In this document: positions 1 through 64,000 of the stretch, in pieces
Position numbering within the stretch: position 1 is the stretch's first letter
How the letters are laid out: each line of letters starts with the position of its first letter
From: Robertkochia sediminum
GTDB taxonomy: Bacteria; Bacteroidota; Bacteroidia; Flavobacteriales; Flavobacteriaceae
DNA length: 64,000 bases
Reading direction: 5' to 3'
Assembly: GCF_016786255.1 (NCBI RefSeq)
Contig: NZ_JADMKT010000062.1
Span: 1-64,000 of the forward strand
The notes under the pieces: generated by a model
What the model was told of the DNA's origin: nothing
The model's database searches: none
What the model saw: only the letters and a program-made list of their open reading frames with translations
Position numbers and translations under genes: made by a program

Positions 1-489
1 CATTAAATTGATGAATCGTTCTTTTTCCTTTAATTCAAATTCAGAATATTTATCTAGAAAAAAGGATGTCTTAAATTCCATAAAACTTATTATTTCGGAA
101 CCCATAATTTCAGCAAGGGAGCCATCAGCCTTTTCGACAATTACGCGGAACACTTCGAAATAGAATTCTAAATCGGAAGTATTCTCACTGAATAAAAGAT
201 CAATGCAACTTATCGTTTCGTCATTGTCCGAAGGATAAGATTCACCGGATAATATTGTTTTAGCGTATTGTTTTATTAGTAATGTGTCAATATTCTTAAG
301 ACTATTTTGACGGATATTGTATCTATAATTCTTTGTTTCAATTTCCTGTCTAGGACCTATATTCTCCTGAAGATTTTCGTCAATTATAGATGTTTGTTTA
401 GGTAGAGATTTACTTTTTTCCTCTTTTACCTCATTACAGGAGGGGAAGATTGTGATTAACAGGCATATTATTATGATCGGATTTCTCAT
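1..489 (-). CDS. Lipoprotein of unknown function, C-terminus beyond window edge
   Basis: An open frame of 163 codons begins with ATG at 489 and runs off the left edge without a stop, so the C-terminus is missing. The N-terminus is a short hydrophobic segment (MRNPIIIICLLITIFPSC) ending in a lipobox-like Cys, so the product is probably anchored in the envelope as a lipoprotein. The rest is Lys/Glu/Asn-rich with no domain I recognise. It lies on the island side of the tRNA-Asn scar at 3380 and is strongly AT-rich. An imperfect inverted repeat (493-635) separates it from the next gene, so the two are probably independent cargo genes rather than an operon. Confidence 0.6.
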   Translation of the reverse strand, partial: MRNPIIIICLLITIFPSCNEVKEEKSKSLPKQTSIIDENLQENIGPRQEIETKNYRYNIRQNSLKNIDTLLIKQYAKTILSGESYPSDNDETISCIDLLFSENTSDLEFYFEVFRVIVEKADGSLAEIMGSEIISFMEFKTSFFLDKYSEFELKEKERFINLM

Positions 490-492
490 ATT

Positions 493-635
493 GTGGCCAA
501 CGGTCGGGCTATGGCTCGTGGCGGGCGGGTTGATTGTTGCGTCCGATGAAAACGAATAGCTCGGTTAAGTTCATGAATATTTTTTCTTTTTTAGAAGTAC
601 CACACTAGCCATGAGATATAGCCGATGTTGGCAAC
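493..635. repeat. Imperfect inverted repeat between two cargo genes
   Basis: GTGGCCAAC at 493-501 is nearly the reverse complement of GTTGGCAAC at 627-635. The similarity continues inward: the complement of 601-626 and the stretch 502-525 share CGG.CTAT and GGCT.GTG blocks. GTTGCCAAC recurs at 1649-1657, so the 641-1633 gene is bracketed by inverted copies of the same 9-mer. This resembles the palindromic spacers that flank single-gene cassettes in some Bacteroidota genomes. It does not fit the canonical integron attC core GTTRRRY, and no integron integrase is in view. Confidence 0.45.
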
Positions 636-640
636 TGGCA

Positions 641-1633
641 TTATTTCAATAATTCTTTCAGTTTTTCGTTTAACTTTTCTCCACGTAAATTCCGGGCAAT
701 TATTGTTCCATGTTGGTCAATAAGAAAGTTGTCAGGAATTCCATTAATCCCATATATCAGTGAAGCAGTATTGTTTTTACTTAAATCGCTTAATTGTAAC
801 CAAGGTAATTTGTCGTTTTCAATTGCTTTAATCCAACTTTCTCTTTTTATGTCCTCTGAAACGGCAAAAATTTCGAAACCTTTGTTTTTAAAATCGTTAT
901 AAGTTTTCACTAAGTTTGGATTCTCTTTTCTACAAGGCCCACAGTTTGAAGCCCAAAATTCCAATAAAACAAGTTTTCCATCAAATTCAGATAGTCTTCT
1001 TTTTTTTCCTTTGATGTCCGTCATTCCAAAATCAACATACTTCTCTCCAATCTTGGGGTCTTTATTAAGTTTAATGTATCTCAATGCATTTTTACCAAAT
1101 TCTGAATCCTTGTTTTTATCTGATAGGTTATTATATAGTTCAGTAGTTTTCTCTTTTCCCCAAGAAGTGGCATAAAATGATAATAAATAAGCACTGTATA
1201 GTTTGTCTGGATTTTCAGTTATAAAATCAGCCCTGTACTTATGCCTTTTACTTCTTGGTATCGTGTCTAGTTTCTGCCCTAATGTTGTACTCAAATTTTC
1301 TGTTTCAGAGCCTAAAACTTTTGCGTTTTTGAAATCGGTATTAGTTGCATCGAAAGTCATTTGATTATTTTCCAACCATACAAACCGATATTGGGAAAAG
1401 TCATTAGTTCTCAAAATCACCTCTAATGGCGATTTAGATATTTCGGTATTGAATACAAAAGCATTATTCTTAATTTCTGTTGAATCAATTATTTCGTTAT
1501 CAAGTTCTAAATATAGAGATGTCCCATCTTTAAGTCCATTTGTCTTTCCGATCAATGAAAATTCCGCTTTCGGTTTTTTGTTACAGGCAATCGTCAATAA
1601 TGTTATAATTCCAAATAAAATTATTCTCATCAA
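641..1633 (-). CDS. TlpA-like thiol:disulfide oxidoreductase lipoprotein
   Basis: A 330-residue protein. The N-terminus is a lipoprotein signal ending in Cys (LLTIAC). About residues 25-110 resemble the DUF4369 domain that commonly precedes thioredoxin domains in Bacteroidota. The C-terminal ~140 residues are a TlpA/AhpC-TSA thioredoxin fold with the redox pair Cys231-Gly-Pro-Cys234 in a WASNCGPC context and a cis-Pro region near NGIPDNF. The expected role is reduction or resoldering of disulfides in exported proteins. It starts MMR, so either Met could be used. It stands alone between the inverted 9-mers at 627 and 1649, is AT-rich, and lies inside the integrated island, so it is probably cargo rather than a housekeeping copy. 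Confidence 0.85.
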   Translation of the reverse strand: MMRIILFGIITLLTIACNKKPKAEFSLIGKTNGLKDGTSLYLELDNEIIDSTEIKNNAFVFNTEISKSPLEVILRTNDFSQYRFVWLENNQMTFDATNTDFKNAKVLGSETENLSTTLGQKLDTIPRSKRHKYRADFITENPDKLYSAYLLSFYATSWGKEKTTELYNNLSDKNKDSEFGKNALRYIKLNKDPKIGEKYVDFGMTDIKGKKRRLSEFDGKLVLLEFWASNCGPCRKENPNLVKTYNDFKNKGFEIFAVSEDIKRESWIKAIENDKLPWLQLSDLSKNNTASLIYGINGIPDNFLIDQHGTIIARNLRGEKLNEKLKELLK

Positions 1634-2017
1634 TTTTGGTTTATGCTTGTTGCCAACTTGTTTATATAAGTAGTTTTGTGGTTTATATCCCCCTAAATCC
1701 AGAGGTAAAACACTATCACTTACGTTGTATCGAATATAGTTTATATATGCTATTATTCAAAGGTTCTTCCCTCCTTTTCTTAAACATCTTAGTATAAAAA
1801 GAGGCGGAATAGCGAGAGGGTAACACGCCAAGGCATGTTACGTATTACTACAAATTCCGCTTAGCCCCTGTAAACATTAAAGCTACCCTATATTTTAGCT
1901 TACTAAAACTTTAGGGTGTTGGTAGTAACATTTTAGTACTTGCATTTCATAGGCTAGTTATGGAAGATTAGGGGAAGACTGTAGTACTAATTATTGATAT
2001 TCTAACATGAAGCTGGC
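1634..2017. other. Intergenic region with two stem-loops
   Basis: No gene is supported here. GTTGCCAAC (1649-1657) repeats, inverted, the 9-mer at 627. A two-tier stem-loop pairs GCGGAAT (1804-1810) with ATTCCGC (1854-1860), with GTAACA/TGTTAC (1820-1825/1836-1841) inside it. A second AT-rich hairpin pairs 1885-1898 (ACCCTATATTTTAG) with 1903-1917. The second could act as a terminator for either flanking minus-strand gene, but no clear T-run follows the stem, so this is uncertain. Confidence 0.4.
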
Positions 2018-3229
2018 TTAAAGCAACTGAAGGACTGCCTGGTCGATCTTTGAAGAATCAAGCTCCTTTAAATAAGCCTGCGTTACAGATAGATTTTGAT
2101 GACCAAGTGATTCGCTGATGATATCGGTTGCTACCCCTTTTTGTTTTAGGCAATTGGCAAAGCTGTGCCGTGCCACGTAACTGGTAACGTTTTTATCAAT
2201 ACCACAGACTTTGGCAATTTCCTTAAGATCTCGATTGTACCTCCTCATTACCTTATGTTTTCGATCTTCAATCTGAACAGGAGTAAGATCATCTTTAAGC
2301 AATATTGGAAAAACATAACCCGTACCGGAATTGTCTTCTTTGAAGTAGTTCAGGATAGCTCTTACAGGCTCGATTATTTGAATTGTAAAATGTCCTTTTG
2401 TTTTTGACCGTATGTAATAGATCTTTTCATTCCTGATATCATCCCATCTTAATTTCATCATATCGGCAAAGTTCATCCCCCTTGTATAGAAACTAAAAAC
2501 AAACAGGTGACGTGCAAGGGTAAGGTCTGGATATTCTTCAAGATTCATATTTACGATCTTATTTACCTCCTCCATAGAGAGCGCTCGCTTTCTGGTGTGC
2601 ACTTTAAACTTTGAGAGTTTATAGGCTTTAAATGGATAAAAGGATTCTTTGACCCAGCCCCTTTCAATCGCCTTATTGTACATGGCTCGAATACCACGCA
2701 TGTAAACAATGATTCCATTATCCCTCCATCCCTCTGATCTTAGGTATACTTCGTACTTATTTAAAAAACGAGGATCTAAATCCTGGAAGGAAAATCGCCT
2801 GTTGAAGCGGGTGAATTTAAAAACTGAGTTTTTGACATTTTTATAGTAACGCGCATTACCCATCCGACCGGACTCGATCATTTCCTGAACTAATTCCTCC
2901 CAGAAGGGAAATACCTTTTGGGAGGCTGGATTACTTTTTACCCGGTATTTAAATTCAAAATCGTCAAGGGTGAATCCTTCCTGCTGTAATTTTAATTCAG
3001 TAAGTACCTCCAGTGCCTTATCCTTGAATTTAAGCAGAAGTCGATTTTGTTGAAGGTAATTTTCATGCTTACTGTTAAAGCAACCTTCAGATGCGTTCCA
3101 TTGATTCCGTCTGACACTAAAAATAGTTTTGAAGTATTTAGATTGCCTGTTTTTTGTGACCCGAATATAGACCGGAAACCTTCCGTCAGCAAGTGGCTTT
3201 TTTCTTATTACTGTCTTTATACTGGTCAT
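2018..3229 (-). CDS. Tyrosine recombinase/integrase of the island
   Basis: Site-specific recombinase of the phage-integrase superfamily, Bacteroidota type. The preferred start is the ATG at 3229 (MTSIKTVIRKK...), giving 403 residues. The frame stays open to 3379, but that extension runs through the att scar and lacks integrase features. An Arm-type N-terminal DNA-binding domain and a SAM-like core-binding domain (about 110-210) precede the catalytic domain. Visible catalytic residues are Arg250 (YTRGMNFADM), a Lys in the SKTKGH strand, ARH (YVARHSFA, where the usual first His is Tyr, as is frequent in this group), LGH, and nucleophile Tyr386 (QAYLKEL). It sits ~150 bp from the truncated tRNA-Asn, so it is very likely the enzyme that inserted the island lying to its left. 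Confidence 0.92.
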   Translation of the reverse strand: MTSIKTVIRKKPLADGRFPVYIRVTKNRQSKYFKTIFSVRRNQWNASEGCFNSKHENYLQQNRLLLKFKDKALEVLTELKLQQEGFTLDDFEFKYRVKSNPASQKVFPFWEELVQEMIESGRMGNARYYKNVKNSVFKFTRFNRRFSFQDLDPRFLNKYEVYLRSEGWRDNGIIVYMRGIRAMYNKAIERGWVKESFYPFKAYKLSKFKVHTRKRALSMEEVNKIVNMNLEEYPDLTLARHLFVFSFYTRGMNFADMMKLRWDDIRNEKIYYIRSKTKGHFTIQIIEPVRAILNYFKEDNSGTGYVFPILLKDDLTPVQIEDRKHKVMRRYNRDLKEIAKVCGIDKNVTSYVARHSFANCLKQKGVATDIISESLGHQNLSVTQAYLKELDSSKIDQAVLQLL

Positions 3230-3379
3230 AGAAAATTGATAATGGGTACAACATGGGTACAACAAATCGCCTATAAAAGGTACAATTAATGAAACCAAAT
3301 ACAAAGTCAATCTTCGGGAAACCCAGTGTTTACAGGTGTTTTGAAAGCATATGAAAATTGATGAAAACCCATTCAGCAC

Positions 3380-3424
3380 GCCTGTTAATCAGAGGGTCCT
3401 TGGTTCGAGCCCAAGAGGGGGAGC
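3380..3424 (+). other. Attachment site: truncated tRNA-Asn 3' end
   Basis: The 3' part of a tRNA is present without its 5' half. It has the anticodon loop CTGTTAA (3382-3388, anticodon GTT = Asn), the 3' anticodon strand TCAGA, variable loop GGGTC, T-stem CTTGG/CCAAG (3399-3403/3411-3415) around TTCGAGC, and the acceptor strand AGGGGGA plus discriminator G. The preceding bases (CACGC) cannot pair with TCAGA, and no D-arm or 5' acceptor (expected TCCCCCT) exists upstream. Identity therefore stops at the anticodon loop, as expected for a duplicated att core. CCA is not encoded. With the integrase on its left, this should be the right border, and an intact tRNA-Asn should lie beyond the left window edge. 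Confidence 0.8.
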
Positions 3425-3435
3425 TTAAAAGCAGA

Positions 3436-3462
3436 AAGCCAGCCGTAAGGTTGGCTTTTTTT
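3436..3462 (+). terminator. Rho-independent terminator after the tRNA-Asn fragment
   Basis: AAGCCAGCC (3436-3444) pairs with GGTTGGCTT (3449-3457), with one G-U pair and a GTAA loop, followed by a run of T. It is presumably the original terminator of the tRNA transcript and marks the start of non-island sequence. Confidence 0.75.
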
Positions 3463-3472
3463 ATTTGTGATA

Positions 3473-3668
3473 CCTCGAAGGGCGAGAAGCCTGTCCCGAG
3501 AAGCTCAGCGACGAGGGAAGCCCAAGAGGGACGGCCTAGTGTTAAGAAAAGGTCCAGTGGACCTTTTTAACGAACCTGCCTGACGGCAGACAGGGGAGCA
3601 AGCTGGCGCGCATGCATTAAAACATGAATAGCTACAATACAGAAAGTCCAACATAAAAAGTTGGATTT
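3473..3668 (+). repeat. Dispersed hairpin repeat, copy A
   Basis: This is the most complete copy of a repeat family. In order it has CTCGAAGGGCGAGAAGCC (3474-3491), GCCCAAGAGGGACGGCC (about 3519-3535), and hairpin 1 AAAAGGTCC-AGT-GGACCTTTT (3547-3567). Then come a small stem CCTGCCTG/CAGACAGG (about 3575-3594), GAGC.AGCTGGCGCG, an AT-rich linker, and hairpin 2 AAAGTCCAAC/GTTGGATTT (3643-3652/3660-3668). Copy C shares the whole second half. The 3230-3742 gap contains only the att site, a terminator and this repeat. Confidence 0.7.
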
Positions 3669-3742
3669 GTTTTAGCTCTTATCTATAAAATCCTATATAA
3701 AAAAGTACAAATCCTCAAAACTCATTTTTCATATGTTATATT

Positions 3743-4126
3743 TTACTCTATCAACCAGTTAACATAATATTCTGATTCAAATTTTGTCCCAACATCATTT
3801 AGAACAGTGTCAAAAAATTGTAGAGATGCTTTATTATGTTTTGAAATCTTAAATCTTAGTTGATTGTTCTTATTTTTCAAAAGTAAATTTATCGTCTTCT
3901 TTCCATATCCCAATCTTTGATAGTTTTTGATGATATAAATAGAATAGTCTCTATATGTTTTATTATCAAAATAATATCCGCCACCAACTATAGTAGAGCT
4001 ATCATAAATTAAAAAAAAGACTAAACTTCTATGTTTACGTAAGCTTCCCAAAAACCATTTCAAATTCAATTTGTCTCTTTGAAAAAGGTTTAAAAAAGAC
4101 TCTTTTGTAGATAATTTAATCTTCAA
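3743..4126 (-). CDS. GNAT-family acetyltransferase-like protein
   Basis: A short frame with a GNAT-like core. A strand/turn (STIVGGGYYF) is followed by the acetyl-CoA loop-like segment NYQRLGYGKKTINLLL, matching the R/Q-x-x-G-x-G/A pattern, and a C-terminal KHNKASLQFF helix that resembles the N-x-x-S/A-x-x-F-Y signature of the family. The frame is open from an ATG at 4225, but that overlaps the upstream gene by 110 bp. The TTG at 4126 just overlaps the upstream stop and gives a compact 127-residue domain, so I prefer it as a translationally coupled start, at low certainty. The substrate is unknown. The gene is very AT-rich, unlike the chromosome further right, suggesting recent acquisition. 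Confidence 0.5.
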   Translation of the reverse strand: MKIKLSTKESFLNLFQRDKLNLKWFLGSLRKHRSLVFFLIYDSSTIVGGGYYFDNKTYRDYSIYIIKNYQRLGYGKKTINLLLKNKNNQLRFKISKHNKASLQFFDTVLNDVGTKFESEYYVNWLIE

Positions 4127-4772
4127 CAAAATCGTCAAAATTGTTAGATATAGGTCCAGCAGCAACTGAATAAACCAGTCGTACTTGAGTAGAATTATCA
4201 CAAAAGACAGTATAATTCTGTTCAACTGTATTATCGAAATCTAGATATGGTACATTCTCGCTTATAAAATCTTTGATTTCACTTTTTAATATATCTACTT
4301 GTTCTTCTGAAAGCTCAACATCAATATATTCATCATCACATAGATAAGACACTTCTAAATAATTAAAGTCTTTTCCATCGTAATCAAAAACAAAATCAAA
4401 ATTTTCATATCTAAAATCATCACAATCAACTTTTTCTCTTAAAAAAGATATTTCATCCTTTTCGTCTAACGCAAAATAGACATCATCAAATTCATCTTCA
4501 TACTCATGAAATGTTGTCAAAAATATTAACTCATTATCAAGTAACTCAAATTCAATCTCAAAATCATGCATTTCATTTTGTTCAAGCAAATAATCTGCGT
4601 AACAACTCATCCATTCATTAAGCATTTTTCCAAATTCATCAGAATAATCAAGCTTTTTATTATTAATGTAAACATAAACCTCATTACCCTTATGAGCATA
4701 AGTGAATGAAGCTGAAACAACATCTCCTCTTTGTAAAATATCTACTATAGATGCCTTAAAATTGTTTTTCAT
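4116..4772 (-). CDS. Acidic protein of unknown function
   Basis: A 218-residue protein, soluble (no signal peptide or membrane segment), strikingly rich in Asp, Glu, Tyr and Phe and strongly acidic overall. I recognise no domain. Its first ~70 residues could form beta strands (DVVSASFTYAHKGNEVYVYIN). The middle is dominated by clusters such as EYEDEFDDVYF, and the end has a weakly hydrophobic stretch. It overlaps or abuts the downstream GNAT-like frame, so the two are probably co-transcribed. Acidic proteins of this type in small AT-rich islands are sometimes immunity or anti-restriction proteins, but nothing in the sequence shows that here. Confidence 0.6.
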   Translation of the reverse strand: MKNNFKASIVDILQRGDVVSASFTYAHKGNEVYVYINNKKLDYSDEFGKMLNEWMSCYADYLLEQNEMHDFEIEFELLDNELIFLTTFHEYEDEFDDVYFALDEKDEISFLREKVDCDDFRYENFDFVFDYDGKDFNYLEVSYLCDDEYIDVELSEEQVDILKSEIKDFISENVPYLDFDNTVEQNYTVFCDNSTQVRLVYSVAAGPISNNFDDFVED

Positions 4773-4829
4773 GATAAAAATATCTTTACAAAATTACTTG
4801 AAGCATGCTTTCAAGATAAAAAACTTTCT

Positions 4830-4928
4830 CTAAGTTTTTTTAGAGAAGAATTCTATAATGAAATCTATTATCTGTTCTGAAACCTCTCCAGCATCATCAT
4901 GATTATTATATTCATGGAAAACTTCCAT
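4830..4928 (-). pseudogene. Possible C-terminal remnant of a hydrolase gene
   Basis: A 32-codon frame (ATG at 4928, TAG at 4830) reads EVFHEYNN... and then an amphipathic helix ending EFFSKKT. That pattern, a His-Glu followed by a helix, resembles the end of alpha/beta hydrolases around the catalytic His. An in-frame stop directly precedes the ATG and no hydrolase body lies upstream, so this is at best a decayed fragment. Between 4929 and 5186 I see nothing else. Confidence 0.25.
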
Positions 4929-5186
4929 TTAAATGAGGCCATTTCTTTTAAAATGTAAAACTCAATTGAGTAAAAAACTTTATGATGTTTTTGATTTATG
5001 TATTTAGATCGCTATCACATGTAGCATCATAGCCTGTAAATGAAGGTAGGGTTGTAATTAACTCTCTGAACTTCCTTCTTTTGAAAGCACTTGACTTAGT
5101 TGGCCTATAATATTCTCTAATGTACCACTTTGAAACTCTGGGTGAGGTAAATCGGTCAATTGAATTATTACTGAATATCCTACATC

Positions 5187-5206
5187 GAGGGTCCTTGGTT
5201 TGAGCC
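5187..5206 (+). repeat. Second copy of the tRNA T-arm sequence
   Basis: These 20 bases match 3392-3411 of the truncated tRNA-Asn at 19 of 20 positions (TTTGAGCC here against TTCGAGCC). The match then breaks into a GGCAGGCAGGCAG run before continuing with GCCCAAGAG. With the copy at 3392 it brackets the AT-rich 3425-5186 segment as a direct repeat, so it may be the far border of a second, decayed integration. Confidence 0.5.
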
Positions 5207-5222
5207 GGCCGGCAGGCAGGCA

Positions 5223-5385
5223 GGCCCAAGAGACGGCCGAGCGTTCAAAAAACATCCTGTGGATGTTTTTAGCGACTGGGCGAGCTGGCGCGTGGGCATT
5301 ACTTTCAATAAAACACCACTGTTTCTAAACCCCTTGTGTGGCTTTTTTTACTTGCGACCACTCGAAGGGCGAGAAGCCTGTCCCG
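5223..5385 (+). repeat. Dispersed hairpin repeat, copy B
   Basis: It contains GCCCAAGAGACGGCC.AGCGTT, hairpin AAAAACATCC-TGT-GGATGTTTTT (5248-5270), then GGGCGAGCTGGCGCG. After a short unique stretch, GGCTTTTTTTACTTGCGACC.CTCGAAGGGCGAG... (5340-5385) matches 3453-3498 of copy A. The stem differs from copy A by paired changes (GGTCC/GGACC becomes CATCC/GGATG), so pairing is conserved while sequence is not. The order of modules is permuted relative to copy A. Confidence 0.65.
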
Positions 5386-5446
5386 GGAGCACAGGAATCC
5401 TTAAAGCCGGCCCACCGCCTCTTAGGTTTGTAGTATCTAATCTGTT

Positions 5447-6619
5447 TTATAGCAAAACAGGATGTCTTTCGAACTTTTTATTTCTATCGAATAAATACCG
5501 GTAGGTCACTAATGTTCGGGAGTGTTTCCCTCCTAAATTTTTAGAAATACCCAGTATTTTAGGATTGAAGTCACCTTGCCAATAAAGCTCCAGTTTTTTG
5601 TAGGATGTGGTGGATTTAATCACTTGCTCTGCTTCCACGATCAAGTAATAATCAAGACCTTTTCCTTGAAACTCGGGAACAACACCAAAGGCGAGACCTA
5701 TAAAATTCTCATTTTTAACCAGTTTTTTAATGAGAAAGAATTTCAGCTTTGAAAACCACCCGAACTTTCCATGAAGGTGTTTGATCACCTGGTTGATATC
5801 CGGTAAATTAACCCACATCGCTACAGGTTCATCCTTGTAATATGCGAACCAAATAAGTTTCTCATCCAAAACAGGCTTTATGGTTTTAAAAAGTTTCAGT
5901 ACCTGTTCGGGCGAAATATCCTTGTTCCCTTCATGTTGTGCCCAGGCTTTATTGTAGATAACACTTAAGTCCCTGGCATATTTTTCCAGGTTCTTTTTAT
6001 TGATAAATTCAGCTTTAAAGTCAGGGTCTCCTGAATATTTTTTATGGGCTTCATAAAATTTGGGGGCTAATTGATGCGCTTCACCGGATACCGTAAGGCT
6101 CCAGCATAATTGATCATAAAAATTTCGAAACCCGTATGCCTCAAATAAGTTTTTATAATAAGGCGGATTGTAATTCATGTTGTAGATCGGAGGATGAAAT
6201 CCATCTACCAACAAACCCCACCATTTATCTCTGTCACCAAGATTAATAGGGCCATCCATGGCCTCCATTCCTCTATCCATCAACCATTTTTTGGCAGTAT
6301 TAAACAACAATGCTGCAGCCTTATGATCATCTATGCAATCAAAAAATCCGATACCTCCGACCTCAACATCATCACCTTTATTGGTATATTTTTTATTCAC
6401 AAAAGCAGCAATTCTTCCTATCAACTTTCCTTGATCATCTTTCAATACCCATCGCATGGCTTCAGCTTTTTGTAAGAGCTTGTTTTTTGATTTGTCGAAT
6501 ACTGAAAGAACATCGTTATCCAATGGCTGGATCCAATTTGGATACGCCTTGTTAATCAGGACATGAACCTCCAAAAAATCCTTCTCTAATGCTTTGGTGT
6601 TGACTTCAAAATTCTTCAT
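5447..6619 (-). CDS. GNAT-like conserved protein of unknown substrate
   Basis: A 390-residue cytoplasmic protein without signal or membrane segments. The N-terminal half (RWVLKDDQGKLIGRIAAFVN, then GGIGFFDCIDDH) and the C-terminal half (IGLAFGVVPEFQGKGLDYYLIVEAEQ) both read like GNAT folds, with the second carrying an acetyl-CoA loop-like Q-G-K-G motif. Related proteins in Bacteroidota are large tandem GNAT proteins of unknown function. A glycine-rich PINLGDRDKWWGLL segment lies between. The start ATG at 6619 is preceded by an AT-rich leader. It is the first gene of normal chromosomal composition after the AT-rich region and appears monocistronic. Confidence 0.7.
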   Translation of the reverse strand: MKNFEVNTKALEKDFLEVHVLINKAYPNWIQPLDNDVLSVFDKSKNKLLQKAEAMRWVLKDDQGKLIGRIAAFVNKKYTNKGDDVEVGGIGFFDCIDDHKAAALLFNTAKKWLMDRGMEAMDGPINLGDRDKWWGLLVDGFHPPIYNMNYNPPYYKNLFEAYGFRNFYDQLCWSLTVSGEAHQLAPKFYEAHKKYSGDPDFKAEFINKKNLEKYARDLSVIYNKAWAQHEGNKDISPEQVLKLFKTIKPVLDEKLIWFAYYKDEPVAMWVNLPDINQVIKHLHGKFGWFSKLKFFLIKKLVKNENFIGLAFGVVPEFQGKGLDYYLIVEAEQVIKSTTSYKKLELYWQGDFNPKILGISKNLGGKHSRTLVTYRYLFDRNKKFERHPVLL

Positions 6620-6865
6620 AGAATCAGTATTGAATTAATTAGTGCTATTCTGAATATTTAAAACAAATATTTAAATACCGTTTCTAAAAAGAAAGTTATT
6701 TGAAGAAAACTTAAAATCAGTAGATTTTCCCCTTCTTTTCGTTTAACGACTTGTCGTCACCAGCGGAAACGCAATTAAAGAAGTGCTATCCCACTCTCCT
6801 ATACATCCGCATTCAGATACCCTATATTCAGAAGAGATCATTATTCGGTAAACATCACCCAAGTG

Positions 6866-6984
6866 CCTTCCGAGCGTTTAGAAAACATCCTGTGGATGTT
6901 TTTATCGAAGGAGCGAGACGGCGCGTCAACCATAAAACATAAATAGCCACAATACAGGAAGTCCGACTTGAAAAAGTTGGACTT
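6866..6984 (+). repeat. Dispersed hairpin repeat, copy C
   Basis: CCGAGCGTTTAG, hairpin AAAACATCC-TGT-GGATGTTTT (6882-6902), ATCGAAGGAGCGAGACGGCGCG, a linker nearly identical to that of copy A (CATAAAACATAAATAGCCAC), and hairpin 2 AAGTCCGAC/GTTGGACTT (6959-6967/6976-6984). The last stem differs from copy A but still pairs by a G-U. The 6620-7048 gap holds this repeat and the presumed promoter of the next gene, nothing else that I can see. Confidence 0.7.
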
Positions 6985-7048
6985 TGTTGCGTTTAGCCCC
7001 CAATACTTTAGATTCCGACCTATTCATTATCTTTAATCAAAAACCACG

Positions 7049-7525
7049 ATGAAAACTTTTCTCTTCTTCCTTTTTAGCCTTTGCATTTTATCAGGATACG
7101 CTCAAAGCACCAACTATACCATCGCCTCCTATGAAGAAGAGGGCACCAAAGCCCCAAATACCCACTATATAGGCGAAGCATGGCTTCATCATTTGGTAAG
7201 CGCAGACAAAGACCTTAGCTACAACATCACCAAGGCTACATTCAAGGCAAACTCTACCTTAGACTGGCATCATCACGATTCTCCCCAAGTGCTTATCGTT
7301 GTTGAAGGTGAAGGGTATTACCAGGAAAGAGGTAAGGAACCTATCCGTATGAAGGAGGGCGATGTGATCCAGTGCCCGAAAGACACCGAGCACTGGCACG
7401 CTTCCTCAAAGGAACATGATGTGACCTACCTAGCTATTTACGGTGGTACACAACCCACCACCTGGACCGAAGTTTTGAGCCGGGAATACTACAACCAGGT
7501 CGCAGAAACATTAAAGGAAAAATAA
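7049..7525 (+). CDS. Secreted cupin-domain protein
   Basis: A 158-residue protein with a signal peptide (cleavage after GYAQ). One cupin barrel carries the metal motif HHHDSPQVL...GEGYYQERG in the first box and PKDTEHWHA in the second, so three or more His can bind a metal. Such single-domain cupins resemble the HNL/carboxymuconolactone-decarboxylase-associated type, but many have no known reaction. The next gene, an exported esterase, starts 30 bp downstream on the same strand, and a secreted glycosidase follows, so the three may form an exported catabolic unit. No substrate can be read from the sequence. Confidence 0.8.
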   Translation: MKTFLFFLFSLCILSGYAQSTNYTIASYEEEGTKAPNTHYIGEAWLHHLVSADKDLSYNITKATFKANSTLDWHHHDSPQVLIVVEGEGYYQERGKEPIRMKEGDVIQCPKDTEHWHASSKEHDVTYLAIYGGTQPTTWTEVLSREYYNQVAETLKEK

Positions 7526-7554
7526 ACCAACAGCATCACACCTCATCTCAAGCT

Positions 7555-8394
7555 ATGCCTCCACTTTCATCCGTTAAGTATCTCTCTGCCCTTTTCCTTG
7601 TGCTCACCATAACACTGCAGACTACACGGGCTCAAACAACCGACAATGTCATTTCGTACACCTTGGAAGAGAATATCCCTTACGCGACCGGAGATGACCT
7701 GATCGCGGAGTATTGTAAGCTCGATGCGTTTTATCCCAACGATCGGTCCGATCTGCCCGTCCTGGTCTATTTTCATGGGGGCGGACTCAAAGGAGGTACC
7801 AAAAACATACCCGAATATTTCAAAGAGAAAGAGATCATTGTGTTTACAGTAAATTACCGTCTTTATCCGCAAGTCGCTACCAGGGAGATCCTTGACGATG
7901 CGGCTAAGGCGGTGAAATGGGCTTTTGACCATGCCGAAGATTATGGTGGTTCCACAGAAAAGATCTTCCTCTCCGGGCATTCTGCCGGGGGGTATATAAC
8001 CAGTATGCTCGGACTGGATAGCACCTACCTTGAAAAATACGACCTGCATCCCGATATGATCGCCGGACTCATCCCGCTTAGCGGACACACCATTACCCAT
8101 ATGACCGTTCGGGAAGAAATGGGCATTCCCGAAACCCGCCCGGTAGTAGATGCCATGGCCCCTTTGTACCATGTTAAAAAAGAGACACCACCGTACATCA
8201 TGATCACGGGAGACAGGGAGCTGGAACTCCTCGGACGCTATGAGGAGAATGCCTATATGCTGCGAATGATGAAGCTCGTTGGCAATACCAACTCAGAATT
8301 ATTCGAACTTCAAGGGTATGGCCATGATATGGTGTATCCGGCAGCCCCGATCGTTGTTAAAAAGATCAAAGAGATCTGCAGTGGACTTAAATGA
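7555..8394 (+). CDS. Exported alpha/beta-hydrolase (carboxylesterase-like)
   Basis: A 279-residue protein with an N-terminal signal peptide (LTITLQTTRAQ). It has the hallmarks of hormone-sensitive-lipase-like and acetyl-esterase hydrolases: oxyanion motif HGGGLKGG (about residue 67), nucleophile elbow GHSAGGY with Ser143, a catalytic Asp in ITGDREL, and His257 in GYGHDM. The expected reaction is hydrolysis of carboxylic esters, for example acetyl or feruloyl groups on polysaccharides, in the periplasm. It lies 30 bp after the cupin gene and ~100 bp before the glycosidase gene, all on the same strand. A de-acetylating role beside that glycosidase is plausible but inferred only from position. 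Confidence 0.8.
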   Translation: MPPLSSVKYLSALFLVLTITLQTTRAQTTDNVISYTLEENIPYATGDDLIAEYCKLDAFYPNDRSDLPVLVYFHGGGLKGGTKNIPEYFKEKEIIVFTVNYRLYPQVATREILDDAAKAVKWAFDHAEDYGGSTEKIFLSGHSAGGYITSMLGLDSTYLEKYDLHPDMIAGLIPLSGHTITHMTVREEMGIPETRPVVDAMAPLYHVKKETPPYIMITGDRELELLGRYEENAYMLRMMKLVGNTNSELFELQGYGHDMVYPAAPIVVKKIKEICSGLK

Positions 8395-8496
8395 GTAATG
8401 CCTGAACCTCAGGTTACACAACACTCCTGATTCCTGAAATAACATGACGTCAGCAACTTAGAAGCCAAAGTCCGTCCGATTTCCTATTTTTAGTCT

Positions 8497-10839
8497 ATGA
8501 AAAGGATACTTCTTTTAGTACTGATCATGTTTTTTAGCTGCAACGAGCAGCAACCCGCTCTTCACGAAACCCTGGGAACATTAGAGGGAATCCCCGGAAA
8601 GGAAACCTACAAGCACTCCCCCTATATTACCGCCGGCGACCGCTTTTACGCCATAGGAGCCCAGGACGGTTCGTTTCCTGAGATCGGGTGGCATATCGAC
8701 AAGGAAATGGGCGGATTGTGGAATCACCCCATCAAGGTAATGGATGGTTTCGAGGCAAATATTCTGGAAGGTAACAATACCTTCCCCCTAAAAGACGCCA
8801 CCTTCATAAACTACCCCATCGGGAGTACATTCACCTATGAGATACCTGGCTCTAACCTGCAAGTAGAACAATTCCAATTTGCCCCGGACCAACAACAGGG
8901 TATGGTTGTGGAGTACATCCTGAGTAATGAAGGCAAAACGTCATGGAGCGGATCGCTCCAGTTTCAGGCGCATACAGACCTTCGCCCCACCTGGTTAGGA
9001 GAACGGTCGGACATGATCGATGCAGCAGACAGCCTTTATATGATCAAAGGCGAGAACACCATTATAGCCAAAGACCTCAATAATGATTGGTACGGTGTAG
9101 TAACCTCTTCAGAAGCCATTCAAGACTTTACCATTGAGGAAAGCCCCTACAAGGGAAAGGGGAAGTCTGCAGTAATGAATATCCCCGCAACGATAGACCC
9201 GGCCGGGAAACAGGTGATATCCATCTACCTCGCCTCTTCTTACACCTCTCTGGAGGAAGCCATGACCGAACTCGCAGACATCAGGGACAACGCCAACATC
9301 CTTCTACAGGAAAAGGTCCAGAGCGCCAATTTGCTGGAACGCCAATCCAGGCTCACCACCTCCGACCCTGAATTTGACAAGGTATTTCGATGGCTTAAAT
9401 ACAATGCACAGTGGTTTATCCGCGAGGTACCGGAGCACGGAAGGGGCATCGCCGCCGGATATCCCGACTACCCCTGGTGGTTTGGTTGTGACAGTGAATA
9501 CGCCCTGCAAGGGTATCTGGCCACCGGTAATTTTGAGATCACCCGGGCTACCATCAACCTGCTTGCATCCCTTTCGGCAAAGTCCAATGACAACGGCCGC
9601 ATTGTTCACGAAGCCTCCACCAATGGGGTGGTATTTAATCCGGGCAATGTGAATGAGACTCCGCAATTCGCATCACTGCTGTGGAACTACTACCTGTGGA
9701 CCGGTGATGTGAACGTCTTAACAGACCATTTCGAACTGATCAGAAAAGGCCTGGATTGGATCACAGAAGAGCAAGACCGCAATGGCAATGGCTTTCCTGA
9801 AGGTTCCGGAATGATGGAGATCCACGGACTGGACAGTGAAATGATCGATGTAGCCAGCTACACCCAACGCGGACTGGAAGACGGAGCCAAAATAGCAGAG
9901 GTCGTGGGAAGGCCGGACATTGCCGCCCAATACAAGACGCAGGCGGAAGCACTAAAAACAAGGATCAATGAGGTATTTTGGGTAGATGACTTTAACTCCT
10001 ATGCTGATTTTATTGCGAATGATCAACAAACCCTGAAGCTCATCGAAGACGCCATTATTCGTGCCGACACCCTGAATAAACCCTGGGCGGTAAAAGAACT
10101 GGAGGAGACCAAAGCATATCTGCTAAAGCATCCTTCTGCAAAAGAGCGTCCATTCGTTTTACATCACAATTGGGTAGTAAACACACCCATGGAAATGGGG
10201 ATCGCCGATAGGGATAAAGCACAAAAGGCACTGGAAACAGGAAGGCAATTTGTAAATCCCTTTGGGGTTTTCGTCACCGGGATCGACCGGGACGAGTCGG
10301 CCGGGACAGATATCGGTTCTTTTAAGGGAAGTAAGGTATTCTCTTATACCGGAGCAGTGATGACCCTCCCTACCGGCGTTTCTGCAGTTGCCGAAAACAA
10401 CTATGGGAACCCCGACCTGGCCCTGGATTACCTTAAAAGAATGGGACGCAGCTTCAGCTATGCCCTACCGGGAAGTATCTATGAGGTCTCACCCGATTAC
10501 GGCATGTTTGCCCAGGCCTGGAATATCTACAGCTATGCGGTACCCGTGGTCCAACAATTCTTCGGGATACAGCCACTGGCTTCCAAAAAATACATCCGCA
10601 TACAACCCTTAATGCCATCAGATTGGGATTTCGCCCACCTGGAAAACGTAAAGATCGGAGCCAATGAGGTCAGTATCCGGTATGAAAAAACAACCTCAGG
10701 ATATTCCCTTGAGGTAAGCCAAAAACGGGCAGACTGGGAACTCGATATTCAACCCGCCAATGGTTTTGAAATTGTAAAAGAGCAAGTAGAAAACCCCCTG
10801 TATTACACATTGTACTACCGGAAGGCCGACCGTCCCTAG
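8497..10839 (+). CDS. Six-hairpin glycoside hydrolase lipoprotein (debranching-enzyme-like)
   Basis: A 780-residue lipoprotein (signal MKRILLLVLIMFFSC). The first ~270 residues are beta-rich (super-sandwich-like). From about 295 an (alpha/alpha)6 barrel follows with FIREVPEHG, GYPDYPWWFGCDSEYALQGYL and a Trp/Asp/Glu-rich core (LWNYYLWTGD, GNGFPEGSGMMEI). This layout matches the GDE_C / MGH1-like glycosidase group, which is often annotated as amylo-alpha-1,6-glucosidase. The linkage hydrolysed is not certain. Candidate acids are the Asp in FGCDSEY and Glu in PEGSG. It acts at the cell surface or in the periplasm. It ends 32 bp before the convergent VOC gene. Confidence 0.75.
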   Translation: MKRILLLVLIMFFSCNEQQPALHETLGTLEGIPGKETYKHSPYITAGDRFYAIGAQDGSFPEIGWHIDKEMGGLWNHPIKVMDGFEANILEGNNTFPLKDATFINYPIGSTFTYEIPGSNLQVEQFQFAPDQQQGMVVEYILSNEGKTSWSGSLQFQAHTDLRPTWLGERSDMIDAADSLYMIKGENTIIAKDLNNDWYGVVTSSEAIQDFTIEESPYKGKGKSAVMNIPATIDPAGKQVISIYLASSYTSLEEAMTELADIRDNANILLQEKVQSANLLERQSRLTTSDPEFDKVFRWLKYNAQWFIREVPEHGRGIAAGYPDYPWWFGCDSEYALQGYLATGNFEITRATINLLASLSAKSNDNGRIVHEASTNGVVFNPGNVNETPQFASLLWNYYLWTGDVNVLTDHFELIRKGLDWITEEQDRNGNGFPEGSGMMEIHGLDSEMIDVASYTQRGLEDGAKIAEVVGRPDIAAQYKTQAEALKTRINEVFWVDDFNSYADFIANDQQTLKLIEDAIIRADTLNKPWAVKELEETKAYLLKHPSAKERPFVLHHNWVVNTPMEMGIADRDKAQKALETGRQFVNPFGVFVTGIDRDESAGTDIGSFKGSKVFSYTGAVMTLPTGVSAVAENNYGNPDLALDYLKRMGRSFSYALPGSIYEVSPDYGMFAQAWNIYSYAVPVVQQFFGIQPLASKKYIRIQPLMPSDWDFAHLENVKIGANEVSIRYEKTTSGYSLEVSQKRADWELDIQPANGFEIVKEQVENPLYYTLYYRKADRP

Positions 10840-10870
10840 CGCACAGAAGTACGATTTCGTATACGAAAGG

Positions 10871-11212
10871 CTACCCCGACCAAACGGCCAGTTCGTTCCC
10901 GGAAGGATCTTTAAAATGAAATCGTCGGCCGCCGGGAAAAGAGAAAACCGGAACGGTGACCTCACCTCCTGCTTGTGCGACCTTTTCCTGCATCACTTCA
11001 AGATCTTCATGATAGAGCACGATCAGCGCGCCATTCTCTACAGGCTGGTCCGACTTTTCAAATCCGCCGAAGACGCCGCTCCCTGAAAATGAGGTATAAT
11101 CGGGGCCGTAATCTGTAAACACCCAGTTAAAGCATGCCGTGTAAAAGGTTTTTACGGCTTCAATATCGTTTGCTTTGAATTCGATATAGTCGATGTGATT
11201 ATTTGTACTCAT
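10871..11212 (-). CDS. VOC (glyoxalase/bleomycin-resistance) family protein
   Basis: A 113-residue cytoplasmic protein made of a single VOC half-barrel pair. HIDYIEFKANDIEAVKTFYTA is the typical first beta-alpha motif, and HFKDPSGNELAVW is the typical last strand with the metal-ligand Glu. Members bind a divalent metal and act as dioxygenases, epimerases or resistance proteins; nothing here shows which. It stands alone, convergent with the glycosidase gene and divergent from the amidohydrolase gene (130 bp apart). Confidence 0.88.
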   Translation of the reverse strand: MSTNNHIDYIEFKANDIEAVKTFYTACFNWVFTDYGPDYTSFSGSGVFGGFEKSDQPVENGALIVLYHEDLEVMQEKVAQAGGEVTVPVFSFPGGRRFHFKDPSGNELAVWSG

Positions 11213-11341
11213 ACCTCTAAAGTACGTTTTAATCGGATAATAACAGACACTTCTATCACTACCTGTATGGACTTAAATTATTTCATATGCGCATAATGCT
11301 TTATATTGAAGGAAAATTCCACCATAAGAAACCCAACTTCG

Positions 11342-12919
11342 ATGAAACGTCTCTTCTTTTTCCTTTTCAGTTTTTGTCTTTCGTTTGTCATGCATGCACA
11401 ATCCACAACTACGCTACACGACGAGGGACCCTTTGAGCAACTCATCATTCGCGGAGTTACGCTCATCAATGGGAATGGAGCGCCACCAATGGGGCCGGTA
11501 GACATTGTTATCGAAAAGAACGTGATCACCGGAATTCATAATGTAGGCTTCCCCGGGGTAGCGATCAAAAAAGAAGACCGTCCGCAACTCAAAGCCGGAG
11601 GGAAAGAACTAGACTGTGAAGGCATGTATTTACTACCCGGATTTATCGATATGCACGGGCATATTGGAGGGGAAGCACAGGGGGCCGACTGGGATTATGT
11701 TTTTAAATTATGGATGGCCCATGGGGTCACCACTGTGAGGGAACCCGGAGGTCGCGGACTTGACTGGACTCTCGACCTGAAAAATAAAAGTGAAAAGAAC
11801 GATATTATTGCTCCGAGGATCTTTGCTTATACCGTATTTGGCCAGGGTAGTGACCAACCTATAAGCACCCCTGAAATGGCCAGAGCATGGGTTCAAAAAA
11901 ATGCTAAGAACGGTGCCGACGGGGTGAAGTTCTTTGGCGCTGCCCCTGATATCATGCAGGCGGCCCTGGAAGAGAATAAAGCACTCGGACTGGGTTCTGC
12001 CTGTCACCACGCTCAGCTCAATGTAGCCGGGTGGAACGTATTGCATTCAGCACGCGCGGGACTCACCAGCATGGAGCACTGGTACGGGTTGCCTGAGGCC
12101 CTGTTCACCGACAGGACTGTGCAGGATTATCCGCTGGACTACAACTACCAGAACGAGCAGCACCGCTTTGAGGAGGCCGGTAAATTATGGCAGCAGGCGG
12201 CCCCTCCGTATTCGGAACACTGGAATGCCGTGATGAACGAGCTTCTCGAACTGGACTTCACCCTCGACCCTACATTTAATATCTACGAAGCCAGCCGTGA
12301 TCTGCAACGCGCCCGAAGAGCCGAATGGCACGAAGATTACACCCTGCCCTCCCTTTGGAAATTCTACCAACCCAGCAAGGTGTCTCACGGCTCCTACTGG
12401 CACTTCTGGGGAACAGAGCAGGAAGTGGCCTGGAAAAAGAACTATCAGCTATGGATGACCTTTATTAACGAATACAAGAACCGCGGCGGAAGGGTGACGG
12501 TGGGCTCAGACTCCGGATTCATTTTTCAGTTATACGGCTTCGCCTATATCCGCGAAATGGAACTACTCAGAGAGGCCGGATTCCACCCCCTGGAGATCAT
12601 TAAGGCCGCCACCTTGAGTGGTGCCGAGGCCCTGAAGATGGACGATAAGATCGGAACCGTAAGCATCGGGAAACTGGCCGACCTGGTGATCGTAGAAGAG
12701 AATCCGCTGGTCAATCTAAAGGTCCTCTACGGCACTGGTGCTATCAAACTAACCGAAAACAACGAGGTGATTCGTGTGGGGGGTGTAAAATATACCATCA
12801 AAGACGGGGTGGTCTACGATGCTAAACAACTACTACAAGATGTCAAAGTCATGGTAGATCAGGCTAAAGAAAGTGAAGGATTCGAGATCGTACAGCCCGG
12901 AATAAAGGGCAATGAATGA
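11342..12919 (+). CDS. Exported amidohydrolase
   Basis: Metal-dependent amidohydrolase of the imidazolonepropionase/prolidase-like branch. The start at 11342 gives a clean signal peptide (MKRLFFFLFSFCLSFVMHAQ); the frame is open 12 codons further upstream. In the TIM barrel the first ligand pair is DMHGHIGG (about residue 105), followed by AHGVTTVREPGG, HHAQLN with further His ligands, EHWYG, and the late Asp in VGSDSGF. The C-terminal SGAEAL...IGKLADLVIV segment is the composite beta-sandwich return typical of the superfamily. It should hydrolyse a C-N bond in a cyclic or peptide-like substrate in the periplasm. The specificity is unknown. Confidence 0.88.
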   Translation: MKRLFFFLFSFCLSFVMHAQSTTTLHDEGPFEQLIIRGVTLINGNGAPPMGPVDIVIEKNVITGIHNVGFPGVAIKKEDRPQLKAGGKELDCEGMYLLPGFIDMHGHIGGEAQGADWDYVFKLWMAHGVTTVREPGGRGLDWTLDLKNKSEKNDIIAPRIFAYTVFGQGSDQPISTPEMARAWVQKNAKNGADGVKFFGAAPDIMQAALEENKALGLGSACHHAQLNVAGWNVLHSARAGLTSMEHWYGLPEALFTDRTVQDYPLDYNYQNEQHRFEEAGKLWQQAAPPYSEHWNAVMNELLELDFTLDPTFNIYEASRDLQRARRAEWHEDYTLPSLWKFYQPSKVSHGSYWHFWGTEQEVAWKKNYQLWMTFINEYKNRGGRVTVGSDSGFIFQLYGFAYIREMELLREAGFHPLEIIKAATLSGAEALKMDDKIGTVSIGKLADLVIVEENPLVNLKVLYGTGAIKLTENNEVIRVGGVKYTIKDGVVYDAKQLLQDVKVMVDQAKESEGFEIVQPGIKGNE

Positions 12920-12940
12920 TCGGCTGTCTGAAGAGCTTGA

Positions 12941-13747
12941 TCACCAACTCCCGTTAAGACTCCAGTCGTAGGGCCTGAATTCGATCTCAGCGCTACTTGA
13001 AATGTTGAACCCTACATAGGGATCTAGAAATCCTATGAGGTCACCATCATTAAAATCGCCTTTGAACCATTGAAAGATCTTAGACAGCTCCAGGCGGTCT
13101 TCGGTGATGTGGTTCTTATCAGAATTCAAAAATCTTCGGGTTGCCCTATCCAATTGGGTATCCAGGTGTGCTGCTGTATAGGCACTATTCCATAGATCGG
13201 GACAAGACTTTGACGCACAATTGATCGCAAAATGAATACGAGGTTCGTTCATCTTACGGAGCAGACTATGCTCCAGTGCCCCCAAAGAGAACTCTTTCGC
13301 GCCGATCTTTATAAAGGGAACCGCCCAGGTTCTTGGTACATCCTGAATGCTTTGTACAGGGTAGTGATCAAGGATCAATTTAACGGTAGCGGCATTGTAT
13401 AAATTAATGTAATACGCCAGCTGTTCCTGCACCGACCAGGCATCATCAGGAACATGAGCGGCAAGGAACTCCAGGTAATCGTCCAGTTTGGCTTTGTCCT
13501 GAATTAATCCTCCGTAATTCACAACTCCCTTGGCATCGACATGTGCTTTAAGCAATCCGTCCCAGACGGTATGATCTACAGAAACAGACGAGGTGGTATC
13601 GGCATTACCCAGGCGATGCGTCACCTGCTTTACCTCAAGGCCTTTATTATCAAATCCTGCAAACGCCAGCACTCCAAAACTGTACTCTGCATAGACCACC
13701 GATAGAATGAGGATCAATAACAGAACAGGAATGACCTTTTTTTTCAT
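12941..13747 (-). CDS. DUF547 domain protein, exported
   Basis: A 268-residue protein with an N-terminal hydrophobic signal or anchor. The DUF547 core is plain: LAYYINLYNAATVKLIL (about 120-140), FSLGALEHSLLR and the motif PRIHFAINCASKSCPDL with conserved Cys. Structural relatives are papain-like, so an uncharacterised cysteine-protease-like or transferase activity is possible. It lies 27 bp downstream of the peroxiredoxin-like gene on the same strand, so the two are probably co-transcribed. That suggests, weakly, a link to envelope redox. Confidence 0.88.
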   Translation of the reverse strand: MKKKVIPVLLLILILSVVYAEYSFGVLAFAGFDNKGLEVKQVTHRLGNADTTSSVSVDHTVWDGLLKAHVDAKGVVNYGGLIQDKAKLDDYLEFLAAHVPDDAWSVQEQLAYYINLYNAATVKLILDHYPVQSIQDVPRTWAVPFIKIGAKEFSLGALEHSLLRKMNEPRIHFAINCASKSCPDLWNSAYTAAHLDTQLDRATRRFLNSDKNHITEDRLELSKIFQWFKGDFNDGDLIGFLDPYVGFNISSSAEIEFRPYDWSLNGSW

Positions 13748-13774
13748 ACTGAGGAGTTTAAGCGTTATCGTTGA

Positions 13775-14386
13775 TTATTTCTTCAGGCCTTTCAATACGT
13801 CCAGTAAGGCATCAGCCTCCATTCTCACCTTATAGTCAGGATTGAAATAGGTGTAGCGGATCTCCCCTTCTGTGGTGACCACCATAACTCCGGGCACCGG
13901 GATCACGTCGGCCATATTACCTGCCTGGGCTGTCGAGGCAACATAACCTTTGACCTTCTCAGGGGTCTGAAAGGCAATTCCAAGATCGGTGATGAAGCTA
14001 CCGCCCGGATCTGAAAGTAACGTATAGCCCAAACCACCCTTATCAATGGTCGGGTCCAGATTCCCGAAATCGTCCGGACTAATCGCCAGGATCTGATACC
14101 CAAGATCGGTAATAGCGCTCTCTGCGGCAGCCAAGGATGATAAATGCAAATTGCAATACGGACACCAGCCTCCCCTGTAAAATACCAATACTGCGGGAGT
14201 GGTGCCGATCAACTTTTTCAGGGAAACATCCTCCCCTTTCGCATTTCTTAATACAGCCTCCGGCAGCACATCGCCCACTTCTACAGGGGTAATATCCTCG
14301 GGGTTAAGGGCAGCCGATTGAGCAAATGATTGGGAGAGGCACATCACGAAGCACATAATGGCCATTAATGTCAACTGATGTTTCAT
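13775..14386 (-). CDS. Exported peroxiredoxin-like (AhpC/TSA) protein
   Basis: A 203-residue protein with a signal peptide (SQSFAQ). The thioredoxin fold has the redox motif GGWCPYC (CxxC) preceded by VLFYRG, as in the PRX-like2 group. Further on, LAISPDDFGNL and a C-terminal strand (VMVVTTEGEIRYTYFNPDY) complete the domain. It probably reduces peroxides or exchanges disulfides in the periplasm. It is the first gene of a two-gene unit with the DUF547 gene. The 288 bp upstream separate it from the divergent glycosyltransferase. Confidence 0.85.
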   Translation of the reverse strand: MKHQLTLMAIMCFVMCLSQSFAQSAALNPEDITPVEVGDVLPEAVLRNAKGEDVSLKKLIGTTPAVLVFYRGGWCPYCNLHLSSLAAAESAITDLGYQILAISPDDFGNLDPTIDKGGLGYTLLSDPGGSFITDLGIAFQTPEKVKGYVASTAQAGNMADVIPVPGVMVVTTEGEIRYTYFNPDYKVRMEADALLDVLKGLKK

Positions 14387-14674
14387 AGGTTCTATGTCAT
14401 TAAATTCTTAAAACGGTTATCGGTCGTTATACAAGCGTGACCATCTGTGACACCCCTATAATGTCCGGGATCGCAATTTCCTACGTGGCTATTCAAGGAA
14501 TTAAGGTGTCAAAAAGAAATATACGTATAATCCTCAGAACTATAACAGCCCCGGAGAATATGCATTACAATATTTGGAATGGAAGGGGGCAGCCTATCGT
14601 TAAAGATGAAAGATGAGCGAATTATGCTTACCTTAAGATCAGTTTTTACTGATAAAAACTCAGGTCTAAGATCT

Positions 14675-15658
14675 ATGGAAAACGTATATGACATAGCCGT
14701 CATTGTGATCAACTACAATAATGCGGGGTATACTATCGAGTGTGTTCAAAGTCTTATGGAGAAGTCCACCTCTGAGTTATCGGTGCAATATATTATCGTG
14801 GACAATAGTTCTGAAATGGAGGATTTCCAAACCCTTAAAGCTTTTACAGAACAGCTTGACCACCCCAACCTAATCCTATTCCGGAGTCAGCTCAACGGCG
14901 GATTTGGTGCCGGGAATATGCATGGTGTACAATGGGCTAACGCCAAATACTACGCCTTCATTAACAACGACACCCTGATGATCGACGATTGTTTAAAACA
15001 CTGTTTCCGGTTTATGGAAATCACCCCGGAGGCTGCCGTCTGTGGCCCGCAGATCAGGATCGACCAAAAACGACAGGCGCGAAGCTTTGGGCATTTTATC
15101 TCTCTCCCCAAGATCATGTTCGGAAACACCCTTATTGAAAGTGGGGCATTTGGTAGAAAGCCTTCCCGAAAAAAGGAATATGCTGCACCGGTAGAGGTCG
15201 ATTACGTCAACGGGAGTTTTATGTTCTTCCGGGCGGAAGATTTTCACAAGGTAGGCGGCTTCGACACCAACATCTTCCTCTTCTACGAGGAAAGCGATAT
15301 TTGTTATCGCCTGAAAAAGCAAGGGAGATCCACCTGGTACCTGCCCGGGGCTCGATACATTCATTTCGAGGGCAGCAGCCATAAGGCACCCATTGCCATC
15401 AAGAAAGAGCTCAAAATGTCCATGCTCTATGTCCTCAGAAAGAATCGCGGGTACCTCAACTTCCTTGTCGCACGCTATTTTTTAGTGATACGCTATTTCT
15501 TCTCGACCCTGGTCAAACCCAAATACTTCCCGTTACTTAAGGCTTGTATCACCGGGAATTACATCACCGATTCGCTAAAACAGCAACAGGTGATCCATAA
15601 AGAAAAAGCAGGGGTCTACACCTGCATGCCCAAAACAACAGATCGTCAGATCTCCTAG
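14675..15658 (+). CDS. Family 2 glycosyltransferase
   Basis: GT2 inverting glycosyltransferase of the rhamnosyltransferase (WbbL-like) type. The start at 14675 (MENVYDIAVIVINYNN) puts the nucleotide-sugar strand at the usual N-terminal position. The frame is open 32 codons upstream, but that extension has no family features. Motifs are IVDNSSEM, the DxD-like INNDT (about residue 105), VNGSFMFFRAEDF, and FFYEESDICYRL containing the catalytic-base-like Glu/Asp. It should transfer a sugar, often deoxyhexose, to a lipid-linked or surface glycan on the cytoplasmic face. It is not within a polysaccharide cluster here. It ends with a 4-bp tail-to-tail overlap with the next gene. Confidence 0.88.
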   Translation: MENVYDIAVIVINYNNAGYTIECVQSLMEKSTSELSVQYIIVDNSSEMEDFQTLKAFTEQLDHPNLILFRSQLNGGFGAGNMHGVQWANAKYYAFINNDTLMIDDCLKHCFRFMEITPEAAVCGPQIRIDQKRQARSFGHFISLPKIMFGNTLIESGAFGRKPSRKKEYAAPVEVDYVNGSFMFFRAEDFHKVGGFDTNIFLFYEESDICYRLKKQGRSTWYLPGARYIHFEGSSHKAPIAIKKELKMSMLYVLRKNRGYLNFLVARYFLVIRYFFSTLVKPKYFPLLKACITGNYITDSLKQQQVIHKEKAGVYTCMPKTTDRQIS

Positions 15659-16110
15659 TTCTTCTCTGCTTCTTCAATTTTTTCACCGATCCCAAAGCGA
15701 CGATACACCGACCTTAAGAATTCGCCGTACATTTCCTCATGCTTAACATATTGCTCAGGGGTAAGGATCTTTCGCACCTCCCATTCCTGCTTACTCAGAT
15801 AGGCTTTGAACTTTTCCTTGAGCTCTTCTTTGGTCCACTCCTGGTCCTTATCGTCCAGACGAGCCATCTTTACTGCGTAATAGGTAAGTGTACTCTGATA
15901 TTGAGCCTCTTGCTCTTCGGTTAATCCCATCTCCTGAAGCCCACGGTAATACCAAAGCTGAAGGTTATCGCGTTCCTCTTGGGTAAAGGTCTGCACACGG
16001 TGTGCATTCTTATCGACCTCCATCCCCTCAGACTCCTGTTCCGGAGTTTCCTGGGCCATTAACGGAGCACCAACGATCATAAACAATAAGATAAGTGTAA
16101 AGCGTTTCAT
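15655..16110 (-). CDS. Small exported helical protein
   Basis: A 151-residue protein with a signal peptide (MIVGAPLMAQ). The mature part is charged and almost entirely helical (EEQEAQYQSTLTYYAVKM, LTPEQYVKHEEMYGEFLRSVY). In outline it resembles the Spy/CpxP or DUF4890 type of periplasmic helical protein with a TEEQ...LTPEQ pattern, but I cannot place it in a family with certainty. A chaperone- or stress-related role is only a guess. It converges with the glycosyltransferase gene, overlapping it by 4 bp at the stop codons. Confidence 0.65.
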   Translation of the reverse strand: MKRFTLILLFMIVGAPLMAQETPEQESEGMEVDKNAHRVQTFTQEERDNLQLWYYRGLQEMGLTEEQEAQYQSTLTYYAVKMARLDDKDQEWTKEELKEKFKAYLSKQEWEVRKILTPEQYVKHEEMYGEFLRSVYRRFGIGEKIEEAEKN

Positions 16111-16279
16111 AGGGTATATTTTTGGTGTTACGCTTATGAAAATACTTCTTTTTTCTTAACCAACACCACAACACCTGCAAACACCCCATCGCATCAACTA
16201 AAGTTATCACATTAGCGCATTATAAAGACAGGGCCTGACTCAACTACTCATCCCGCAGGGCAGATTCATGTTACTGCCT

Positions 16280-18577
16280 CTATTCTACGATGATCTCATC
16301 GGCAAAGATCCAGGCAGGCTTCCCTGATCCCGGATGACCTTCCGGACATAGGGTGTTCTTTGCAGACACCCGAATATAGCGAACATTCTTTAGCGCCTTG
16401 GTCAGGGTAAAATCATGTTGCACCTCCCCGGCATCCCGGGCTATCGGATTGGCAACCGTCGCCAGCTCCTTATACTTCTTACCGTCTTGAGAAACCTCAA
16501 AGGTCACTGCTTCCGGCATAAAGATCCAATCCCTGTATTTTTGCAAACAACCCAGGCTAATACGCCTAACAGACTGCTGCTCTCCCAGGTCAATAGTAGC
16601 GATAAGGTCTTTGCCGCTAAACCCATGCCAGTATTTGCCCACGGTTCCGGTACCACGAACCCCATCGGTAAGGGCATTAGGTCCGTCGGCTGTGTAATAC
16701 CTGCTTACCGGATTTGTATACTTCACCTCACGCCCGATCGCCTCATGAACAGCAAAATGCTGCGATGCCGGCTGGTATCCTTTCACCTCGTTATGCACCA
16801 CATTTACAGCTTTAAGCTCAGTGGTTTTATCAATAATAATGGGCTGGGTATACAACAAACTTTCAAGTGTAGGATCACTACCATCAAGGGTGTAATGTAT
16901 TTTCGCCCCCAAGATCTCTGTGCCAAGGGTCGCCTTTAAAATTCCGTTAGCCGATTCAGGGGTGATCGCTACCGTGAAATTTCCAGGACAATAATTGAGT
17001 CCGCGTTGCTCGAAGCCTCTCAAGTGACTTTGCAACCTGCGGTTGAACCCTTCCCAAGTTTTATCTTCCAGGGGTGTCCACACAGCTTCAGCAAGGGCCA
17101 ACATTCTCGGCAATACCATATACTCAAGGTGAGCGGCCGTTGTGATATACTCGGTCCACACATTGGCCTGTGCCCCCATCACGTATTTGGCCTGTTCAGA
17201 AGAAAGTTCTTCAGGAATAGGATTGTAATCATAAACATGCTTCAGGGTATTGAATCCGCCAATAGCCCTGGGTTCCCCTTCCGGCCCTGCCTGGTAGTGG
17301 TCAAAATACAAGGGCTTCCCGGGGGTCATCACCACATCGTGACTCATTTTGGCGGCTTCGATCCCGCCGGCTTCTCCCCTCCAGCTCATCACCGTTGCAT
17401 CAGGAGCGAGCCCCCCTTCAAGGATCTCATCCCACCCGATCATACGGCGTCCTTTGCCATTCAGGAATTTCTCAATTCGGGTGATAAAATAACTCTGAAG
17501 TTCGTGTTCATCCTTTAACTTCTCGTCTTTTATACGACGCTGACAGCGGTCGCAGTGCTTCCAGGCTTCTTTGTTTACTTCATCTCCTCCAACATGAATA
17601 TATTCTGAAGGGAACAGATCAACAACCTCCCTCAATACATCTTCCAAAAAGTCGAATACCGCATCGTTCCCGGCACAGTAATTCGATGACATATTGGTGT
17701 AATTACCCCCGGTCAAAGGCAGCTGAGGGATCTGACTACAACTCAGTTCCGGGTAGGCTGCAATGGCAGAAGCTATATGTCCCGGCATTTCGATCTCCGG
17801 AACTATAGTAATATTTCTTTCGGCTGCATAGGCCACGATCTCACGAATTTGCTCCTGGGTATAATACCCACCATAGGTTGGCTTTTCATCTGCTTTGGCT
17901 TGCGGCCGATCTCCCCAGACCAAATGTGTCTGATCTACCCGCCATGCTCCGATATCGGTAAGCTTCGGATACTTTTTGATCTCCAGCCTCCAGCCTTGGT
18001 CATCAACGAGGTGCCAGTGAAAGGTATTGAGCTTATAAGCCGCCATGAGGTCGATATACTGCTTGATCACCTCCGGTCCAAAAAAGTGCCTGCTCACATC
18101 GAGGTGCATTCCGCGCCATTCAAAACGCGGATAGTCGGTTATTGACAAACAAGGGATCTCAAGGGCAGCATTGGTACGCATCGCAGGCAATAACTGCAAC
18201 AATGACTGCATCCCGTAGATGATCCCTGCTCTTAAATTTGCGCGAAGTAGCACCTTTTCCGGGGTTACGTTTATGGTATACCCTTCATCTCCGATCTCGG
18301 GCAAGGATTCCAGCTTAAGTTCAATAGTTCTTTGAGCTTTATCCTGCAGTGGCAATGCATATCCCGACAGTTCTTCGATAGCCGAAGAAAAGAACCTGGC
18401 AGCCTCTTCCAATCCATCATTGGCCTGATCAAAAACAATAGCCGTTTCTGCATCGATAACAAAGGTACCCTCATTGACGGTTACGGATACCGGCTGGGGA
18501 ATGATCGGCAATACATCCTGCGCCATAAGTAATACGGAGCTGCAAAGCGAAAAGAGTGCGATAAATAGCTTATTCAT
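16280..18577 (-). CDS. Beta-N-acetylhexosaminidase, GH20
   Basis: A 765-residue enzyme with the start at 18577 giving a signal peptide (FSLCSSVLLMAQ). The frame is open 64 codons upstream without signal features. GH20b N-domain (about 30-150) precedes the catalytic barrel, with FEWRGMHLDVSRHF, FHWHLVDDQGWR and the catalytic pair Asp332-Glu333 in HVGGDEVN. A chitobiase-type C-terminal segment (YTLDGSDPT) and a terminal F5/8-type-C-like domain (ISLGCLQKYRDWIFMP) follow. It removes terminal GlcNAc/GalNAc by substrate-assisted catalysis, from chitin oligomers or glycoproteins, in the periplasm or at the surface. It is monocistronic. Confidence 0.93.
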   Translation of the reverse strand: MNKLFIALFSLCSSVLLMAQDVLPIIPQPVSVTVNEGTFVIDAETAIVFDQANDGLEEAARFFSSAIEELSGYALPLQDKAQRTIELKLESLPEIGDEGYTINVTPEKVLLRANLRAGIIYGMQSLLQLLPAMRTNAALEIPCLSITDYPRFEWRGMHLDVSRHFFGPEVIKQYIDLMAAYKLNTFHWHLVDDQGWRLEIKKYPKLTDIGAWRVDQTHLVWGDRPQAKADEKPTYGGYYTQEQIREIVAYAAERNITIVPEIEMPGHIASAIAAYPELSCSQIPQLPLTGGNYTNMSSNYCAGNDAVFDFLEDVLREVVDLFPSEYIHVGGDEVNKEAWKHCDRCQRRIKDEKLKDEHELQSYFITRIEKFLNGKGRRMIGWDEILEGGLAPDATVMSWRGEAGGIEAAKMSHDVVMTPGKPLYFDHYQAGPEGEPRAIGGFNTLKHVYDYNPIPEELSSEQAKYVMGAQANVWTEYITTAAHLEYMVLPRMLALAEAVWTPLEDKTWEGFNRRLQSHLRGFEQRGLNYCPGNFTVAITPESANGILKATLGTEILGAKIHYTLDGSDPTLESLLYTQPIIIDKTTELKAVNVVHNEVKGYQPASQHFAVHEAIGREVKYTNPVSRYYTADGPNALTDGVRGTGTVGKYWHGFSGKDLIATIDLGEQQSVRRISLGCLQKYRDWIFMPEAVTFEVSQDGKKYKELATVANPIARDAGEVQHDFTLTKALKNVRYIRVSAKNTLCPEGHPGSGKPAWIFADEIIVE

Positions 18578-18890
18578 GTTGGTTCGTTGGTTTTTAGGCA
18601 TGTACATATCCATTAAAACCTGCAGCCATTTGGCCACAGACCTTTTGCGTCTACAATTTTTGATTTTATCCGGTTCCTGCCAAGAAATTAAGCCGAAGGG
18701 TAAATGATTTAGTATATTTTCTACATTCCACCAAAATTCATGGAGCCCCCAAGCGCCTTTTGCAAGCACCTCATAAAACCTATCTGGCTGATATACAAGA
18801 CGAAAGAAAAAACTCCGAATTTAACCCTCCAGCCAATAATCATTTTTAATCTTGAAGCAATATATTCGTGACACCAACTAATTCATAATC
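18578..18890. other. Intergenic region between divergent genes
   Basis: About 310 bp separate the GH20 gene from the BspA-like gene. I see no further gene and no convincing promoter pair. TATATTCG near 18862-18869 matches the Bacteroidota -7 box at all but one fixed position, but no -33 TTTG lies at the right distance. Confidence 0.35.
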
Positions 18891-20852
18891 ATGCTTAAAA
18901 AACTACTACCTCTCTTTATTCTACCCTTGCTATTTACCGGTTGCAAGAAGGATGAAATTCCAACCTACACCCTTACCGTAACGGCCGGGGAAGGGGGAAC
19001 AGCCACCCCTGTAGAAAAGATCTACAACGAAGGACAAAACGCTACGATCACCGCTACCCCGGATGATCTATATGAGTTTACGGGATGGACAGGCGACGTG
19101 ACCTCTTCAACGAATCCGTTTACCTTTAAAATGAATGACGACAAGAACGTTGTTGCCAATTTTTCGAAACGGGATAGCGATGGTGACGGTGTTCCCGATG
19201 ATGCCGACCAATGTAATAACACCCCTCAAGGAGCCGAAGTAGATAGCAACGGTTGTGCCGCCTCACAAAAGGATTCTGACAACGACGGGGTAACCGATGA
19301 CAAGGACACCTGTCCCGATACACCTTCAGGTGAAACGGTAGATGAGAACGGATGCAGTGCTTCGCAAACTGATTCCGATAATGATGGGGTAACCGACGAC
19401 AAGGATACCTGTGCAGACACCCCTGAAGGTGAAACTGCAGATGCCAACGGTTGCAGCCCTTCCCAAAAAGATACCGACAATGACGGGGTAACAGACGATA
19501 AAGACACCTGTGCAGAAACACAGGAAGGAGCAGCTGTAGATGAGAATGGATGTTCCCCTTCGCAAAAGGATTCCGACAATGATGGAGTAACCGACGACAA
19601 AGATACCTGTGCAAATACTCCGGAGGGAGAAACTACCGATACCAACGGATGTAGCCCTTCTCAGAAGGACACCGACGGAGACGGGGTTAATGACGACAAA
19701 GATATTTGCGCAGACACCCAGGCCGGAGCCATGGTCGACGAGAACGGGTGTAGTACATCGCAAAAAGACACCGATGAAGACGGGGTTACCGATGACATCG
19801 ACACCTGTCCGGATACCCTCAAGGGATTAAACGTAGACGCCAATGGTTGTGCGATCCAGGCCGTTTACCTCGACACCAACGGAATTACCATTAAAGCCGA
19901 GTCATGGGCTGTAGCAGGTGACACCGGTGCCATCAACGGGAAAGCGTATACCGTGGTTGATGAAACCATGCTGAGGGACATGATCGCCAATAATGAAGAT
20001 ATAAGCACCACCGTAACCACGCTGGTGACTAATATGAGTAGGTTATTCTATAACAAAACAGCTTTCAACCAGGACATCAACCATTGGGATGTGAGCAACG
20101 TCACCAATATGGCAAGTATGTTCTTTCATGCTGAGTCCTTCGACCAAGACCTGGAGCAATGGGATGTAAGCAAGGTGGAAACCATGGAATTGATGTTTTA
20201 TAATGCCCTGCTTTTTAACGGGAATATCTCGCTGTGGAATACCAGCAGCGTCACCAACCTCAAGAATATGTTTAATAGTGCCATCAGCTTCAACCAACCC
20301 ATTGGCGTGTGGAACGTTTCTAACGTTACCACCACAGAATACATGTTTTACCGCGCTTCTTCATTCAATCAAAATCTGGGAGACTGGAATATGAGTAATG
20401 TTATTCGCTTATCGGGCATGTTCGCAGAAGCAACCGTCTTTAACCAGGATATAAGCGGATGGGATACAAGCAATGCGATCAGTTTATACGGTATGTTTAA
20501 AGAGGCTACTTCCTTTAACCAGCCCATCGGTAGCTGGACAACCTCGAAAGTACAAGACGCCGATGAGATGTTTTACGGAGCTACTTCTTTCAACCAGGAT
20601 ATCAGTAACTGGGATTTGAGCAGTGCTGGTGACATTTCGGCCATGTTTGCATTTGCAACTTCCTTTAACCAGGACATCAGTGGCTGGAATGTAAGTTCTG
20701 TACAAGGGATGTATGGCATGTTCGAAGGGGCTACCGCCTTTAATCAGGACCTCAGCAGTTGGGACGTCTCCAACGTTTTGTATTGCGGAAACTTCGCACT
20801 TGGAGCGACCAACTACACCCTTCCAAAACCTAATTTCTCCAATTGCGAGTAA
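18891..20852 (+). CDS. Surface lipoprotein: TSP3 repeats plus BspA-like repeats
   Basis: A 653-residue lipoprotein (LLFTGC, Cys17). The layout is modular. About 25-93 is a Listeria/Bacteroides-type surface repeat (YEFTGWTGDVTSS). About 95-323 is seven thrombospondin type-3-like units of 33 residues (DSDNDGVTDDKDTC), each with paired Asp-rich Ca2+ loops and Cys. From about 380 to the end come DUF285/BspA-like units built on F-N-Q-D-I-S-x-W-x-V-S-N-V-x-x-M. The BspA family is linked to adhesion and the TSP3 units to Ca2+-stiffened stalks, so an adhesin held off the membrane is the natural reading. No type IX sorting domain is visible at the C-terminus. A strong terminator follows 30 bp after the stop. 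Confidence 0.88.
   Translation: MLKKLLPLFILPLLFTGCKKDEIPTYTLTVTAGEGGTATPVEKIYNEGQNATITATPDDLYEFTGWTGDVTSSTNPFTFKMNDDKNVVANFSKRDSDGDGVPDDADQCNNTPQGAEVDSNGCAASQKDSDNDGVTDDKDTCPDTPSGETVDENGCSASQTDSDNDGVTDDKDTCADTPEGETADANGCSPSQKDTDNDGVTDDKDTCAETQEGAAVDENGCSPSQKDSDNDGVTDDKDTCANTPEGETTDTNGCSPSQKDTDGDGVNDDKDICADTQAGAMVDENGCSTSQKDTDEDGVTDDIDTCPDTLKGLNVDANGCAIQAVYLDTNGITIKAESWAVAGDTGAINGKAYTVVDETMLRDMIANNEDISTTVTTLVTNMSRLFYNKTAFNQDINHWDVSNVTNMASMFFHAESFDQDLEQWDVSKVETMELMFYNALLFNGNISLWNTSSVTNLKNMFNSAISFNQPIGVWNVSNVTTTEYMFYRASSFNQNLGDWNMSNVIRLSGMFAEATVFNQDISGWDTSNAISLYGMFKEATSFNQPIGSWTTSKVQDADEMFYGATSFNQDISNWDLSSAGDISAMFAFATSFNQDISGWNVSSVQGMYGMFEGATAFNQDLSSWDVSNVLYCGNFALGATNYTLPKPNFSNCE
19173..19857 (+). 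repeat. Seven in-frame 99-bp tandem repeats (TSP3 units)
   Basis: Each unit encodes 33 residues of form D-S/T-D-x-D-G-V-x-D-D-x-D-x-C ... N-G-C-x-x-S-Q-K. Inner units (2-5) are closest to each other and the outer ones more diverged, the pattern left by unequal crossing-over in the middle of an array. Copy number may vary between strains. Confidence 0.85.
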
Positions 20853-20880
20853 GAAGGTCTTGCAAACACTCATTATAAAA

Positions 20881-20915
20881 AGGGCGGCCGGTTCATTCAG
20901 GCCGGCCTTTTTTTT
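20881..20915 (+). terminator. Rho-independent terminator after the BspA-like gene
   Basis: GC-rich arms GGCCGG (20886-20891) and CCGGCC (20902-20907), followed by eight T. Confidence 0.8.
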
Positions 20916-21093
20916 GACTCTTCACTTTTTCACCCTCCGAAACCTTGGCGAAGAAGGGCTATACCTCCTGTTATGAGATCGCCGCGCTCCCTGCGCTCAC
21001 TCGCGAAGACATTACGTCTTACAAAGAAGCTCTTCACCCCTTCACACCTTCACCTCTTTACCCCTTTACCCATTTACCTCTTTACCCAAAACA
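20916..21093. other. Intergenic repeat-like and low-complexity sequence
   Basis: TTATGAGATCGCCGCGCTCCC... (about 20970-21025) with a small AAGAC/GTCTT hairpin at 21006-21020 resembles a dispersed intergenic repeat, but only one copy is in the window. It is followed by a pyrimidine-only-like array of CTTCACCC / CTTTACCC units (about 21030-21090). No gene is supported. Confidence 0.45.
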
Positions 21094-21117
21094 AAAACCC
21101 CGGCCGAAGCCAGGGTC
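21090..21117 (-). terminator. Terminator of the glucan operon
   Basis: Read on the minus strand, ACCCTGGC pairs with GCCGGGGT across a TTCG tetraloop (21116-21097), followed by TTTTTGTTTT. It lies 77 bp past the GH30 stop. Confidence 0.75.
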
Positions 21118-21193
21118 TTTATCACTGAAAAACTACCAAAAAAATCGTCTTTTCAACATGCATTCCTGCTTTGGAGGCATGTTTTAATATGTG

Positions 21194-22681
21194 TTATTCC
21201 GCAGGGATAAGTACGGTTTGAACTGCCTGTCCGCTAATGGTAATATCTTTTTGCTTTTCGCCGAGCTTTAGGGTGAAGGAACGTGCGTCCTTACCTTCAT
21301 TGAAGAGCACTACCGCGATCGAATTATCGGGATTTTGAGCAGCGGTTACCATGAGTCCGTCGTCTGTTTTGTCTGCTTTGATCACCTTAGCCCCGGGACG
21401 GATGTACTTACTAAAATGCGCCATGGTGTAATAGATAGGCGTGTAATACACCTCATCTTTTTCAGGATCAACGATCACAGGTGCCACACACCAGTTCTCA
21501 AACCAGTTAGGGCCACCTTGTGTATCGAGCACCATATTCCAGTCTACCCATCCGTCTACCCAGTTATTAAGACATCCGATGATATCGCGGGCATAACGGT
21601 TTACAGGAGCGTATTTAGGGTGGAGGTATTTCTTCTCAGGCTCTCTCCAATCAAAGCCCCAGTCGGTAGCTTCCTTTTTCCAGTACCACGCATCGTCTTT
21701 CCAATGTGGCACTTCAGAGTCTACACATGCTTCGGTTTGGATCAGGTATTTTTCAGGTGCCTTGGCATGGGCGTATTGCAATTCTTCAGGGAAATAATCG
21801 TAGGTACTCTCATACCAGTGAATAGCAGTACCATCAAAATATTTTGAAGATTCCTCATCTTTGTACATCACATCTACCCACTCTTTGAGCTCCTGACGGT
21901 TCTGATCATATCCCAACACCACAAGATCGCCCTTTCCTGAATTCTCAAGAGCAGGCCCAAGGTGATCAACCACAAAGTCGGTCATCTCTTCGGGCGTAAA
22001 GTGCATACTCTCCCAGTTATTTCCGTTACCCAGCGGTTCGTTCTCTACGGTGAATCCCCAGATATCGATCCCTTCGGCCTTATAGGCATCGGCGTATTTC
22101 ACAAAGAAGTTGGCCCAGGTATCGTAGTATTCAGGCAGGAGTTTACCTCCTACCCACTCGTTATTATCTTTCATCCAAGGAGCGGCAGTCCATGGAGAAG
22201 CAAAAATACGAAAGCCATCTTCTGAGGCCGCCATGGCGTCTTTGATCATAGGGATCAGGTCGTCCATATCTTCCTCAATGGTAAAATGCGCTAATTCCTT
22301 ATCACCAGCCACGGGAGCATACGAATACTGCCCCAGCGAAAAATCGCAGGAGTTCATATGGGTACGCGTCAGGGAGTACCTGGCACCATCCTTACCAAAA
22401 TAGGCCTGTATGATCTCTTCTCTGTTCGCTTTACTCATCCTGTTAAGCAGGGAAGCCGAAGCTTCGGTAAAGGCTCCTCCGAATCCGGAGATGGTCTGAA
22501 AGGTCACCGAGGGATCCAGGATCACCTCAGAGCTATTCTCTGAAGGCTGGAACTCGGTCACCTGTGTCAGCTTATTTCCACTGGCAGAGGTTTCTAAAAC
22601 AGTAGCCTCCAGCGGTGTCTCATTCTGGCAGGATGCTACCATACCTCCCGCCAACAGGGTTAAAATTACTTGTCTGAACAT
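21194..22681 (-). CDS. GH30 glycosidase lipoprotein, probable beta-1,6-glucanase
   Basis: A 495-residue lipoprotein (GGMVASC). GH30 signatures: ISGFGGAFTEAS near the start of the barrel, acid/base Glu215 in TVENEPLGN, nucleophile Glu317 in IQTEACVDSE, and the side beta-domain at the end (PDNSIAVVLFNEG). GH30 includes beta-glucosylceramidases, xylanases and, in subfamily 3, endo-beta-1,6-glucanases. Beside a GH17 enzyme and a glucan phosphorylase, beta-1,6-branch cleavage of a laminarin-like glucan is the likeliest role. It is the last gene of a five-gene operon, 43 bp after the transporter gene. Confidence 0.9.
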   Translation of the reverse strand: MFRQVILTLLAGGMVASCQNETPLEATVLETSASGNKLTQVTEFQPSENSSEVILDPSVTFQTISGFGGAFTEASASLLNRMSKANREEIIQAYFGKDGARYSLTRTHMNSCDFSLGQYSYAPVAGDKELAHFTIEEDMDDLIPMIKDAMAASEDGFRIFASPWTAAPWMKDNNEWVGGKLLPEYYDTWANFFVKYADAYKAEGIDIWGFTVENEPLGNGNNWESMHFTPEEMTDFVVDHLGPALENSGKGDLVVLGYDQNRQELKEWVDVMYKDEESSKYFDGTAIHWYESTYDYFPEELQYAHAKAPEKYLIQTEACVDSEVPHWKDDAWYWKKEATDWGFDWREPEKKYLHPKYAPVNRYARDIIGCLNNWVDGWVDWNMVLDTQGGPNWFENWCVAPVIVDPEKDEVYYTPIYYTMAHFSKYIRPGAKVIKADKTDDGLMVTAAQNPDNSIAVVLFNEGKDARSFTLKLGEKQKDITISGQAVQTVLIPAE

Positions 22682-22724
22682 GGTTCTGAATATTTTAATT
22701 TACGCGTAGTCTGTTTGGTTCAGG

Positions 22725-24284
22725 TTACTCAGAAGGCTGTGGTCCTTGCTCCTTAGCCGCTTTTCTCCTTTTTTTCAATTCTACAGAGATCTCATTTACC
22801 TTTTCCTCGGTCAGATCATAATTTCTCATGATATACATGGCCAACAGGGTTCCTGCTATCGGAAGTAAGGTATAGAACAATCGCAATCCTGTGATCGCTT
22901 CTTCCGGTTGTGTATCTGCTCCCTGGGTAAATCCAACAAGCCCCATGATGAGTCCGGTAGAAAGTCCGGCGATCGCCTGTCCGAATTTTACCATCCACCA
23001 ATAGATCGCTCCAAAGGTTCCCTCTTTACGCGGAAGACCAAATTTAAGTTCATCCAGATCACAAACATCGGCTGTCATACTCATCATCAGGGTAAACAAA
23101 CTACCGATCCCGAAAGAGAAGAAAGGCAGGGCAAAAATGAACAGCCAGGGTTTTCCGGGTACAAAAAGGAACCAGAAAAGGATGTATCCTATAATGGAGA
23201 TCCCTTGTGAGATCATAAAGGTTTTCTTTTTCCCGAACTTCTCAGACATCTTGGTCACGATAGGGATCACCAGGAAGGTTGTTGCCAAAGCTCCAAGGCT
23301 ACCGTGCAGGGCAGGCCAGTTTCCTGCAGCACCTGCATCACCACCAAACAGGTGATATACGATAATGAAGAAAGAGAACGCCGCGATGGTATTAAAGGAA
23401 TTGAACACGAGGAAGGTGGCCCCACAAAGCTTCATAAAAGGTTTGTTCTTCCAGGCTTGTTTGAATCCGTCACCGATCTCTACAAAGCTCTCTTTAATAT
23501 GACCAAGGGTTATGGGCTTTAGATTGGTATCGTTAAGGGTAGACCTGCTCTTGATAAAGATCGAAGGGATCATCGCGAGGAACATACACCCGATCCCCAC
23601 GTAGATGGACACCTCACGTGCTCCGGCATCGGCGGTCTCAAACCACTCAGGCTTATAGAGCACCACCCAGAACCAGGGTGCGATCACCCAGGCCCATTGC
23701 CCGATCCATTGAGCTACGGCCATAATACGGGTACGTTCGTGAAAATCGTCACTCATCTCATACCCCATGGCCACATAGGGAACACTAAATATGGTAAGCC
23801 CCAAATAGAAAACGATTGAGAGGGAAAGGAAATACCAGAAATTATAGGCGAGTCCGTTAGCTTCGTAAAGCTGCCACATGGCTACAAAGGAGAATCCCAT
23901 GATCAGGGCACCTATAAAGACGTATTGACGGCGACGCCCCCACTTAGACTTGGTATTATCTGAAATGAATCCCATAATAGGATCGGTGATAGCATCAAAA
24001 AGACGCGGTACAAAGAAAATGAGTCCCCACAACAAGGGAGGGAATCCGAGGTCTTCGACCAGGATCACCATAAAGACCCCCAGGGCTGCCGGGAACATCT
24101 GGTTGGCCAGCATCCCGAATCCGAAGGCGATCTTTTGCCCCCATGATACTTTTTCGCTTTCGTCATGAGTACTATTCATATTCATGTTATTTGCGGCGTC
24201 CTCAGGTGCCATAGCCACCTTATCGCCGGTTAGTTCTTGAGCATTTTTCATTAGGTATTGTTTGGGCCTGTCTGCAATGCTCAC
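22725..24284 (-). CDS. MFS glycoside/cation symporter (GPH family)
   Basis: A 519-residue membrane protein with twelve predicted segments. Family marks are RLFDAITDPIMGFISDNTKSKWGRRR between helices 2 and 3, FSVPYVAMGYEM, and MMSMTADVCDLDELKFGLPRKEG in the second half. GPH symporters bring glycosides or short oligosaccharides across the inner membrane with H+ or Na+. The first ~33 residues are unusually long and polar, so the start may be the ATG near 24185. In this operon it should import the beta-gluco-oligosaccharides released outside and feed the cytoplasmic phosphorylase. No SusCD pair is present to carry them over the outer membrane. Confidence 0.9.
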   Translation of the reverse strand: MSIADRPKQYLMKNAQELTGDKVAMAPEDAANNMNMNSTHDESEKVSWGQKIAFGFGMLANQMFPAALGVFMVILVEDLGFPPLLWGLIFFVPRLFDAITDPIMGFISDNTKSKWGRRRQYVFIGALIMGFSFVAMWQLYEANGLAYNFWYFLSLSIVFYLGLTIFSVPYVAMGYEMSDDFHERTRIMAVAQWIGQWAWVIAPWFWVVLYKPEWFETADAGAREVSIYVGIGCMFLAMIPSIFIKSRSTLNDTNLKPITLGHIKESFVEIGDGFKQAWKNKPFMKLCGATFLVFNSFNTIAAFSFFIIVYHLFGGDAGAAGNWPALHGSLGALATTFLVIPIVTKMSEKFGKKKTFMISQGISIIGYILFWFLFVPGKPWLFIFALPFFSFGIGSLFTLMMSMTADVCDLDELKFGLPRKEGTFGAIYWWMVKFGQAIAGLSTGLIMGLVGFTQGADTQPEEAITGLRLFYTLLPIAGTLLAMYIMRNYDLTEEKVNEISVELKKRRKAAKEQGPQPSE

Positions 24285-24305
24285 ACCGGAGCATGATGCA
24301 CAGGG

Positions 24306-25376
24306 TTATTGATTATTAAGGAGTTCCAGGTACTTTTCTTTTACCACAAAAAAGGCCTCCTTTTTATTTCTGTCTATATCCACAAGGCCCCAATATTCTT
24401 CGTTTGGCGCCCCGTCGTAGGGCACTCCTGAGCTGTTTGGCGCCCATCCACCGGTGTCCTGCTGATCCGGATTTCCGGCCTTCCACCATTCATCAGAAAA
24501 GGCGAAGAGGGTTACTCCAAGTGTAACATCTTTATGAGCGAATACCTCATCGAGAATATTCGCATTGGCATCGGCCTGAGCTTTTTGATTCTCGCCCTGA
24601 GCATAGCCTTCTGCAGCCACGGTCATATAACTATCACCACCGGCTTCCGAAAGATACATCGGTTTTTCACTAATGGCGGCCCATTGACCAAAAATATCTC
24701 CGGGGCTGTCCCAGCGGTATACGTTCATACCCCATACATCGACATTTGGACAAAGTTCAAGTATTTCGTTCGTTGGAAGTTCCCCATGAGCTGTAGCCAC
24801 CGGGTGTCCGGGGTCTGCCTGGTGGATCCGATCGGCTGTCGTATTCAGTGACCGATACCAGGTGTTTATATTATTACCAAACCACTCGGGATGGTAATTG
24901 TATTCATTCCCTAACTCCCAAAACAGGATAGCCGGGTGATCCTTATACTTATTTACATAGTCGATGCAGGTCCCGGAAAGAATATCGAATACCCCGCCTT
25001 GGTTATACCCAAAGCCTACGATCACCTTAATACCGGCATTGTGAAACTTATCGAGAACGCCTTTACTGTCTATGGGGGCATAGATCCTTACCGTATTTAC
25101 CCCTGCTTCTTTCATGAGGTCAAGATCGCGATCCATGTCGTTAAAATCCCTTTCGGTGCGGCCTTTGGCTACCGGGTTATAGCACAACCCTCTGATCTCA
25201 TATGCGGCACCATCTACCAGCACCTGTCTACCGGAAACGGTTACCTCAGAAACAACCGGATCCGGATCCGGGTCGGGAGCAACAGTATCTGTGGTTGAAG
25301 ATTCTTTTGAACACTGCCCCAGTCCGCCGGCCACAGCGACAAGAAGCGTAATACCAAACCAATTCATGAGTTTCAT
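24306..25376 (-). CDS. Clan GH-A glycosidase lipoprotein (GH2-barrel/GH72-like)
   Basis: A 356-residue lipoprotein (GGLGQC). A Pro/Asp linker (DPDPDPVV) is followed by a single TIM barrel: YEIRGLCYNPV, EAGVNTVRIYAP, acid/base Glu158 in FWELGNEYN, and nucleophile Glu244 in LSEAGGDS. The motif order is that of clan GH-A retaining enzymes. The sequence reads most like GH2 catalytic domains without the sandwich domains, or GH72-type beta-1,3-glucanosyltransferases, and I cannot choose between them. It starts 4 bp after the GH17 gene, so the two are translated together and should act on the same glucan. Confidence 0.75.
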   Translation of the reverse strand: MKLMNWFGITLLVAVAGGLGQCSKESSTTDTVAPDPDPDPVVSEVTVSGRQVLVDGAAYEIRGLCYNPVAKGRTERDFNDMDRDLDLMKEAGVNTVRIYAPIDSKGVLDKFHNAGIKVIVGFGYNQGGVFDILSGTCIDYVNKYKDHPAILFWELGNEYNYHPEWFGNNINTWYRSLNTTADRIHQADPGHPVATAHGELPTNEILELCPNVDVWGMNVYRWDSPGDIFGQWAAISEKPMYLSEAGGDSYMTVAAEGYAQGENQKAQADANANILDEVFAHKDVTLGVTLFAFSDEWWKAGNPDQQDTGGWAPNSSGVPYDGAPNEEYWGLVDIDRNKKEAFFVVKEKYLELLNNQ

Positions 25377-25380
25377 AAGT

Positions 25381-26655
25381 TTATTTATTTAAGACGAGGG
25401 GCTTTAATACGGTGATCATCAGGCTATCGACATGGCCCTCAAAAGTTTTTTCTATAGTATTTCCATTTCTGGTGAGTCCCTCAAAGGCACCCTGATCTAC
25501 CAGGTCCCAAAGGGCATATTTCGCCTTACCATCTACGGTAAGCAATCCGAAGTGATTTTCTGAACCACCGGGGTTTTGCGCATCCTTCCAGGGCTCGTCA
25601 AAGGCTTCAAAATAAAAGCAGCTTATTCCTTCAGCATCGGTCCACGCCCGAATATATTCATGGTACAGGGCTTGTTTATACTCATCGGTAGCCCTTGAGC
25701 CTTCATCGCCATACAATTCGGTGGTATAACTGGCCCAACCGGTCTCCCCGATATGCACCGGCTTCTGAACGCCGATACTGTCGAGGTAGTCTTTAACGCT
25801 CTCGTATTGCATCCTGGCGTAATCGATTGCGGAAGTCATCGAAATTTCAGCTTGTTCAGCAGCTGTCAGGCTATCTCCATCTGCAATGGCATTATGCCAA
25901 TATTCCGGGGTATAGTGGGTATCGTGAAACGGATAGGTATGCGCCGAAACAAAATCGACGGCCTTGGCAAGCGCTTCCAGGTCTTCCTTGTGATAAGAGG
26001 CATCTCCACCTCCCCAGGAAGCAAAATTATCAGAACTGGTCACCCATAGGTCAGCTGGCAGCTCCCCTTTTTTCTTCAGGTCCTGCACGTAGTTCACATA
26101 CTTGAGGATCACTCCGGGTTCTACCCAATAACTCCAGGCCCAGTGCACCATGGCCTCATTACCAATGGCGATGATCTTTACGATATCCGGATACGTTTTC
26201 GCCAATTCCACAGCGGTGTTCACCTCTTTGGTATTGCGATCTGCATCTTCTCCGGTGTGATCGGGTTCTGACGTCCAGGCATTCTTACAATCGATCCAGG
26301 CTCCGAGCATCACATACATCTCAAAAGATGGATCTTCCTGTTTAAGTTCCTTAATAGCCTTTAGGATATTTCCGGCCTGTGCAAAATGTACGTTATACGT
26401 TCTTAGCAGGTGAATGTCCATAGCCTCCATGATCAGAAGATCTTCCTTGAGCTCTTCCAGGGTAGGCTGAATATCCCTGCTAGTCTGGCGGTAACCTCCA
26501 TAAGATATGGCCCTGAAATCAGGGTTCCCCAGAATGTCAGCCGCAGTTCTATCGGTTACGGTTTCAACATCGGCCTTAGGCTCCTGCTGCTTGCATGAGG
26601 CAAGCAACAGGATTCCCAATAAGGCATATAGTGTATTGGATAGGATTCTTTTCAT
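25381..26655 (-). CDS. GH17 endo-beta-1,3-glucanase lipoprotein
   Basis: A 424-residue lipoprotein with the start at 26655 (MKRILSNTLYALLG... LLASC). A longer frame would overlap the upstream gene. GH17 marks: ISYGGYRQTSRD near the N-terminus, acid/base Glu167 in AIGNEAMVHW, VSAHTYPFHD, and nucleophile Glu304 in PVHIGETGWAS, followed by YFEAFDEPWK. GH17 enzymes cleave or rearrange beta-1,3-glucans such as laminarin. It lies 13 bp after the phosphorylase gene and 4 bp before the GH-A gene. As a lipoprotein it should cut glucan outside the inner membrane, with products taken in by the MFS symporter. Confidence 0.88.
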   Translation of the reverse strand: MKRILSNTLYALLGILLLASCKQQEPKADVETVTDRTAADILGNPDFRAISYGGYRQTSRDIQPTLEELKEDLLIMEAMDIHLLRTYNVHFAQAGNILKAIKELKQEDPSFEMYVMLGAWIDCKNAWTSEPDHTGEDADRNTKEVNTAVELAKTYPDIVKIIAIGNEAMVHWAWSYWVEPGVILKYVNYVQDLKKKGELPADLWVTSSDNFASWGGGDASYHKEDLEALAKAVDFVSAHTYPFHDTHYTPEYWHNAIADGDSLTAAEQAEISMTSAIDYARMQYESVKDYLDSIGVQKPVHIGETGWASYTTELYGDEGSRATDEYKQALYHEYIRAWTDAEGISCFYFEAFDEPWKDAQNPGGSENHFGLLTVDGKAKYALWDLVDQGAFEGLTRNGNTIEKTFEGHVDSLMITVLKPLVLNK

Positions 26656-26668
26656 TCCAACGGATTTA

Positions 26669-29600
26669 TTAAAGGAGTACTTCCAGGGCTTTAACAGCTC
26701 CGGTACGCTCAAATACAGCTGCAGTGGTCTCCTTATCCAACTCCATTCCTGAAAGCTCTTTTACGTCACCGCTGGCAAAGTGAACCTTCACGACACGGCT
26801 ACCGGCTTTCTTATAAACCACCGGCACCTGGCAGCAGGTAAACCCAAGTGAACCGGCCTCCAGTGCGATCGACCGGGTAGCTCCCTCGAGATCTACATAG
26901 TTAAAGGTAGTCCCTTCTGTAAGGAATTCAGCATCTTTTAGCAGTGCAGGATTAAATCCGAGCAATCCGTCTTTTACGTAAACACCAAGCTCTCCGAAAC
27001 GGCTAAGCACATCTTCTTTCACCTGACCGGTCATACCCGGCTGCTGCGCTCCCTTATTACCTGGAGTATGCGAATAAGGATCGGTCGGGAAAGCTCCGTA
27101 ATTTTCCGGTGATTTATCTGCTCCGATACCGTCGTTTACTGCAAAATAGTGTGCTTTGATCTTTTCAACAACGCCTTTATCAAGTTGCTCCTCCACGGCA
27201 CGCTCACTGATCTCGTAAACCGCTAACAACAGTTTAGATACCATGTGCCAGTAGATCGACCCAAGCCCCTCATACCCGAAGAAGGTCCCTGATCTACCGG
27301 TAAAGGCCTTGTGATTAAAAACCTCTTCATAGATCTCAGCCAATAATCCTTCTTCCTTTTGAACAAGCACCTCGTACTTCTCAGGAAGCTCAGCAAGCGC
27401 TTTCTTCAGGAAATTGACATTATTCATATACCCGTTAAAGTGGTATCCGCCGTCTTTATCGGCAGAGATCACCTGATGGTTTCCATCGGCCACCAACTGC
27501 TTGAGCAGCTCAGAGCGCTCTACGCTGTTGGACGGAATGGTATTTTTATGCATAAACCTTGGCAGCTCCTTGTTCGGATAGAGGATATAACTGTTCTGGT
27601 CTTCACGATATAGCTTACTATTTCTTAGGCTATCGAGCACTTCGATACTTTCTGCTACAGAAAGGTATCCTGAACTCAATACAGCTACCTGTCCTTCGAG
27701 CATTTCAGGCAGGTAAGAGATCGCCACCTTATCATCCCCTTTAACGGTCATCAGGTTATAGGCGTGATATAGGTTATCTGCTCTCTTGTTGGCTCTGATC
27801 GAATGTTCCATCCATTCGTTGGCCAGGGCAGCAAACTGTTTAACAGCAGCCAGGTCAAGCGATCTTTTCGCCCCTGAGAATCCGTTCTCATAAACTCCCG
27901 TGCGGTAGGTACTACCGGCTTCACCCAGCAGGTCCATAACGCTCTTTCTGTCGGCATCAGAGATCGCCCCTTCCAACATCCCATTATGGGCTTCGAACGC
28001 TTTAACCACTTTCTGGAAGAAATCGTACAGTTCTTCAGAGATCTCGGTAGAAGATTCTCCATTACGCTCCATAAGGTCTTCCATAAACTTCAGGAATCTT
28101 CTCAGGTAATAGAGGGTAACCATTGACACCCCGTTACCCACCAAAGCGTTATTGGCATCGTTCCACTCCGGACGTTGGGTATTCATCCAGATACCTCCTT
28201 CAGGAATAAAGTTAGACACCTTAGCCAGGACGGTGGCAAGGATCTTCTCCATGAAGTTTACACGATAAATACCGCCCTTTTGATCCTTGATCAGCGCTCC
28301 GTCGGCTCCCATTTCATCACGTGAAGTGCGAATGGCCTTATCTCCCGCCTCATCAAAGTCGATGGTATTTTTAGGGTCTTTAAGGATCTCACTGTATGCT
28401 TTAATGCGGTATGGTACGTTAGCGTACACGAACATATCGCGGTTAAAGTATTGCGCGAGGGTTTTCGGATAGTAATCTTCTGCAAATTCAAGGAATTTAA
28501 GCAGGTAAATGATCTGGTGATCTCCCCAGTATCCAATATACGACCACGGATTGTCCGGCTCGATGGTCTCCCAGTCAAATCCGTCCTTGGTCACACGATA
28601 CGGATTGTACCCGTCAAAGGTCGTAGCGTTGAGGAATTTATGGATCATACCTTCGATAAACTCCGGGTACGAATGCGCCAGCGCCTCCCAGTTCTGGAAG
28701 ATGTCACGCCAGTTCCCCTGGTAATCCAGGATCTTGGAACCGTCAATTTCGTTACGGGTATTGATCGAGAACTTGTTCCAAGGCCTACTTGGGTCTCCGT
28801 GTCGACGGCTAAACTTCAACGGAAGGTACTCGAGGCACAGACGTTTAAAGTCCATGTCTTCTGTCTCTGCAGCCATCATTGAGACCGCCTTAAGGTCGAA
28901 TACTTCAGGCATCGCCTCAAGGGCTGCTTTATTCGCAGCGTATACCGCTTTATTGGCTTTCTTGATATAAGGTAGGAAGTCGGATTTTTCGATCTGATAA
29001 TTATGATCAAAAATACCACCCCTCATAATGTTGAACATGGTATTGGCAAAGTGACGGGTAATACGACGCTTATCGGCAGTAGCCTGTAATCCGTCGGCAG
29101 CACCAACCAGTGCAACCAGTTCTTCTGAACCGGCCTCTACATCTTCGAGGATCACTTTGTGAAGCTCCCTATTCTCTTTGATCTCAGCTTTAAGGCTTAC
29201 GATATCAGACACCGATTTATTCACATCGGCGATAATGCTCCATTCTTTATTTGCTCCCGGTTCCAGGGTTACGGCTGCGTTTAGCATATAGGCGCCTTTC
29301 TCGGCACGCATATCCACTTCTGTTTCGATATCGGCTCCCTGTCTGAAAGCGTCTATCTGAAGGGAAGTAAGTAAGTACTTAGGATTCTCAAGACCGTGCG
29401 ACCAAACAATATTAGAACGAAGGGCCTCACTAGGCTCTGCCTTATCAACAATGATCGCGCTCAGGCTGTAGATCCCTAATCCGGTATCGGTCTCGAGTTC
29501 ACATTTTTTATAAGCGTCAACCAGGTTACTGCTGGCATTTTGCAACGCATCTTCAACCCCGTAAGGTAGGAGATTCTGCAATCCGTCAAGCAAACGCACT

Positions 29601-30133
29601 TCGGCAGCCGCCTTCCCGGTATTGCTAAGGGTGGCCTTACGAATAAAGCCATACTGCGTGCTGGAATTCCACTCGTAGCGGAAGCTCAGCTCCAGGTCAT
29701 GGTTGATCTCTTCAAAGATCACCTTATTCCCATATGCGTTCTTGTAGAGGTTATTCGTTGTTTTATAAATTCCCTTTTGTCTGATCGAAAAAGGCTCCCA
29801 AAGTTGGGTCTTCCCGTTCTTCTTTACCAAGAAAACAGACTTGCTACCGGTGATCTCTGCCGATTCTGTGATCTTATCGTCTGTATAATATGGAAAGAGG
29901 GCGAAGTTACTATTCTTTCTACCAGCTGTTAAACCTCCGTTACTGGAGATAAACATCCAGTGGTTGGAGTTACTCACGATACTCATAAAAAAAGGCCTCA
30001 TGTTATCCACATGGGCGATCTTAAAATAGGTCTCGTTATTAATGTCCACTTCTTCTAATTGCACATTTGATCTCCCGAATGAAGCGGGCTTATCTCCCAG
30101 AAAAATTGTCTCAGATCGACTCGATTGACTCAT
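26669..30133 (-). CDS. Beta-glucan phosphorylase (GH94/GH149/GH161-like)
   Basis: A 1154-residue cytoplasmic protein, without signal peptide. The N-terminal ~330 residues are beta-sandwich-rich (NSNHWMFISSNGGLTAGRKN). From about 340 an (alpha/alpha)6 barrel begins; NWRDIFQNWEAL places Asp477 where GH94 relatives have the catalytic acid (x-R-D-x-x-Q). NPWSYIGYWGDHQIIYLL, FIPEGGIWMNTQRPEWNDANNAL and GSTYRTGVYENGFSG are further large blocks. The size (over 1100) fits the beta-1,3-glucan phosphorylase families GH149 and GH161 better than GH94 cellobiose phosphorylases (~800). The expected reaction is phosphorolysis of beta-1,3-gluco-oligosaccharides to glucose-1-phosphate. It is the first gene of the operon. 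The family choice needs a profile search. Confidence 0.72.
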   Translation of the reverse strand: MSQSSRSETIFLGDKPASFGRSNVQLEEVDINNETYFKIAHVDNMRPFFMSIVSNSNHWMFISSNGGLTAGRKNSNFALFPYYTDDKITESAEITGSKSVFLVKKNGKTQLWEPFSIRQKGIYKTTNNLYKNAYGNKVIFEEINHDLELSFRYEWNSSTQYGFIRKATLSNTGKAAAEVRLLDGLQNLLPYGVEDALQNASSNLVDAYKKCELETDTGLGIYSLSAIIVDKAEPSEALRSNIVWSHGLENPKYLLTSLQIDAFRQGADIETEVDMRAEKGAYMLNAAVTLEPGANKEWSIIADVNKSVSDIVSLKAEIKENRELHKVILEDVEAGSEELVALVGAADGLQATADKRRITRHFANTMFNIMRGGIFDHNYQIEKSDFLPYIKKANKAVYAANKAALEAMPEVFDLKAVSMMAAETEDMDFKRLCLEYLPLKFSRRHGDPSRPWNKFSINTRNEIDGSKILDYQGNWRDIFQNWEALAHSYPEFIEGMIHKFLNATTFDGYNPYRVTKDGFDWETIEPDNPWSYIGYWGDHQIIYLLKFLEFAEDYYPKTLAQYFNRDMFVYANVPYRIKAYSEILKDPKNTIDFDEAGDKAIRTSRDEMGADGALIKDQKGGIYRVNFMEKILATVLAKVSNFIPEGGIWMNTQRPEWNDANNALVGNGVSMVTLYYLRRFLKFMEDLMERNGESSTEISEELYDFFQKVVKAFEAHNGMLEGAISDADRKSVMDLLGEAGSTYRTGVYENGFSGAKRSLDLAAVKQFAALANEWMEHSIRANKRADNLYHAYNLMTVKGDDKVAISYLPEMLEGQVAVLSSGYLSVAESIEVLDSLRNSKLYREDQNSYILYPNKELPRFMHKNTIPSNSVERSELLKQLVADGNHQVISADKDGGYHFNGYMNNVNFLKKALAELPEKYEVLVQKEEGLLAEIYEEVFNHKAFTGRSGTFFGYEGLGSIYWHMVSKLLLAVYEISERAVEEQLDKGVVEKIKAHYFAVNDGIGADKSPENYGAFPTDPYSHTPGNKGAQQPGMTGQVKEDVLSRFGELGVYVKDGLLGFNPALLKDAEFLTEGTTFNYVDLEGATRSIALEAGSLGFTCCQVPVVYKKAGSRVVKVHFASGDVKELSGMELDKETTAAVFERTGAVKALEVLL

Positions 30134-30764
30134 AGAAAATTTATATATGTTTTTTTATCTCTTCAGGGCCATTTTCACACCTTTACAAGGCCTGAAAACA
30201 ACCGTAAAAGCTCGCAAATGGGTCTACCCCAATTTTAAGTCCGAAATTTAACTATTATTTCACGAAAATAAGACCGCATAACTCATAAAAAGATTCAAAG
30301 ATTTTTAGTAAATGGCACTTTCCCGAGAAAAAAACACAACATCAGGAAATGACTGACGGTATTGCCTTACAATTAGACAGTTACATATTTTAAACGCGTG
30401 AAAAATGACGTAAAACGGTCCTGATATCCGGGAATACAGTAGCTGTAAAAAGAAATAAAATCATGTGCTTTTACCTCACCTTACTGCTAAAGCACCTGTT
30501 AAGCGAAAAAAAAGATGCCATGTACATTAAAAAATACCACAACAATGGTATCAATCCACCTCAACATTGGGCTTTTATGTAAAGAGATAAGAAACAGCTG
30601 AAAGCTGCACCTTTTAGTCACTCTGGCTTTACTCCGGGCCTCCAGAGTTTTATGTTGAATATCAATACCTTAACGAAAACACCTATTTTAGAAACGTAAC
30701 ATTTGTTACAGCACACTTTTGGCTACCATTGTACTTTTACACCATAATACAAACAAGGAATCAT
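30134..30764. promoter_or_regulatory. Divergent control region, glucan operon / thioredoxin
   Basis: A 630-bp gene-free region between divergent genes. Near the operon start an interrupted inverted repeat TTCAGGGCC...GGCCTGAA (30162-30170/30189-30196) could be an operator or a leader stem. I found no convincing -33/-7 pair for the minus strand. No regulator gene is adjacent. Elsewhere the region is AT-rich and featureless to me, apart from the thioredoxin promoter listed separately. Confidence 0.4.
30696..30731 (+). promoter_or_regulatory. Promoter of the thioredoxin gene with palindrome
   Basis: Bacteroidota-type boxes: -33 TTTG (30702-30705) and -7 TACCATTG (30724-30731, one mismatch to TAnnTTTG), 18 bp apart. 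GTAACATTTGTTAC (30696-30709) is a 14-bp palindrome covering the -33 box, a good place for a regulator. Confidence 0.5.
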
Positions 30765-31127
30765 ATGCCTACAGTAAAACTTACAACAGCGCAGTTTAAA
30801 GAAGACATCTTCGATTATACAAAAGAGAGAGAATGGAACTATAAGGGAGATAAACCTGCTATTATCGACTTTTATGCCGATTGGTGCGGACCGTGTAAAA
30901 TGGTGGCTCCGATCCTGGAAGAACTTGCCGATGAGAATCCTGATATTATCATCTACAAGGTCGATACCGAAGTAGAGCAGGAGCTTTCGCAGGTATTTCA
31001 GATCAGAAGTATTCCAAGCATCCTGTTCATCCCGATGGACAAGCAACCTATGATGCAGGCAGGAGCCCTTCCAAAGCATGCGCTACAGGAGGTCATAGAC
31101 AAAGAACTATTAAGCACGGTTGCTTAA
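30765..31127 (+). CDS. Thioredoxin
   Basis: A 120-residue cytoplasmic thioredoxin. The start at 30765 (MPTVKLTTAQF) follows an appropriate promoter. The track of open codons goes 12 further upstream, through the -7 box, so it is not used. Active site Cys41-Gly-Pro-Cys44 sits in FYADWCGPCKM, the cis-Pro in IRSIPSILF, and the C-terminal helix ends the domain. It reduces disulfides in cytoplasmic proteins with NADPH via thioredoxin reductase. A few residues (KEDIFDYTKEREWNYKGDKP) are an extended N-terminal helix typical of Flavobacteriaceae copies. A perfect terminator follows 23 bp after the stop. Confidence 0.92.
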   Translation: MPTVKLTTAQFKEDIFDYTKEREWNYKGDKPAIIDFYADWCGPCKMVAPILEELADENPDIIIYKVDTEVEQELSQVFQIRSIPSILFIPMDKQPMMQAGALPKHALQEVIDKELLSTVA

Positions 31128-31150
31128 TACTTGATCATTTTGAACGAAAA

Positions 31151-31179
31151 AACCGGATCCTATGATCCGGTTTTTTTCT
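31151..31179 (+). terminator. Terminator after thioredoxin
   Basis: AACCGGATC (31151-31159) pairs perfectly with GATCCGGTT (31164-31172), followed by T-run. Confidence 0.85.
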
Positions 31180-31230
31180 TCCTAAAAGCGGGAGGGTATA
31201 CCAGATAATCCTCCTCAAAACCTACACATG

Positions 31231-32502
31231 CTAATAGGATAGTTTATTGAGCTGGCAACGCACCTTCTTACCTCGTACGGCAGGTGTATTGGGTTTATCG
31301 GCGCATTCGCACAATCGTGTACCTCCATAATCGTTAAAGATCTCATGCGCATCACTTCGCGCCCATACCGATACCAGGGCCATCTTTTCAGGATCTTCCA
31401 CACAACTGCCATCCACATCAAAGGCGTGAATGGTATTCTCATAAAAATACACCAGGTTATTCTTGGTATTGGATCCGCTTGACCATTGGCGGAACTCATT
31501 CTGCATACCCGCATCGAATTCCACGATCCATTCGTCTTCGGTTTGTCCCACGGTCTTTACCTGTTTATTGATATCGCGTGCTGCAAAGGTCTTGAACTGG
31601 TCCGGGCATGCCGGCGTGGTCATGGTATAATACATCTCAGAAATCGAATGGTTGTGGTACGGATACAGGCTGTTGACCATTTGAACAGTCATCCCTACTT
31701 CAGCCCCTACTTTATGTCCGCCGATCTCATCGATACGCAGGAGACCCCAATGTCCGAGGATCTCTCCGTATGCGTAGCCCCCACGCACCTCCATAAAGTT
31801 GCGCTTGTTGCGTTCGCTGTCTTCTGCATACATCGGGAACCAACCTACCGATGCCCATAGATTGGGCAGGGAGCGCGCACTAACATCATAAGGGAAGTTA
31901 GGCGGGGTCACCACCTGCTCTCCGGTAACGATATCATAGAAATTATCGGTAAGCACCTTACCATAGGCCTTTACCGAGTCGTTGGTGACCTTGGTATCGA
32001 AGAACTCCTCAAAGGTGGTGCGCTTCATCCATTTGGCTACCGGAGATTGCTCCTCAAGCTTTCCTCCGGGACTGTAAAGCCAATCTACTTCTTTTCTGGC
32101 CGCAAAGCATTTTTTTGCAGCTTCCTGATTGTAGAGGATCTGGTAGATCTGTTTCACCAACAATTGCATATCGCGACGGTCCATGATACACATTCTTTTA
32201 ACCCCTCCCAGGGTTTCGAACACCGCTACATCAGACTGGCGGCATCCGCCTTCTTCAGGATTCTTGGTCAGGGCCTCCGCCAGACCACGCAGGTACAGCA
32301 TAGACTCTTCCCAAAGAATATCGATATACTTTTGTTCGGCCTTGGAGTACTTCACCTCTTTTTCAAGGCATTTACAATCTACATCCACCACATCTTCCTT
32401 AGCGATAAAATCGGGCAGCACCAGGTCATCCTGTGCATGCCCCAGGGATCCGAGCAGCATAAAGCAGCTGCAAATAATCATACTTAATACGTTAACTCTC
32501 AT
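31231..32502 (-). CDS. Exported cupin resembling DddY-type DMSP lyase
   Basis: A 423-residue protein with the start at 32502 giving a signal peptide (GSLGHAQ), so it is periplasmic. The first ~200 residues are helical and Cys-containing (DVDCKCLEKEV, EGGCRQSD, MCIMDRRD). The last ~200 form a cupin with metal motif YPYHNHSISEMYY: His283, His285, Glu289 and Tyr291. A later His lies in NTIHAFD, and the domain ends ALVSVWARSDAHE. Signal peptide, ~400 residues, helical N-domain and HxHxxxExY cupin match DddY, the periplasmic DMSP lyase that makes acrylate and dimethyl sulfide. I infer the activity from motif and layout only; it could be a non-lyase cupin. The porin-like gene starts this two-gene unit 23 bp upstream. 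Confidence 0.5.
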   Translation of the reverse strand: MRVNVLSMIICSCFMLLGSLGHAQDDLVLPDFIAKEDVVDVDCKCLEKEVKYSKAEQKYIDILWEESMLYLRGLAEALTKNPEEGGCRQSDVAVFETLGGVKRMCIMDRRDMQLLVKQIYQILYNQEAAKKCFAARKEVDWLYSPGGKLEEQSPVAKWMKRTTFEEFFDTKVTNDSVKAYGKVLTDNFYDIVTGEQVVTPPNFPYDVSARSLPNLWASVGWFPMYAEDSERNKRNFMEVRGGYAYGEILGHWGLLRIDEIGGHKVGAEVGMTVQMVNSLYPYHNHSISEMYYTMTTPACPDQFKTFAARDINKQVKTVGQTEDEWIVEFDAGMQNEFRQWSSGSNTKNNLVYFYENTIHAFDVDGSCVEDPEKMALVSVWARSDAHEIFNDYGGTRLCECADKPNTPAVRGKKVRCQLNKLSY

Positions 32503-32525
32503 ATCAACTTCTTTGTTTTTGTTAT

Positions 32526-33746
32526 TTAGAAATACCACTGTACAGACAAATTACCCCTAAGCTCCCATTTATCAGGATTCACCGAACCGGCACCGGGACC
32601 ACTATTGTCAAAATTATCATTCATCCACCAGGCGTTCTGTCCGAAGAGCATATCGAACCAGATATAGAATGGCCCTGCCTGCAAGACTGCTCCCGGATTG
32701 ATCATCCTGGAATCATGGAAGGTGTCTTCATCCTTGATCACGGTGCTGTATTCCATATACACATTGAGCTTATCGAAAAGCCACCATTCAATATCCCAGA
32801 ACCTACGCACATTCGCAACATAGGTGGTCGCCTTTGACGCCACCAGACGTGTATCGGAGAAGAACCCCATAAGCACGGTGCGATCGTCTACGCTATCGGG
32901 ATTATTAGGATCGTATTCATATCGGGTGGCCTGAAAATTAAAGTTCCAGTCGTTGTAGTTCCCCACATAGTGAAAAGCAGCTGCCCAATGGTTCCCGTTT
33001 CCGTCCTTTAATGGATTACGAATCTGCCCCCACTGGCCTGACACTCCGAATTCCGTTGTTTTCGTAGTGCCGTAGCCAAAGACTTTGGCATATCGCAAAT
33101 TCACCTGGTGGCGTTCAAAATTCTGCTGGTCACCAGAAACCACAAGATCGGGGGCCCAGCGATTGGTGGCTGTTGGATCGTTGTACTCTTCATTCCGGAA
33201 ATAAGCCGCGTGAAAATGATTCCCTTTATTTTTATAGATATATTGAAATCCGGTATCGTGATCTCCCTCAAGGCCATGATAGTAGTTCAAGGAATACCAA
33301 AAGCTGGAAGAAACGGAAGGCAGGGCACCAAAAGGCGCTTGGGAGATCCCGTATAACAACTCGTGATTTTCATTGAATTGTATCCCTACCCACATATGTT
33401 GCATGGCAAACATATAACTCCACCATCGTGCCTGAGCCGAAAACTTCAATTTAGCGCCTTCCCCTTTTTTCATGCCGTGTTCCCCTGAGACCGACAACCT
33501 GAACTGATCGAAATACGAACCTCTGCGGTTGGCGCTGTTATCCTGTTCCCAATCCTGAAACGAAGACCGAAGCCAAATGGCGCCCCCAACTTTAAATGAG
33601 GTATATGGTGTAACATCGATACCGATATTCTGACCAGGAGATTTTTCATCGGGTTTCAAAATATTGCGCTCCTGGGCGAAACTATATTGCATAATAAAGA
33701 GGACACCTAGTACGATACAGGTCCTTAGAAGGGTTTTAAAAAACAT
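32526..33746 (-). CDS. Outer-membrane porin-like beta-barrel protein
   Basis: A 406-residue protein with a signal peptide (MQYSFAQ) and alternating aromatic/polar strands throughout (KLKFSAQARWWSYMFAMQHMW, WNFNFQATRYEY), ending in NLSVQWYF with the C-terminal Phe of outer-membrane barrels. It is about 16 strands long by length. It is not a TonB-dependent or SusC protein (no plug, no TonB box). Similar carbohydrate- or acid-type porins import small solutes. It is first in a two-gene unit with the DddY-like cupin, 23 bp apart, so it could admit that enzyme's substrate to the periplasm. It is tail-free of any regulator. Confidence 0.75.
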   Translation of the reverse strand: MFFKTLLRTCIVLGVLFIMQYSFAQERNILKPDEKSPGQNIGIDVTPYTSFKVGGAIWLRSSFQDWEQDNSANRRGSYFDQFRLSVSGEHGMKKGEGAKLKFSAQARWWSYMFAMQHMWVGIQFNENHELLYGISQAPFGALPSVSSSFWYSLNYYHGLEGDHDTGFQYIYKNKGNHFHAAYFRNEEYNDPTATNRWAPDLVVSGDQQNFERHQVNLRYAKVFGYGTTKTTEFGVSGQWGQIRNPLKDGNGNHWAAAFHYVGNYNDWNFNFQATRYEYDPNNPDSVDDRTVLMGFFSDTRLVASKATTYVANVRRFWDIEWWLFDKLNVYMEYSTVIKDEDTFHDSRMINPGAVLQAGPFYIWFDMLFGQNAWWMNDNFDNSGPGAGSVNPDKWELRGNLSVQWYF

Positions 33747-34000
33747 TTTGTTGGCTGATTTTTAATGAGTTACGAAATTATTAAAAAGATCACACCCCAT
33801 GACCGCATTCCGACATAATGCCCTATTTATCAGATAACAAAGAATGTAGAATAGCAGGTAAAGTAGTACAGAAAATCACTTATTCACCTAAATCATTACA
33901 TGCAAAAAGTCTTACAGGGGATACGAATGGCGTTTTATCGATAAGCGGAATTCCAACAATAATATTTCCTTATTTTTAAGAGATATATCTGCCTGAAAAC

Positions 34001-34756
34001 ATGGTTTTTATGAAAAATACAAGACGGAAATTCAACTTCAAAACCGATAAAATACTCCTGCTGTACATGCTTTGTTTGCTGCTTTGCCCTCTGGGGGTCT
34101 ATGCTCAGAACCAACAAGATGATCCGGGAGATCCTCCTATGGTTGCTAAAGGCCGTTTTTACACCAACCTGGCTTTTTCGCTGGATCAGCGAAACGCCAA
34201 AAATGAGGATCAGCTGCTGCGCGAGGTCATCGACCAGGACAAACTCAACTTTCGGATATCAAGTGCCGCGGGATATGCGCTGAAAGATAATTTCACGATC
34301 GGCCTGGGCCTTAGCTACGGAAGGCTGCAGGAAGACATCACCTTTATCAATGAAGACGATCAGGAACAGACCAATTGCAGCCTGGGACATGACGTCTCCT
34401 TTATACCCAACATCCGGCAGTATGTGCCGGTGAACAAAAGCTTCCAAATATTCGTGCAAGCCGATTTCCGATTCTCCATAGGGGAAGAGCTCACCCGGAA
34501 ATTTCTCCCGAATGAGATCGAAAAAATAGAAGGTAATTTTATTGAAACGCGACTGGGAGTAACACCGGGGGCAGTTTTATTCTTTAACCGCAACTGGGCA
34601 TTTGAAACCTCTGTAGGCCTGGTCGGACTTTCTTCGAAGTGGTCTGAAGAGACTGTTAATAATGATGAAGCGAACAGAGCCCGGATCACCGAAAACAATA
34701 TCGACCTTAAAGTAAACCTGCTCTCCCTTAACCTCGGGGTGGCCTATTATTTTTAA
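34001..34756 (+). CDS. Outer-membrane beta-barrel protein
   Basis: A 251-residue protein with a signal peptide ending VYAQ. The mature part is an eight-stranded-like OMP barrel: FYTNLAFSLDQ, FRISSAAGYALKDNFTIGLGLSYG, AVLFFNRNWAFETSVGLVG, and the last strand LLSLNLGVAYYF ending in Phe. Starts at either ATG (34001 or 34010) are possible; the second is the tighter fit to a signal peptide. It is followed after 24 bp by a PCMD lipoprotein gene, probably an operon. Confidence 0.78.
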   Translation: MVFMKNTRRKFNFKTDKILLLYMLCLLLCPLGVYAQNQQDDPGDPPMVAKGRFYTNLAFSLDQRNAKNEDQLLREVIDQDKLNFRISSAAGYALKDNFTIGLGLSYGRLQEDITFINEDDQEQTNCSLGHDVSFIPNIRQYVPVNKSFQIFVQADFRFSIGEELTRKFLPNEIEKIEGNFIETRLGVTPGAVLFFNRNWAFETSVGLVGLSSKWSEETVNNDEANRARITENNIDLKVNLLSLNLGVAYYF

Positions 34757-34780
34757 TCATCAAGCATAACGCCTATAGTC

Positions 34781-35836
34781 ATGAGGAACTTCAGCATATT
34801 CATACTTTTAAGTTTTCTGTTCATCCTTTCCGGATGCATCTCAGACGACAAATTCGGCTTATCGCCTTATAAAGAGATCAAGACTTTTGAAATTGCGGGG
34901 CAGGCTGCTCCAACCGTTATAGACAAAGAAGCACTAACCATTACCATCCCTTTCAATGAGGGTGAAGACGTCTCCGCGAAAACACCTTCTAATATTGTCA
35001 TATCGAATCTGGCCACTATAGACCCTCCGGCCGGGGAGGCAAGGAATTTCACTGCTCCGGTGCTTTATACGGTAACCGCAGAAGACGGTTCCCAGGCACA
35101 ATGGGAGGTTATTGCCAGCGTCGCCGAACCACAACCCCAACTCCCCAACAGCAATTTTGATCTATGGTACGATACAGGGGGCTATATGCAACCCGGAGAA
35201 AATGCCGAAAGTACCATCTGGGATACGGCCAATGCAGGGGTAACGATCGCCGGGCCGGCAAATACAGTACCGGAAGACCTGGGCAATGGCGACCTTGCTG
35301 TAAAAATGGTGAGTACGAGGGCTCCTTTATTGGTTCGAATGGCAGCGGCCACGCTCTATACCGGTAGTTTTACCGATGGCTTCCCGGATCCTGTTGATCC
35401 TCGATCGAACATCGATTTCGGAACCCTCTTTTCCGGACAACCCAACGCCTTCCGGGTCGACTACCGCTACCTCCCGGGAGACGAATACCTCGACGGTCGG
35501 GGTAACCCATTACCCGGAGGCGACCAGGCCGACATCTACGTCTTACTGGAAAACCGGGATGGCGACCAGGTACAACGCGTTGCTACCGGTTGGTACCGCA
35601 GCAATATGGAAGTAACCGATTGGACCACCCTGGAAGTGCCTCTTACCTATGGTGAACTCCCTTCTTCTGACCCCACCTTTGAATACGCCAATATCAGGGC
35701 AGGCGAAGCCTGGGCCCCTGCAGGCACAAGGCCTACGCACATTACCGTGGTATTCTCGTCAAGTGCACTCGGGGATGATTTTACCGGAGCCATAGGAAGC
35801 GAATTATGGATCAATAACTTTGAATTAGTCTACTAA
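34781..35836 (+). CDS. PCMD-domain lipoprotein
   Basis: A 351-residue lipoprotein (LFILSGC). Residues about 25-115 are a beta-sandwich (FEIAGQAAPTVIDKEALTITIPF...YTVTAEDGSQAQWEV) of the DUF5018-like type. The PCMD (putative carbohydrate metabolism) domain follows, with NSNFDLWYDTGG, STIWDTANAG, and the terminal GSELWINNFELVY. The function of PCMD is not established; Bacteroidota often place it near surface glycan or adhesion proteins. It is flanked by an OMP barrel and a NylB-like hydrolase on the same strand. Confidence 0.8.
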   Translation: MRNFSIFILLSFLFILSGCISDDKFGLSPYKEIKTFEIAGQAAPTVIDKEALTITIPFNEGEDVSAKTPSNIVISNLATIDPPAGEARNFTAPVLYTVTAEDGSQAQWEVIASVAEPQPQLPNSNFDLWYDTGGYMQPGENAESTIWDTANAGVTIAGPANTVPEDLGNGDLAVKMVSTRAPLLVRMAAATLYTGSFTDGFPDPVDPRSNIDFGTLFSGQPNAFRVDYRYLPGDEYLDGRGNPLPGGDQADIYVLLENRDGDQVQRVATGWYRSNMEVTDWTTLEVPLTYGELPSSDPTFEYANIRAGEAWAPAGTRPTHITVVFSSSALGDDFTGAIGSELWINNFELVY

Positions 35837-35918
35837 ATAAAAATAATGTTCAGGGATGCGCAACAAACCGGAGCAAACATCACGATATCACGACATCACC
35901 ATTTAAAATCATCATACA

Positions 35919-37220
35919 ATGAAAAGATCACTAGTTATACTCTTTGCCACGATGCTTCCCCTGGGTGCATTGGCACAAGACAAACCTCTTAGCGCCAAGG
36001 ATTCGGAACCTCAAAAGATGGGGTGGATGCAGGGCTTCCCGCCGCCAGCCGACAGAACGATATCGGCCGTTGACGGCAGCTTCTTTAAGTTCCCGGCACT
36101 GCGCTACAGCGTGTGCCATATGCGTCAGTTTATGCCAACGGCAAATGTGCAGGCAGGCAATGAGAACCTGTATACTTTTGAGGTGGCCAATGATCCCAAT
36201 ATCGACGCTTTAACCTTTACACCGCTTGGCGAAAAAGGCACCATGACCTGGAAGGAGTCCCTGTATAAGAATTACACCGATGGAATGCTCATACTTCACA
36301 AAGGAAAGATCGTATACGAAAAGTACTTTGGCGCCCTGAAACCCGATGGTGTTCACGCTGCCATGTCGGTAAGTAAGACCTTTACAGGAACCCTTGGAGC
36401 CCTTTTGGTGGTTGAAGGCTTACTGGACGAAGACCAGGTGGCTTCCCACTACATCCCCGAACTCGAAGGCTCGGCCTTTGGCGATGCTACGGTGCGACAG
36501 ATCCTGGATATGACCACCGGATTGAAGTATAGTGAAGACTACGCCGATCCCAATGCAGAGATATGGGCATTTTCGGCTGCCGGAAATCCGTTCACCCGTT
36601 CTGAAGACCCTAACGCTCCATCCAATTATTACGAATACCTGCAAACTGTAAAAAAGGAAGGCGAGCACGGAAAGGTCTTCGGGTATAAGACCATTAATAC
36701 AGATGCCATGGGGTGGCTGGTATCCCGGGTTACCGGGAAGAGCATTCCGGAGCTTATTTCTGAGCGTATCTGGAAACCCATGGGCGCCCATTACGACGGC
36801 TATTACCAGATCGACGGCTCAGGGATCGCCTTTGCCGGGGGCGGCTTCAGTGCCAATATGCGCGACTTTGCCATGTTCGGAGAGATGATCAGGAACAACG
36901 GTTGGTTCAACGGCCGACAAGTATTGCCTTCAGCCCTTATCGACGATATCCGGGAAGGTGGAGATCGGGAGGCTTTTGCCAACGGAAATTACAAGAGTTT
37001 AAAAAATTGGAGCTACAGGAACATGTGGTGGATGAGCCATAACAAAAATGATGCTTTTATGGCACGAGGGGTTCACGGACAAGTAATTTATGTAGACCCT
37101 ATGGCCGAAATGGTGATCGTGCGTTTTGCTTCTCACCCTAATCCGAAGAATGCGTACATCGATCCTTATTCGCTCCCGGCATATGAGGCGGTAGCCGATT
37201 ATTTGATGGGCAAAAAATAA
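35919..37220 (+). CDS. Exported serine hydrolase, NylB/class-C-beta-lactamase-like
   Basis: A 433-residue protein with a signal peptide (LPLGALAQ). Catalytic motifs of the penicillin-binding/beta-lactamase fold: Ser150-x-x-Lys153 in AMSVSKTFTG, a Tyr motif in GYKTINTDAMGW, and RGVHGQVIYVDP near the end in place of KTG. The order and spacing match the 6-aminohexanoate-dimer hydrolase (NylB) branch. Members hydrolyse amide or ester bonds of short substrates. It is the third gene on this strand after the OMP and PCMD genes, 82 bp after the PCMD stop, and ends with a strong terminator. Confidence 0.85.
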   Translation: MKRSLVILFATMLPLGALAQDKPLSAKDSEPQKMGWMQGFPPPADRTISAVDGSFFKFPALRYSVCHMRQFMPTANVQAGNENLYTFEVANDPNIDALTFTPLGEKGTMTWKESLYKNYTDGMLILHKGKIVYEKYFGALKPDGVHAAMSVSKTFTGTLGALLVVEGLLDEDQVASHYIPELEGSAFGDATVRQILDMTTGLKYSEDYADPNAEIWAFSAAGNPFTRSEDPNAPSNYYEYLQTVKKEGEHGKVFGYKTINTDAMGWLVSRVTGKSIPELISERIWKPMGAHYDGYYQIDGSGIAFAGGGFSANMRDFAMFGEMIRNNGWFNGRQVLPSALIDDIREGGDREAFANGNYKSLKNWSYRNMWWMSHNKNDAFMARGVHGQVIYVDPMAEMVIVRFASHPNPKNAYIDPYSLPAYEAVADYLMGKK

Positions 37221-37245
37221 AAGACTACATCCAAAAGACCTGAAG

Positions 37246-37279
37246 GGTCCGGGGAATTAATTATTCTCCGGACCTTTTT
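37246..37279 (+). terminator. Terminator with near-perfect stem
   Basis: GGTCCGGGGAAT (37246-37257) pairs with ATTCTCCGGACC (37263-37274) with one G-T pair, followed by TTTTTG. It overlaps the last codons of the convergent mechanosensitive-channel gene (stop at 37257), so it probably works in both directions. Confidence 0.85.
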
Positions 37280-39743
37280 GTTCCTGTGCCGTTCTGAAGA
37301 TCAACGGATCGACAGACCGCAGATGCAGGTCGCGTTGAGGGAACGGGATCTCGATACCGTGTTCGTTCAGGGTATCGTATATCTTAAAGATCACTTCGCT
37401 GCGTATACGTACCCAATCGTCAAAGTTATCGGTCCAAAAAAGCATTCTGAATAGCAGCGAACTGTCGCCCATATCATTAAAGAATACCAGGGGTTTAGGG
37501 TGCTTTTTGGCTTCCGGATGACTGGTGATACACTCCAGAAGCAACTTTTGCACCAGGTGGGCATCAGACCCGTAGGCTACCCCGGCTATGATCTCAATAC
37601 GTCGGTTCTTATCGGTATGCGTCCAGTTGACCACCTCCTGAGAAATAAGCTGACCATTAGGCACGATCACTTCGGCCCCGTCAAAGGTCTGCACGATACT
37701 GGAACGTATCCCCATAGACCGCATGGTTCCGGTCAAAGTACCCACCTCCACGGCATCGCCTATCTGTATGGGACGTTCGAACAGCAGGATGATCCCGGAC
37801 ACGAGGTTGTTGAAGATATTCTGCAATCCGAAACCGATACCCACACTAAAGGCACTAAAGATAATCGTGAGCTGATCCAGCGGCATGCCTATGGCGCGCA
37901 CCGCAAAAAGGATCCCCAGTGTGATAGCTCCGAACTGGGCAATCGCCATGATCATTCTCGGCACCCCCCTTTTGAGCTTTAACCTGCTTAGCACATCTTC
38001 CTGAAGTAAGACCTTAATGATACGGGAAACCATGACCGAAAGCCAGATGATAAATACAAAGAGTAAAAGCTTGAACAGGGAGAACTTCATTGACCCTATG
38101 GCGTATTCTTTGGTTAAGAAGTTGCTTATCGCGTCGTAGACCAAACTCTGCACGTAAAAGATCCTAAGGATGGCATCGATCCAGAATATGGTGAGTCCAA
38201 ATATGGTAATGCGTACCACCAGGTCTTTCAAATAGGCCTCATGGGTTTTGATAACCAAGAGCTTTTCGGCATAAGGACTTTCGATAAACAGCTGTAAAGC
38301 CCCAATAAGAATCACCGTAAAGAAAAAGAGCACAGCTCCCAGCAGGGCACTGTTGAGCAAGGATTCGAGAGCGATCTGAGACAAGCTCATATACCCAAGT
38401 AGATTGGCGACGATCCCAATGCAGACCACGACCAGGTGAAAGACCACCAAGAAGCGGATAAAACGGGTCAGGCTGGGGCTCATCAAATGCAGGGCGTCCC
38501 GGTTCTTATAAAGTCGGTATAAAACAAAAAACTCGATCACCCCGAGGCCCAGGAGGATATAGCGATATAAAATATTATTTACGGGCACGAGATGACTTAA
38601 CAGGAAGATAACCATTAACCCGGCAAGGATGTATAGCAAGGTGTGATCCTTGCCCCTGGTAAGATAAAGAGTGATATCGATAACAGGAAGCAATATCAAT
38701 AAAATGGTAATATCGTTAAACAGTGTGGGCTGGTCGGGAAAGAATACGGCAGCAAAAAAGATACTGAACAATACCCCTGCACTAATCGGTCGTTGCAAGA
38801 TCGCTTTCAGGGTGCGCTGGTAATACTCCAGGTTGTCGGGCTTAAGGCGACGTACCCTTTTGCTCAACCAGATAAAAAAGAGCAGCACGCCGATCACAAA
38901 GATCATGTAAAGCCGATACGTACTTTTGTTACCGTTGTAATGAAACTTCAAGGCATTCCATTCGGAACGGAACGAACGCTTCACATTAGTCATGAACCCG
39001 CTATCTGATTCTGAAAAACTTTCAGGGAGAAACAAAGGCGGCGTAGTTTTAGAGTACACCTGGGCCGATTTATCCATCAGAGCCTGATCAATACGATCTA
39101 AAAGCAATTCGACCTCAACCCCTGTTTCGATATTCTTATTCAAGGGATCTATGAGCAGATTAGAACGCAACTCCATTTGCCCCCTGAGACTGTCCAGCAT
39201 GTTAACGGTGCGGCCGATCACCGGTTGGAGACTCTCATAAGAATTCAGTGAATCCCTGAAGGAAGAGGTTGCCCTCCAAAGTTGTATCTCTTTTTCAAGA
39301 CCTACCTGCTTTTCCTGAAGCGACCGGATCCGCTCAGAAAGCCGCTTTTTCTGTGTATCGACGTGACCATAGGCACTCTGCCAATTGATCTTTTCGTTAG
39401 AAAGAAAACGCTGGTCTTTTTGCTCCAGGTCCATCAGCTTCACCCGATCAAGGGCGGCCTTCACCATAGCGAGAACCGAGTCGTTAGCCTTGGTCTCTGC
39501 TGCAATGGTTTCGGTACTCACCAGGGATTCTGATAATTTTACCGCGCGTACCCTGGCCTCTCCGGCAGCAATGAGCACATCGTTAAATGGGATCACCTTT
39601 AGGGTGGTATCAACCGACTGTTCGTTGAGTAGCTGAGATTCGATCTCATCCAATACCTGGGCATGGCTTAATGGACAGCATGCAAGAAAAACAACCAACG
39701 ATACCCAGCGGCACATCAGGGAGTTCAGACGTAATTTCATCAT
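37257..39743 (-). CDS. Large MscS-family mechanosensitive channel
   Basis: An 828-residue protein. A signal peptide (CCPLSHAQ) and a coiled-coil-rich periplasmic domain (to about 270) precede about eleven membrane segments. The MscS core follows: QLTIIFSAFSVGIGFGLQNIFNNLVSGIILLFERPIQIGDAVEVGTLTGTM, containing the pore-helix Gly/Ala pattern and the beta-domain start. The conserved cytoplasmic domain ends with IEIPFPQRDLHLR. The layout is that of MscK/YbdG-type large channels, which open on membrane tension during hypo-osmotic shock. It is monocistronic. Confidence 0.9.
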   Translation of the reverse strand: MMKLRLNSLMCRWVSLVVFLACCPLSHAQVLDEIESQLLNEQSVDTTLKVIPFNDVLIAAGEARVRAVKLSESLVSTETIAAETKANDSVLAMVKAALDRVKLMDLEQKDQRFLSNEKINWQSAYGHVDTQKKRLSERIRSLQEKQVGLEKEIQLWRATSSFRDSLNSYESLQPVIGRTVNMLDSLRGQMELRSNLLIDPLNKNIETGVEVELLLDRIDQALMDKSAQVYSKTTPPLFLPESFSESDSGFMTNVKRSFRSEWNALKFHYNGNKSTYRLYMIFVIGVLLFFIWLSKRVRRLKPDNLEYYQRTLKAILQRPISAGVLFSIFFAAVFFPDQPTLFNDITILLILLPVIDITLYLTRGKDHTLLYILAGLMVIFLLSHLVPVNNILYRYILLGLGVIEFFVLYRLYKNRDALHLMSPSLTRFIRFLVVFHLVVVCIGIVANLLGYMSLSQIALESLLNSALLGAVLFFFTVILIGALQLFIESPYAEKLLVIKTHEAYLKDLVVRITIFGLTIFWIDAILRIFYVQSLVYDAISNFLTKEYAIGSMKFSLFKLLLFVFIIWLSVMVSRIIKVLLQEDVLSRLKLKRGVPRMIMAIAQFGAITLGILFAVRAIGMPLDQLTIIFSAFSVGIGFGLQNIFNNLVSGIILLFERPIQIGDAVEVGTLTGTMRSMGIRSSIVQTFDGAEVIVPNGQLISQEVVNWTHTDKNRRIEIIAGVAYGSDAHLVQKLLLECITSHPEAKKHPKPLVFFNDMGDSSLLFRMLFWTDNFDDWVRIRSEVIFKIYDTLNEHGIEIPFPQRDLHLRSVDPLIFRTAQEQKGPENN

Positions 39744-40139
39744 ATAAAAGCTAATTTTTTGATCTCGTCAAATACACTAGTAAAGACTTCAGCTAGGCGC
39801 TTTTCTCCAACTCCCCTCATGCTTCATCTAACGGCCTCAATCTTCTGTAACGCAGTAAATTCCCGCTAACGTGTAATTTAGTTCTTTTTAACATGTATGA
39901 AAACATTTTCCTGTCTATGGCTTTCTTCTTCGGTTTTCCGACACCCCACCCGATGTCCGGCTTGAACAGGAAGGTGCCTCTTGGGATGCAACCACGCCCT
40001 GGTGGAGGTTAAAGAATTAGTGATCAAAACAAGGTAGCACGCGCCGAAATAAGTAGCTACGAACAGACCATCCTTAAAATGAAGGACAAAAAAAAGAGGC
40101 CCGTTCAAAGGCCTCTTAGAAGTAATAGCAAATATTAGT
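39744..40139. other. Intergenic region with terminator of the next gene
   Basis: About 395 bp without a supported gene. On the minus strand, AAGAGGCC/GGCCTCTT (40117-40110 pairing with 40101-40094), followed by eight T, terminates the 40140-40889 gene. The rest holds only the presumed promoter of the channel gene. Confidence 0.6.
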
Positions 40140-40889
40140 TTAGCTTGGTACATACGTGTCACCGCCATTTTCTTCGTCTCCTCCTCCATCAGTACCACCA
40201 CCTTCGTTTCCATCTCCGGAGTTGTTAGTACTGTTGTCGGTATTGTCATCGCCACCGTTACCTTCATCTCCTTCTCCATCGCTGCTGCAAACAACACCAT
40301 GGAAGATCACATAGACCGTGCCAGACAATCCTGTAACCACCTCATCAAAATGAGCAACGCCCTCTTCGAAGGTTTCCTTGTGCGGATACTGTCCCGGAGC
40401 TACGGTCTCATTACCATTCACATTTAACGGATAAGGATCGTTGCCTACATAAAGATGTGTTTCAGACAACGTAAAGCCCTCGAGCATGCTTACACTTACA
40501 GAAACAGTGCCATCGGTGTAATTGATCTCTGCAAAACCTACGAGGGTACCTTTCTCGGTATCGCATTGGCCGGCTCCGGCATAGAGATTAAAGGTATACG
40601 CACCTTCCTGAGTGAGCTCATTGGTCCACCCCCAACGGTTGAATCCGTCGTTGAGAAAACACATGGCCTGCTCGTCGTTACCACGTGCAAAAAGGGTTTC
40701 ACAGGTTACTGTTTCGGTTTCAGTTTCAGAATTGGCTTCCTCTTCGGTATCAGAGGAACTTTCTTGGCCGTTCTTGGCAGCAACGGCCTCTTCTGATGCA
40801 GCACCTGCATCAAGAGAGACGGTCTCCAAGTCGACCTGACAGGAGCCCAAAAGGAGTCCTGCACAGAGGAATACATAAAATAGTTTCAT
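40140..40889 (-). CDS. Lipoprotein with Cys-containing domain and acidic tail
   Basis: A 249-residue lipoprotein (LLLGSC). After a Glu/Thr-rich spacer, about residues 60-205 form a compact domain with CETLFARGN, CFLNDGFNRWGWTN and ending IFHGVVC, with four Cys that could pair. FNRWGWTN-type segments occur in other Bacteroidota surface lipoproteins of unknown function. The last ~45 residues are almost only Gly, Asp, Asn, Glu, Ser and Thr (GDEGNGGDDNTDNSTN), an unstructured acidic tail that could bind cations or act as a spacer. It has its own terminator and is convergent with none. Confidence 0.65.
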   Translation of the reverse strand: MKLFYVFLCAGLLLGSCQVDLETVSLDAGAASEEAVAAKNGQESSSDTEEEANSETETETVTCETLFARGNDEQAMCFLNDGFNRWGWTNELTQEGAYTFNLYAGAGQCDTEKGTLVGFAEINYTDGTVSVSVSMLEGFTLSETHLYVGNDPYPLNVNGNETVAPGQYPHKETFEEGVAHFDEVVTGLSGTVYVIFHGVVCSSDGEGDEGNGGDDNTDNSTNNSGDGNEGGGTDGGGDEENGGDTYVPS

Positions 40890-41264
40890 AATAAGATTGG
40901 GTTTATCTTGATAACAAATATAACATTTGTAGTATTTATCTTATAAAGTTTTCGATAAAATACGTCGGAGATCATAAAATTAACTCGCTGAAACAAAAAT
41001 ACATACATGCACTCACCCCCCACATAAACACCACAAGAAAACAGTTTCCTCCCACCCTGTATTCTTCTGCTACATCTCTCATCCCAGCGCATTCCCACCT
41101 TTTTTACACGAGAACCACTCCATGGTGCCCTGAACAAGTCCTTCCGGCGAATGAATATATTATAAATATATTTTATGCTTCTGATAATTTAATTAAATAA
41201 AAATTAATGAATTGAAATCGACATCTTTGCACCGAAGAAGAAGTACTAAATAAAAATTACCAGA
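40890..41264. other. Control region upstream of the dab cluster
   Basis: About 375 bp, AT-rich. AATATATT-ATA-AATATATT (41154-41172) is a perfect palindrome ~95 bp before the small ORF at 41265, a candidate operator. CATCTTTG (41222-41229) is one base off the -7 consensus, but no -33 box lies at the right distance. No gene is seen. Confidence 0.4.
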
Positions 41265-41579
41265 ATGAAAACCAAGGCAGTAACAGTACCAACAACACAA
41301 GAGCATCAAATTGGTCTGATCAAAGGAAACTTTTCTCCGGAAGAGGCCAGAGAGATCCTCGAATCACTGATCGACCAAAAGATCAAATTCAATGAAGTAC
41401 GAAAATTTCAGCGATGGACCAACGATCACCAATGTGATACCAGCGACCTGGATGCCCGCATAAAAGAGTTAAAAGACGAACGATCTGAACTGCTCAAATT
41501 CATGGAAACTCTTATCGGATCCGGTAAGACCATACGTATAAGCGGGGAAGTGAATATCGAAGTAAAGGATCATGAGTAG
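41265..41579 (+). CDS. Small protein preceding dabBA
   Basis: A 104-residue soluble protein, mostly helical and charged: FSPEEAREILESLIDQKIKFNEVRKFQRW then a coiled-coil-like DARIKELKDERSELLKFM, ending in a strand-like KTIRISGEVNIEV. I do not recognise a domain. It lies 96 bp before dabB on the same strand and shares its likely promoter, so it may belong to the inorganic-carbon system (regulator or accessory subunit), but it is not a known DAB component. Confidence 0.65.
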   Translation: MKTKAVTVPTTQEHQIGLIKGNFSPEEAREILESLIDQKIKFNEVRKFQRWTNDHQCDTSDLDARIKELKDERSELLKFMETLIGSGKTIRISGEVNIEVKDHE

Positions 41580-41675
41580 GTTCTGCGCAACACGAACTTC
41601 AAAGACGCAACACAACGCCATACAGGCTCCCAGATCAGGACGCCTGGACCTTAGGTAACATTTAAAAAAACAAAA

Positions 41676-43148
41676 ATGACTGCAATTTCCGAACACGTTC
41701 ACGGGAGATCGATTCCGCACGCCCAAAAATCAGCGGCAAAACCTCTGGCCAGCAAGGTTGTCCCCACGCTTTTGTGGGTGCTTTTTACCCTGGCTTCTGC
41801 CGCAGCGATCTTTAAACTTTTTGGCATGCCCGACTGGAACTTCAGAGAACTCATTCGCATTAACGGTTTCACCTTAATGATCTGGGCGACGGTAACATTC
41901 TTTAGTGCCCTGATGACCACCTATGGGAGAACCTACCTTCACGGGTTTCGCTACGAGAAAAAATTCATGCTGCTTACCCTGGGATTCACCTTATCGGTAA
42001 GTGTGCTCATAGCAGCAGAAAACCTTATTCTCCTTGCGATAAGCTGGATGGCTATGGGATTGTTCATGGCCAATCTTATCGGGGTGAATTCAAAATGGGG
42101 AGAGGCCAGGGAAGCCAGAAAGGTGAGCCTGAGACATTTTATAACCAGTGCCTTGCTACTGGCCGGAGGAATAGCGATCCCGGCCTGGACACTACAAACC
42201 CTTAGCCTAACCACCATGATGGCCAATATCGAAGAACTACCGTTCACACTGGCGGCTGTTTCGGTACTGCTCATCATCACTGCAGGACTTATACAGTCGG
42301 CCATTTATCCTTTTCACCGATGGCTGCTTTCGAGCATGACCGCACCAACCCCGGCTTCCGGACTTATGCATGCCGGATTCGTAAATGGGGCGGGGATCCT
42401 GCTTACCCTTTTCGCTCCCTTGCTTATCGTATCGAACTCGCTGACCTTATTATTCATCATCGGCGGACTCTGTGCGGTGGTATCACAGTTTGCGAAACTA
42501 CTTCAGGTAAGTGTTAAGCAGCGACTGGCGTGTTCGACCATGGCGCAAATGGGCTTTATGATCATGCAATGCGGTCTTGGATTCTTTAACGCAGCAGTGG
42601 CCCACCTCATTCTACACGGATTTTACAAGGCTTACCTCTTTCTTTCTGCAGGAGAAGGTGTAACACATACCCATCCGAAAACACCTCCAAAGATCCGCAT
42701 CAAACCCCTGCAGACGGTATTCGTTCTGATCAACGGACTGGTTGGAGCTTATCTTTTCAGCCTGCTAACCGGAAAAGGACTCAACGCCGACAGCGGGATC
42801 TTCCTCACCCTTATTGTGGCGATCACGGTAGGACAGGTTACCTATAACTTCATCAAACAAAAAGACCTTCCGGCACTACACCGTACGGTACTGCCGGTAG
42901 TACTTTACCTGGCGGGGATCACGGTATACGCCCTGGCCTATAATGGGGTAACGGTCTTTATGGAAGGAACCCCCTTCGCGTTAGCCCCTCAGGAACTTAC
43001 CCCTGCGCAGATCATCTTTGGAGCGGTATTCCTTATCGGATTCTTCCTGATGAAACTGGGATACTACAGAAACCACCCATGGATCTATGTTAAACTGCTC
43101 AACACGACCCAACCTTTTAAGAACACAGTACTAAGATTTAAAAAATGA
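41676..43148 (+). CDS. dabB: DabB, membrane subunit of DAB inorganic-carbon uptake
   Basis: A 490-residue NuoL/ND5-like proton-channel protein with about fourteen membrane segments. The core of the family is visible: SAIYPFHRWLLSSMTAPTPASGLMHAGFVNGAGIL (about 208-242, with the conserved Lys-less helix turn and His) and AQMGFMIMQCGLGFFNAAVAHLILHGFYKAYLFLSAG. It lacks the long C-terminal lateral helix of complex I NuoL, and no nuo genes are near, so it is DabB rather than complex I. It overlaps dabA by 4 bp (ATGA at 43145-43148). Known DABs couple a cation gradient to one-way CO2 hydration into bicarbonate in the cytoplasm. Confidence 0.88.
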   Translation: MTAISEHVHGRSIPHAQKSAAKPLASKVVPTLLWVLFTLASAAAIFKLFGMPDWNFRELIRINGFTLMIWATVTFFSALMTTYGRTYLHGFRYEKKFMLLTLGFTLSVSVLIAAENLILLAISWMAMGLFMANLIGVNSKWGEAREARKVSLRHFITSALLLAGGIAIPAWTLQTLSLTTMMANIEELPFTLAAVSVLLIITAGLIQSAIYPFHRWLLSSMTAPTPASGLMHAGFVNGAGILLTLFAPLLIVSNSLTLLFIIGGLCAVVSQFAKLLQVSVKQRLACSTMAQMGFMIMQCGLGFFNAAVAHLILHGFYKAYLFLSAGEGVTHTHPKTPPKIRIKPLQTVFVLINGLVGAYLFSLLTGKGLNADSGIFLTLIVAITVGQVTYNFIKQKDLPALHRTVLPVVLYLAGITVYALAYNGVTVFMEGTPFALAPQELTPAQIIFGAVFLIGFFLMKLGYYRNHPWIYVKLLNTTQPFKNTVLRFKK

Positions 43149-45529
43149 TCCCTATGAGAACGCAACACATAGACACGCTTATTCAAGAAGCTTCGGCCTT
43201 CGTTGGCAATACCTGGCCCCTCTACGGGTTCGTTACCTCGAATCCGCTATCAGGATATGAGAAACAACCCTTTGACCGCGCAGTAAGCCAGGCAGGTGAG
43301 ATCCTCGGTGCCCGCGTATATCCCGAAGCTGCTCAATATCGTCAGGCCTTCCATAGCGGAGATATCGATCGAAGCAAACTAAAGGAAATGCTTCAGGAGC
43401 AAGGGTTTATCCAGGAACCTGAATACTACCTGGAGATCTTAGAAAATGAACCTGTGACCACGACGGTTAATCCGTTTCACGATATCGATCGCATCACCAC
43501 CAAATGGCTGGCAGCCTTTATGGATGAAGGGCTAGCCGAATGGAGCATGCCCGGTAAGGAAAAAGGATTCTTTCAGGCCTGGAAACTCCTTGCCCGCTAC
43601 GATGAAGATCTCAAGGGAGGATTCAGATCAGAAACCACAGCAAGCACCGCTTCTGAGGTGATCGCTAATGTGCTAAACCACTTTGACGAAGAAGATCAAC
43701 TGAAACTTATTACGACCCACCTGGCTGCCCTTCCGGGATGGACCGGATACATCAAACTTAGAGCGGAAACAGGCTCAGACTGGCAGGAATACTATCCTGT
43801 AACCCTTGAAGATTACCTGGCGGTAAGGTTCTGCATTGCCCAGGCTATCGATGCACCCCTACTACCCGAAACACCACACCAAAACACCAATGAGGTACTG
43901 CCTCAATTACAATCTATATGGTTAAAAGCTTGGGAAGCGACCTGGCAGGAAAGCACCCTGGCCACCCTGAAAAGCAACAGGGAAATGGCTGCAGCAGCTA
44001 AACAGGATACCACCCTTCCCGATGCCCAACTCGTTTTCTGTATCGACACCCGTTCGGAGCCCATAAGACGTCATGTTGAGGCAGCCGGTAATTACGAGAC
44101 CTTCGGGTATGCCGGATTCTTTGGGATCGCCATGGATTACGTGAATCCTGACGACGGCCATGCCAGAAAATCGTGTCCGCCCATCGTACCTTCAGCCTAT
44201 AAGGTAGAGGAGCAACCGGCAACCGATCGCCAAGCAGCCTTCGAAGACTATCGCAAGAAGACAAAGGTGAACAACTTCATCAACTACTTCCTGAAACGCA
44301 TGAAGAACATGCTGCCATCTACCTTTGGATTTGTAGAGGGTAGTGGTCTGGCTTACGGCTTCGGGCTTATGGTGCGTACCTGCTTTCCCGGAGCATGGTA
44401 CCGAAGAAACCAAAATAAGGCTTTGACCCATGAAGGGATCTGCGCTCCCGGATTACACATCAACAACGAAGATGCCACCAGCCATATTCCGCTAAACGAC
44501 AGAGCCGGCATCGTGAAATCGGCCTTTGACCTGCTGGGGTGGACGAAATTTGCACCCCTGGTGGTCTTTTCAGGACACGGTAGTCACACGGCGAACAATC
44601 CTTTCGGATCGAGTCTTGATTGCGGGGCATGTGCCGCCAGTCCGGGTAGACACAATGCCCGAATGCTGGCCAAGCTGGCTAACGACCGAGAAGTTCGCGA
44701 AGTCCTCTTCAACGAGCACAATATCGTGATCCCGGAAAGCACATGGTTCGTTGGTGCCGAGCACACCACGACCACCGACCGCATCGAACTCTTCGATGCA
44801 GATGTTCCAAAGAGTCACCTTCAAATACTGGAGCAACTCAAAAAAGATCTGGGCATTGCACAACAAACCGCAACGGCCGAGCGACTGCAAACCGAAGGTA
44901 ATGGAGTGGCCCTGGCGGAGACCAAAGCCGGAAACTGGGCAGAGACCCGTCCGGAATGGGGACTGGCAAAAAATGCCGGATTCATTATCGCTCCGCGAAC
45001 AACGACCAGAGATATCAACCTCCAGGGACGTTGCTTCCTGCACTCTTACGACTGGGAGCACGACAAAGAAGGGAAAGCCCTCGAAGGCATTATGCAGGGC
45101 CCCATGGTGGTAACCCAATGGATCAACAACCACTACTACTTCTCTTCGGTAGATATCGACAGATTTGGAAGTGGTTCGAAGATCACTCATAATGTTACGG
45201 GAATGTTCGGAGTGGTTCAGGGTAATGGAGGAGACCTAAAAACAGGACTCCCTCTGCAATCGCTCAGAGCTACAGACGCCGAGATCTACCACCAGCCTTT
45301 ACGCCTGTCGGTCATGATCGAAGCCCCTGTAGAGCGGGTAACCGATATTCTGAAGCGAAACGAAAACCTCAGAACCCTATTGGACAACCAATGGATCTAC
45401 CTGATCGTTACCGATCCGTCCAAAGAGCTGAAAACGTATCGCTATACCGGAAACCTGGAATGGGAACCCCGGGTGATACCGGTAAAAACCGCGACGCGCG
45501 TTCGCAAAAGAGCGCAGGTCCCAGCCTGA
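43145..45529 (+). CDS. dabA: DabA, carbonic-anhydrase-like subunit (DUF2309)
   Basis: A 794-residue soluble protein of the DUF2309/UPF0753 family. The zinc site of the DAB family is complete: Cys299 and Asp301 in VFCIDTRSEP, then His478 and Cys493 in FSGHGSHTANNPFGSSLDCGACAAS, 15 residues apart as in the characterised Halothiobacillus enzyme. With DabB it forms a vectorial carbonic anhydrase at the inner membrane, raising cytoplasmic bicarbonate. There is no RuBisCO or carboxysome in the window, so in this heterotroph it should support anaplerotic or biosynthetic carboxylations. Starts at ATG 43145 (overlapping dabB) or 43154 are both possible. Confidence 0.92.
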   Translation: MIPMRTQHIDTLIQEASAFVGNTWPLYGFVTSNPLSGYEKQPFDRAVSQAGEILGARVYPEAAQYRQAFHSGDIDRSKLKEMLQEQGFIQEPEYYLEILENEPVTTTVNPFHDIDRITTKWLAAFMDEGLAEWSMPGKEKGFFQAWKLLARYDEDLKGGFRSETTASTASEVIANVLNHFDEEDQLKLITTHLAALPGWTGYIKLRAETGSDWQEYYPVTLEDYLAVRFCIAQAIDAPLLPETPHQNTNEVLPQLQSIWLKAWEATWQESTLATLKSNREMAAAAKQDTTLPDAQLVFCIDTRSEPIRRHVEAAGNYETFGYAGFFGIAMDYVNPDDGHARKSCPPIVPSAYKVEEQPATDRQAAFEDYRKKTKVNNFINYFLKRMKNMLPSTFGFVEGSGLAYGFGLMVRTCFPGAWYRRNQNKALTHEGICAPGLHINNEDATSHIPLNDRAGIVKSAFDLLGWTKFAPLVVFSGHGSHTANNPFGSSLDCGACAASPGRHNARMLAKLANDREVREVLFNEHNIVIPESTWFVGAEHTTTTDRIELFDADVPKSHLQILEQLKKDLGIAQQTATAERLQTEGNGVALAETKAGNWAETRPEWGLAKNAGFIIAPRTTTRDINLQGRCFLHSYDWEHDKEGKALEGIMQGPMVVTQWINNHYYFSSVDIDRFGSGSKITHNVTGMFGVVQGNGGDLKTGLPLQSLRATDAEIYHQPLRLSVMIEAPVERVTDILKRNENLRTLLDNQWIYLIVTDPSKELKTYRYTGNLEWEPRVIPVKTATRVRKRAQVPA

Positions 45530-45604
45530 TAACAAGAGGCAAAACAAACACTTATACCGGGTCCTTAATTTGACTTAATAGCAACCTCAACCCGGAATAC
45601 CCAG

Positions 45605-45643
45605 CCCACTCATGCATACTGCCCATGAGTGGGTTATTTTTTT
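45605..45643 (+). terminator. Terminator after dabBA
   Basis: CCCACTCATG (45605-45614) pairs perfectly with CATGAGTGGG (45624-45633), followed by eight T a few bases on. Confidence 0.85.
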
Positions 45644-45742
45644 TCAGACCGACCATCACTACGTAAAAACCGGACCGCTAAACGGAGGACAAACCCCTGT
45701 ATGCCAATAAAGTTTTACTTTTAACACTCCAAGTAAAAGGGC

Positions 45743-46858
45743 ATGAACAGCATTGCAAAAAGCGTGCGCAACACGGCATTTCACCGGTGGTATAAGCGCA
45801 ATGAGAAATACGCTCCCATTCTATTCTTTATAGGCGGATTTATCTTTGATTCGCTTACCCTGGGGCGTATCGACCGGTTATACGACATCACCGTACTATG
45901 CCTGTACATGATCATGGCTACCTTTTGCCTGTACCTATATAATAAACCCGAAACCGGACGATGGCGATCCCGGTTTGCTTTTGCCTACCGCGATTACCTG
46001 CCACTGGCCATACAATTTTTCTTTGGAGGGCTCTCCAGCGCCTATGTGATCTACTTCTCGCGGAGCGTTTCCCTGAGTAAGACCGCGTCCTTTTTCGTGA
46101 TCCTGGTCCTGTTGTTCTTTGCCAACGAACTCCTGAGAAACCGCATCTCCAACCGCTATATGCAATTTGGCATGTATTCCTTTATAAGTTTCACCTTTTT
46201 CGCCTTTATGGTCCCGGTATTCATAAGGGAGATGAACGAAACGATCTTCCTGATCTCCGGCATGCTCAGCCTGACGTGTACCTTACTCTTATTACTGTTG
46301 ATATTTCGGGCCGGAACTGAGACCAGGCAACCACGTCATCTTATACAACTTACAGCCCTTATCTTCCTGGTCTATGGGGCCATGTATACCTTTTACCATT
46401 TCAGGCTGATCCCTCCCGTACCCCTGGCGTTAAAAACAGGGCTGGTAGCCCACGAGGTAAAAAAGACCGGCGACACCTATGAGGTTATCTACCAGCGCAG
46501 TGGCGGCCGGGGCATCTGGAAAGCCTACGACCAAAGGTTCTATTACAAACAAGGTGATCCCGTATATGTATTCTCTTCGGTATTTGCTCCGACAGCCCTG
46601 AAAAAAAGCATTGTGCACCGATGGGCCTGGTATAGTGCAAAGAAAGACCTCTGGCAGGCCGTAGACAGTATAAGCTATGAGATCACCGGTGGACGCGACC
46701 AGGGCTATAGGGGGTACACCTTTAAGACTAATGTCTGGCCCGGCCATTGGAAGGTCGAGGTACTCACCGATGAAGACCAGGTATTGGGGATCATCGATTT
46801 TGAGATCGTTCCCCTTTCTGAAGACCAGACGCTCAGACTTCTTAAAAAAGATTTCTAA
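45743..46858 (+). CDS. Membrane protein with C-terminal DUF2914
   Basis: A 371-residue protein. The first ~220 residues have about seven membrane segments (YAPILFFIGGFIFDSLTLGRI, YRDYLPLAIQFFFGGLSSAYVIYF). After about 250, a soluble domain has the DUF2914 pattern: YVFSSVFAPTALKKSIVHRWAWY, SYEITGGRDQGYRGYTFKTNVWPGHWKVEVLT. DUF2914 function is not known. It follows the dabBA terminator by ~100 bp and has its own promoter presumably, so a link to the DAB system is only positional. Confidence 0.82.
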   Translation: MNSIAKSVRNTAFHRWYKRNEKYAPILFFIGGFIFDSLTLGRIDRLYDITVLCLYMIMATFCLYLYNKPETGRWRSRFAFAYRDYLPLAIQFFFGGLSSAYVIYFSRSVSLSKTASFFVILVLLFFANELLRNRISNRYMQFGMYSFISFTFFAFMVPVFIREMNETIFLISGMLSLTCTLLLLLLIFRAGTETRQPRHLIQLTALIFLVYGAMYTFYHFRLIPPVPLALKTGLVAHEVKKTGDTYEVIYQRSGGRGIWKAYDQRFYYKQGDPVYVFSSVFAPTALKKSIVHRWAWYSAKKDLWQAVDSISYEITGGRDQGYRGYTFKTNVWPGHWKVEVLTDEDQVLGIIDFEIVPLSEDQTLRLLKKDF

Positions 46859-47127
46859 TCCGGAGAAAACATCGGTTGGACATCGTAATTCTTCCCTGAA
46901 AACACCCTCTGCATAACACCTGAGATCCGTTCAAAATAGGTCTTTTAAGACTGGAAAAGAACACCGTTCAAAAAAAATCAAAAAAACTTCACTTCACTCA
47001 AACGTTAGAGTACTACTGATCTGAGCGGTCCATTTAAAAACTATCATTTGTCATGTTTTTACCCTTATTAGCCCAGTAATTTAGTCGTCTAAAATCAAGG
47101 AAAGGTTATCCTAAAAATTCAATTCAT

Positions 47128-49383
47128 ATGACAAATTCCACTCTAACCGCTCCCATCAAAATTTCTGATAAATTTCAGGAAGGTGACTGGACGAAGACCG
47201 TTAACGTAAGGGATTTCGTAATTAAAAATATCACTCCTTATCACGGAACTTCTGAGTTCCTTGAAGGCCCCACCCTAAACACCATGAAACTCTGGGAAAA
47301 ATGTACCCAGGCCATGAAAGAAGAGCGTGCGAACAATGGCGTAAGATCGGTGGATACTGAAACCGTATCAGGCGTTGCTTCACACAAGGCAGGTTATATA
47401 GATAAGGAGAGTGAAGTGATCGTTGGTTTACAAACCGACGAGCTGCTTAAGCGTGCTATGAAACCTTTCGGAGGGTTTAAAGTGGTACAAAAAGCACTTC
47501 AGGAGCATGGACTGGAACCTGCACCACAGGTAACAGCAATGTTCGAAAATCATATTAAGACGCACAACGACGGGGTATTTGACGCCTACAATGCAGAGAT
47601 CAGAAAATTCCGTTCTCTCGGGGTGATCACCGGATTACCGGACAACTATGCCCGTGGCCGTATTATTGGAGACTACCGAAGAGTAGCCCTTTACGGTATC
47701 GACTTCCTTATTGAAGAGAAGAAAAAAGACCTTGAGAACATTACCGGACCTATGAGCGATAAGGTGATTCGCCTTCGCGAAGAGGTTTCAGAGCAGATCA
47801 AAGCCCTTAAAGAGCTTGTAGTGATGGGATCGTACTACGATCTAGAGCTTCACAGACCGGCAGCTTGTGCCCGCGAGGCGGTTCAGTGGACCTACATGGC
47901 TTACCTGGCTGCGGTAAAAGAGCAGGATGGTGCAGCGATGTCTTTAGGTAATGTTTCTTCATTCCTTGATATCTATATTGAGCGCGACCTTCAATCCGGT
48001 TTGATCACCGAGAAAGAAGCTCAGGAATTCATCGACCAGTTCGTAATGAAATTACGTATGGTACGTCACCTGAGACCGGCCGCTTACGACGAACTCTTTG
48101 CCGGAGATCCTACCTGGGTTACCGAAGCCATCGGGGGAACGTTCTTTGACGGACGAACCAAGGTAACCAAAACTTCGTTCCGTTTCTTGCAAACCCTGTA
48201 CAACCTGGGGCCATCTCCGGAACCTAATATTACCGTACTTTGGTCTGACGACCTGCCTGAGAACTTTAAGAACTACTGTTCTAAAGTAGCCATCGACACC
48301 TCGTCTATCCAGTTCGAGAACGACAAGTTGATGCGCACCACCAGACATTCTGACGACTACGGTATTGCATGTTGTGTTTCTTTCCAGGAGATCGGAAAGC
48401 AGATCCAGTTCTTTGGTGCACGTACCAACCTGGCCAAAACCCTGCTTATGGCGATCAATGGCGGACGCGATGAGATCACAGGAAAACCGATCCTTAACGG
48501 TATCCCTGATTGTGACGACGAGTACCTGAACTATGTGAAGGTAATGGCCAACTTCCGCGTTGCCATGAAAGAAGTAGCCCGTGTGTATAATGATTCCATG
48601 AACATTATTCACTACATGCATGATAAATACTACTACGAGAAAGCACAAATGGCGCTTATCGACACCGATCCGGAGATCAATATCGCTTATGGTATTGCCG
48701 GTCTGTCGATCGTAGCAGACTCCCTTTCGGCGATCAAATACGCTAAGGTAAAACCAGTTCGTAATGAGCAAGGACTTACCACCGACTTCATTATCGAAGG
48801 TGAGTTCCCTGCATACGGAAACGATGATGACAAAGTAGACAGCATTGCTGCAGATGTGGTTGCGACCTTTAACGCCGAACTTCAAAAACTAAAAGTGTAC
48901 AAGGATGCCATCCCTTCACTTTCAGTACTAACCATTACCTCTAACGTAGTGTACGGTAAGAAAACCGGTGCTACACCTGACGGTAGAGCCATGGGAGTGC
49001 CGTTTGCTCCGGGAGCAAACCCAATGCACGGCCGTGACAAGAATGGGGCTATCGCTTCGCTCAATTCGGTAGCCAAGATCGATTACGAAGATGCTCAGGA
49101 CGGTATTTCAAATACCTTCTCTATCGTACCTAAATCTTTAGGTAACGATGAGCCTCAGCGTATCAACAATCTCAGAACCATCCTTGACGGTTATTTCAAC
49201 AAAGGAGCACACCATATGAACGTGAACGTTCTTAACAAGGAAACGCTTTTAGCGGCCATGGAAAATCCTGAAGAGTATCCACAACTTACCATCAGGGTTT
49301 CAGGCTACGCTGTAAACTTTATTCGCCTTACGCGCGACCAGCAGATGGAAGTGATCGCAAGATCGTTCCACGAAAGCATGTAA
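47128..49383 (+). CDS. pflB: Formate C-acetyltransferase (pyruvate formate-lyase)
   Basis: A 751-residue glycyl-radical enzyme. True PFL marks: the adjacent catalytic pair Cys415-Cys416 in GIACCVSF, and the radical Gly726 in RVSGYAVNF near the C-terminus, with [25 protein letters not shown] in the barrel. The CC pair separates it from glycerol or diol dehydratases and other glycyl-radical enzymes. It converts pyruvate and CoA to acetyl-CoA and formate without oxygen; the radical form is cut by O2. The 269 bp upstream show no clear FNR or Crp-type site. A strong terminator lies between it and pflA. Confidence 0.95.
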
Positions 49384-49393
49384 TTCCACAACC

Positions 49394-49438
49394 AAGGTGC
49401 CCAAGGGTCTATAACAGGGCTTTTGGGCACCTTTTTTA
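49394..49438 (+). terminator. Terminator between pflB and pflA
   Basis: AAGGTGCCCAA (49394-49404) pairs perfectly with TTGGGCACCTT (49423-49433), followed by T-run. It lies right before the pflA start, so it probably makes pflA less abundant than pflB. Confidence 0.85.
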
Positions 49439-49448
49439 ATGTATTGAT

Positions 49449-50195
49449 ATGCATACACCCGATAATACTCTGGCGGTACATTCCATCGAATCTTTTGGCA
49501 CCCATGACGGGCCCGGCATCCGATTGGTGATCTTTTTACAGGGATGCAAGCTAAAATGCCGGTATTGTCATAACCCCGATACCATAAGTACTACGGGAGG
49601 AACGCTCTACACCATCGAAGAGATGGTAGACAGGGCCGTAAAAATGAAACCCTACTTCAGCAATGGCGGTGGCGTTACCGTATCGGGAGGAGAACCCCTC
49701 CTGCAGGCTAAGAACCTGATCCCCCTGTTTAAAAGACTGCAAGAAGAAGGGATACACACCAATATCGACACCAACGGACGCATCATGAACCACTTTAGCG
49801 AAACGCTGAGTGAGATCGCAGACCTGGCCATGTTAGATATTAAACACCCTACAGAAGAAGGCTACCGGGATATTACCGGTGAAAAAAATAAAGACATTGC
49901 CCTGCGCTTTGCTGCCATGAGAGAAGCCCAGGGAAAACCGATGTGGCTGCGTTATGTCCTTATTCCGGGCATTACCAACACACCGGAAAACCTCCACGCT
50001 CTGGGACAGCACTTTAAAGATTACCGCCATATTGAGCGCATCGAATTACTGCCCTACCACAAACTGGGCGTACATAAATGGGAAGCTCTGGGCTGGGAAT
50101 ACACCATGCACGACACCAAAGAGAATACCGATGAAGAACTGAAGATGGCCCGCGAGATCATGGAGGAGTATTTTGACCACATTACGGTGAACTAA
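49449..50195 (+). CDS. pflA: Pyruvate formate-lyase activating enzyme
   Basis: A 248-residue radical-SAM enzyme. The CxxxCxxC motif is Cys33, Cys37, Cys40 in GCKLKCRYCHNP, ligating one 4Fe-4S cluster. There is no second ferredoxin-like insert, which matches activators of PFL rather than those of other glycyl-radical enzymes. GGGVTVSGGEPLLQ is the SAM-binding glycine block, followed by DTNGRI and LDIKHPTEEGY. It abstracts the Gly726 hydrogen of PflB using SAM and an electron donor. It follows pflB by 66 bp, across the terminator, and precedes the transporter by 20 bp. Confidence 0.95.
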   Translation: MHTPDNTLAVHSIESFGTHDGPGIRLVIFLQGCKLKCRYCHNPDTISTTGGTLYTIEEMVDRAVKMKPYFSNGGGVTVSGGEPLLQAKNLIPLFKRLQEEGIHTNIDTNGRIMNHFSETLSEIADLAMLDIKHPTEEGYRDITGEKNKDIALRFAAMREAQGKPMWLRYVLIPGITNTPENLHALGQHFKDYRHIERIELLPYHKLGVHKWEALGWEYTMHDTKENTDEELKMAREIMEEYFDHITVN

Positions 50196-50214
50196 TTGAT
50201 ATAGCAGAAGGAAT

Positions 50215-51480
50215 ATGAGCACAGGGAAATTAAAGAACAGATGGCTTATTGCCGCCTCGGCAGTAGGAATTCACCTTTCGATAGGATCGATCTACGCCTA
50301 CTCGGTAATGACCAATCCGGTAAAAGATGTGTTTGGCGCAGAAGCCAGCGACATCAAATGGGCCTTTAAACTGGCCATTCTCTTTTTAGGACTCACCACG
50401 ACCTTTTTAGGAAAATGGGCCGAAAAGGCCGGACCCCGAAAAAGCGGTATGGTTGCCGGACTGCTCTACGGTATAGGTACCCTCGGATCGGGATTGGCCG
50501 TGCAAATGGCTTCCCTGCCCCTGTTCTATATAAGCTATGGGGTGATAGGAGGTATCGGACTCGGACTGGGGTATATGGCGCCGGTGAGCACCCTGGTTAA
50601 ATGGTTTCCCGACCGCAAAGGTCTGGCTACCGGACTCGCCATTATGGGCTTTGGTTTCTCCGCACTGATCTTTGGCCCCTTCATGCAACAACTCTTTGAA
50701 AGTGCCGGGATACACAACGCATTTTACATCTTAGGATCCCTGTACACCACCATCATATTGTTAAGCTCATTATACCTGGCACCTCCCCCGGCCGGGTATG
50801 CCCCCGAAGGCTTCAGGGAAGCAAAGACCAAGGAAGGCTCTTTCCCCCAAACCGCCGAAATATCGGCTTCCCAGGCCTTAAAAACCCCGAAATTCTGGTA
50901 CCTGTGGGTCATGATGTTCATTAACATCTCCTGTGGTATCGCCCTGATCTCTGCTGCCAGTCCCATGACCCAGGAAGTGCTTGGATTCACAGCCCTGGAA
51001 GCTGCAGCCATCGTGGGAGTGATAGGGATCTTTAACGGTCTCGGACGTATTTTCTGGTCCAGCCTTTCAGACTACCTCGGAAGAGATAACACCTTTATCC
51101 TCTTCTTCCTGTTTCAGGTAGTTGCCTTTTATTTTCTGCCTAAGACGGGTACTGAATGGATCTTCCTGGCCTTATTGTTCACGGTGATCTCCATGTACGG
51201 TGGCGGATTTGCCATCCTACCGGCATTTATCGGAGACCTTTTTGGCACCAAAAGCCTTGGAGTGATCAACGGTCGCATCCTTTCTGCCTGGGCACTTGGA
51301 GGGGTGGCAGGACCAACGCTCTACGACCTGATCAAAGGGCAAACCGGTTCGCTCAATACCACCCTGAGCCTGTTCTCTGTGCTGTTTTTTGCAGCCCTGA
51401 TCGCAGCATTCCTCATTAAGTCGTCTGTAAAGAAGACTTCAAAGAGCGAAACCCCGGCCTTTACACGAAAGGCGGCATAG
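50215..51480 (+). CDS. OFA-family MFS transporter
   Basis: A 421-residue protein with twelve membrane segments of the oxalate/formate antiporter family: YAYSVMTNPVKDVFGA in the first loop, YGVIGGIGLGLGYMAPVSTLVKWFPDRKGLATGLAIMGFG in the middle, and IFNGLGRIFWSSLSDYLGRDN in the second half. OFA members carry formate, oxalate, pyruvate or lactate. Directly 20 bp behind pflA it most likely exports formate or imports pyruvate; FocA-type channels are absent from the window, so this may replace FocA. Confidence 0.88.
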   Translation: MSTGKLKNRWLIAASAVGIHLSIGSIYAYSVMTNPVKDVFGAEASDIKWAFKLAILFLGLTTTFLGKWAEKAGPRKSGMVAGLLYGIGTLGSGLAVQMASLPLFYISYGVIGGIGLGLGYMAPVSTLVKWFPDRKGLATGLAIMGFGFSALIFGPFMQQLFESAGIHNAFYILGSLYTTIILLSSLYLAPPPAGYAPEGFREAKTKEGSFPQTAEISASQALKTPKFWYLWVMMFINISCGIALISAASPMTQEVLGFTALEAAAIVGVIGIFNGLGRIFWSSLSDYLGRDNTFILFFLFQVVAFYFLPKTGTEWIFLALLFTVISMYGGGFAILPAFIGDLFGTKSLGVINGRILSAWALGGVAGPTLYDLIKGQTGSLNTTLSLFSVLFFAALIAAFLIKSSVKKTSKSETPAFTRKAA

Positions 51481-51703
51481 AAATTTAAGTGATATAACAA
51501 CATACCCCCCGGGCCAAAGCCAGGGTGGGCGAGACAAGACTAATAGCGTATATTGATTTAGCAGTTTTCATACGTCCAAGGGGTAAAAAGTAGGGAATAT
51601 ACTTCCCTAATACCCACCTTTATTAGTATATTTTGCGAGCTTTTCCATACGGGTTGATCCCTGAGGAAGAGCTCGCATCGTTTTAGGACCATATCACAAA
51701 CTC

Positions 51704-54115
51704 ATGAAATACATTAAAATCTTCTTATTGCTCGCCGTAAATGCAGCACTTTTTTACGGCCTTAACACCCGCTTCGGATCTACTCCGGCGCTCGGCAAAT
51801 TCCTCTCGCCCAACCAGGGGATCTGGCAAAATGAAACCTCAGACGTCGAGGCGAACACCCTTCAACTTGAGGGTCTTTCGGCTCCGGTAACCGTTCATTA
51901 CGACGACTACCTTATCCCCCATGTTTTTGCAGCGAATAAGACCGACCTCTACAAGGCTCAGGGATATATCACTGCCCAGCACCGCCTGTGGCAAATGGAA
52001 TTCCAGACCATGGCTTCGGCCGGACGACTCTCAGAGATCTTTGGCGAGGCGGCCCTGGAATACGACCGCCGTCAGCGCAGAAAAGGAATGGGCTTTGGTG
52101 CCGAGAACGCACTTAAGACCATGGCTTCTGATACCGAGACCATGGGATACCTCGAAGCGTATAAAGAAGGGGTCAATGCCTATATCGCTACCCTTGATGA
52201 GGCAAGCCTCCCGGTAGAATACAAGATGCTGGGATACGCTCCCGAACCGTGGACCCTGAAAAAAACCGCATTACTGCTCATGTACATGACCGATATGCTG
52301 GCAGGGCGCGATTCGGATTTTGAATACACCAATGCGCTGAGCCTTTTTGGGAAAGAGCGATTTAATATGTTGTTTCCCGACTATTTTGACCGTGTAGACC
52401 CGGTGATCCCATCAGAGCGTGAGTGGGACGACTGGCTGGTGAGTATTCCTGAAGCCCCTGCCGATAGTCTTCACCTGGACCAGCTGGCCGCTACCATAGA
52501 AAGACCACACCCCGATAACGGGAGTAACAACTGGGCCGTAGGACCTCAGAAGTCGGTTTCCGGGAATCCGATCCTGGCCAACGACCCCCACCTGGGACTC
52601 AACTTACCTTCGATCTGGTATGTGATGCAGCTGGCCACTCCGGAACAGAATACCTTTGGAGCAACCCTGCCCGGAGCAGTGGGTATCGTGATCGGATTCA
52701 ACGAAGACATCGCCTGGGGAGTGACCAATGCTACCCGCGATGTACGCGACTGGTACAAGATCTCCTTTAAGGACGATACAAAAAAGGAGTACCGCTATGG
52801 CGACACGTGGAAACCAACCACCCTGCGCGAAGAATATATTGAGGTAAGGAACGGGGAAACCTTTATCGACTCGGTATATTACACCCACTACGGTCCGGTT
52901 ACCTATGACGAGACCTTTAAGGGAAATCGAGGAGCTCAGGGCTATGCCATGAAATGGACCGGCCACCTTGGAGGTAACAACCAACGCACCTTACTCGAGC
53001 TCAATGCCGCCCGTAATTACGACGAATACGCCGCAGCCCTGAAACACTTCCTGGCACCGGCACAGAATTTTGTCTTCGCCTCAAAAACCGGAGACATCGC
53101 CCTTTGGATACAAGGAAAATTCCCGAATAAATGGAAGGGACAAGGAAAATTCCTCCTCGACGGAAGCAATCCCGACCACGAGTGGCAAGGCTATATTCCG
53201 CAGAAACACAATGCCCATATTAAGAATCCAGAACGCGGATTCGTAAGTTCGGCCAATCAGCATCCTACCGACCAAACCTATCCGTACTACGTGTTTAACG
53301 ATGGGTACGATACCTACAGAAGCCGGGTGATCAATAACTTCTTCAGAAGTAAGGAGAAATTTGATGTTGCCGATTTTAAATCGCTCCACAACAACAATTA
53401 CAACCTCATGGCGGCAGAGCTGCTTCCGGTAATGCTCGACTCGATGGATACAGAGACCCTGACAGCCGATGAAATGGAGCTCTTTAATGAAGTGCGCGCG
53501 TGGGATCATTACAACGATATTGACAAAGCTGCACCATCGATCTTTGAAACCTGGAAGGATATTCTGAAAGACATGCTATGGGATGAATTCGAAAACGAAG
53601 ACCTGGCATTAGACAAGCCCTTCAATTACCAGACCGTGTATATGCTAACGCATTACCCCAATGATCCGTTCATGGACATTACTGCTACAGAAGAAACAGA
53701 AACCGCAAAAGACCTCTTCTTGAAGTCGTTCAAGCAGGCGGCGACAACCCTGATCTCCTGGAAAGAACGCAACGGCAATTACCAGTGGGGCGACTACAAG
53801 GCTACCTATGTTGGCCACCTCTTGCAAGACCTGCCGGCCTTCTCAAGGTTTAAGCTGCCAATTGGAGGGAATTCGGGTATCGTGAACGCTACCTCTGAAG
53901 ATCACGGGCCTTCCTGGCGAATGATCGTAGAACTGGGAGAAACCCCTAAGGCACTGGGGATCTATCCCGGCGGACAATCAGGAAATCCGGGAAGCAAGCA
54001 CTACGACGACATGATCGACAAATGGGCGGCAGGAGAATACATTGAACTGGACTTCATGCCATTCGGAGCAGCCCCCAAAGCAATGATGACCACCCAAACC
54101 CTTAATTCAAAATAA
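51704..54115 (+). CDS. Penicillin-acylase-family Ntn hydrolase
   Basis: An 803-residue exported protein. An N-terminal hydrophobic segment (IFLLLAVNAALFYGL) is followed by the alpha chain with YITAQHRLWQMEFQ and GRLSEIFG. The autocatalytic cut is before the N-terminal nucleophile Ser274 in NGSNNWAVG, with downstream ANDPHLGLNLPSIWYVMQL and beta-chain NGNYQWGDYKATYVGHLL and ENDLALD-type segments. The family includes penicillin G, cephalosporin and acyl-homoserine-lactone acylases. The substrate here is unknown; AHL or peptide-lipid acyl amides are plausible. The next gene starts 4 bp after the stop. Confidence 0.9.
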   Translation: MKYIKIFLLLAVNAALFYGLNTRFGSTPALGKFLSPNQGIWQNETSDVEANTLQLEGLSAPVTVHYDDYLIPHVFAANKTDLYKAQGYITAQHRLWQMEFQTMASAGRLSEIFGEAALEYDRRQRRKGMGFGAENALKTMASDTETMGYLEAYKEGVNAYIATLDEASLPVEYKMLGYAPEPWTLKKTALLLMYMTDMLAGRDSDFEYTNALSLFGKERFNMLFPDYFDRVDPVIPSEREWDDWLVSIPEAPADSLHLDQLAATIERPHPDNGSNNWAVGPQKSVSGNPILANDPHLGLNLPSIWYVMQLATPEQNTFGATLPGAVGIVIGFNEDIAWGVTNATRDVRDWYKISFKDDTKKEYRYGDTWKPTTLREEYIEVRNGETFIDSVYYTHYGPVTYDETFKGNRGAQGYAMKWTGHLGGNNQRTLLELNAARNYDEYAAALKHFLAPAQNFVFASKTGDIALWIQGKFPNKWKGQGKFLLDGSNPDHEWQGYIPQKHNAHIKNPERGFVSSANQHPTDQTYPYYVFNDGYDTYRSRVINNFFRSKEKFDVADFKSLHNNNYNLMAAELLPVMLDSMDTETLTADEMELFNEVRAWDHYNDIDKAAPSIFETWKDILKDMLWDEFENEDLALDKPFNYQTVYMLTHYPNDPFMDITATEETETAKDLFLKSFKQAATTLISWKERNGNYQWGDYKATYVGHLLQDLPAFSRFKLPIGGNSGIVNATSEDHGPSWRMIVELGETPKALGIYPGGQSGNPGSKHYDDMIDKWAAGEYIELDFMPFGAAPKAMMTTQTLNSK

Positions 54116-54119
54116 TCTT

Positions 54120-54470
54120 ATGAAAAATATACTCAACCTCATCCTCACTGCTGTAGCCGCATGGGCCATTTGCCTGATCACCCCGTGGTGGGGCATCATG
54201 ATCGCAGCCCTGGCCATTTCCTTTTTAATACCCCTTAAAAAAGGAGCCGCCTTTTTGATCCCCTTCCTGGCCGTTTTTCTTTTATGGGGCATTCAGGCAT
54301 ACCTCTTAAGCAGTGGTAATGACCTCACCATGGCGAAGAAGATCGCCACCCTGTTCTCACTAAACGAAAATGCCTACCTGCTTATGGGGATCACCGCCCT
54401 GATCGGTGGTTTGGCCGCCGCTTTCTCCGGACTTCTGGGGAAACAACTAAGAACGGCTTTTACTGCATAG
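54120..54470 (+). CDS. Small membrane protein linked to the acylase
   Basis: A 116-residue protein with four hydrophobic segments (ILNLILTAVAAWAICLI, GIMIAALAISFLIPL, FLIPFLAVFLLWGIQAYLL, LLMGITALIGGLAAAFSGLLG). No domain is recognised. It starts 4 bp after the penicillin-acylase-like gene and ends at a shared terminator, so it is co-transcribed; its role is unknown. Confidence 0.75.
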   Translation: MKNILNLILTAVAAWAICLITPWWGIMIAALAISFLIPLKKGAAFLIPFLAVFLLWGIQAYLLSSGNDLTMAKKIATLFSLNENAYLLMGITALIGGLAAAFSGLLGKQLRTAFTA

Positions 54471-54545
54471 CACCTCACGCTCACCGGGCAGCACGTTCGC
54501 AATTGATCGATAGAAAACCTGCCTCGTATACTGAAGAGCATATAC

Positions 54546-54586
54546 AACCGGGAATACTGTTTACACAGGTTCCCGGTTTTTTTTGA
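54546..54586 (+). terminator. Terminator after the acylase operon
   Basis: AACCGGGA (54546-54553) pairs with TCCCGGTT (54570-54577), followed by T-run. Confidence 0.8.
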
Positions 54587-54739
54587 ACTCACAACAACCT
54601 CCTCCAGGCTACGTTGCTACCCCTTCAATGGCCAATACTTAGCAAACCCACCTGTATCCCTAACCTACCGGCCTTCAGCCTCCTACTTTATTTATTAGTA
54701 GAATAATCTTACATTTAAGGAGTTAAACCACCAAGTTTT

Positions 54740-57700
54740 ATGAAAAAAATTCTTATTGCCGGACTCAGCCTCTGCCTCATGCTATTAAGTCCGGATGCGC
54801 AAGCACAGCGAAAAAAGCGCTCAAAAGAAAAAGCCGATCCAGAGGTTACACTACCTCTCCAAGCTTTTAAGATGCGAAATATCGGTCCTGCCTTTTTATC
54901 AGGAAGGATCTCTGATATCGTATTTCACCCGGACAATGAAAACGTATGGTATGTAGCCACAGGTTCGGGCGGGGTATGGAAAACTGAAAATGCCGGAACC
55001 ACCTGGAATCCTCTCTTCGATGGTCAGGCGTCGTATTCCATAGGTTGTATAGCCCTTGACCCCTCGAATCCCGAGATCGTTTGGGTAGGAACCGGAGAGA
55101 ACGTGGGAGGCCGTCACGTGGCCTATGGCGACGGGATCTATCGTTCTGCCGACGGCGGAAACAGTTGGAAGAATATGGGATTACCCGATTCCCAGCATAT
55201 TTCAGAGATCATTGTACACCCCGACAATTCTGATGTGGTTTGGGTAGCGGTACAAGGACCACTGTGGAATAAAGGTGGTGAACGCGGGGTTTACAAAACC
55301 ACCGATGGCGGTAACACCTGGAAGCAGGTATTGGGGAACAACGAATGGACCGGTGCTACCGACCTCATTCTCGACCCCAGAGATCCGCAGGTACTTTACG
55401 CCGCCACCTGGGATCGTCACCGTACCGTAGCCGCTTATTTGGGTGGTGGTCCGGGATCAGGCATCCACAAGTCGACCGATGGTGGTGAAACCTGGACAAA
55501 GCTCACCAACGGACTCCCTCGCGGAAATATGGGTAAGATCGGGATGGCCCAATCGCCACAACAACCCGATGTACTCTATGCGGCCATTGAGCTCGATCTT
55601 AAAAAAGGGGCGGTTTACCGATCAGACGACCAGGGTGCTTCCTGGAAGAAAATGTCGAATACCGTATCGGGAGGTACCGGTCCGCATTACTACCAGGAAC
55701 TCTATGCGAGTCCGCACAAGTTCGATCGCCTCTACCTCATGGACGTAAGGGTGCAAACCTCCGAAGATGGTGGTAAGACCTTTACCCAGCTTCCGGAAGC
55801 CAAAAAGCACTCCGATAATCACGCCATTGCCTTTAAGAAGAACGACCCGGATTACATCATGCTGGGTACCGATGCCGGGATCTACGAGAGTTTTGATCTG
55901 GCCGAAAACTGGAGGTACATTAAGAACCTGCCGTTAACCCAATTCTACAAGGTAGCGGTAAACAACGCCGAACCTTTTTACCACATATTCGGGGGGACCC
56001 AGGACAACGGCTCTGCCGGAGGGCCATCGGCTACCGATGAGCGGGAAGGTATTGCCAACAAACACTGGTATAAGACCCTTTTTGCCGACGGTCACCAATC
56101 GGCTACAGATCCTGAATACAACGACATTATCTACGCAGAGACCCAACAGGGCGGACTCCATCGCATAGACCTCACTACCGGAGAGCAGGTGGCGGTACAG
56201 CCACAGGCCAGTCCCGGAGAACCTCACGAACGTTTTAACTGGGATGCACCCATCCTGGTGAGTCCGCATAATCCGGAAACGATCTATTTTGCATCGTACC
56301 GTGTTTGGCGTTCGGACAACCGTGGAGACAGCTGGACCCCGATCTCCGGAGACCTTACACGTAACGAAGAGCGTTTTAGCCTTCCGATCATGGGCCGCCA
56401 ACAGTCGTTTGATAATGCATGGGATGTGAATGCCATGTCTAACTACAACACCATTACTTCTCTGAGCGAATCGCCGGTGAAAAAAGGCCTGATCTATGCA
56501 GGTACCGACGACGGATTTATTCAGGTAACCGAAAACGGGGGAGAAAGCTGGAGAAAGATCCCGGTAACCCAACTCGGACTGCCTGGTCGTAGTTTTGTGA
56601 ATGACATCAAGGCTGATCTCTACGATGAGAATACCGTATACGTAGCCCTTGACAATCATAAGGAAGGTGATTTTAATCCGTACCTCTTTAAGAGTACCGA
56701 CAAGGGAAGAACCTGGAAGTCTATTGCTTCGAACCTGCCCAAGCGCACCCTCGTATGGCGTATGGTACAGGATCACGTAAAGAAGAACCTGCTGTTCGCT
56801 GCCACCGAATTCGGGATCTATACCTCTCTCGACGGGGGAGGTCATTGGCAAAAACTGGGTGGTACGCCAAATATGAGCTTCCGCGACCTGGTGATCCAGA
56901 AGCGTGAGAACGACCTGGTAGCGGCTTCCTTCGGAAGAGGATTCTTTGTATTGGACGATTACAGTGCGCTGCGCGACTTTACGGAAGACAAGCTGAAGAA
57001 AGAAGGGGTGCTTTTTGCGCCAAGAACAGCCAAATGGCATGTACCAAGAAGCAATGTAGGGAATACCGGCGCCGACTATTACTTTGCTCCCAACCCCGAG
57101 TTTGGAGCCGTATTCACCTATCACCTGGCTAATGACTTCAAATCGGCTAAGGCGGAACGCAAGAAAGCAGAAAAAGCACTTGACAAAGAAGGAAAAGATG
57201 TTCCCTTCCCCGGTTGGGAGGCTCTGGATCGCGAAAAGCAGGAAAGTGGCCCTATGGTATGGCTTACGATCAAAGATGCCCAGGGCAATATCGTCAAACA
57301 CCTCAAGGAAAAAGCATCGAAGGGCAGTCATCGCATAGCCTGGGACCTTACCCACGCGAACAGGTTCCCGATAAACCCCGACAATGGTCGCGGATTCGGA
57401 AGGTGGTTCCGTGGTGCCATGGTAACGCCCGGAACCTATACCGCCACCCTCTACCTGGAAAATGACGGAGCGGTTACCCAATTAGACGAGCCCGTTTCCT
57501 TTGAAGTGAAGCCTATTCGCAAAGGTGTACTCCAAGGAGTAGACCACAAGACGTATAATGACTACATCACAGAACTATCTGAGGTATGGAGTGCTTCTAT
57601 GGTCTTAAACAATAGTTTTGAAGATTCAAAAAAGCTGCTTGCAGCAATGAAGACTGCAGCATCGCGATCTAACCTGCAGCCGGGAGCTCTCGCTGCTGAA

Positions 57701-57991
57701 TTCAAGGAAGCAGACGACCTGGTTTACGCCATCGAACAACAGGTAGACGGTAGCGCCTCTAAGAATGAAGTGGGCGAGCGCAATGCGCCAAACGTTTCTT
57801 CTTTTATGCAGACAGCGATGGGAGGTATGCGCACCACTTATGGCCCTACGCCATTACATCTGCAAAGCCTGGAGCATGCCAAAGCCCTTTCGGCCAAGGC
57901 TAAGGAGAATATTGACATTCTTGCCAATGAAACCCTTCCTGCCATTGAGGCCAGACTGAAGGCCGCCAATGCCCCGGTGATCATGAAGTAA
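54740..57991 (+). CDS. Exported Vps10/BNR beta-propeller protein
   Basis: A 1083-residue protein with a signal peptide (LSPDAQA). About residues 40-740 form beta-propellers of the sortilin/xyloglucanase type, with repeated S-x-D-x-G-x-T/S-W Asp-boxes: KTENAGTTW, RSADGGNSW, KTTDGGNTW, KSTDGGETW, RSDDQGASW, KSTDKGRTW. Beyond about 740, an all-beta domain (RIAWDLTHANRFPINPDNGRGF) is followed by a helical tail. Proteins of this type are often annotated as glycosyl hydrolases but usually lack tested activity; a protease-inhibitor or glycan-binding role is also possible. It is monocistronic with a strong terminator. Confidence 0.85.
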   Translation: MKKILIAGLSLCLMLLSPDAQAQRKKRSKEKADPEVTLPLQAFKMRNIGPAFLSGRISDIVFHPDNENVWYVATGSGGVWKTENAGTTWNPLFDGQASYSIGCIALDPSNPEIVWVGTGENVGGRHVAYGDGIYRSADGGNSWKNMGLPDSQHISEIIVHPDNSDVVWVAVQGPLWNKGGERGVYKTTDGGNTWKQVLGNNEWTGATDLILDPRDPQVLYAATWDRHRTVAAYLGGGPGSGIHKSTDGGETWTKLTNGLPRGNMGKIGMAQSPQQPDVLYAAIELDLKKGAVYRSDDQGASWKKMSNTVSGGTGPHYYQELYASPHKFDRLYLMDVRVQTSEDGGKTFTQLPEAKKHSDNHAIAFKKNDPDYIMLGTDAGIYESFDLAENWRYIKNLPLTQFYKVAVNNAEPFYHIFGGTQDNGSAGGPSATDEREGIANKHWYKTLFADGHQSATDPEYNDIIYAETQQGGLHRIDLTTGEQVAVQPQASPGEPHERFNWDAPILVSPHNPETIYFASYRVWRSDNRGDSWTPISGDLTRNEERFSLPIMGRQQSFDNAWDVNAMSNYNTITSLSESPVKKGLIYAGTDDGFIQVTENGGESWRKIPVTQLGLPGRSFVNDIKADLYDENTVYVALDNHKEGDFNPYLFKSTDKGRTWKSIASNLPKRTLVWRMVQDHVKKNLLFAATEFGIYTSLDGGGHWQKLGGTPNMSFRDLVIQKRENDLVAASFGRGFFVLDDYSALRDFTEDKLKKEGVLFAPRTAKWHVPRSNVGNTGADYYFAPNPEFGAVFTYHLANDFKSAKAERKKAEKALDKEGKDVPFPGWEALDREKQESGPMVWLTIKDAQGNIVKHLKEKASKGSHRIAWDLTHANRFPINPDNGRGFGRWFRGAMVTPGTYTATLYLENDGAVTQLDEPVSFEVKPIRKGVLQGVDHKTYNDYITELSEVWSASMVLNNSFEDSKKLLAAMKTAASRSNLQPGALAAEFKEADDLVYAIEQQVDGSASKNEVGERNAPNVSSFMQTAMGGMRTTYGPTPLHLQSLEHAKALSAKAKENIDILANETLPAIEARLKAANAPVIMK

Positions 57992-58012
57992 ATTCACTAG
58001 CATATTAATTGG

Positions 58013-58043
58013 AAATGCCGGCCATGGTGCCGGCATTTTTATT
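58013..58043 (+). terminator. Terminator after the propeller gene
   Basis: AAATGCCGGC (58013-58022) pairs perfectly with GCCGGCATTT (58029-58038), followed by TTATTTT. Confidence 0.85.
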
Positions 58044-58100
58044 TTATAAGGTTATGAAGTAATCCAACATGACGAATAGTCCAACCACCCCGGCCTTAGC

Positions 58101-58168
58101 CATCGCACCAGCTGGCTCCTTCGTTAAAAAGGTCCATCGGACCTTTTCTTTACGCTTGGCCCTCCTTG
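58101..58168 (-). repeat. Dispersed hairpin repeat, copy D (inverted)
   Basis: On the minus strand, CTTGGCCCTCC is the shallow start and the hairpin AAAAGGTCC-GAT-GGACCTTTTT (58147-58126) is read between GCGTAAAG and AACGAAGGAGCCAGCTGG. The stem is the same as in copy A, the loop differs. The remaining part of the 57992-58462 gap holds a terminator, a CCTCCTT-rich pair (about 58158-58180) and a CTTCCCTCCTTCCC-type tract (58307-58350); no gene is supported. Confidence 0.65.
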
Positions 58169-58462
58169 AAAAGGAGGGGAGAAATCCAAACTACTAAGGG
58201 ATGTAATAATAACATTTCCGATCTTCAAAAAGAGAACCTTCTCCTTCCACTTGCTAAGGGGAAGGTGGCCACGCCATGGGCGTTGACGGAAGGGGTTCTT
58301 CCCCACTCCCCATTCCCTACTTCCCTACTTCCCTCCTTCCCTCCTTCCCCATAACATTAATTTCTACAAAAACAACCTTGACTGCTCATTCATTTCCATT
58401 AGATTTACCTCCTTCACAGCTATGTGAACACCCCCCGAACAGCATTCAAAAAATGATGGCTT

Positions 58463-58819
58463 ATGGCAATGTTTGTGATCAGCAAGCGCACTAACGGACA
58501 TTATAAATTTGACTTTACCTCACGAAGGGGAACACCTATATTCAGTAGTATTTCCTGTAAACAAAAGAATGATTGCGAGGCGATCATTCACGGGATCAAA
58601 GGCAATTTTGACGACTTCACCCTCACGCGAAAATCCACCCCTGCGGGGAAGCATTTTTTCCGCCTTTCGCACAACGGACTCGTACTGGCAACCAGCAGGT
58701 ATTTTTCTACGCCCCTCCGGCTGGAAAAGGGACTGGAAGAGATACAGAAATACCTCCATGAAACCGAGATCCTCGATTTTTCAGAGAACGGAGATATCTT
58801 TGGGGAAGAAGAAGAATAG
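58463..58819 (+). CDS. DUF1508 (YegP-like) protein
   Basis: A 118-residue soluble protein with the two short DUF1508 repeats. The first reads MFVISKRTNGHYKFDFTSRRGTPIFSS with KQKNDCEAIIHGIKGN; the second, HFFRLSHNGLVLATSRYFSTPLRLEKGLEEIQKY, has the matching K-x-G-x-x-x-I/L helix. The family has no known reaction. The last residues are acidic (EEEE). The start may be the second Met (58469). Confidence 0.88.
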   Translation: MAMFVISKRTNGHYKFDFTSRRGTPIFSSISCKQKNDCEAIIHGIKGNFDDFTLTRKSTPAGKHFFRLSHNGLVLATSRYFSTPLRLEKGLEEIQKYLHETEILDFSENGDIFGEEEE

Positions 58820-58909
58820 ACACGGCCTTTAATCAAGTCCCAATTAAACGCTCACCGAGCTGTTTCCGGACAAAAAATGCTTAAATTACGGGGTAAGGAT
58901 CAGATAGCT

Positions 58910-59197
58910 ATGAACACTACCAAAAAATACCCTAAAGGCACCTTTATCGCTCTTGGCATGCTCATCTTTGTTCCGGTTGGCATTGCCCTATCTATAGGCA
59001 CCGGAAACCCCGGACTCATAGGTATAGGTCCGGCGATAGGCCTTCCCATCGGACTCGCATGGGAAGAGCACAAAAAAAAGCAGGGAAAGATCAAAGACGA
59101 CGTGGAAGGAGAAGGTGTTGGAAAACTTTCCTGGTGGACCATCGCCCTGGGGGTCATCTTCCTTCTTGGAATCCTTGTCATGCTCTTTTACTTTTGA
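58910..59197 (+). CDS. Small membrane protein
   Basis: A 95-residue protein with the start at 58910 (MNTTKKYPKG) rather than the upstream ATG at 58877. Three hydrophobic stretches (IALGMLIFVPVGIALSIG, LIGIGPAIGLPIGLAWEE, WWTIALGVIFLLGILVMLFYF) are separated by a charged loop (HKKKQGKIKDDVEGEGVGK). No domain is recognised. It is the last gene before the bidirectional terminator facing katG. Confidence 0.7.
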   Translation: MNTTKKYPKGTFIALGMLIFVPVGIALSIGTGNPGLIGIGPAIGLPIGLAWEEHKKKQGKIKDDVEGEGVGKLSWWTIALGVIFLLGILVMLFYF

Positions 59198-59226
59198 TCC
59201 GGCACTACATGAGCGCCTCATAAAAA

Positions 59227-59258
59227 AAGCCACCTTTTTACGGGTGGCTTCTTATTTT
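59227..59258. terminator. Bidirectional terminator between small membrane gene and katG
   Basis: AAGCCACC (59227-59234) pairs with GGTGGCTT (59243-59250). T-rich runs follow on the plus strand, and A-runs precede it, so it can also end the katG transcript on the minus strand. Confidence 0.8.
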
Positions 59259-59279
59259 TTAAGATCATTTAATTACCTC

Positions 59280-61852
<2,573 letters not shown>

Positions 61853-62974
61853 TTAAGGAAACAGCAACAACAAATTTTCCAGTAGTTCACGCATACTGAA
61901 CCCTACTTCGGTTTGATTCACTGATAGGCAAAGGGTTCTGCCGGAATCCGGATGGTAGAAGACTCCGCTTCCCCAGTACCCAGTATGTCCATAGTACACA
62001 GTATCATTAAGTTGAAATCTACCTATGCCCAATCCGTAATCGCCATCACCACACATCTCCTCCAGGGTTGCGGGATTCCTGAACAACTTCCCGCTGAACA
62101 GGCCTTGCATAAAAAGCGACAAGTCGTTAGTCGTAGAGACCAATCCGCCTCCGGCCCAATCAAAAGAAGTGTTGATCAAAGCTGTAGCATCGATATCTCC
62201 CACAAAGGCATGCACCTGTGGATTCACTCCCGGATTGGCCTCATAATATTCAAAATAGGTTTGCTTCATCTCCAACGGGTCCAGTATCTTATCGCGAAAA
62301 ACCTCCGGAAGCGAACGCCCCGTTTTGGCCTCAACGAGCAATCCCAAAAGAAAATAACCGGTATCGCTATAAGCATATCCTTCTCCCGGCGCAAATTTTG
62401 CCGCCTTAGGTAACTGCATCCTGTAGTAAAGGGTAAAGAGATCTTCCACAGACCACTGGTATTGTGGATCATCCATGATAACCTCAAAGAATTCTGCTTC
62501 CTTATCGGTAAACAAATCTGCGAGTCCGCTGCGATGTCCTAATAGCTCGCGTACCGTGATCTCCTTTCCAAACGACCTTCCATTAAATTGGTGAAGCGAA
62601 TCGATCTTAACGAATTCAAGATCTTCCAGGTATCCGGCAATGGGTTCATCGAGGTCGACAACTCCCTTTTCCGCAAGTTGGAGCACCGCTACCGCAGTGA
62701 ACATTTTCGTGATACTGGCGGTCTTAAAGGTATGGCTTGTTGTGGCAGGAAGGCCATATGCCAGATCAACATAGCCAAAGGCACCCTGGTATTCGAATCC
62801 GCTTTTCATATCGCTAAGATCACATAAAATATTTACCACAGGAGCTGCCCCCGTTGTGTCTATTAGCTGTTGTAATCGAAGTTCGATCGAATCGGATATT
62901 TTTGAAAATGGTTCTTGCGCTTTGAGAGAAATCTGAAAAAAAAGCATCCAAGCGATCACATAATATCTGTACAT
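61853..62974 (-). CDS. Exported class-C-beta-lactamase-like serine hydrolase
   Basis: A 373-residue protein with a signal peptide (FFQISLKAQ). Catalytic residues of the PBP/beta-lactamase fold: Ser87-Ile-Thr-Lys90 in TASITKMFTA, Tyr in YSDTGYFLLG (Y-x-D/N), and HTGYWGSG near the end in place of KTG. The branch includes D-aminopeptidases, esterases and beta-lactamases; the natural substrate is not evident. It lies 52 bp behind the Crp/Fnr regulator gene on the same strand, so it may be in the same transcript, downstream of the fucosidase gene. Confidence 0.86.
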   Translation of the reverse strand: MYRYYVIAWMLFFQISLKAQEPFSKISDSIELRLQQLIDTTGAAPVVNILCDLSDMKSGFEYQGAFGYVDLAYGLPATTSHTFKTASITKMFTAVAVLQLAEKGVVDLDEPIAGYLEDLEFVKIDSLHQFNGRSFGKEITVRELLGHRSGLADLFTDKEAEFFEVIMDDPQYQWSVEDLFTLYYRMQLPKAAKFAPGEGYAYSDTGYFLLGLLVEAKTGRSLPEVFRDKILDPLEMKQTYFEYYEANPGVNPQVHAFVGDIDATALINTSFDWAGGGLVSTTNDLSLFMQGLFSGKLFRNPATLEEMCGDGDYGLGIGRFQLNDTVYYGHTGYWGSGVFYHPDSGRTLCLSVNQTEVGFSMRELLENLLLLFP

Positions 62975-63026
62975 GGTCCTAAAATTTTATTCAAAAATAA
63001 GAGGCTCCGGCCATGGACCTTTTGAC

Positions 63027-63608
63027 CTAGATCAAATCGGGATGTTTTTTTCTGATTCGACTGAGCCGTTCCCGGGAAATTCCAAGGTAAGATGCCAGAT
63101 CCTGGACCGGAATACTTCGGCCTTCAACCGGTTGTCTTTTCAGTAATTCGAGGTAACGGCTTTCTGCAGTTTCCGCCTTAAACTCAACAAAGCGCTGTGC
63201 CAGGGTCTCTGCATAGGTACTAAGCAAATGGATCATAAAATCTTTAAATCCGGGAAAGGTTTGAGCCAGGGTCTCAAAATGATCCCGGTGTACCCTGATC
63301 ACCTTGCTCCTGCTAATAGCCTGTATCGTATCTTTACCCGGCAGACCATACAGGAAGGAGTGCGGACAGGTATCCAGGTCACCCTTAAAGGTAAACCCAA
63401 GGATAACTTCCTTTTCATTGACGAAACGAAGTGTACGGAACATCCCGCTTTCAACGTAAAAGATGAACTCACAGGTATGTCCTTCAGTGAGGATATTATC
63501 GCCGGCCTCTACCTCCATGGAAACTCCTCTTTTAAGCAATTCTTCGACAGATGCCTGATACTGGGAAAAATCATCTCCATGAAGCTTCATGTTCGGATTT
63601 ATGTACAT
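63027..63608 (-). CDS. Crp/Fnr-family transcription regulator
   Basis: A 193-residue protein. The cyclic-nucleotide-binding-like jelly roll (about 25-115) has VEAGDNILTEGHTCEFIFYVESGMFRTL but lacks the RGE phosphate loop of true cAMP binders and the Cys set of Fnr. The C-terminal winged-helix has LASYLGISRERLSRIRKK as the recognition helix. It is of the Bacteroidota type often listed as Crp/Fnr without known effector. It starts 11 bp after the fucosidase stop, so the two form one unit, and might control it. Confidence 0.88.
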   Translation of the reverse strand: MYINPNMKLHGDDFSQYQASVEELLKRGVSMEVEAGDNILTEGHTCEFIFYVESGMFRTLRFVNEKEVILGFTFKGDLDTCPHSFLYGLPGKDTIQAISRSKVIRVHRDHFETLAQTFPGFKDFMIHLLSTYAETLAQRFVEFKAETAESRYLELLKRQPVEGRSIPVQDLASYLGISRERLSRIRKKHPDLI

Positions 63609-63619
63609 ATCTGCTTTCT

Positions 63620-64000
63620 TTAATTACTCTCTACAGCCCCGGTTTCTTCCTTGAACAAACTGATCTCTCCATCGAGGACGAGACCGATCACAGTATATTC
63701 CTCGTCGATCTCCGATTCGGGAATATCGATATAGGTCACTCCGGGATACTTATTCCAATACACCTTATAAAAGGTTTTTTGGGTAAGCAGCGTTCCGCGC
63801 CCCACAACATAGGCCCGATGGATCTTATTATTGATCCCCTTCAGGAAAATTTTACCGTCTTTGGGAACATCACGTACAAAGACATAGAGGGTGCGATTAT
63901 CAGGAGATAAGGTGGTAGGGCCCATAAAATGCTCAAAAGGGATGCCCGATTTACTTCCGTAGATCGCTTCCTTATGTTTTGAAGTCCACCGACCAAGATC
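63620..64000 (-). CDS. GH29 alpha-L-fucosidase, C-terminal part
   Basis: The frame is open from the right window edge to its stop at 63620, so the N-terminus lies outside. The visible residues (DLGRWTSKHKEAIYGSKSG, then TLYVFVRDVPKDGKIFLKG) are the linker and C-terminal beta-sandwich of alpha-L-fucosidases: G-x-W-x-x-x-x-x-E-A-I-Y-G is a family hallmark. An internal ATG at 63925 is not the start. The catalytic barrel is not in the window. It removes alpha-L-fucose from glycans such as fucoidan or glycoproteins. Confidence 0.82.
   Translation of the reverse strand, partial: DLGRWTSKHKEAIYGSKSGIPFEHFMGPTTLSPDNRTLYVFVRDVPKDGKIFLKGINNKIHRAYVVGRGTLLTQKTFYKVYWNKYPGVTYIDIPESEIDEEYTVIGLVLDGEISLFKEETGAVESN

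Follow-up and report, generated by a model that had tools for sequence, protein, structure and literature searches.

DMSP is an algal osmolyte, and its lyases produce a climate-active gas; surveys count the carriers of these enzymes. The lyase DddY has been described from Proteobacteria (PMC3338564, PMC5395565), a polar survey found it in Alteromonadales only (PMC8520302), and in 2018 no Bacteroidetes were stated to be known with a functional DMSP lyase, in an article that also mentions a dddY-like gene in the cyanobacterium Synechococcus (PMC6309047). The dddY region of Shewanella holds fccA/fccB (flavocytochrome c and tetraheme cytochrome c) and acuI, with no mention of a porin in the text of that study (PMC3338564). 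The open-access literature that we searched yielded no description of DddY in Bacteroidota or of a porin-DddY link (descriptions elsewhere may exist), nothing relevant on DddY or a DMSP lyase combined with a porin, and no named outer-membrane channel for DMSP.

Comparison with these systems was made for a locus in the window, the whole 64,000-nucleotide stretch that was analysed of DNA from Robertkochia sediminum, a marine-type flavobacterium. Its cupin resembles the DddY enzymes of Alcaligenes faecalis, Acinetobacter bereziniae (5xkx/5y4k/8hle) and Shewanella (NF053571) in being a protein of about 400 amino acids, presumably exported, with a helical N-terminal half; the active-site residues are identical, the curated profile is passed and the fold agrees within 2.1 Å. 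It differs from them in its Bacteroidota host, in the porin directly upstream, and in the lack of adjacent acuI, dddA/C and flavocytochrome genes. The pair is probably a compact DMSP-cleaving unit, in which small zwitterions or carboxylates would enter through the porin and DMSP would be cleaved by DddY in the periplasm.

The cupin is a true DddY

The first-pass annotation, made from the sequence, had called the cupin DddY-like. Scored against curated models, it falls in DddY: it passes the Shewanella-type DddY equivalog NF053571 (716.4 bits, cut-off 650), while a second DddY model, NF043049, which we take to be the Alcaligenes/Acinetobacter-type model, gives 262.8 bits, under its cut-off of 800. 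Both DddY models match 34 of 34 aligned proteins. The Pfam DMSP_lyase model matches weakly, under threshold. A sequence search of the PDB with the cupin returned the DddY entries 5xkx and 5y4k at E about 1e-66 (9e-67), and the same two crystal structures are the best PDB matches of its AlphaFold model by Foldseek (E 7e-37, TM 0.91 by target, 2.1 Å over 395 columns), followed by the cupin DMSP lyase DddQ and, lower, DddK. With a profile E of 1e-215 and a fold E of 1e-37, the match is not a chance pattern. The model (pLDDT 88.5, pTM 0.89) has the helical N-terminal half and C-terminal beta domain of the cupin that had been read from the sequence alone.

The active site is intact. Residues Y280, H283, H285, E289, Y291 and H359 align to Y260, H263, H265, E269, Y271 and H338 of Acinetobacter DddY (5xkx) and are invariant across the 34 aligned DddY proteins. 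Following Li et al. 2017, we assign metal binding and the tyrosines of the pocket to H265, E269, H338, Y260, Y271 and H263 of 5xkx. The tyrosines and metal ligands of the DMSP-lyase pocket are thus all kept; the earlier numbering of H283, H285, E289 and Y291 in a cupin of about 420 residues was exact, and its late histidine is H359. The N-terminus is hydrophobic, with a cleavage-like site that reads GHA-Q in the sequence. By family, fold and active site the window cupin is a true DddY, 38% identical to the crystallised Acinetobacter enzyme and about 54-59% to most Shewanella DddY, and we upgrade the assignment accordingly.

Distribution of DddY

DddY is rare in the family of the window genome. 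A full copy is present in 3 of 397 sampled Flavobacteriaceae genomes, in 2 of 395 genomes of a Bacteroidota-wide sample, and in none of four congeners. The named Bacteroidota carriers are Flavobacteriaceae D16, Winogradskyella pelagia, Winogradskyella aurantia, Croceitalea dokdonensis, Christiangramia portivictoriae and an uncultured Christiangramia. Beyond Bacteroidota, DddY occurs in many Shewanella and Ferrimonas and in a few Marinobacter, Sedimenticola, Woeseiaceae and Campylobacteraceae, with a distant group in Rhodocyclaceae/Rhodospirillales. In the DddY tree the window protein clusters with flavobacteria on a starred branch, beside the Woeseiaceae and Croceitalea copies. This patchy distribution suggests horizontal spread of dddY without giving its direction. 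Viral contigs and plasmids held no DddY relative, so no mobile carrier was found, and synteny at the insertion site in the congeners gave no clear empty site. Shewanella fidelis (L014:9941-12535) carries a tandem dddY pair followed by a porin; the second dddY product, on a very long branch, is only 40% identical to the window protein.

Layout of the locus and its wider neighbourhood

The features of the locus are collected in Table 1. The coordinates, strand, sizes, order and 23-bp spacing given at first pass for the cupin and the 406-residue barrel all stood on recheck. The dddY reading frame can be extended through a GTG to 435 aa; the signal-like N-terminus belongs to the ATG form. Beyond dddY lies a palindrome with A and T runs at its flanks, a probable bidirectional terminator as judged by eye, which was not among the results of a computed pattern scan. 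The divergent region is presumed to be a control region shared by both arms; a motif scan recovered no convincing consensus promoter in it, so a shared control region is something that we infer only. Further away, on the minus strand at 22725-30133, a GPH-family sugar symporter, Glyco_hydro_2_C-type and GH17-type glycosidase-like proteins and a 1154-aa protein stand in a row, which looks like a separate glucan-use cluster.

Table 1 Features of the porin-dddY locus (positions in the window)
Feature	Position	Strand	Remarks
Thioredoxin-like gene	30729-31127	+	Convergent to dddY; closes the porin-dddY unit on that side
Inverted repeat AAAAAACCGGATC-CTAT-GATCCGGTTTTTTT	31147..31177		Between the thioredoxin-like gene and dddY; from sequence reading
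dddY, probably exported cupin DMSP lyase, 423 aa	31231..32502	-	ATG at 32502; 31231 is the final base of the stop codon
Outer-membrane porin, 406 aa, ~16 strands	32526..33746	-	First gene of the porin-dddY pair; ends 23 bp upstream of dddY
Divergent intergenic region, 254 bp	33747..34000		Between the porin-dddY pair (-) and the genes at 34001-37220 (+); from gene positions
Small outer-membrane barrel, OMP_b-brl-like, 251 aa	34001..34756	+	56% identical homologue near dddY of Winogradskyella pelagia
PCMD/DUF5018-type putative lipoprotein, 351 aa	34781..35836	+	Pfam PF13201 1.6e-33; 61% identical homologue near W. pelagia dddY
Serine hydrolase, class C beta-lactamase fold, 433 aa	35919..37220	+	Pfam PF00144 6.8e-34

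In W. pelagia the genes run porin-dddY-hydrolase-SDR-OMP-PCMD along a single strand; apart from the SDR, the window contains them all, split into two divergent arms. The small OMP, PCMD lipoprotein and serine hydrolase of the window (34001-37220) are kept as a group beside the W. pelagia dddY, and homologues of the hydrolase 67-71% identical to it adjoin dddY in W. pelagia and in Flavobacteriaceae D16. These arrangements bear on a reading in which porin, DddY and the products of the three divergent genes jointly process an algal compound that contains DMSP or is ester-linked. We regard such a larger unit as rather unlikely. All five window genes do have homologues on one strand within 6.5 kb in W. 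pelagia, and strain D16 has the order hydrolase-porin-dddY-SDR, but W. aurantia and Croceitalea have dddY and porin with no serine hydrolase nearby, and the hydrolase occurs without dddY in four of its six carriers. The hydrolase is therefore an associate and not a requirement, and its role as an obligate dddY partner is ruled out.

Porin genes are linked to dddY across two phyla

AlphaFold models the barrel (pLDDT 81.5) with about 16 long strands, and Foldseek ranks porins of the OmpF/OmpC/OmpU/OmpT type and engineered variants highest (E down to 1.6e-12), at 11-14% identity; the window barrel thus models as a 16-strand OmpF-like porin, alike in its predicted barrel to these diffusion porins. 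No family in Pfam or NCBIfam matched it, Porin_O_P (PF07396) included; a single family member, from Woeseiaceae, scores marginally above the Porin_O_P threshold (22.1 vs 20.9 bits). Net charge is negative in every group of the family, contrary to what is expected of a phosphate pore, and tryptophan makes up 4.1% of the flavobacterial dddY-linked porins and the Woeseiaceae one, against 1.9-2.2% in the other groups. Both features hint weakly at a pore for small zwitterions.

Whether the porin stays beside the cupin in other genomes had been raised at first pass, and the answer is strongly positive. In 34 of 50 named DddY-clade loci, and in the window besides, the gene next to dddY on the same strand encodes a member of the family; the count leaves out 11 distant loci of the Rhodocyclaceae/Rhodospirillales type, and one porin is cut by a contig end. 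Gaps between the two genes run from 6 to 500 bp, and both gene orders occur, in Bacteroidota and Gammaproteobacteria: the porin is upstream of dddY in flavobacteria and downstream in Woeseiaceae, Shewanella and Ferrimonas. The pairing is not limited to flavobacteria. Neither is the porin obligatory, since 16 of the 50 loci lack an adjacent one and the Rhodocyclaceae/Rhodospirillales-type loci yielded none. On a Woeseiaceae contig of 62% G+C, a porin of the flavobacterial type lies 6 bp behind dddY, which argues that adjacency outlasts a change of order.

As in the window, a porin of this family is the immediate same-strand neighbour of dddY in most Shewanella species sampled. There the porin lies downstream and the reductase and cytochrome genes upstream, whereas flavobacteria have the porin upstream and lack the reductase. 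Shewanella and Ferrimonas have up to eight paralogues of the family per genome, and in the porin tree those adjacent to dddY fall in several separate lineages, with at least five label changes on starred branches alone. Repeated pairing, and not one frozen operon, is the simplest reading of this tree; replacement between paralogues may also have occurred. The flavobacterial porin forms its own starred clade with the Woeseiaceae copy, so that nesting within the dddY-linked porins of Shewanella is ruled out. Among 395 Flavobacteriaceae genomes, the three with dddY hold the three best-scoring porins (492, 477 and 466 bits), clearly ahead of the next at 360.

Porin relatives adjoin betaine transporters and periplasmic reductases

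The family is present in 31 of the 395 Flavobacteriaceae genomes. At the 28 flavobacterial loci without dddY, 24 porins adjoin a betaine-type transporter (a BCCT in 23, a ProV-type ATPase in one), where chance adjacency to a BCCT would be about 0.1% per locus, a rough estimate that assumes one or two BCCT genes among about 3500. The BCCTs at the 23 loci are 68-86% identical to that of Christiangramia, which passes the general BCCT model and matches the glycine betaine uptake model under its cut-off. In Gammaproteobacteria, one Ferrimonas paralogue adjoins a CaiT-type carnitine/gamma-butyrobetaine antiporter (892 bits, cut-off 541), one Shewanella paralogue adjoins a choline/betaine-type ABC system (ProV-type ATPase), and nine sampled Shewanella/Ferrimonas paralogues, about half of the sample, adjoin flavocytochrome c reductases. 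Reductases of this type act in the periplasm, on small unsaturated acids. DMSP is the sulfonium analogue of betaines, so a zwitterion-passing pore would fit all three settings. In the porin tree, the link between the dddY-type flavobacterial clade and the betaine-linked clade is deep, with a long branch and weak root support, so the substrate could differ. The window genome has two BCCT transporters, with no porin near either gene.

Several of these neighbourhoods are of interest in their own right. In Christiangramia portivictoriae (L105:3634-7600) and at loci L147-L170, one or two OmpF-like porins are followed by a betaine-type BCCT and then, in most cases, by a gene for a protein of about 285 aa, of universal-stress type in the single case tested; such flavobacterial porin-BCCT groups are a candidate osmolyte-uptake unit whose porin has no family name. 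At eight Shewanella/Ferrimonas loci (L112, L114, L115, L118, L119, L120, L122 and L126), several porin copies have flavocytochrome c reductases and small tetraheme cytochromes as neighbours; there may be one porin per respired small organic acid. In two flavobacterial genomes (L144 and L145, genomes G029 and G657), a diverged member of the family adjoins a protein of about 1360 aa which, as read in L144, has solute-binding, PAS and SpoIIE phosphatase domains and is perhaps a sensor of the porin's solute.

OmpF-like pores are often unspecific, and the DddY might be genuine while the porin is a general co-operonic pore on which DMSP entry does not depend. The resemblance of the model to the OmpF/OmpC general porins and the 16 loci that lack the porin speak for this, yet the family is uncommon in Flavobacteriaceae, where nearly all its members go with betaine transporters or dddY, and several distinct Shewanella lineages adjoin dddY, which is not expected of a chance neighbour. 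We therefore judge a general pore unlikely. In its ties to dddY, betaine transporters or flavocytochromes, the family is unlike OmpF-type porins and Porin_O_P. The first-pass proposal that the unit has its own porin for a small zwitterion gains independent support, short of proof, from the relatives that adjoin betaine and carnitine transporters. With relatives of the porin found repeatedly next to betaine transporters or periplasmic enzymes for small acids, the pair looks like a dedicated way in for DMSP, joined to the enzyme that cuts it.

Proposed mechanism

For the porin-DddY pair as a DMSP-cleaving unit, we infer catalysis, pore substrate, export and co-transcription. The two genes would be transcribed together. 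The porin would let DMSP diffuse into the periplasm, perhaps along with DMSOP or further small zwitterions, and the signal peptide would export DddY to the same compartment. There the metal site of the cupin would bind DMSP and, by beta-elimination, yield dimethyl sulfide and acrylate, so that cleavage would proceed without import across the inner membrane; the dimethyl sulfide would diffuse away and the acrylate stay behind. It is very unlikely that DMSOP or a different beta-substituted propionate or betaine is the main substrate and DMSP cleavage secondary, as might be argued from the cleavage of DMSOP also by DddY (PMC10686828), from the title of another study, cited in the literature, which terms DddY a superfamily "with unknown primary function", from the distance of the window enzyme to the crystallised one and from the serine hydrolase nearby, since every aligned pocket residue is kept and the curated equivalog threshold is passed.

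The genes that usually handle acrylate were not found in the window genome; as neighbours of dddY such genes are common but do not define a DddY. AcuI is the normal acrylate detoxifier, and the search for it gave nothing over the cut-off and only general dehydrogenases, all below it; an acyl-CoA ligase resembles PrpE and matches the PrpE model below its cut-off. A homologue of the Shewanella flavocytochrome was likewise not found in that genome, by a weak search run without a positive control, and acrylate reduction of the Shewanella type was set aside as a partner of the unit.

Significance

The known DddY family gains a new member here, in a phylum for which we found no report of it in the open-access literature searched, and true DddY in several flavobacterial genera widens the list of carriers. 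The coupling to a porin with betaine-linked relatives is a new variation on the deployment of DMSP lyases. More broadly, the barrel may represent an undescribed porin family for betaine-like zwitterions and small carboxylates, common to Bacteroidota and Gammaproteobacteria, whose members would be combined as modules with one of three partners: a betaine importer of the inner membrane, a DMSP lyase in the periplasm or a flavocytochrome reductase in the same compartment. Its tryptophan-rich flavobacterial branch would be dedicated to DMSP and couple entry to periplasmic cleavage; we give this wider proposal an even chance. With a porin whose genes are linked both to DMSP cleavage and to betaine import, the passage of DMSP across the outer membrane becomes directly testable in culturable type strains.
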